Source: a virus | Strand: one strand, 5' to 3' | Virus record (IMG/VR): IMGVR_UViG_3300042507_000846 | Location: 1 to 21,549 of that record | DNA: 21,549 nucleotides | In this document: positions 1 to 21,549 of the stretch, piece by piece | Numbering within the stretch: the stretch's first letter is position 1 | Layout: the number at the start of each line of letters is the position of its first letter | Program-made: the position numbers and the translations under genes | Notes under the pieces: model-generated | Databases searched by the model: none | The model's input: the letters and a program-made list of their open reading frames with translations, nothing else | What the model was told of the DNA's origin: nothing

Positions 1-13
1 CGCTATCAATCAT
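1..13 (-). CDS. 5' end of next late gene (partial)
   Basis: The first 13 bases read on the minus strand give ATG followed by codons for Met-Ile-Asp-Ser, running off the window edge. A good Shine-Dalgarno AGGAG (positions 19-23) sits five bases upstream of this ATG. It lies just downstream of the terminator at 51-84 and is presumably the next virion gene of the late operon. Nothing can be said about its product. Confidence 0.6.
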
Positions 14-50
14 AAAATCTCCTAAGTGGTTAGAAGTACAACGGTTAAAG

Positions 51-84
51 AAAAAGGGCTACCCCATTACGAGATAGCCCCTTG
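51..84 (-). terminator. Rho-independent terminator after the capsid/decoration genes
   Basis: On the minus strand a 9-bp stem (one G-U pair) is formed by AAGGGGCTA (75-83) and TAGCCCTTT (53-61). It is followed directly by a T-rich run, TTTTTCTTT. It lies 20 bases past the stop codon of the 102-aa gene and about 40 bases before the next start codon, so it may cap or attenuate capsid transcription inside the late operon. Confidence 0.75.
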
Positions 85-103
85 TTTTTACTACAATTTT
101 TGA

Positions 104-412
104 TTAAACGCTAGTTTTTCCAAACCAACCATAATCACCCGAAACCATTGATTCGGCAGGGGCGATATAAGTACCACCAGTTGCGGTAGCCGCAAAAGTG
201 GTCGCATTAATCGAAACATCGGTTGCACCAGCAGCAATTACGCCACCAGCTTTAGCGAATACATAACGCAAACCATCAGAACCAAAAGTTTGTGAACCGA
301 GAGGGCCAAAACTTGGGATTCCAATAACGGTAGTGCCGTTGGTGTATTCAAAGGATTCAGGCGTAATCGTATTTAATTCAACGCCTGCGATAGGAAGTAC
401 TGTATAAGCCAT
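104..412 (-). CDS. Small virion protein, head decoration-like
   Basis: A 102-aa protein encoded directly after the major capsid gene. It is rich in Gly, Ala, Ser and Thr with few charged residues, which suits a beta-rich structural protein. The central GSDGLRYVFAKAGG segment (about residues 45-58) resembles the 'DGxxYxYVKA' pattern common in small capsid-adjacent phage proteins. An AAGGAAA ribosome site precedes the ATG. Position immediately after the capsid gene is typical of decoration or head-stabilising proteins. That role is inferred from position and composition, not from a recognised domain; a head-fibre or neck component is an alternative. Confidence 0.6.
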   Translation of the reverse strand: MAYTVLPIAGVELNTITPESFEYTNGTTVIGIPSFGPLGSQTFGSDGLRYVFAKAGGVIAAGATDVSINATTFAATATGGTYIAPAESMVSGDYGWFGKTSV

Positions 413-433
413 GATTATTTTCCTTTTTACAAA

Positions 434-1408
434 TTAGGTGGTCAAAATACCTTGCAACTGTGCGTTGCTGGTAGTTAAGTTTCCAGCCCAACCGTAGAGC
501 TTAACAATCGCATCTTGGTTGATGGCTTGACGCTCACCACCGATAGGTACGAAATTACGCTCTTTGTGTGGGCGGAAGAAAATGTAATTGGTGTTCAAGA
601 GATACATATAACCAGCATTTTCTTGATTACCAATACCACCACCGAGTACTACATCAGCAGAAGTACCGCCACCGTAAAACTTCAAGGATGCGAAACCAGC
701 CGCACCGCTTTCTTCGGTAGTAATACGCTGAATAGCTTGCAATGCACCTACAAAATACTGATATGTGGTGTTACCAGCAATGTAAAGGTCAGCCTTGTCA
801 GTACCACGAACTTGCTTGATAGCAGCTTCGGTCATTTTTGCCAAAGTGTTGCTAGAGGTCAAGCCAGTTGTTACTTGGTTCTGCCAAAAAGACCAGTTTG
901 CACGGTTAATACCACCGTATGTGCCAGTTGTGGGGGAAGTAGAAACTGCGGCAGCTAGACCGTCAATGTTCTTACCACCGTTACCAGTACCGTCACCATA
1001 AAGGTCACCCGAAATGCGGTTCAAAAGACGAGCTTCAGAAACTTGCATACGACCATCTAAAAGGTCGATGATTGCTTCTTTAGACGAGTTTTGGAGCATT
1101 TCCAAACCGCTCATTGTTACAGCAGCAGCGTACTGAGCAATCTTATACTGAGCAGCCGAGATTGGGCTATCAGGAGCGATGTTCAATACTTCATATCCGC
1201 TATAGGAATTAGCGTTGTTGGTGTTGGGGTCGTTGTACATGATTTCTTCCAAAATCACATTACCGCCTGAGAAGGGGCGTACATTACCTTTAGAGTTAAG
1301 TCTTTGCAGAATCGCATTGTTCTGCGTTAAGTTATCAGCCAATTCACCGCTACGACTTTGAATGGTGGTAGCGATAATATCGGTGATTGCTGAGTTAGCA
1401 AATGCCAT
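434..1408 (-). CDS. Major capsid protein
   Basis: A 324-aa protein predicted to form the icosahedral head shell. The N-terminal helix-rich part (residues 1-45) is followed by FSGGNVILEEIMY, and the middle carries a segment of the type DLLDGRMQVSEARLLNRI then GDLYGDGTGNGG (about residues 116-147), a pattern I recognise from HK97-fold phage capsid proteins. The ending is Gly/Asn/Thr-rich. It follows a scaffold-like gene and precedes a decoration-like gene, the standard head gene order. Length fits a capsid subunit without a fused protease or scaffold domain. No head-maturation protease gene was recognised nearby, which suggests T7/P22-style scaffold-dependent assembly rather than proteolytic maturation. 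Confidence 0.85.
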   Translation of the reverse strand: MAFANSAITDIIATTIQSRSGELADNLTQNNAILQRLNSKGNVRPFSGGNVILEEIMYNDPNTNNANSYSGYEVLNIAPDSPISAAQYKIAQYAAAVTMSGLEMLQNSSKEAIIDLLDGRMQVSEARLLNRISGDLYGDGTGNGGKNIDGLAAAVSTSPTTGTYGGINRANWSFWQNQVTTGLTSSNTLAKMTEAAIKQVRGTDKADLYIAGNTTYQYFVGALQAIQRITTEESGAAGFASLKFYGGGTSADVVLGGGIGNQENAGYMYLLNTNYIFFRPHKERNFVPIGGERQAINQDAIVKLYGWAGNLTTSNAQLQGILTT

Positions 1409-1430
1409 GATATATCCTTTTTAAAGTTGA

Positions 1431-2507
1431 TTAAAGCCTACTGTTCTCTGCTTCGGCTAATTGAGCCATTAGCATTGAACGCCTGTCCTTTGCTTCGACT
1501 TTTGCCTGCACACCGTTAGGAGTAACGGATTTGGGGCTAACAGCCGTTGCTTTAGCTCGTGCTACTTGCGATGCCTTAGATGCTTGTTTTCTTGCATCGG
1601 TCAGGAGTCGTTCCTGTTCCTTTGCCCAAACTTCATCATTCAGACGCACCGCTTTGGCATAAGCCGTTTCAAGGTCGGGAGCTTTACCTAGCTCAAGTAG
1701 TTGAGCCATTTCTTCTCTGACCATATCAAAGTGCGGAAACCGCTCTTTGTCACTTCTTACACGCTCGATTTCACTAGCCAAGCGTTGTTGTTCTTCCATC
1801 TCAAACCGCCCTTTTATCGTGCTAACCTCTTGATTAACTTGATAAAGTTGTTGCATTAACTGTTGAGTATATGCGTCAACTGGTTGTTGCGGCTCGGTAC
1901 TTTGATTTAAGTTTACTCCATAATCTTGTGCAAGTCTATGAAACATCTGAACTTTTTGGTCATACGGAGCTTTGGTCAAAACCATGTGCGCACGACCCAA
2001 ATTGTTTATCCAAGCGGCTGGGTGGATTCCTTGTGCTTGGAGTTCAGGTATGAATGGATTAATCGCTTCCTCAAGAGCCTTTGCTCGTTCCGCTTCCGCT
2101 TTATAAACGCTAACGCCTTTTTTAAATTCGTTTTCTCGTTGGTTAAGGTATTCAAGATGTTTTCTACTTTCTTCAGGTGAGAGTTGTTCGCCTTTGGCTA
2201 TCTTATCCCATAAAGGTAATAAGTCTTTCTTCCAAGTCGTAGGCTTTGGTATATCTCCCACCGTAGGCTGTTCTTCGGGCTGTTCGGTTTCAGGCGCATC
2301 TTCTGTAGAATCCTCAACGCTTGCTTCCTCTGCAACCGCTTCCTCTTTAGCGACAAACTGACCCTTTTCATTGCGTAGGGGTTCTTCCTCAGAAATTTCT
2401 TCATTATTTTCTTTCTGTAGCAATTCTTCTTCGGGTTTACCCTCATCTTCTACGGGTTCTAACACTTCCTCAAGTGCTGCTTCTAACATCTCTCTGCGGT
2501 CTGCCAT
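1431..2507 (-). CDS. Capsid scaffolding protein
   Basis: A 358-aa, strongly charged and probably helical protein. The first 95 residues are dominated by Glu with interspersed Pro and Val. The middle (about 100-300) is rich in Gln, Glu and Lys and predicted coiled coil. The C-terminus is basic then mixed (KASKASQVARAKA onward), a layout typical of phage scaffolds, whose basic C-terminal helix contacts the coat protein. Its place immediately before the major capsid gene supports the call. No catalytic motif is visible. An alternative is a minor internal head protein, but position and composition favour scaffold. Confidence 0.75.
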   Translation of the reverse strand: MADRREMLEAALEEVLEPVEDEGKPEEELLQKENNEEISEEEPLRNEKGQFVAKEEAVAEEASVEDSTEDAPETEQPEEQPTVGDIPKPTTWKKDLLPLWDKIAKGEQLSPEESRKHLEYLNQRENEFKKGVSVYKAEAERAKALEEAINPFIPELQAQGIHPAAWINNLGRAHMVLTKAPYDQKVQMFHRLAQDYGVNLNQSTEPQQPVDAYTQQLMQQLYQVNQEVSTIKGRFEMEEQQRLASEIERVRSDKERFPHFDMVREEMAQLLELGKAPDLETAYAKAVRLNDEVWAKEQERLLTDARKQASKASQVARAKATAVSPKSVTPNGVQAKVEAKDRRSMLMAQLAEAENSRL

Positions 2508-2516
2508 GTCTGCTCC

Positions 2517-2891
2517 TTAACGATAGTTTAGTTTGGCGTAAGCAAGCTCGGCAATCTTGCGTTTACGGGCTTCTTGGTCTTTGCGACTAAGTTCTACAGG
2601 CTTGTGCTGTAACGGTACATCGTTACCAAGCTCAATCATGCGGTGCTGTTTTAGGTGTTCTCTGTGGTGGCTACGGCTTTTAATCCATGTGCCATCAACC
2701 TGAGATACATAGCCTTCAATATCTGACATGACCATTGGGGCTTCACGGGCGGTCATTTCTTGCTTTAGCCGCCATGCTTCTTCGGCTTCGGGTGTGCCTA
2801 GCGTAAATCCCCAAAAATCTAGGTATCTTTCCTTATCTGATTTTGTAACTACATGATTTGATTCAGAATAACCACATTTCGGGCAAATCAT
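2517..2891 (-). CDS. Small zinc-knuckle phage protein of unknown function
   Basis: A 124-aa protein beginning with a CPKC knuckle (Cys3, Cys6) but no obvious second Cys pair; His13 could complete a site only partly. The middle contains SDIEGYVSQVDGTWIKSR followed by SHHREHLKQH and ELGND (about residues 56-91). This 'SRsxHREHLkxH...ELGN' signature is one I recognise from small phage proteins encoded near portal and scaffold genes. Function is not known to me. The C-terminus is basic (ARKRKIAELAYAKLNYR). Its start overlaps the stop of the glycosyltransferase gene by four bases (ATGA), so the two are probably translationally coupled. Confidence 0.65.
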   Translation of the reverse strand: MICPKCGYSESNHVVTKSDKERYLDFWGFTLGTPEAEEAWRLKQEMTAREAPMVMSDIEGYVSQVDGTWIKSRSHHREHLKQHRMIELGNDVPLQHKPVELSRKDQEARKRKIAELAYAKLNYR

Positions 2892-3781
2892 AGCTTCTCC
2901 AATAAACTAGGCAATTTATGCCAATCGTGTTGTCTTAACGGTACAACGCTGTCGTACCACGACCCATGTTTCCAACGCCAACAAATATAGTCATCTTCAG
3001 GCAACATTAGAAAGCATTTAACGCCTAATGCACCAGCAAGGTGAGCCGTAGCTGTATCGGGGGCTACCACCGCTTTCATCGCTTTCATGTGGCAAGCGGT
3101 CTTGTAAAAGTTTTCTTTCCAGCCATCAGGCGGCAAGGGTTGAAATATATCGTCTGTGGCTAGGTTTAATGAATAGACATCGTTACCGAGCATTTCACGG
3201 ATTACATTCACATCAATGGATTTGACATAGTGTAGTGGCCCTGTGCTGGCGTGCCAATTCACTCCTACCTTGCGTTCAATATTGCTTGGAATAGCGTTTA
3301 AATAGCCCTCAGAGCCTACGATATGCTCACGGGTAATGGGGAATGACTGCCGTACATACATCGGGGCGTGTAGGGCGAAAAAGGGTAAGCTCATGCTACC
3401 CACCCAATAATCCGCTTCTAACGGTCTGCCCTCATCTCTTATACAAGATAGGGTATCGATACAGTCCATCTGCCCTAATAGCTGCATTAAAGATTTGTGG
3501 CACATGACTGAAACTTCTTTTGCACCCCAAGCCTTGAGCATTGGCAAAAACCTTGCGAACTGGATAATATCGCCAAAGCCTTGTTCCATCTGCACGGTAA
3601 TGTGTTTATCGTATAGGCGTTCACCCGCCCATTTGGGGGCTTTTACCCACTTTTCCCATTTTTCCCCCGTTGCTTCCCTAGTTTTGGGATGCCAACGAAA
3701 CTCATACAGGCGAAAACCTGATTGGTAATGCCCCATGTGGAGCAAGTCTAAGCCTTTTTTGTATTGTAAATACGGTGTCAT
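2888..3781 (-). CDS. GT9-like glycosyltransferase (TPR-associated type)
   Basis: A 297-aa protein. Residues 1-55 look like the end of a TPR plus the 'W-E-x-R-W ... P-x-W-x-G-E' linker seen in TPR-glycosyltransferase proteins. Next come EQGFGDIIQFARFLP (66-80), the family's nucleotide-sugar-domain loop, a GVNWHAST strand (173-180), and the C-terminal sugar-nucleotide-binding signature PDTATAHLAGALG (241-253) with CWRWK (267-271). These match the ADP-heptose:LPS heptosyltransferase-like (GT9) fold. The full array of TPR repeats found in bacterial homologues is missing; only one partial repeat remains. Donor and acceptor are unknown. Sitting between tail-fibre and scaffold genes with ATGA overlaps on both sides, it could glycosylate a virion protein or alter the host surface. 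That role is inferred. Confidence 0.75.
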   Translation of the reverse strand: MTPYLQYKKGLDLLHMGHYQSGFRLYEFRWHPKTREATGEKWEKWVKAPKWAGERLYDKHITVQMEQGFGDIIQFARFLPMLKAWGAKEVSVMCHKSLMQLLGQMDCIDTLSCIRDEGRPLEADYWVGSMSLPFFALHAPMYVRQSFPITREHIVGSEGYLNAIPSNIERKVGVNWHASTGPLHYVKSIDVNVIREMLGNDVYSLNLATDDIFQPLPPDGWKENFYKTACHMKAMKAVVAPDTATAHLAGALGVKCFLMLPEDDYICWRWKHGSWYDSVVPLRQHDWHKLPSLLEKL

Positions 3782-4374
3782 GTAAGCATCAGTATTGATT
3801 CTTCGTCATCCAACTCAGCTTGTCGCTGGGCTTCGAGAATCGCTAACTGTGCCGATATATAGGCTTGTTGCTTTCTGAGTTCTACCGCCCTAGCTAACTT
3901 ACTGCGTTGGTTCTCAAGGTAGGCGATAGACTGCTCTAGTTCTGTAGTATCGACTGACGGTATATCAGCCTTAACCTCTTGAATAGATTGTAATTTATTT
4001 TGTTTTGCTTTTGCAATAACTTTTGGTGGGTCGATTGCATCACGCAGTTGTTGTTTTCTGCGTTTTTTGGCTTCTTGTTGGGCTTTGTATAGGGCTAGTT
4101 GTTTTTCCCGAATCTTACGGTCTAAGTTTCTAGCTCTGCGGATTTCTTCTGGTGTAAATCCGTCATGGGTGTCAATGTTTTGTTCGCCCGTAACCGTGCC
4201 GTGCAATAATGCTGTGTCATTTTCATCTGAAGTGTTAATGTCACCGACAGGCAACGATACTGCGCCAAGCAAATTGGCTAAATCATCACCGTCTGTGGCC
4301 TGTATGTAGCCTGTTACTGGGGCTACCTGAAACGCATTACCTTGAAAGCCTGTCGGCTGAAAAGCACTAATCAT
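3778..4374 (-). CDS. Coiled-coil protein after the tail fibre
   Basis: A 198-aa protein when started at the ATG that overlaps the fibre stop codon as TAATG; a TTG start five codons upstream is also open but would have to initiate inside the fibre gene. Residues 1-70 are Gly/Asn/Thr-rich with an N-terminal 'SAFQPTGFQGNAFQ' pattern that I have seen at the start of small phage virion-associated proteins. Residues 75-190 are a long Lys/Arg/Gln/Glu-rich helix, probably coiled coil, ending in an acidic tail. There is no recognised enzyme motif. It could be a fibre chaperone or a minor structural protein; this is inference from position only. Confidence 0.6.
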   Translation of the reverse strand: MISAFQPTGFQGNAFQVAPVTGYIQATDGDDLANLLGAVSLPVGDINTSDENDTALLHGTVTGEQNIDTHDGFTPEEIRRARNLDRKIREKQLALYKAQQEAKKRRKQQLRDAIDPPKVIAKAKQNKLQSIQEVKADIPSVDTTELEQSIAYLENQRSKLARAVELRKQQAYISAQLAILEAQRQAELDDEESILMLT

Positions 4375-7013
4375 TACACGACTACCCAAGTGCTGCCAGT
4401 TGAAACGGTTACAGTAACACCGCTATTAATCGTTATTGGCCCAGCAGTTTGAGCATTAAAGTTTGATGGAATTGTGTAATTTGCTGAAACTGTTGTTGCA
4501 TTTAAAAAGAAAGGTGCTGCTGAAGTTGCAGAAAAACCGCCTTGAGATGTTACTAAACCACGAGCGGTTATGTCACCATTTCGAGCATTAATCCAAACAG
4601 CATTTTCTCCTTGTGGTACAGCTTGACCAGTAATTGATGGGCTAAAACCTATACCCCACCAAGACATTAACTGAACATTGGCCTGAGTGCTAGTTGCTGC
4701 ATCATTGTTAGTTCCACGCAAATACCCACTACCAGCCGCATTTAAGTTAATGCCATTACCAATAAGCGTAGTTGATTGTGCAACAGATAATTGCCCACTA
4801 AATGAGCCTGTAGTTGCGTTTACAGTACCACCACTTTGATTTGTGGCAGTAGTGGCACTTGTGGCACTTGTAGCTGTGGTGGCTGTTGCAGCATTACCGC
4901 CAATAGACAAACTAGAAGCTGTACCAGTCAATCCTGTGCCAGCACCGCTAAACGATGTAGCAGACAAAGCTCCTGTGCCTGAGTTAAAAGTAAGATTTGC
5001 AGAACCAGCTAATACACCGCCATTGTTATATTGAACTTGTGTATTTGAACCAGCAGCACCAGCAGTAGGTGTGGCCCATGTGCCATCACCACGCCAAAAT
5101 GTTGTTGCTGACGCGCTTGTACCACTATTAAGATTTGTTACTGGCAAATTGCCTGTAACTTGCGTTGCTAGGTTTACGTTCGATAGCGTACCACCTAAAG
5201 TCAAGTTACCAGAACTTGTGACTGTGCCACTTAAAGTAATGCCATTAACTGTTCCAGTACCGCCAACACTAGTCACAGTACCTTGTGGGTTAGAAGCTGT
5301 TGTTACATTAGTTACTCGACCATAAGTGTCAACAGTAATAACTGGAATTGCTGTAGATGAGCCAGTCGTGCCAGCCGTTACTACGCCTGAAGCAAGGTCA
5401 ATAGCGGGAGTTGTGCCGCCACTACTTGTAATTCTGCCTGTAGTGCCACTTACGCTGGTCACTTTGTTATTAAATGTAGTCCAATCACTTGAACTTAGTG
5501 CGCCACGATTGCTTGCTGATGCAGTAGGCACATTTAATGTAATTACAGGCGTGGTTGTGCTATTGGCTACTGTAGAACTTAAATCAGTTCCAGTTGTGCC
5601 TAAAGTTAATGCAGATACGCTTGTGACCGTGCCTGTAAATTGGTCATTACTTGTAATTGTAAAGTTTGGATAAGTTCCAGTAACGCTAGTAGTACCAGCA
5701 CCAGTTAAGCTAACTGTTTGGTCTGGGGCAGTATTAGTTACGGTAACGCTACCAGTCGAACCTGATACTGAAATTCCTGTACCAGCAGAGAGAGCGGTAA
5801 CACCAGCGTTCGCTATCGTTACTGACCCCGCTCCCTCGGTGATTGTGATGCCTGTGCCGTCTGTTAAGTTTGCGTTTTTCCATACGCCAATTGGGGTAGT
5901 CGTAGCGTCATAAATTAAAACATTACCGCTTTGGGGGGAAGTAATGCGTACATCGTGCAATTCGTCTAGTTCGTAGCCGTTGTCAATCTTGACATAAATT
6001 GAGCCTACGATGTTATCAACCCGTTCTACCCAGCCAACTACGACTAGCTGGTCAGGGGCTTGGGGCTTTGTAGTCGTTACCGCACCAGCCGTTGTGGGCG
6101 ATAAATAGACGGTAGCACCTGCTACAAGACCTGTAGTGTCTAGCTTATACAGCGCACCCGATACAATAATGAAACCTTCTGCACCGTTAGCTATGGTTTC
6201 AGCAACCAAGCCAATCGTTCCAAAAGAAGTAGCTTCTACATCAGCCCTAGCCAGTTTTACAGCTACACGGTTACCTTGTGCGCCTGAAATATAGACTACT
6301 TGACCCCTAGTAATGGTTACGCCACTATCGTTGAAAACACGGGCTAGTTCCTGTGTGCCTACTTGTAAATTAACATTGCCGCCTTTTACAGCAACAATAG
6401 GTACGCCATCGCCATCATCCCAAGACATTGTGCCTACGGTTGTGGGTACGGTAGCTGGGGTAGTGTCAAAGCCTACTGAATTGGCATTAATCACATTGCC
6501 GTTATCGTCAAGGGTAACGGTGCTGTTTTGCAGAACTCTGCCTGTTGTGCCATCAAAGCGTGTAATTGCGTTATCAGTTGCGGAAGCTGGGCCTACTACA
6601 TCCCCGCCAGCATCGGTATTGTCAACTTTTTCCCATATTGTGCCGTTAAATACTGCCCAATCACCGACTTGCCAATCCGTAATTCCGTCTAAATTGGTTG
6701 TGCCAGCCACATTGACTACATAGTAATAACCCTTAGTACCAACGCTAGAAGTCAGAGTTGGTGTGTTGGTGCTGGCGTTCCATGTGCCCTGATAATTCAA
6801 AGCCCCTAAAACAGCACTAGGCAGTTCGCTAACAGGCACTTTACCTGTGCCATCAAGGGTTGCAACCCCGTTAGCTACGCCAGCATCTTTTTCTGCAGCT
6901 GTGCCAAAACCCGTCAACGCATGGTCAGCGTTCCAATCCGATGGGCGAACTAGACTTGTATCAGCATCATCAGGTACGCTGCTGACCTTTGTGTGTTTGA
7001 CGAAAATAGCCAT
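4374..7013 (-). CDS. Tail fibre-like protein
   Basis: An 879-aa protein, the largest in the window. The N-terminus (MAIFVKHTK...[13 protein letters not shown]) is a common start for phage fibre proteins that attach to the tail. The body is low in charge and very rich in Thr, Ser, Gly, Val and Asn, with recurring short units such as [11 protein letters not shown] and [13 protein letters not shown], as expected for a trimeric beta-helical shaft. The C-terminal 45 residues (from about [13 protein letters not shown] to [11 protein letters not shown]) match a short tail domain seen in many environmental phage fibres. It probably binds the host surface. Its start overlaps the preceding stop as TAATG. 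No intramolecular chaperone or lyase motif was recognised. Confidence 0.85.
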
Positions 7014-7417
7014 TATTGATTAGCCCTAATAATTGTTCCTGAACTAATTGCTACGGTCTGTGTGTTTGCAATCGCTGTGGTATTCAAAATCATATCAGCG
7101 TTACTTGTGCCTACAGAACCATCCATAACCACAGTAGTGCCATCGGATTTGACAATTCGAAAGAAACTAGCCGTTCCAGTAGCTACGGCAGACGCACTTG
7201 TTATCGCACTAAGTGTGATAGTTCCATTTGAATCTGTGCCAAATGTACCGCTTACAGGCAAACTGACTAGTAAGGTCTGTGTCGTAATGGCGGTATTAGC
7301 ATTAGCGGGTTGTGCGCCATCGTATATACGAATAATGCAACCTGAACCTGCGTAGCTAATCAGCCCGTTCTGTTGAGCGTTGCGTGTACCGTTGGAATAT
7401 TTAAGATTACTGGCCAT
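7013..7417 (-). CDS. Small virion structural protein between portal and fibre
   Basis: A 134-aa protein, Thr/Ser/Ala-rich and predicted all-beta. It contains [18 protein letters not shown] (about residues 27-44), then [25 protein letters not shown] (about 79-103). I recognise this 'iydGtqPat...TGTA.wFRi...dGt.vmdGsvG' pattern from small tail or neck proteins in many phages. It overlaps the portal stop codon by 11 bases and its own stop is shared with the fibre start (TAATG). A tail-tube, neck or fibre-attachment role is likely from context, but no biochemical function is established by the sequence. Confidence 0.7.
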
Positions 7418-9695
7418 TTGTTACTCCAATAATCTTGCCGTTCTCATCGCGGATAACTTGTTTTGGCTGGTTAAGTTTGTCAATTAACGCCCCTAATGTG
7501 GCGGTCATTTCTTGGTTACCTTGAGCGATAGCGTTGGCTATGGGGGCTAACGGATGTTCTTGAGCCTTAATCATATCCTCATCCATGTCATAGTTTTCAG
7601 CAATTCCTTCGCCTGAATCTACGCCTGCGGATATACGAGCCGTTTCAATCTTAGCCCCGTTATTAATGTAAGCCAATAGGAGTTGGGTGTTGCGCTCAGT
7701 CATCATCTTCATTTGGGCGAGCTTCATCTCCATCTCACGCTCTTGAGCGTTACGCTGTTCTTCCAGTTGGAATTTAAGCTGATTCTCTTGTGCCTGATAC
7801 TCTTGTTTAGCCTTTTCCAACTCCATCTGAGCAGCCATCTTTTGCTGTTCCAACTGAGTTTGTACTTGCATTTCCTGAAGTTTCGCCTGTGACTGAGCAT
7901 GAATCTTCTGCACTTCAACGGGCGGTGGTTTGGGTTGGTTTTCCATCGCCTTAGTTTGGTTTCTAATATTATCGGCAGTTTCATCAATAAGCCCTTCCAT
8001 ACCTTTTCCAGCCTTAAACGCAGTTACACCAAACTTGAGCATCTCTAACAACAACGGTGCGAGTTCGGGGGCTTGTTGGGCTACAGGCAATACGCTAGTC
8101 ATAAACTGAGATACTGCGGTCAAGAACTCTACACGGTCAGCCTTTTCTTGTTGCTCATCCTGATAAATCATAGAATCGCTAGTGACTTCAATGCGGAAGT
8201 TCTTAGCGGGTTCATCCTTGAGCAACATCAAGGCTTGTGGCACTAATGCTTGGTCTTGTGGGCTTAATTGTTGAGCACCACTAATCTTGATAATCGTATC
8301 TTCAGTAAAGTGCTTGCAGATAATCTGCGCTTTGATTTGTAACAGTTCTGTTGCGAAATTAACGACTGCGTGTTGTAGGTATTTCAGTCTGCCCGCAGCA
8401 TTATTAGACTTAATAATCTGTGCGCCAAGCGTTTCATTGGGGTCGGTCTGACCACGCTGAATGTCGGCAATGCCCATGATTTCATAAATTTGGCCCTTGA
8501 CTTGCTCCATCGCCTGATAAGCCATTTGTAGGGCTTGGGCAAACGGGGCTAGGTCAACAAGGTCTAATGCACCTTTCATGCCTTGCTTTTCAGCAAAGGC
8601 TTGCCAGTTCTTCACAGGGATTAGGGTATTGTTCTCGCCCTCAGAGAATAAGCGTTGTAGGCTAGGCTCAGAAGCATCGTAAACACCACGAACTTTTAAT
8701 GCGTTGACTAAACCATCAATCCTATCGGCAAGGGTGTCAAGCTGCTTGGCTTGGTCTTGGTATAAAACAAAGTCAGGGATTGGCTCTAAGTTGTCAGTCG
8801 TTAGTGTGGCATACAAAGGTTTCGGGCATGGGAAGAATCCCTCTAACTGTAGCGGGTCATCCTTTTCGTCAAGGATTTCACCCATTGACTTGCTAATCCA
8901 AAAGACTTTGCCTTGCTCTTTATCCCAAATCTCGTATATACAAGCCTGATAATGCTCTGCAACCATTTGCTTAGTAGCCCATTTATCGGTGTCAGGCTTG
9001 GTGTCTAGCGGGATACGGCTACCAACTTCTTCACCAAAGCGGTCAATTAGGGCTTGTCTGCCCATATAAACTTTACGCCATACGGCAGTTACTTCTTCCC
9101 AAGTACGAGCAACAGTATGACCAAAGTCACGCCAATGCACATAGTCAACTGGGGCGCACTCATACTCAATGCGTTCTTGCGATTCCAATAATTCAGCGTC
9201 TTGCGTTTCTGCTTCATCGGCATCCTCTGTAATCTGTATCCCATTACCGACATCTTGCCCAGCTAATCCTGTATTGGTGTCGTTGGCTTCTGCAACAATA
9301 TGTGGCTCATACCGTACCCATGCCGTGCCACGCCCACCCAATAAGCGGTCAAGCACAGCGTTATCCATAGCCGAGCGATAGTCGCTATAGTGTTCAATCT
9401 CGTACTCCAACGCCCGTTCTAGCATCATTGACGCTACACGCCCAATCGGGTCGTTGTCACGGAATCTACGGCTTACATCGGGGCGGGGTAAACGGGCAAA
9501 GATAGCGGGTTTGATAACCTGAACATTTGACCAAAGGATATTAAAACGAGCATTGGGATTGTTACGGGTACGGCTGTCATCCCGATACCTTTTGATGATG
9601 CGGGGTACTCTAGCTTCCCATTCCCTAAACGCTTTGTCATACTGAGCGATGGCGTTGTACCAATCTTCGTAAGTCTTGTTTAGGTGGTCATTCAT
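7407..9695 (-). CDS. Portal protein (P22-like)
   Basis: A 762-aa protein forming the dodecameric DNA channel at the head vertex. The N-terminus contains KRYRDDSRTRNNPNARFNI and LWSNVQVIKPAIFARLP (about residues 37-71), followed by RPDVSRRFRDND, a pattern typical of P22-type portals. The length is close to that of the P22 portal. From about residue 600 the protein becomes a long Gln/Glu/Lys/Met-rich helix (residues about 600-680), comparable with the helical barrel or internal coil of long portals. It starts two bases downstream of the terminase stop codon. Confidence 0.88.
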   Translation of the reverse strand: MNDHLNKTYEDWYNAIAQYDKAFREWEARVPRIIKRYRDDSRTRNNPNARFNILWSNVQVIKPAIFARLPRPDVSRRFRDNDPIGRVASMMLERALEYEIEHYSDYRSAMDNAVLDRLLGGRGTAWVRYEPHIVAEANDTNTGLAGQDVGNGIQITEDADEAETQDAELLESQERIEYECAPVDYVHWRDFGHTVARTWEEVTAVWRKVYMGRQALIDRFGEEVGSRIPLDTKPDTDKWATKQMVAEHYQACIYEIWDKEQGKVFWISKSMGEILDEKDDPLQLEGFFPCPKPLYATLTTDNLEPIPDFVLYQDQAKQLDTLADRIDGLVNALKVRGVYDASEPSLQRLFSEGENNTLIPVKNWQAFAEKQGMKGALDLVDLAPFAQALQMAYQAMEQVKGQIYEIMGIADIQRGQTDPNETLGAQIIKSNNAAGRLKYLQHAVVNFATELLQIKAQIICKHFTEDTIIKISGAQQLSPQDQALVPQALMLLKDEPAKNFRIEVTSDSMIYQDEQQEKADRVEFLTAVSQFMTSVLPVAQQAPELAPLLLEMLKFGVTAFKAGKGMEGLIDETADNIRNQTKAMENQPKPPPVEVQKIHAQSQAKLQEMQVQTQLEQQKMAAQMELEKAKQEYQAQENQLKFQLEEQRNAQEREMEMKLAQMKMMTERNTQLLLAYINNGAKIETARISAGVDSGEGIAENYDMDEDMIKAQEHPLAPIANAIAQGNQEMTATLGALIDKLNQPKQVIRDENGKIIGVTNGQ

Positions 9696-9697
9696 AG

Positions 9698-11059
9698 TTA
9701 GTACCTTTGATAATTAGTCTTTGGTGTGCTGCGCCATAATTCTTCTAACGACACATCAGTCTGTCCGACAAATATGCCCTTAATCGGTTGGTTTTGTCTT
9801 TCAATCTCTGTTTCATCTCGCCAAGCAATAGAAAGCATCCTAAAAGCATCCGCTCCATGACTAGTCCAATCATGTCTAGGCTTATCTCGAAATACCTTCT
9901 TATCCTCATCGTATTCCCGTTGATATTGACGCAAACATTCGATGCCTTCTTGACACTTCATGCCGTCAAACCAAGTTCGAGCTAATGCCATCCTTGTTGC
10001 TTGAATACCGTCTTGAAGTGACAGATTAGGTACGATTTTAAACAAATTTCCGCTTTTTAGGGGCAATTTATCCATTAATTGTTCAATTATTGACTTGCCA
10101 CCACTTGCCAAAGTCTTTGCCCGTGCGTCATGCGGTAGCCAATGTGTGCCATATTCATAGGGGCGTTCTTTAATTTGGTTGGCGTAATACACAATCGGTT
10201 GACCGTGGGCTTCGTGGTAATCCAATACCCGAATTTCCCCGTGTACGACCTGAAACCACCAAATAGCCGTGGCATCGTTAAAGCCCAAATCCCATGCCGT
10301 ATGCACAGGAAACATAGGGTCGCACTCGACTTTGGTGATTCTGCCAGCGTCTGTAAGCAATCGCATCTCTGTGCCGTATATAGCACCCAGTATGGCAGCT
10401 TCAAAGCTACATTCAAACTCTTGCTGGTATTGGTCAACGCTCATGGACTTTAGGGCATCATCCAATTCTTCTTGGGCGATTAGCTTGGTTTGACTAGCCC
10501 GTAAGACTTTAGTAAACCATTCGTTTTGGTGTAGGCTGGCGTACTGGTAAATGTCGTAAAAGGTATTGTGACCCTTTGGTGTGCCAATAAAGGTAGCCCA
10601 GCCCCGCCTATCAGCCAATAAGGGTCGGATTACCTCGCCCCATACACTAGGCTTCATGTCAGCGTATTCGTCTAGGACTACGCCATCTAGGTATAAACCC
10701 CGCAAAGCATCAGGATTGTCTGCGCCAAATAGACGAATTCTAGCCCCATTGAAAAGCTCCACCCACAACTCTGATACATTGTGCTTAACCCGTGCAGGCT
10801 CAGAAAACTGCATAAGATAATCGAAAGCAATAGACTTAGCCTGAGCATAGTAGGGGGCAATGTACGCATATCTAGCGTTCTCCTTATCTTCTGTCATGGC
10901 TCGCCATAGGATGTCGTTAATACACGCTACGGTCTTACCAGCCCTTCGGTGAGCAATAATAATAGCCCATCGTTGGTGGCGGTCATGGAAGTCTAGGAAT
11001 ACATCTCTAGGCTTATATAATTCAAGTTCTACTTCTAAGAAGTCGGTTACTTCTTCCAT
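9698..11059 (-). CDS. terL: Terminase large subunit
   Basis: A 453-aa DNA-packaging motor with an N-terminal ATPase and a C-terminal RNase H-like nuclease. Visible motifs are Walker A AHRRAGKT (36-43), Walker B VVLDEY (127-132) with the catalytic Glu at 131, the coupling motif FIGTPKG (157-163), and nuclease acidic residues Asp257 (AWDLGF), Asp280 (VLDYHEAHG) and Asp414 (SHGADAFRM). Length is normal for the family and all key residues are present, so it should be active. Its start overlaps the end of the small-terminase-like gene by 13 bases and it is followed two bases later by the portal. Confidence 0.95.
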   Translation of the reverse strand: MEEVTDFLEVELELYKPRDVFLDFHDRHQRWAIIIAHRRAGKTVACINDILWRAMTEDKENARYAYIAPYYAQAKSIAFDYLMQFSEPARVKHNVSELWVELFNGARIRLFGADNPDALRGLYLDGVVLDEYADMKPSVWGEVIRPLLADRRGWATFIGTPKGHNTFYDIYQYASLHQNEWFTKVLRASQTKLIAQEELDDALKSMSVDQYQQEFECSFEAAILGAIYGTEMRLLTDAGRITKVECDPMFPVHTAWDLGFNDATAIWWFQVVHGEIRVLDYHEAHGQPIVYYANQIKERPYEYGTHWLPHDARAKTLASGGKSIIEQLMDKLPLKSGNLFKIVPNLSLQDGIQATRMALARTWFDGMKCQEGIECLRQYQREYDEDKKVFRDKPRHDWTSHGADAFRMLSIAWRDETEIERQNQPIKGIFVGQTDVSLEELWRSTPKTNYQRY

Positions 11060-11421
11060 GTAACGACATACTTGATTGGTTTCTCGCTATCGCCAATATG
11101 CTCTGTACGGGCTAATTTGGGTATATGGTATTCAGCCATCTTTTGCATAATGTCTAATGCTTTATCGGGGGCTGGTGGCACTAACCACATTAATACGCCA
11201 TTTCTTTCTGCTTGGCGTGTAATGGTTTCTTCGCCATTTTTAATAGTTTCCATCAAGGGAATCCCATCAGCGACTTTATAGAGCCAATCTTGCATCTTGG
11301 GTGCATTACCCTCTACTAGCTTGGCAAATGCTTCTCTAGCGGTGGCTGTGGTCTTATTTGGCGCACCTTTAGGTCTGCCTTTACCAGCGTTTCCCCTATT
11401 TTCGCCTATTATATTACTCAT
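11047..11421 (-). CDS. Putative terminase small subunit
   Basis: A 124-aa protein directly upstream of the large terminase, overlapping it by 13 bases. The N-terminus is basic and glycine-rich, with GKGRPKGAPNKTT (13-25), an AT-hook-like motif common at the start of phage small terminases and related DNA-binding proteins. A helical AREAFAKLVEGNAPKMQDWL follows, then a C-terminal part with PDKALDIMQKMAEYHIPKLARTEH (84-107). The role would be recognition of the packaging site and regulation of the large subunit. The assignment rests on position, size and the basic N-terminus. Confidence 0.7.
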   Translation of the reverse strand: MSNIIGENRGNAGKGRPKGAPNKTTATAREAFAKLVEGNAPKMQDWLYKVADGIPLMETIKNGEETITRQAERNGVLMWLVPPAPDKALDIMQKMAEYHIPKLARTEHIGDSEKPIKYVVTWKK

Positions 11422-11460
11422 ACTTCCTCAAGTGATTGATTTAGTTAGGGTAATTCTATA

Positions 11461-12093
11461 CTACTTTTCTATATTTTCAATTTGTTCTTTTATTACTTGT
11501 TTTCTAGCTTGGCGTTCTTTTTTAAGTTTGTTTGCATTAAAGATTTGGTAATAGGTTTCGTCACTTTTTGGGCCTGACTTTGGATACTTAACGCCTTGAT
11601 AACCTTGAGAAATTAGTTGGTCAATAAAGTATTTATCTACATCTTCGGGGGTAGCTAGTTTTAGCTTATCTTCATCTAACAATCGCTTTACTACAGCACC
11701 GCTACCGCTTGCACCCGTTTCAAATGGCTTTTCGCTTGTAGTAAACCATGTGGTATTGTCATAAGAACTGGGCTTAAATCCACGCTTGGCTATGTTTTCT
11801 GCGGCTTCTACTGTAGTGCTATGGTAAATAGGTATAGTTGCACCCATTAAATTAGGCACTTCAGCCATTTGGCGTTCAAATGCGGCTCTATCGCCAATTT
11901 GTATGCCGCCTTGACCCATCGTTAAGGCAGCGTCTATGTCGGCTCGTTGGTTTGCTAAATTTTGGGCGGCATTTTGGGGGATGTTCATTACATACGACTT
12001 TAGCTTTTGGGCTAGGTCTGTGCGTGGGCCTGTAACCTGACCTTGCGGGGTTACATATCCTGCTTGGCGTAAAACTTCAGCCAATGTAGCCAT
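11461..12093 (-). CDS. ADP-ribosyltransferase-fold protein (ART-PolyVal-like)
   Basis: A 210-aa protein when started at the ATG one base after the stop of the 48-aa gene; the frame is open 14 codons further up, but that stretch overlaps the small gene. Residues 1-80 are helical and Gln/Ala-rich. The C-terminal half has the layout of an ART fold: YHSTTVEAAENIAKRGF (90-106 region), WFTTS (106-110), GYQGVKYP (154-161) and TYYQIFNANKL (170-180). This matches the 'yHgT...A..I...GF...wFT...GydGv.Y...yviFn' pattern of small ART or ART-PolyVal domains. If active it would transfer ADP-ribose from NAD+ to a protein, RNA or DNA target; the target is unknown. Encoded just before the terminase genes. Confidence 0.6.
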   Translation of the reverse strand: MATLAEVLRQAGYVTPQGQVTGPRTDLAQKLKSYVMNIPQNAAQNLANQRADIDAALTMGQGGIQIGDRAAFERQMAEVPNLMGATIPIYHSTTVEAAENIAKRGFKPSSYDNTTWFTTSEKPFETGASGSGAVVKRLLDEDKLKLATPEDVDKYFIDQLISQGYQGVKYPKSGPKSDETYYQIFNANKLKKERQARKQVIKEQIENIEK

Positions 12094-12094
12094 A

Positions 12095-12241
12095 TCAAGC
12101 CATGTCCTTTTGAAACTTATTAAATTGCTTGGCAATCATTGCTTTGCGTCTTTCACGCATCTTTTGATTCTTCTCTAATGTAGTTTCTTTGTGCGGTTGC
12201 AGCAAAGAGTTCTCAGGTTTAATCTTTTCTTTTTTAAACAT
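12095..12241 (-). CDS. 48-aa basic protein, overlooked small gene
   Basis: Minus-strand ATG at 12241, overlapping the upstream stop as TAATG, and stop TGA at 12095, leaving one base before the ATG of the ART-like gene. The 48-residue product starts MFKKEKIKPENSLLQ and ends NKFQKDMA. It is Lys/Arg/Gln-rich, with a likely helix containing KNQKMRERRKAMIAKQF. It fills exactly the space between two neighbours and fits the overlap pattern of the whole operon, which is the main evidence that it is real. Function is unknown; a nucleic-acid-binding or head-internal basic peptide is possible. Confidence 0.6.
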   Translation of the reverse strand: MFKKEKIKPENSLLQPHKETTLEKNQKMRERRKAMIAKQFNKFQKDMA

Positions 12242-12423
12242 TACATATCCTTCATAGCGTCAGCAATCATTTGTCTGCGGGGTTTTTTGGCGGTTTTGGC
12301 GGCATCTTTAAAATCTTGTGCCGATGGGCGGCCTTCTTGCCCAGCTTGCTTCATCTTTTCGCCTGAACCAGCCTTAATCCGCTCACGCTTGGCGTGGATA
12401 TTTGCATATAGTCCTTGTTTCAT
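12241..12423 (-). CDS. Small basic conserved phage protein (KxGLYANIHAKRxRI type)
   Basis: A 60-aa protein beginning MKQGLYANIHAKRERIKAGS and then GEKMKQAGQEG with DFKDAAKTAKK. I recognise the 'GLYaNIHAKRkRIkaGSGEKMrkpG' signature as a recurrent very small phage protein. It is strongly basic. Function is not established to my knowledge. Its start overlaps the preceding stop by four bases (ATGA) and its stop overlaps the 48-aa gene as TAATG. Its position upstream of packaging genes and its charge are compatible with a DNA-associated or head-internal role, which is inference. Confidence 0.7.
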   Translation of the reverse strand: MKQGLYANIHAKRERIKAGSGEKMKQAGQEGRPSAQDFKDAAKTAKKPRRQMIADAMKDM

Positions 12424-12605
12424 GCTTTTTCCTCAATGTAACGAGCATAAGCATCTTCCAACTTAGACTTACGGCTACCTTTAGCGTATTTACGCTCAGT
12501 AGCAAGTGCGATAGCCACGGCTTGTTTTTTAGGTTTGCCAGCTTCCATCTCTTTTTTGATGTTTTTGCCGACCGCTTCTTTGCTGCCTGATTTAACTAAT
12601 GGCAT
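12420..12605 (-). CDS. Small basic conserved phage protein (IKKEMxAGKPxKQAVAIAL type)
   Basis: A 61-aa protein with GSKEAVGKNIKKEMEAGKP followed by KKQAVAIALATERKYAKGSR. This is a familiar small phage protein pattern in which the 'GKPqkQAVAIAl' core is conserved. It is Lys-rich with an acidic C-terminal end. No enzymatic motif is present and I know of no proven function. It is coupled to the next gene by an ATGA overlap. An AAAGGAT ribosome site precedes the ATG. Confidence 0.7.
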   Translation of the reverse strand: MPLVKSGSKEAVGKNIKKEMEAGKPKKQAVAIALATERKYAKGSRKSKLEDAYARYIEEKA

Positions 12606-12616
12606 AAAATATCCTT

Positions 12617-12976
12617 TTATTTCAAGAACTTGAGTTTATAAGTGGTGCTGTTAATTAAATCAGCGATTTCATCAATGGCGTTCTGTAGTTCAGAATCTTG
12701 TGGCAAATCTTGGCGGGCATCGGCTACAAAACTCTGTAACGATTCCATGTAACGAATTGGGTCTTTGGGTTGGTGGTAAACGCTTGGAAAGCTAGTGAGT
12801 TTGCCGTATTTACCCATATAGGATTCCACAAGGTTATCCACTAAGTCGGTGATTTCTTCGTAATACTTACCCAATGCCTTATGTTTGGCGTAGGAATCAG
12901 TCGAGAAATGGAAAAAGTGTGCGTTGGTCGCAGAATGTAGCAATGTAGCTACAAATAGGGAACAGTTCTCTTGCAT
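12617..12976 (-). CDS. Small helical phage protein, DUF5856/ferritin-like candidate
   Basis: A 119-aa, probably all-helical protein. The segment LFVATLLHSATNAHFFHFST (residues 7-26) followed by SYAKHKALGKYYEEITDLVDNLVESYMGKYG (about 28-58) matches a phage family with conserved His and Glu placed as in ferritin/Dps-like helical bundles. I believe this corresponds to the DUF5856 type, but that label is from memory. Whether a metal site exists cannot be shown here. Preceded by AGGAG with six-base spacing. Encoded at the head of the packaging operon, with a short gap after the methyltransferase. Confidence 0.6.
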   Translation of the reverse strand: MQENCSLFVATLLHSATNAHFFHFSTDSYAKHKALGKYYEEITDLVDNLVESYMGKYGKLTSFPSVYHQPKDPIRYMESLQSFVADARQDLPQDSELQNAIDEIADLINSTTYKLKFLK

Positions 12977-13004
12977 AGGAAACTCCTGTATTTATGCAAT
13001 TATA

Positions 13005-13685
13005 TTAGGTTTTTTGCAAAATCCACACACTCCAATAAGGATATTCGGTAAAAAAATTAATGTCTTTGTCGGCTGTTGGCTTGTACTTAGACCGCACAAA
13101 TCTATCGTAGGCTTCACGGTCAAAGGCAAATCCATGCTTGGCAAACAGCTTAGTCCAGTAATCGGTGAGTTGAATATTCACATGGGTCGGGTCACCCATA
13201 TACATTTCTTTAGTTTCTCCATCCTTAATAGCATCTAAGCAAACAAACACACGCCCTGTTTTCTTGATAATTCTTGAAAACTCTTGCAAGATGGCATCCA
13301 TGTGTTCTTGCGGGATATGTTCTAACACTTGGGCGGTGTGGACTAAATCCACGCTTTCGGTCAGGGCTGGGGTGTCAGATATTGAGCCACAAACCAATTC
13401 GTTTGCATAATACCCAAAATGGGTATGACCTAACCCAATCATGTGTGGGTTTAAATCGACCCCTAAAACACGCATATTCTGCTTTTGAAAGCCTTTTAAG
13501 ATTGAGCCACACGCACATCCAGCATCAACCACAAAGCCATCACGGGGCGTTTTACAGGCTTCTATGACCATTTTGGCGTATTCTTCTTGCCAGTAGCCAT
13601 GCCCAAGATAATCTAAACCAGCATCTTTATGCTCGTCATAGTAGTCTTGGTTGTATTCCGTGACTTTAAGATTGGTCAACAACAC
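13005..13685 (-). CDS. Class I SAM-dependent methyltransferase
   Basis: A 226-aa protein. The SAM-binding motif I is VVDAGCACG (52-60), followed by the acidic ribose contact at Asp77 in GVDLN (75-79) and a VLEHIP segment (120-125) typical of Methyltransf_11/25-like enzymes. The C-terminal half is long and aromatic. The substrate is unknown; the Cys-rich variant of motif I is slightly unusual. There is no ATG in the right place: the best start is GTG at 13685, with AGGA seven bases upstream and 20 bases of overlap with the VRR-NUC gene. It resembles small-molecule or sugar methyltransferases more than DNA methyltransferases because DPPY-type motifs are absent. A link to the GT9-like enzyme is possible but speculative. 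Confidence 0.8.
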   Translation of the reverse strand: MLLTNLKVTEYNQDYYDEHKDAGLDYLGHGYWQEEYAKMVIEACKTPRDGFVVDAGCACGSILKGFQKQNMRVLGVDLNPHMIGLGHTHFGYYANELVCGSISDTPALTESVDLVHTAQVLEHIPQEHMDAILQEFSRIIKKTGRVFVCLDAIKDGETKEMYMGDPTHVNIQLTDYWTKLFAKHGFAFDREAYDRFVRSKYKPTADKDINFFTEYPYWSVWILQKT

Positions 13686-13959
13686 GGACTAATCCTATGG
13701 CTCTTAGGGCGGCTTCTGAGCTATCCACTCGACTAAGTGGCCCACCCTTCCAGTTAGCGATGAACTTGAGATGGTCTTTAGTGAACTTGGCTTTTGCGTC
13801 ACGCTTAACTTCCATCAAGATGGTTTCGCCATTAAAGCACACCATCAAGTCGGGTATTCCTTTTCCTACACTTGATAGAATATAAACATCAGCCCCCGCT
13901 TTTCTTAGGGTTTCTACTATTTCTGCCTGATTAACATCTACTTTTCGGGCGTATGCCAT
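13666..13959 (-). CDS. VRR-NUC domain nuclease
   Basis: A 97-aa single-domain PD-(D/E)XK nuclease. Visible are Glu13 in the first helix (NQAEIVETLR), GIPDLMV with Asp37, and the EXK motif MEVK with Glu50 and Lys52. Further on are a conserved KFTKDHLKFIANWKGG and SSEAALRAIG. The size and motif spacing fit stand-alone phage VRR-NUC proteins, which cut branched or structured DNA such as Holliday junctions. All catalytic residues are present. It is the first gene of the leftward late operon, divergent from the phosphoesterase gene with a 57-base gap containing AT-rich weak promoter-like sequence. Confidence 0.88.
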   Translation of the reverse strand: MAYARKVDVNQAEIVETLRKAGADVYILSSVGKGIPDLMVCFNGETILMEVKRDAKAKFTKDHLKFIANWKGGPLSRVDSSEAALRAIGLVRVVDQS

Positions 13960-14016
13960 TGTTTTTTAACACTATTCAGTTAATATAGGCTAACTTTATC
14001 ACGATACGGGTTTTAT

Positions 14017-14973
14017 ATGCCACAAAAAATATCCGATGATGACTTTATACAGCTTTGGCATCAACATAAATCGGTTGCGGCAATATCTAAAATTACTGGT
14101 ATTCAATATCGGGCAGTTTTAAAAAGGCGTAAGTCGATTGAAGACCGACACGGCATGACCCTAATATCAAATGATAACCGTGGCAGACCCGATGTTTATA
14201 TACCCGATGACCAAACCCAATGCAATTTAACTTTAGATAACGGGGTCATCATAATCGGTTCAGATTGCCACTACAACCCTAAATACATCACTACCGCCCA
14301 CCGTGCCTTTGTGCAATGCGTCAAATACCTAAAACCCAAAGTAGTAATCTTAAACGGTGACCTTTCTGATTTTGCGTCTATATCTCAGCATCACAGAATT
14401 GGTTGGCAACACCACCCTACGGTCAAGGAAGAATTGGACGAAATGACCGCTAGGCTCGGGGATATTGAAGCTGTGCGGCCTGCGGGGTGTAAATTACTTG
14501 TAACCATCGGAAACCATGACTTACGCTTTTCAGGCAAATTGTCTAATGTTTTACCCCAATACGAAGGTATTACAGGCTTTGACCTAGCTGACCACACGCC
14601 CCTATGGAAATGGTATTGGAGCATAGCCATTAATGAATCGTGCATGGTTAAGCATCGTTGGCACAACGGTATCCATGCGGTGCATAACAACATCCTCAAG
14701 TCAGGTTGGTCATTTGTTAGTGGTCATTTGCACAGTCTTAAATGTTTGCCATATACCGACTACACAGGCACACGCTATGGGGTAGATACAGGCACGATGG
14801 CTTGTGTTAAGGATAGCCAGTTTTTATATGCGGAAAATAACCCACTTAACTGGCGGTCAGGGTTTGCGGTATTGACCTTTAATAACGGTAAGTTGATGCC
14901 ACCTGAACTAGCAGAAGTCGTGGATGAAGATAAGGGTTTGTATTATTTCCGTGGTCAAGTAATGAAAGTATGA
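14017..14973 (+). CDS. HTH-calcineurin-like metallophosphoesterase
   Basis: A 318-aa two-domain protein. Residues 1-50 look like a helix-turn-helix segment (SVAAISKITGIQYRAVLKRR, about 19-38) similar to those of phage DNA-binding proteins. Residues 75-265 carry the five metallophosphoesterase motifs: D83-x-H85, GD (114-115), GNHD (165-168), a His in WHNGIHAVH (about 216-223) and GHLH (236-239). All metal ligands appear intact, so activity as a phosphodiesterase, phosphatase or nuclease is likely; the substrate is unknown. It is the first gene of a two-gene plus-strand island between leftward operons and overlaps the SprT-like gene by four bases (ATGA). Confidence 0.85.
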   Translation: MPQKISDDDFIQLWHQHKSVAAISKITGIQYRAVLKRRKSIEDRHGMTLISNDNRGRPDVYIPDDQTQCNLTLDNGVIIIGSDCHYNPKYITTAHRAFVQCVKYLKPKVVILNGDLSDFASISQHHRIGWQHHPTVKEELDEMTARLGDIEAVRPAGCKLLVTIGNHDLRFSGKLSNVLPQYEGITGFDLADHTPLWKWYWSIAINESCMVKHRWHNGIHAVHNNILKSGWSFVSGHLHSLKCLPYTDYTGTRYGVDTGTMACVKDSQFLYAENNPLNWRSGFAVLTFNNGKLMPPELAEVVDEDKGLYYFRGQVMKV

Positions 14974-15323
14974 AATTAACACCCAAAATCATCGAAAACA
15001 TTTACTCAATGCTTTACTGCTGTGAGCCGTTTGCGTCTTGGGAGCTACCGTTACCTGAAGAAATAAAGTTTGTCGTGGATAGTGACCCTGACTGTATGGG
15101 TACATACTGCTATACCGATGATGAGGATTTTGGTCATACCATAACCATTTCTGACGCACGATGTGGGCATTTAGATACAGTCATTCGAACTATGGCCCAT
15201 GAGATGATTCACGCTAGTCGTTGGAATACCGTGACCCATGCGTGGACTAAACACGATAAGACCTTTAGAAACCGTGCCAAAGCGGTGGCTAACGAGTTGG
15301 GGTTCGACCCGTTAGAGTTGTAG
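14970..15323 (+). CDS. SprT-like zinc metalloprotease
   Basis: A 117-aa protein with the zincin motif HEMIH (77-81) and a third ligand candidate His95 in KHDKTFRNRAKAVANELGFDP, which is the typical SprT/Spartan arrangement. An N-terminal helix and strand region precedes it; the C-terminal zinc ribbon of full-length SprT proteins is absent. Family members cleave DNA-crosslinked proteins; the phage substrate is unknown. The start codon overlaps the phosphoesterase stop (ATGA). The gene ends tail to tail with the leftward early operon and even overlaps its last small ORF by 12 bases. Confidence 0.83.
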   Translation: MKLTPKIIENIYSMLYCCEPFASWELPLPEEIKFVVDSDPDCMGTYCYTDDEDFGHTITISDARCGHLDTVIRTMAHEMIHASRWNTVTHAWTKHDKTFRNRAKAVANELGFDPLEL

Positions 15324-15392
15324 CCAAATCCAAATGGCTATAAAGGGCGAAAGCACCACAAACAAGCCAAAGAATAAAGCCCAATCATTCAT
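15312..15392 (-). CDS. 26-aa predicted membrane peptide
   Basis: Minus-strand ATG at 15392, overlapping the end of the HNH gene, and stop TAA at 15312. The peptide reads MNDWALFFGLFVV and ends AIWIWLQL. Nearly all residues after position 3 are hydrophobic, giving one clear transmembrane helix. GGAGAGG lies upstream, although at longer than ideal spacing. Such peptides are common at the end of phage early operons. The overlap with the preceding gene and the striking hydrophobicity support it; its short length keeps confidence moderate. Confidence 0.45.
   Translation of the reverse strand: MNDWALFFGLFVVLSPFIAIWIWLQL
15321..15340. other. Hairpin at the convergent gene junction
   Basis: TAGCCA (15321-15326) and TGGCTA (15335-15340) form a 6-bp stem with an 8-base loop at the end of the SprT-like gene. 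There is no strong T run on either strand, so it is a poor Rho-independent terminator. It may still protect the 3' end or slow polymerase where the two operons converge. Confidence 0.35.
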
Positions 15393-15663
15393 TTATAGCG
15401 AGCAACCTCTCCGTGAAGGTAAGCAAATCTTCTTGAGTAAGATTGTATCTACGCTCAAATCCTTTAGCTCCAAGTCCGTGAACGCCTGTATTCCCGCGAT
15501 GATGTTCGGGGCATAACGGTATGACTTCGGCATTTTCTCGCAGCCCACCAAATCTTCTAATGTGGTGGATTTCTGCGGGGGTGTCTTTGAATCCAAATTG
15601 TCTGCATAAAATACAGCCGAGCCGAGCGACTTTGTCATAGTGTTTTTTCGTTTGCGTATTCAT
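15385..15663 (-). CDS. Ref-like HNH nuclease
   Basis: A 92-aa zinc-containing HNH protein. Visible are CILC (Cys17, Cys20), AEIHHIRRFGG with His33-His34, CPEHHRGNTGVHGLG with Cys51, His54, His55 and His62, then GFERRYNLTQEDLL. This arrangement matches the Ref family, described from phage P1 as a RecA-dependent nuclease that cuts within displacement loops. The protein here is about the size of the Ref globular domain without the long basic N-terminal extension of P1 Ref. It overlaps the PD-(D/E)XK gene by 29 bases. A role in recombination or degradation of host DNA is inferred. Confidence 0.8.
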   Translation of the reverse strand: MNTQTKKHYDKVARLGCILCRQFGFKDTPAEIHHIRRFGGLRENAEVIPLCPEHHRGNTGVHGLGAKGFERRYNLTQEDLLTFTERLLAINE

Positions 15664-16036
15664 ACCACATTAAGTAAAAGGCTTTAAATTCATCAACCCC
15701 CGTGCCAATTCTAGTGCAAGAACCATAAGCTTGTACTTGCCAAAAGTCTTGAATGACCAGTCCATCATCGGTATTGCCTTGCACAATCACCACGGTAAAG
15801 TTAGGCGTTTTGGCAAAGGCTTGTAATAAATACTGTTGGCCCTTACTGACTTTTTCGTTTGGGCGTTTCCATTCCATCACCAAAAACTTGCCATTACGCT
15901 CTGCTATGCCGTCAATATTGCTAGGGCAAAAGTTAGGGTTGTTGGGAACTAAACCCATAAACGCACCGTAATCAATATGCGATGCGTAGGCGTTACGCAT
16001 GATTTTATTGAATGTTTGCATCTTTTTGCAGTACAT
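15635..16036 (-). CDS. Small PD-(D/E)XK nuclease-like protein
   Basis: A protein of up to 133 aa. In the longest frame the motif residues are Asp42 (SNIDGIAE) and EWK (Glu55, Lys57), followed by a Gln at 67-68 in KGQQYLLQAF. This is a compact PD-(D/E)XK core. Start choice is uncertain: ATGs at 16036, 16021 and 16000 are all open. The 16000 site leaves a four-base gap after the upstream stop and yields the N-terminus MRNAYASHIDYGAF; none has a strong ribosome site. It is probably a structure-specific or resolvase-like nuclease. Substrate unknown. Confidence 0.65.
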   Translation of the reverse strand: MYCKKMQTFNKIMRNAYASHIDYGAFMGLVPNNPNFCPSNIDGIAERNGKFLVMEWKRPNEKVSKGQQYLLQAFAKTPNFTVVIVQGNTDDGLVIQDFWQVQAYGSCTRIGTGVDEFKAFYLMWYEYANEKTL

Positions 16037-16172
16037 CCTCTAGTTCTTGGGATAAGTCGGTCACATCACAACTAATCAGATAAGCGTTTACATGGTCTTG
16101 CTTTAGCTTGGCGGTGTGTAACGCTTTAATTGTGCGGGTTAGGTCTAAATATACTTCGGCAAATTCTCTCAT
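16005..16172 (-). CDS. 55-aa hypothetical early protein
   Basis: When started at the ATG that overlaps the upstream stop (ATGA at 16169-16172) the product is 55 aa, beginning MREFAEVYLDLTRTIKALHT. It is predicted helical with a mixed charge pattern and an acidic second half (DLSQELEDVLQKD). An upstream ATG at 16220 is open, but would give a 16-residue extension rich in Thr, Arg and Lys inside the neighbouring gene. No family is recognised. Position within the overlapping early operon is the main support. Confidence 0.55.
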   Translation of the reverse strand: MREFAEVYLDLTRTIKALHTAKLKQDHVNAYLISCDVTDLSQELEDVLQKDANIQ

Positions 16173-16504
16173 CGTGTCAGTCTTTCTATTTGTCTGTCGT
16201 TTGCTTGTTGGGTACGCCACGCTTCAAACCGCATCTTGGCGGCTTCTAACTGCCAGCGTAAGGCTTCTTTGTTTTCTGTAGCTGCACCAATGGCTTTGCA
16301 TAAGTCTTGGTATTCCTGACTTCGGTAGGCTTCTCGTTCCTGACCACCTAAACTTTGCTCGTCAGTTTGTGCCATTTTGATGGCTTTTAGACTATGCCTA
16401 AACGCTTCCAGTTGGGCTAATTCACCACTAGCTTTAGCGTATTGCGGTGCAGTTTTAAATATAAAGTCGATTGCTTCGTGTGGGTCATATTCTTTCAATG
16501 CCAT
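16169..16504 (-). CDS. Helical early phage protein of unknown function
   Basis: A 111-aa protein with an N-terminal EYDPHEAIDFIF, a central helix and a C-terminal ENKEALRWQLEAAKMRFEAW followed by RTQQANDRQ. The 'LRW.L.aA..r.E.WR..qa..R' ending is a pattern I have seen in short replication-region phage proteins of unknown function. Preceded by GGGGGA very close to the ATG and overlapping the 58-aa gene by 10 bases. No catalytic or metal motif is present. Confidence 0.65.
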   Translation of the reverse strand: MALKEYDPHEAIDFIFKTAPQYAKASGELAQLEAFRHSLKAIKMAQTDEQSLGGQEREAYRSQEYQDLCKAIGAATENKEALRWQLEAAKMRFEAWRTQQANDRQIERLTR

Positions 16505-16671
16505 TCCCCCTGATTACCTTTATTACCTTTTTTCCATTGGTCAGCAAAGTCTGTTAGTAATTGACTATCAAGTTTGTATTTTGATAGGTATTCTCTAAAC
16601 TTGGCTAACCCCCATTCGTACCGCCATTTACACAACTGCCTGACCGCACATTTGTGTTGATGTTCATTCAA
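16495..16671 (-). CDS. 58-aa TTG-initiated protein, overlooked small gene
   Basis: The frame opens at TTG (16671) with AGGA seven bases upstream and closes at TGA (16495-16497). It overlaps the end of the upstream gene and the start of the downstream gene. The product starts MNEHQHKCAVRQLCKW and ends DQWKKGNKGNQGEWH. The Cys/His pattern at the start and the 'DFa.QW..GN.G..GeW' ending are typical of a small phage protein found next to replication genes. Without it the operon would have its only large gap here. Function unknown; the N-terminal H-x-H-x-C might bind metal. Confidence 0.65.
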   Translation of the reverse strand: MNEHQHKCAVRQLCKWRYEWGLAKFREYLSKYKLDSQLLTDFADQWKKGNKGNQGEWH

Positions 16672-17038
16672 GTTCCATTCCTAGCTTGTGCATAATCTTT
16701 TTCTTTAGCGTTTCGTAAGTATCGTAGCCATTACCTAAAATACCAAGTTCTTTTGCTTTGGCTTCAATACCTTGTTGGCTAAACATCCATGACCTATCTA
16801 CCCGTTCTTTAGGTGGGGTCATATCCAGTTCATCTTCCCACCGCCCCGCATTTATCCAACTGGCGGGGTAAGGAATAAAGTCAATATGCGTTTTCTTTAT
16901 TTCCCAATGTTTGATGTGGTTTGGCAAGGCTTCCATTGCTTCTCGCTTTTCAAGCTGGGTGAGTTTAGACCAAGCAGATTCAGCTTTTTTCTTAGCCACT
17001 TTTTTAGGCCATACTTCCCAAAATTTCTCAAAGTCCAC
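16664..17038 (-). CDS. Putative replication-associated protein
   Basis: A 124-aa protein. Residues 1-65 contain FEKFWEVWPKKVAKKKAESAWSKL followed by a stretch ending HIDFIPYPASWINAGRWEDE. This 'FW..yPkK..K..A...W.kl ... fiP.PasWln..rWeD' pattern is a recurrent helical module, often found as the C-terminal part of phage replication initiator or helicase-loader-like proteins. Here it stands alone, with a short basic tail (KKKIMHKLGMELE). The start is GTG, with GGGGGA six bases upstream. An accessory role in replication is inferred from the pattern. Confidence 0.65.
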   Translation of the reverse strand: MDFEKFWEVWPKKVAKKKAESAWSKLTQLEKREAMEALPNHIKHWEIKKTHIDFIPYPASWINAGRWEDELDMTPPKERVDRSWMFSQQGIEAKAKELGILGNGYDTYETLKKKIMHKLGMELE

Positions 17039-17039
17039 A

Positions 17040-17276
17040 CTAAATCCCCCATTTAGTTAAATTGTTAAACACATACAAATAAATGCCAAAAAAATACATA
17101 CAAACTGCTACAAATTCTACTAAAAATAATGCCCAATCGTCTTGCTTCCAACCCGCTATGGCCCACATCACACTTCCAACAAACCCAAACAAAATGTTTG
17201 CGGGATAGATGTTTAAGCTGGTCAGCCCAATACCAACCAAACATAAGAAAGTGCCAATCCATTTAAAAAGGCGCAT
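17040..17276 (-). CDS. Small three-helix membrane protein
   Basis: A 78-aa protein with three likely transmembrane segments, about residues 5-22, 27-43 and 48-69, separated by short loops (YPAN; KQDDW). The 'NIYPANILFGFVGSVMWAIAGW' part recalls the repeated half of PnuC-like or other small helical-hairpin membrane proteins, but it is too short to be a transporter on its own. Overlaps the upstream gene by 14 bases. Inner-membrane location is predicted. A role in superinfection exclusion or membrane modification would fit its neighbours but is not shown. Confidence 0.65.
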   Translation of the reverse strand: MRLFKWIGTFLCLVGIGLTSLNIYPANILFGFVGSVMWAIAGWKQDDWALFLVEFVAVCMYFFGIYLYVFNNLTKWGI

Positions 17277-17457
17277 CAGGCAAGTCCAATTTTTGTTTCT
17301 TAACCTTTACAAATTGATACGACCAATCCGTGTAGGTATGAATTAAATATTCGGCTTCATGTTTGGTTTTAACAGTACGCATTAATTCACCATTTTCGTC
17401 ATAAATCTTGTAATGGTTATATGCGTTAATTCTGTCCTCGGTGGTAAAAGTAGTCAT
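17263..17457 (-). CDS. 64-aa hypothetical early protein
   Basis: The start chosen is the ATG at 17457 because it forms an ATGA overlap with the stop of the exported-protein gene; a further 24 codons are open upstream but lie inside that gene. The product contains INAYNHYKIYDENGELMRTV and then KTKHEAEYLIHTYTDWSYQFVKVKK, suggesting a small alpha/beta protein with a 'tk.eAe.l...' helix. Aromatic residues are frequent. No known family is recognised. It is cytoplasmic, since there is no signal sequence. Confidence 0.6.
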   Translation of the reverse strand: MTTFTTEDRINAYNHYKIYDENGELMRTVKTKHEAEYLIHTYTDWSYQFVKVKKQKLDLPDAPF

Positions 17458-17717
17458 TGCAGCACCCGTGGGCTTGGTGGCGATGGTGGGCTTGGCGGTA
17501 CGGTGTAGCTCGGTGTACCAACCGCCCAACCTTGTGGGCTAACAACTTGATTAGGGTAAATGGTTAGGTTTTGAACCACTTGCCCTTGATTATTGACCAC
17601 TTGTGCTTGGTTTCCTTGTACCTGAACTGTGCCAGTTGTAAAACCTTGCGGATTAGTAATGACATAGGTTTGAGCCATAACGGGTGTGCTAAATAGCAAT
17701 AATAATAGGTATTTCAT
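17454..17717 (-). CDS. Small exported protein with Pro/Ser-rich tail
   Basis: An 87-aa precursor with a clear signal peptide MKYLLLLLFSTPVMA, likely cut after residue 15. The mature part is rich in Gln, Val and Asn (NPQGFTTGTVQVQG, NNQGQVVQNL) and forms short imperfect repeats of 'G.V.vQ.nQ.qVV'. The C-terminus is low-complexity (PPSPPSPPSPR). There is no lipobox Cys, so it is not a lipoprotein. Overlaps the upstream exported-protein gene by four bases. Destination would be periplasm or beyond. Function unknown. Confidence 0.65.
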   Translation of the reverse strand: MKYLLLLLFSTPVMAQTYVITNPQGFTTGTVQVQGNQAQVVNNQGQVVQNLTIYPNQVVSPQGWAVGTPSYTVPPSPPSPPSPRVLQ

Positions 17718-18016
17718 AGACGATTGCCCCGATTAATCAGTTCAAAATTGTTGATTGGGTAGCGTCTTTGTTCGTTACCATCAGGCCATACAGTAATTAC
17801 GGTGTCATCTTCAATACCGTAACAGCCTTCAAATGTATATCCCTTTGCGGTATATGAGTAAGCCCGCTTTAATGGCGAGTAATCTTTTTTATTAACAACG
17901 CACCGCTCGTCAGTCAAAACAATATAACCACCACCAGTATTAGGTGTTCGTGCAATAGCTTCAGCTTGGGCAGTATTCACGCCAAGCGTTAATAAAAATG
18001 CAATTAGTAATTTCAT
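17714..18016 (-). CDS. Small exported protein, first gene of the leftward early operon
   Basis: A 100-aa precursor with signal peptide MKLLIAFLLTLGVNTAQA, likely cut after residue 18. The mature domain has two Cys (about residues 39 and 65), which could form a disulfide, within GGGYIVLTDERCVVN and GYTFEGCYGIEDD, followed by TVWPDGNEQRRYPINNFE. This 'GgyivLTdeRC...aYsYt..G.t.eGCy...W.DG..r.YPi..F' pattern occurs in small phage proteins of unknown function. AAAGGGGGA lies a few bases before the ATG, an unusually strong ribosome site. Periplasmic location is predicted. Confidence 0.7.
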   Translation of the reverse strand: MKLLIAFLLTLGVNTAQAEAIARTPNTGGGYIVLTDERCVVNKKDYSPLKRAYSYTAKGYTFEGCYGIEDDTVITVWPDGNEQRRYPINNFELINRGNRL

Positions 18017-18235
18017 ATTTCCCCCTTTGTAAAACTGTAATTTACTACATTATCAACATTTGTTTATAGGGAGTTTCCCTAATAACTTGTAGGTTAAGTT
18101 TTGGGCAATTTTTTATAACCTATTGGTATGTTTTAGTTACCGTAAAAAAATGTGTAGTTTATGACACATAAATGTGACCTTAAACGGGTTAATGACCTAT
18201 TTATGATTCATTGTTATATATAGATATAACTCTTG
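18017..18235. promoter_or_regulatory. AT-rich regulatory spacer upstream of the exported-protein operon
   Basis: No gene is evident. The stretch contains three inverted repeats of operator type: TAGGGA-GTT-TCCCTA (18067-18081), CACAT-AA-ATGTG (18165-18176) and GTTATAT-ATAG-ATATAAC (18213-18230). It also holds a direct repeat of TGACCT (18175-18180 and 18193-18198). Several TATAAA-like boxes exist on the minus strand but I found no convincing matching -35, so the operon promoter is not placed. An activator-dependent or phage-specific promoter is possible. Confidence 0.4.
18144..18169 (-). terminator. Weak terminator-like hairpin downstream of the structured RNA
   Basis: On the minus strand ATGTGT (18164-18169) pairs with ACACAT (18150-18155) around an 8-base loop and is followed by six further T residues (18144-18149). 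The stem is short and AT-rich, so termination would be inefficient. It is the first T-tailed hairpin after the folded region and could define the 3' end of the RNA. Confidence 0.35.
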
Positions 18236-18556
18236 CCTTTTGGTGAACGGAACCCAGCCATCCTAGATTCCTTCAACTGTTTGCCTTTCGGAGCCACAGA
18301 ACCCGCCAGTCGTTCAAGGAATAGGCACTAGCTTCGCCACCTATTTGTGTGCTGTTACATCCTTTATCCCCCAGTAGCACTTGTATCGCAGTCGCTGGTG
18401 TCGGTTCCCGCCCAACTGTGACCGCAGAAATAGAAAAACCCCATAAGGTTGCTCTAAGTTGAACCCGCTTAAGTAATAAATCGGTAGTATTACCTAAACG
18501 CTCAAAGCAACCCTATAGGGTCTTACCGATTATGAACTAAGCAGGGTTCAATCTGC
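18236..18556 (-). ncRNA. Candidate structured noncoding RNA with a pseudoknot
   Basis: No convincing ORF covers this stretch, yet it is less AT-rich than its flanks and highly self-complementary. On the minus strand, S1 pairs 18538-18551 with 18459-18471 (13 bp, one bulge). Inside it, S2 pairs 18524-18531 with 18479-18486 (8 bp). The S2 loop (18501-18512) pairs 12 bp with 18447-18458, directly abutting S1, which makes an H-type pseudoknot. A 3' domain has stems 18420-18425/18388-18393, 18412-18416/18400-18404, 18376-18380/18349-18353, 18307-18312/18274-18279 with 18316-18322/18267-18273, and a long-range pairing 18403-18408/18249-18254. Several stems need G-U pairs that exist only in minus-strand RNA. 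A sigma70 promoter points into it. It is no class I recognise (not RNase P, tmRNA, 6S or tRNA). The 3' end is uncertain. Confidence 0.6.
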
Positions 18557-18562
18557 CATCAC

Positions 18563-18590
18563 AGTATAACCTAATTTGCTCTTTTGTAAA
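18563..18590 (-). promoter_or_regulatory. Sigma70 promoter for the structured RNA
   Basis: On the minus strand TTTACA (-35, 18585-18590) and TATACT (-10, 18563-18568) are separated by 16 bases; each differs from consensus at one position. The predicted start is near 18556, immediately before the first stem of the folded region. The -35 overlaps the last codons of the DPPY methyltransferase gene. This is the best-scoring promoter by eye in the window. Confidence 0.65.
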
Positions 18591-19149
18591 TACTGATACT
18601 TCTGTCCTTATGTCCTGTGCTACCACGATAAAGAATTGCCCCAACTTCTTTCCATTCAATATTTCGGTAAAAAGGTCGTTGCCAATCAAGCCAAACCACA
18701 TAAGCATTTGGGCTTGTAACTAAATACATTTCCCTAAATACTTGTTTAATATTAAGATTTTGAGCTTTACAACCATACCGAACTTGGTATTCTTTAAGTC
18801 GTTCTTCACCGTATGGCGGGTCAGCCACAATTAAATCGTATTTTTTGCTCAAATGCTTTGATAATTCCCTTGCATCGGCATACATGGTTTGGTCATTTTG
18901 CGGATTTATGTCAACCTTATCGCCTTTTAAATGCGTGTCATCAAGCTGACCAGCGTATAAATGCAAAACATTTTGTGCTTTTGGAAACAAAGCAGCAACT
19001 CTTTTAAGATAGTTGCCCTGATAGCCCCCATAATAATCGTTCGCTTTAGCGTAATTGTTGCCCAAATAAATAGCCCCAGTTACAAGGTTTGATTGGTCAA
19101 TTTGCAAATAACGCCCAAAAACCTTGTTGTAATTATCAATATCAATCAT
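18571..19149 (-). CDS. DPPY-motif adenine/cytosine methyltransferase
   Basis: A 192-aa protein. The catalytic motif is VADPPYGEE with DPPY at 110-113. A motif I-like VLHLYAGQL lies at 61-69, and an acidic residue near 80 (DKVDIN) would contact SAM. The order, SAM motif before catalytic motif, and the small size suggest an amino-methyltransferase acting on DNA (N6-adenine or N4-cytosine), although an RNA-modifying enzyme cannot be excluded. The usual FxGxG is degenerate (LYAGQ). It overlaps the repressor gene by four bases (ATGA), so the two are coexpressed. No cognate endonuclease is adjacent, consistent with an orphan phage enzyme used for protection or regulation. Confidence 0.75.
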   Translation of the reverse strand: MIDIDNYNKVFGRYLQIDQSNLVTGAIYLGNNYAKANDYYGGYQGNYLKRVAALFPKAQNVLHLYAGQLDDTHLKGDKVDINPQNDQTMYADARELSKHLSKKYDLIVADPPYGEERLKEYQVRYGCKAQNLNIKQVFREMYLVTSPNAYVVWLDWQRPFYRNIEWKEVGAILYRGSTGHKDRSISIYKRAN

Positions 19150-19379
19150 CGCAAGTCAGGCCAAATATAGTGCCAAGTATTTGGTAGTAAGTCCTTGCGG
19201 CCTACTAGCCCGTGGCTTTGTTTCTCAATGTCGATTGCCAACATGATGAGCTTATCGGCTGGAATATCGTCATGTACCCACCGATGAACCGCTTGTGTAC
19301 TGACCCCGAATCGTTTGGCTACTTTGGTTACTCCCCCGCATAGCCCAATCATTTGTTTTGTAGTTAATTTAAGTGCCAT
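19146..19379 (-). CDS. Cro/YdaS-like HTH transcriptional regulator
   Basis: A 77-aa DNA-binding protein. The helix-turn-helix lies at about residues 15-36 (GGVTKVAKRFGVSTQAVHRW), followed by DDIPADKLIMLAIDIE and a C-terminal GRKDLLPNTWHYIWPDL. That tail matches the 'v.r.dLrPd.w..iWPeL' end of YdaS/Cro-type proteins. It is divergent from the recombination module across a 98- to 110-base region with palindromes, so it probably represses one or both promoters there. The methyltransferase gene follows with an ATGA overlap. Confidence 0.82.
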   Translation of the reverse strand: MALKLTTKQMIGLCGGVTKVAKRFGVSTQAVHRWVHDDIPADKLIMLAIDIEKQSHGLVGRKDLLPNTWHYIWPDLR

Positions 19380-19412
19380 AAACTCTAGTTTACTTATAAA
19401 TTACTATTTTTA

Positions 19413-19471
19413 CAACAGTTGTTGCAAACCCCTAAATTTAGGTTTATAGTGGTATTACCTGACCACTCAGG
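19413..19471. promoter_or_regulatory. Operator/promoter region between the Cro-like gene and the rightward module
   Basis: On the plus strand TTGCAA (-35, 19422-19427), a 17-base spacer and TATAGT (-10, 19445-19450) form a good sigma70 promoter. Three inverted repeats surround it: CAACA-GT-TGTTG (19413-19424), the perfect palindrome CCTAAATTTAGG (19431-19442) inside the spacer, and CCTGA-CCAC-TCAGG (19458-19471) at the start site. TTGCAA is self-complementary and could also be the -35 for a leftward promoter with TAATTT (19398-19403, 18-base spacer), but that -10 is weak. Confidence 0.6.
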
Positions 19472-19489
19472 CTAACTATGGAGAAAACT

Positions 19490-19702
19490 ATGGATGACTT
19501 ACAGGAATTACACAACGATATGATGGCTGAGCAAGAACGCTTAAACATTGCTTTAGATAAGGCAGAGGATGGCGATATGCTGACTTTGGCAGAGATTGAC
19601 CTAATTAGGTTTCATTGCGGATTACCCAACAAGCGTAGGGTTAATCCCGTTTTGTCTGCTATTGCTGATGATTTTTCTAACATTTTTGGGGGGAAACAAT
19701 GA
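19490..19702 (+). CDS. 70-aa hypothetical early protein
   Basis: The start at 19490 is preferred over 19478 because GGAG lies six bases before it; the longer form adds only MEKT. The product begins MDDLQELHNDMMAEQERLNI, is acidic and helical, and contains LTLAEIDLIRFHCGLP, a pattern seen in small phage proteins in recombination modules. No function is known to me. It is the first gene behind the regulated rightward promoter and its stop overlaps the SSB-like gene start (ATGA). Confidence 0.6.
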   Translation: MDDLQELHNDMMAEQERLNIALDKAEDGDMLTLAEIDLIRFHCGLPNKRRVNPVLSAIADDFSNIFGGKQ

Positions 19703-20325
19703 TTGTGACAGGCTCTACGACACAGAAAAAAGAGTTCAAGATTGCACCAGTAGGGTCGCACTTGGCTCGTTTATACCGAATTATTGACCTCGGTACACAG
19801 ACTTCGGAATACATGGGGCAGACCAAAATGCTACGCAAGGTCAAGTTCTTTTGGGAATTGCATGGCGATGACCTCAAGACTGACGATGGTAAGCCCTTAA
19901 TCCAAACACGCAACTACACGCTTTCGTTAGGCGATAAGGCTTCATTACGGAAGGACTTGGAATCTTGGCGGGGCAAATCATTTACCGATGATGAGTTGCG
20001 TGGCTTTGACATTAGTAACCTACTGGATAAATGGTGCATGGTTACGGTTCAGCACCGTACCGCCAATAACGGCAATGTGTACGCAGATGCCGTAGCGGTC
20101 ACGCCAGTACCAGCAGTTGTAGCAAAGGCGGGGCTGCCTAAAGGCGAGAATCCCTGTCTTATTTTTGATTTACAGAAGTTTGACCAAGCGGTATTTGATG
20201 GACTATCGCAAGGTTTGAAAGACCAAATCATGCAATCAGCCGAAATGCGTAACAAAAAGGATGTCAACAAGTTATTGCAAGACGCAAAGATTGAAGATGA
20301 TGAGGACTTGTCCGTGCCGTTCTAA
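19699..20325 (+). CDS. Putative single-stranded DNA-binding protein
   Basis: A 208-aa protein. Residues 10-130 look like an OB-fold type beta-rich domain (SHLARLYRIIDLG, KVKFFWELHG, LIQTRNYTLSLGDK, WCMVTVQH). A helical region follows and then a short acidic tail ending DDEDLSVPF (200-208). This tail strongly resembles the C-terminal tip of bacterial SSB (acidic residues then Pro-Phe) that recruits other replication proteins. A GGGGGGAAAC ribosome site precedes the ATG. Downstream genes include a RecB-like nuclease. The SSB role is inferred from the tail, size and context, not from a certain domain match. Confidence 0.65.
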   Translation: MIVTGSTTQKKEFKIAPVGSHLARLYRIIDLGTQTSEYMGQTKMLRKVKFFWELHGDDLKTDDGKPLIQTRNYTLSLGDKASLRKDLESWRGKSFTDDELRGFDISNLLDKWCMVTVQHRTANNGNVYADAVAVTPVPAVVAKAGLPKGENPCLIFDLQKFDQAVFDGLSQGLKDQIMQSAEMRNKKDVNKLLQDAKIEDDEDLSVPF

Positions 20326-20339
20326 GAAAGGAGAAGGCT

Positions 20340-20537
20340 ATGAACCATCTGATTAAAGACTTTATTGACCAAAAATATACGGTCAAGACTTATCAGGAGC
20401 GGGGCTACGATGAAGATGTACCTATCATTGGATTTTGCCCTGATGACCTTGAAACAGTCATTAAAACGGTGGTTCAAGCCTGTGCGGATAGGGTGACTAG
20501 CCCTAAAGATAGGGAAGCCGTGTTATCGTTAATGTAG
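20340..20537 (+). CDS. 65-aa hypothetical protein
   Basis: A small acidic protein starting MNHLIKDFIDQKYTVKTYQE, with FCPDDLETVIKTVVQACADR in the middle. It is probably helical, with two Cys. AAAGGAGAAGG lies directly before the ATG. It sits between the SSB-like and the nuclease genes with short gaps, so it is cotranscribed with them. No family is recognised; an accessory role in recombination is suggested only by the neighbours. Confidence 0.6.
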   Translation: MNHLIKDFIDQKYTVKTYQERGYDEDVPIIGFCPDDLETVIKTVVQACADRVTSPKDREAVLSLM

Positions 20538-20555
20538 CAAATACAAGGGGGATGT

Positions 20556-21320
20556 ATGTTAGTGAAAGAGAATCAAAGTGAAAGTGGTCATTGGTATTTA
20601 TCCGATGGCAGTCCAGCCTATCGCATTACTGGCAAGAATGGCAAAGAAAGAAACACAACTGTCAAAGACGCAAGAGAACTCGGCTTACTGCCCTCAGTTA
20701 CCACCATCATTGGCTGTGCGGCAAAACCCGCACTTGATGTATGGAAACAACAACAAGCCATCCTTGCTGCACTTACATTACCTCGCATAGACGGGGAATC
20801 TGAGGAAGATTGGCTAAGTCGGGTGGTATCGGATAGCAAAGAAACCGCCAAACAAGCTGCCGAGCGTGGCACACAGATTCATGGGGTCATAGAAGCGTTC
20901 TACGAGGGCGTTTACATTCCTGAGTTACCAGCCTATGTCCGAGTGGTCGAAAAGACCATCAACGAGCATTTTGGCCCACAGCTATGGGTTGCTGAGAAGT
21001 CCTTTGCCCACGGGGGTTATGGCGGTAAATGCGACCTGATTAGCCGACCTCATTACCACCCAAAGACTGAGGGCTTTGTAATCGACTTTAAAACCACCGA
21101 AAAGGATGTGGATAAGCTCGACTATTACTTTGACCACCAAATGCAACTGGCGGCTTATAGACACGGTTTTGAGATGCCTAACGCTCGGTGTGCCATTGTT
21201 TATGTCAACGCCCTAGAAAATAAGGCTAAACTACTAGAGATACCTGATGATGACCTGAGAATCGGGTGGGAATGTTTTACTCACTTGTTGGCGTTTTACA
21301 GGGCTAAAAACAAACTATAA
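20556..21320 (+). CDS. RecB-like PD-(D/E)XK exonuclease
   Basis: A 254-aa nuclease. Motifs in order are PSVTTIIGCAAKPAL (46-60), RGTQIH (104-109) with His109, GGKCDLI with Asp160, VIDFKTT with Asp177 and Lys179, and HQMQLAAY with Gln195, Gln197 and Tyr201. This is the PDDEXK_1/Cas4/RecB-type exonuclease arrangement and all catalytic residues are present. Phage members process double-strand ends for recombination. There are no iron-sulfur Cys in the Cas4 arrangement. GGGGGATGT precedes the ATG. With the upstream SSB-like gene it forms a recombination cassette; no annealase was seen in this window. Confidence 0.85.
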   Translation: MLVKENQSESGHWYLSDGSPAYRITGKNGKERNTTVKDARELGLLPSVTTIIGCAAKPALDVWKQQQAILAALTLPRIDGESEEDWLSRVVSDSKETAKQAAERGTQIHGVIEAFYEGVYIPELPAYVRVVEKTINEHFGPQLWVAEKSFAHGGYGGKCDLISRPHYHPKTEGFVIDFKTTEKDVDKLDYYFDHQMQLAAYRHGFEMPNARCAIVYVNALENKAKLLEIPDDDLRIGWECFTHLLAFYRAKNKL

Positions 21321-21327
21321 TGATTAC

Positions 21328-21450
21328 GGGGTGGCGGCTATCCCCCAGCCACAATCTCCTTCACGAAGAGGGCCACCCCACCCTTTTACAGGGTGTTAAG
21401 CCACCATCAAGAGGATGGGTCAAGTAACGAATTTTGTGGCTTTCAGCGTT
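21328..21450. other. Foldable noncoding stretch after the exonuclease gene
   Basis: No ORF is evident. GGGGTGGC (21328-21335) pairs with GCCACCCC (21372-21379), enclosing a GGCT/AGCC hairpin (21336-21339/21347-21350). Next are CACCCT-TTTAC-AGGGTG (21379-21395), CCATC-AAGAG-GATGG (21404-21418), and a GGCT/AGCC pair around 21438-21455. Perfect Watson-Crick pairing leaves the strand undecided. It could be a 3'-UTR structure, terminator region or small RNA. A T-run (TTTTT at 21482-21486) follows on the plus strand but not directly after a strong stem. Confidence 0.4.
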
Positions 21451-21535
21451 ACAGCCTACAGACCCCAAATTTTGCCCTGTCTTTTTACTCTTATATAAGA
21501 TTAGGGTTTATCACTATAAACTTTACTTGATTGTT

Positions 21536-21544
21536 TGTTATACT
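21536..21544 (+). promoter_or_regulatory. Extended -10 promoter near the window end
   Basis: TGTTATACT matches an extended -10 element (TGnTATACT), with TATACT at 21539-21544. No well-spaced -35 is seen, which is acceptable for extended -10 promoters. Its core GTTATACTG is identical to that of the promoter at 18563-18590. It would drive rightward transcription beyond the window. Confidence 0.4.
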
Positions 21545-21549
21545 GACAT

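Follow-up and report, generated by a model that had tools for sequence, protein, structure and literature searches.

Transcription attenuators, of the trp and the riboswitch type, have two mutually exclusive RNA folds, one of which is an intrinsic terminator, and lie upstream of what is expressed. The put RNA of phage HK022 acts in cis on the RNA polymerase that is transcribing it, which then resists terminators, and ToxI-type RNAs of type III toxin-antitoxin systems are pseudoknotted phage or plasmid RNAs that are followed by a terminator and another gene. The phage-borne RNAs ROOL and GOLLD are ornate molecules of 600-800 nt with pseudoknots and loop-loop contacts, often near tRNA islands (PMC12286853).

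Here, we analyzed an IMG/VR virus record of 21,549 bases (the whole stretch, called the window below), in which a first-pass annotation made from the letters alone had proposed a pseudoknotted non-coding RNA that is driven by a promoter, is read from the minus strand and lies between early phage operons. As possible roles it had named modulation of host RNA polymerase or ribosomes, an antisense or decoy function, or packaging of the RNA. Covariation among homologues supports such an RNA, which we found to be built from two modules. In freshwater phages, a promoter and a bistable, terminator-like leader stand before a slot for several unrelated folded non-coding RNAs, and the Rfam family RF02932, which occupies the slot in the window, is one of several RNAs exchanged behind this common switch.

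Results

Upstream of the RNA lies a DNA methyltransferase gene (18571..19149, minus strand; phrog_3816, E = 6.7e-32), preceded by a Cro-like repressor gene (19146..19379, minus strand), which is the usual upstream neighbour at leader-type loci. Downstream there are AT-rich sequence, a small open frame (17714-18016) without a PHROG match and, further on, a replication-initiation-like gene (16664-17038). The RNA features given below are all on the minus strand. The near-consensus sigma70-type promoter TTTACA-16-TATACT was found where it had been proposed (18563..18590), and transcription would start from it at about 18556-18558. A lone consensus match is unremarkable, with 7 in the region and 8.5 expected by chance; at this position upstream of homologous leaders, however, promoter-like sites are recurrent, with a score of at least 6.5 in 70% (n=44) against 25% of shuffles.

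Homologues were gathered by the RF02932 core motif from at least 120 viral contigs and 35 genome contigs (about a dozen of the latter being true members), and more were added by other patterns. Reading frames fixed to the core motif were open in only 8, 15 and 0 of 98 homologues, so that none is conserved, in keeping with the earlier view that the stretch lacks a credible ORF; the whole stretch folds better than shuffled sequence (z = -4.2). In the window, ARAGORN detected no tRNA or tmRNA, ROOL and GOLLD gave no match, and RF02932 was the sole Rfam family matched.

A covariance search with cmscan placed the whole model (1-120) of Betaproteobacteria-1 RNA, RF02932, at 18301..18422 (101.3 bits, cut-off 49.4). 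The multi-hairpin second domain of the first-pass annotation is therefore present as described but belongs to this family and not to a nameless class, while its pseudoknot domain (18427-18557) matched no Rfam family above cut-off. Rfam matches of this leader to microRNA families were far below the cut-offs and were rejected as chance. In about 700 bacterial genomes the leader gave one marginal match under strict filters. The single RNA that had been envisaged gave way to a different picture: many homologues carry RF02932 without the leader, therefore the two are separable modules, and a terminator-like stem and U-tract stand between them.

The leader (18427..18557) contains a hairpin, H0 (GCAG/CUGC, 18541..18556, 93% paired), whose loop contains strand A (UUGAACCC, 18551-18544). 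Strand A also pairs with A' (18466-18459; 99% paired, with changes on both sides at 6/7 pairs), and the 13-bp outer stem proposed earlier was recovered as UUGAACCC-(U)-GCUUA/UUAAGC-GGGUUCAA with one bulged base. Inside it, as proposed, lies the 8-bp hairpin D (AAUCGGUA/UACCGAUU, 18531-18524 / 18486-18479), whose loop pairs just 3' of the outer stem. The 12-bp loop pairing described there exists but was incomplete, being part of a 24-bp complement, the terminator stem B/B' (18524-18501 / 18458-18435), which stacks on C/C' (18501-18489 / 18477-18467). The 5' strand of the terminator is 40-75 nt from its 3' strand. In the window TTTTTC directly follows B/B', which gives the stable stem and U-tract of an intrinsic terminator, and the U-tract (TTTTTCTATTTC, 18427..18438) is the junction where RNA bodies are exchanged.

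The minimum-energy fold of the leader is H0 plus one long B+C hairpin (-53.4 kcal/mol, z = -7.2), and the fold opposed to this terminator is formed by D and A together. C and D are not able to coexist, because linkers of 1-2 nt would need to span a helix, and the two folds, A+D and H0+B+C, are mutually exclusive. The pseudoknot fold of the first-pass annotation is conserved, but only as one of these two conserved folds. Among 15 window-like leaders, 95% of the cells in H0, A, B and C pair, with 65 double changes against 16 in shuffles and a covariation score of 0.414 against 0.192 for shuffled and at most 0.114 for slid structures; for D, a sequence-by-sequence test gave 19.2 with its own partner and 11.8 +/- 0.87 with swapped partners.

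For the growing transcript, A+D is the energy minimum from about 18460 to 18448. With the transcript made to the end of A', the energy model gives -33.4 for A+D versus -26.4 for H0+C, and for the full-length leader -53.4 for the terminator fold versus -42.1 for A+D; A+D is thus predicted until the 3' strand of the terminator is made, followed by a flip. As in an attenuator, a conserved alternative fold excludes the terminator, since A and D covary and, in the energy model, win before B' is made. Because the alternative folds are conserved, we read the leader as an attenuator-like, conditional terminator that, on this energy model, would gate a structured RNA. A strong stem precedes the U-tract, therefore polymerase could also stop there constitutively, with read-through being no more than leakage.

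A covariance model of the leader was scanned over the loci, and contigs were also picked by the leader motif or by a body motif. At loci picked by RF02932 the leader was found only adjoining RF02932, all strong leader matches lay just upstream of an RNA body, and no leader without an adjoining body was found in about 3 Mb of contigs. Besides RF02932 there are bodies that we labelled X, Y, Z and V in the present analysis; among the 62 leaders with enough sequence, drawn from metagenomic contigs that are partly redundant, 17 precede RF02932, 17 X, 19 Y and 9 Z, and the bodies begin right after the U-tract. Leaders that are 95-100% identical precede unrelated bodies, and in one Y locus and one Z locus the 130-nt leader is identical letter for letter. 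When loci were picked by body and those already found via the leader were set aside, the leader was present, among the matches listed, at 44/44 for X, 42/46 for Z and 66/70 for Y (152/160).

Body X is conserved and non-coding, starts GCCACCCGAAACGACAGGGTG and occurs in 61 viral contigs (L261, L264, L309 and others). Body Y (CCGTACTCCAAACGA...GGCGTGGAA...) occurs in 82 viral contigs (L262, L277, L287, L317; a variant in L266, L281, L293), and body Z (CCTAGCCCGTTCTCAAGCG...ACGGTAAAGGCTGTA...), with little diversity, in 55 (L265, L279, L299, L318). Neither X, Y and Z nor the remaining bodies match Rfam, and a search of 50,697 phage genomes gave no hit to X, Y or Z. Nested pairs covary in Y, which is therefore a structured RNA; the sequences of X and Z are too uniform for a covariation comparison. 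For X, Y, Z and V the folding energies do not stand out (most z values are near 0).

Behind a second, GC-rich leader type stand Y-like bodies in 24 cases, RF02932 in 2 and further bodies in 16. One of the further bodies is V (L518, L520, L530, L536, L543), which carries RF02932-like core motifs and shares the direct-repeat layout of RF02932, GGCTCC-R ... CACC-R, for example TCGGGGAAT twice in L530. From these motifs V is probably a remote relative of RF02932; cmscan with V did not reach RF02932, therefore the kinship is visible by eye only. Other non-coding bodies, some of them mutually alike, were also seen behind the GC-rich leader (L526, L527, L548, L555, L545; L529, L550, L552; L531; L538; L544). 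Neither the common leader nor the exchange of bodies behind it had a match in the databases searched.

Rfam draws three hairpins for RF02932. Its consensus helices are present in the window RNA (P1, P2 and P6 by our naming; P6, GCUAGU/ACUGGC, 18332-18327 / 18310-18305, 99% paired), which adds P3, P4, P5 and a 3' repeat domain with P7 and P8, and the conserved RNA is about 190 nt here versus 120 in the Rfam model. P3 is a loop-loop contact (CCAG/CUGG, 18398-18395 / 18374-18371, 96-100% paired) and P4 a pseudoknot (AAGGA/UCCUU, 18364-18360 / 18320-18316, 98% paired, both sides changing at each of the five pairs), both absent from the Rfam structure, and P5 (AUAGG/CCUAU, 18344-18340 / 18325-18321, 92% paired) crosses P6. 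Pairwise covariation (APC-corrected G statistic, 98 non-redundant homologues) picked out these three helices, which Rfam does not draw, at z up to 28. In 83 sequences, 89% of the cells of the RF02932 structure pair, with 731 double-side changes versus 257 in shuffles and a covariation score of 0.524 versus 0.179 for shuffled and at most 0.105 for slid structures. The stems proposed in the first-pass annotation likewise covary among homologues, with compensatory changes far above shuffled and slid controls. A literature search found no paper naming RF02932 or Betaproteobacteria-1 RNA.

The 3' repeat domain (18233..18300) consists of P7 (18300-18276), P8 (18271-18249) and a direct repeat, AAAGGCAA, with one copy in the P7 loop (18288-18281) and the other just 3' of P8 (18240-18233). 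Among RF02932 homologues the same letters vary jointly at two places about 48 nt apart, and in 46% of homologues the two copies have at least 7 nt in common, versus 7% when copies are swapped between homologues. Neither nearby nor elsewhere in the contig did a complement of the repeat exceed about 2 SD, and no complement changing along with the copies was found. The repeat as ribosome-binding site of the next gene was rejected, as this is true in a few loci only. Our guess is that the two repeats are equivalent binding sites for one variable partner.

Further downstream in the window, the sequence offers a possible weak terminator below the scan threshold (AUGUGU-N8-ACACAU-U7, 18169-18144), and 18144 is the position where this weak hairpin plus U7 ends. 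Terminators after RF02932 are not enriched (11/95 versus 14% in controls), and in one clade (L018, L070, L191, L195, L204) an intrinsic terminator is clearly present 60-90 nt beyond the second repeat. In the same clade the terminator is preceded by a C-poor tail rich in UAA, UAG and AGUAA.

Many RF02932 loci have no leader and lie 14-25 nt behind a coding gene (primase, Cro-like). Genes upstream of RF02932 were DNA primases in 22/57 and Cro-like repressors in 12/57, and the downstream genes are mixed, with no shared protein family. A nucleotide search, which would miss distant members, found RF02932 in only two named phages, Acidovorax phage AP1 and MW202545, and in both the RNA is downstream of the primase gene; in MW202545, a leader of the second type and six tRNAs stand between primase and RF02932. 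The six tRNA genes of MW202545 (L158, 5195-5770) are directly upstream of leader and RF02932, and two annotated hypothetical CDS that overlap the RNA are probably spurious. Contigs end unusually often inside RF02932 (L063/L067, L103/L196, L105, L114, L079), as if assemblies broke at a sequence common to co-occurring phages.

RF02932 was not found in plasmids. It was found in 55/349 genomes of one bacterial family (which includes a Caballeronia), with up to four copies, and in 5/301 genomes of another (which includes a Xenophilus). The inspected Burkholderiaceae copies stand alone as intergenic genes, each behind a conserved promoter and among diverse neighbours; stand-alone genes with a promoter of their own favour action in trans. 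In several of the Burkholderiaceae neighbourhoods inspected (L152, L222, L253 and L256), stand-alone RF02932 lies near H-NS-like genes, which may be chance.

Discussion

Both leader folds and the RF02932 body are kept by compensatory change, and the slot holds differing bodies behind near-identical leaders; the controls for covariation were shuffles, swaps and slides and not a tree-based null, and large effects were seen repeatedly, with independent helices. The reading that we put at even chances is a slot for the regulated expression of a structured RNA that can be exchanged, in which the leader switch gates a trans-acting body. Transcription would begin at about 18557 and yield a leader with two mutually exclusive folds. 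As long as synthesis has reached only A', the A+D fold would keep the terminator's 5' strand in a loop; after B' has come out, H0+B+C could form and become the stable fold, giving a 24-bp stem followed by U5 as intrinsic terminator. Whether RNA polymerase halts or continues into the body that occupies the slot (RF02932 in this case) would depend on which fold wins during transcription. No promoter-like site was found in the window scan between the U-tract of the leader and the body, a gap of about 10 nt, therefore the body would be reachable only through the leader. We take the body to be most likely a trans-acting non-coding effector, because stand-alone chromosomal genes exist; it would have a compact pseudoknotted core and would present to a partner a short sequence in two identical copies that are largely single-stranded.

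The positions of the RNA also suit a part played in cis. Leader and body could be elements of an early operon, the body letting the transcribing RNA polymerase pass later terminators, in the manner of HK022 put RNA, and the leader terminator being either the one that is controlled or an insulator against upstream transcription. Cro-like or primase genes precede the RNA and replication or late genes come after it, long runs of genes on the same strand follow it in AP1 and MW202545, few terminators lie directly 3' of it, and leaderless RF02932 closely behind a coding gene fits a cis-acting element. However, the chromosomal RF02932 genes stand alone without a downstream operon, the body comes after the leader terminator and not before it, and in one clade a separate terminator closely follows the RNA; we consider such a role unlikely. 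It is rather improbable, in our estimate, that the leader is a small RNA in its own right, about 125 nt long and ending at an ordinary terminator, with the body made by leakage or from other transcripts, and that the two have no more in common than a recombination hot spot. Promoter, compact fold and terminator do form the complete anatomy of such an RNA, but a leader lacking a body was never met in the roughly 3 Mb of contigs, there is no space for a separate body promoter, and two competing folds are conserved.

Primase, the commonest upstream gene, and the AT-rich sequence that follows the RNA in the window would suit a part of the replication origin that acts as a primer or forms an R-loop, and a pair of identical repeats might enable the RNA to invade the DNA it came from. 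The cumulative GC skew of the complete phages AP1 and MW202545 does not turn at the RNA, in a test that is weak for phages, and the chromosomal copies stand alone, which together make an origin role very improbable. Just as little weight, or slightly less, falls on a structural or assembly role in the manner of ROOL and GOLLD, possibly through multimers made of RNA only: the bodies are phage-borne and pseudoknotted, and the P3 loop-loop contact could also form between molecules, but they are much shorter, and a tRNA cluster right beside the RNA was seen in 1/120 loci (MW202545 only).

Returning to the expression slot with a leader switch, it may, as a tentative extension to which we give about one chance in three, be a general slot for non-coding RNAs in freshwater phages, in which structurally unrelated RNA effectors are swapped as cassettes, each a different inhibitor of the host or of rival phages. 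The analysis places an orphan Rfam family in phages and gives it a full pseudoknotted architecture, and one leader with several interchangeable bodies makes the function of phage structured RNAs testable.

The RNA resembles ROOL and GOLLD in being phage-borne with pseudoknots and loop-loop contacts, and differs in sequence, in length and in having no general link to tRNA islands. With HK022 put and lambda nut it shares the place of an early-operon RNA next to a Cro-type gene; no sequence likeness was noted, and here there are stand-alone chromosomal copies and a position after the terminator. The leader is like ToxI in that a pseudoknotted RNA is followed by a terminator and another gene, whereas the window lacks tandem repeats of the ToxI type, and what comes after the terminator is an RNA gene and not a toxin gene. 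The likeness to attenuators lies in two exclusive folds, one of them a terminator, upstream of the expressed part; no leader peptide or ligand is known here, and attenuators express mRNA whereas this slot would express a non-coding RNA. Protein effectors at defence or counter-defence hot spots are swapped much as RNA cassettes would be here, and if the bodies are effectors against the host or rival phages, the slot would do with swappable RNAs what anti-defence islands do with proteins.
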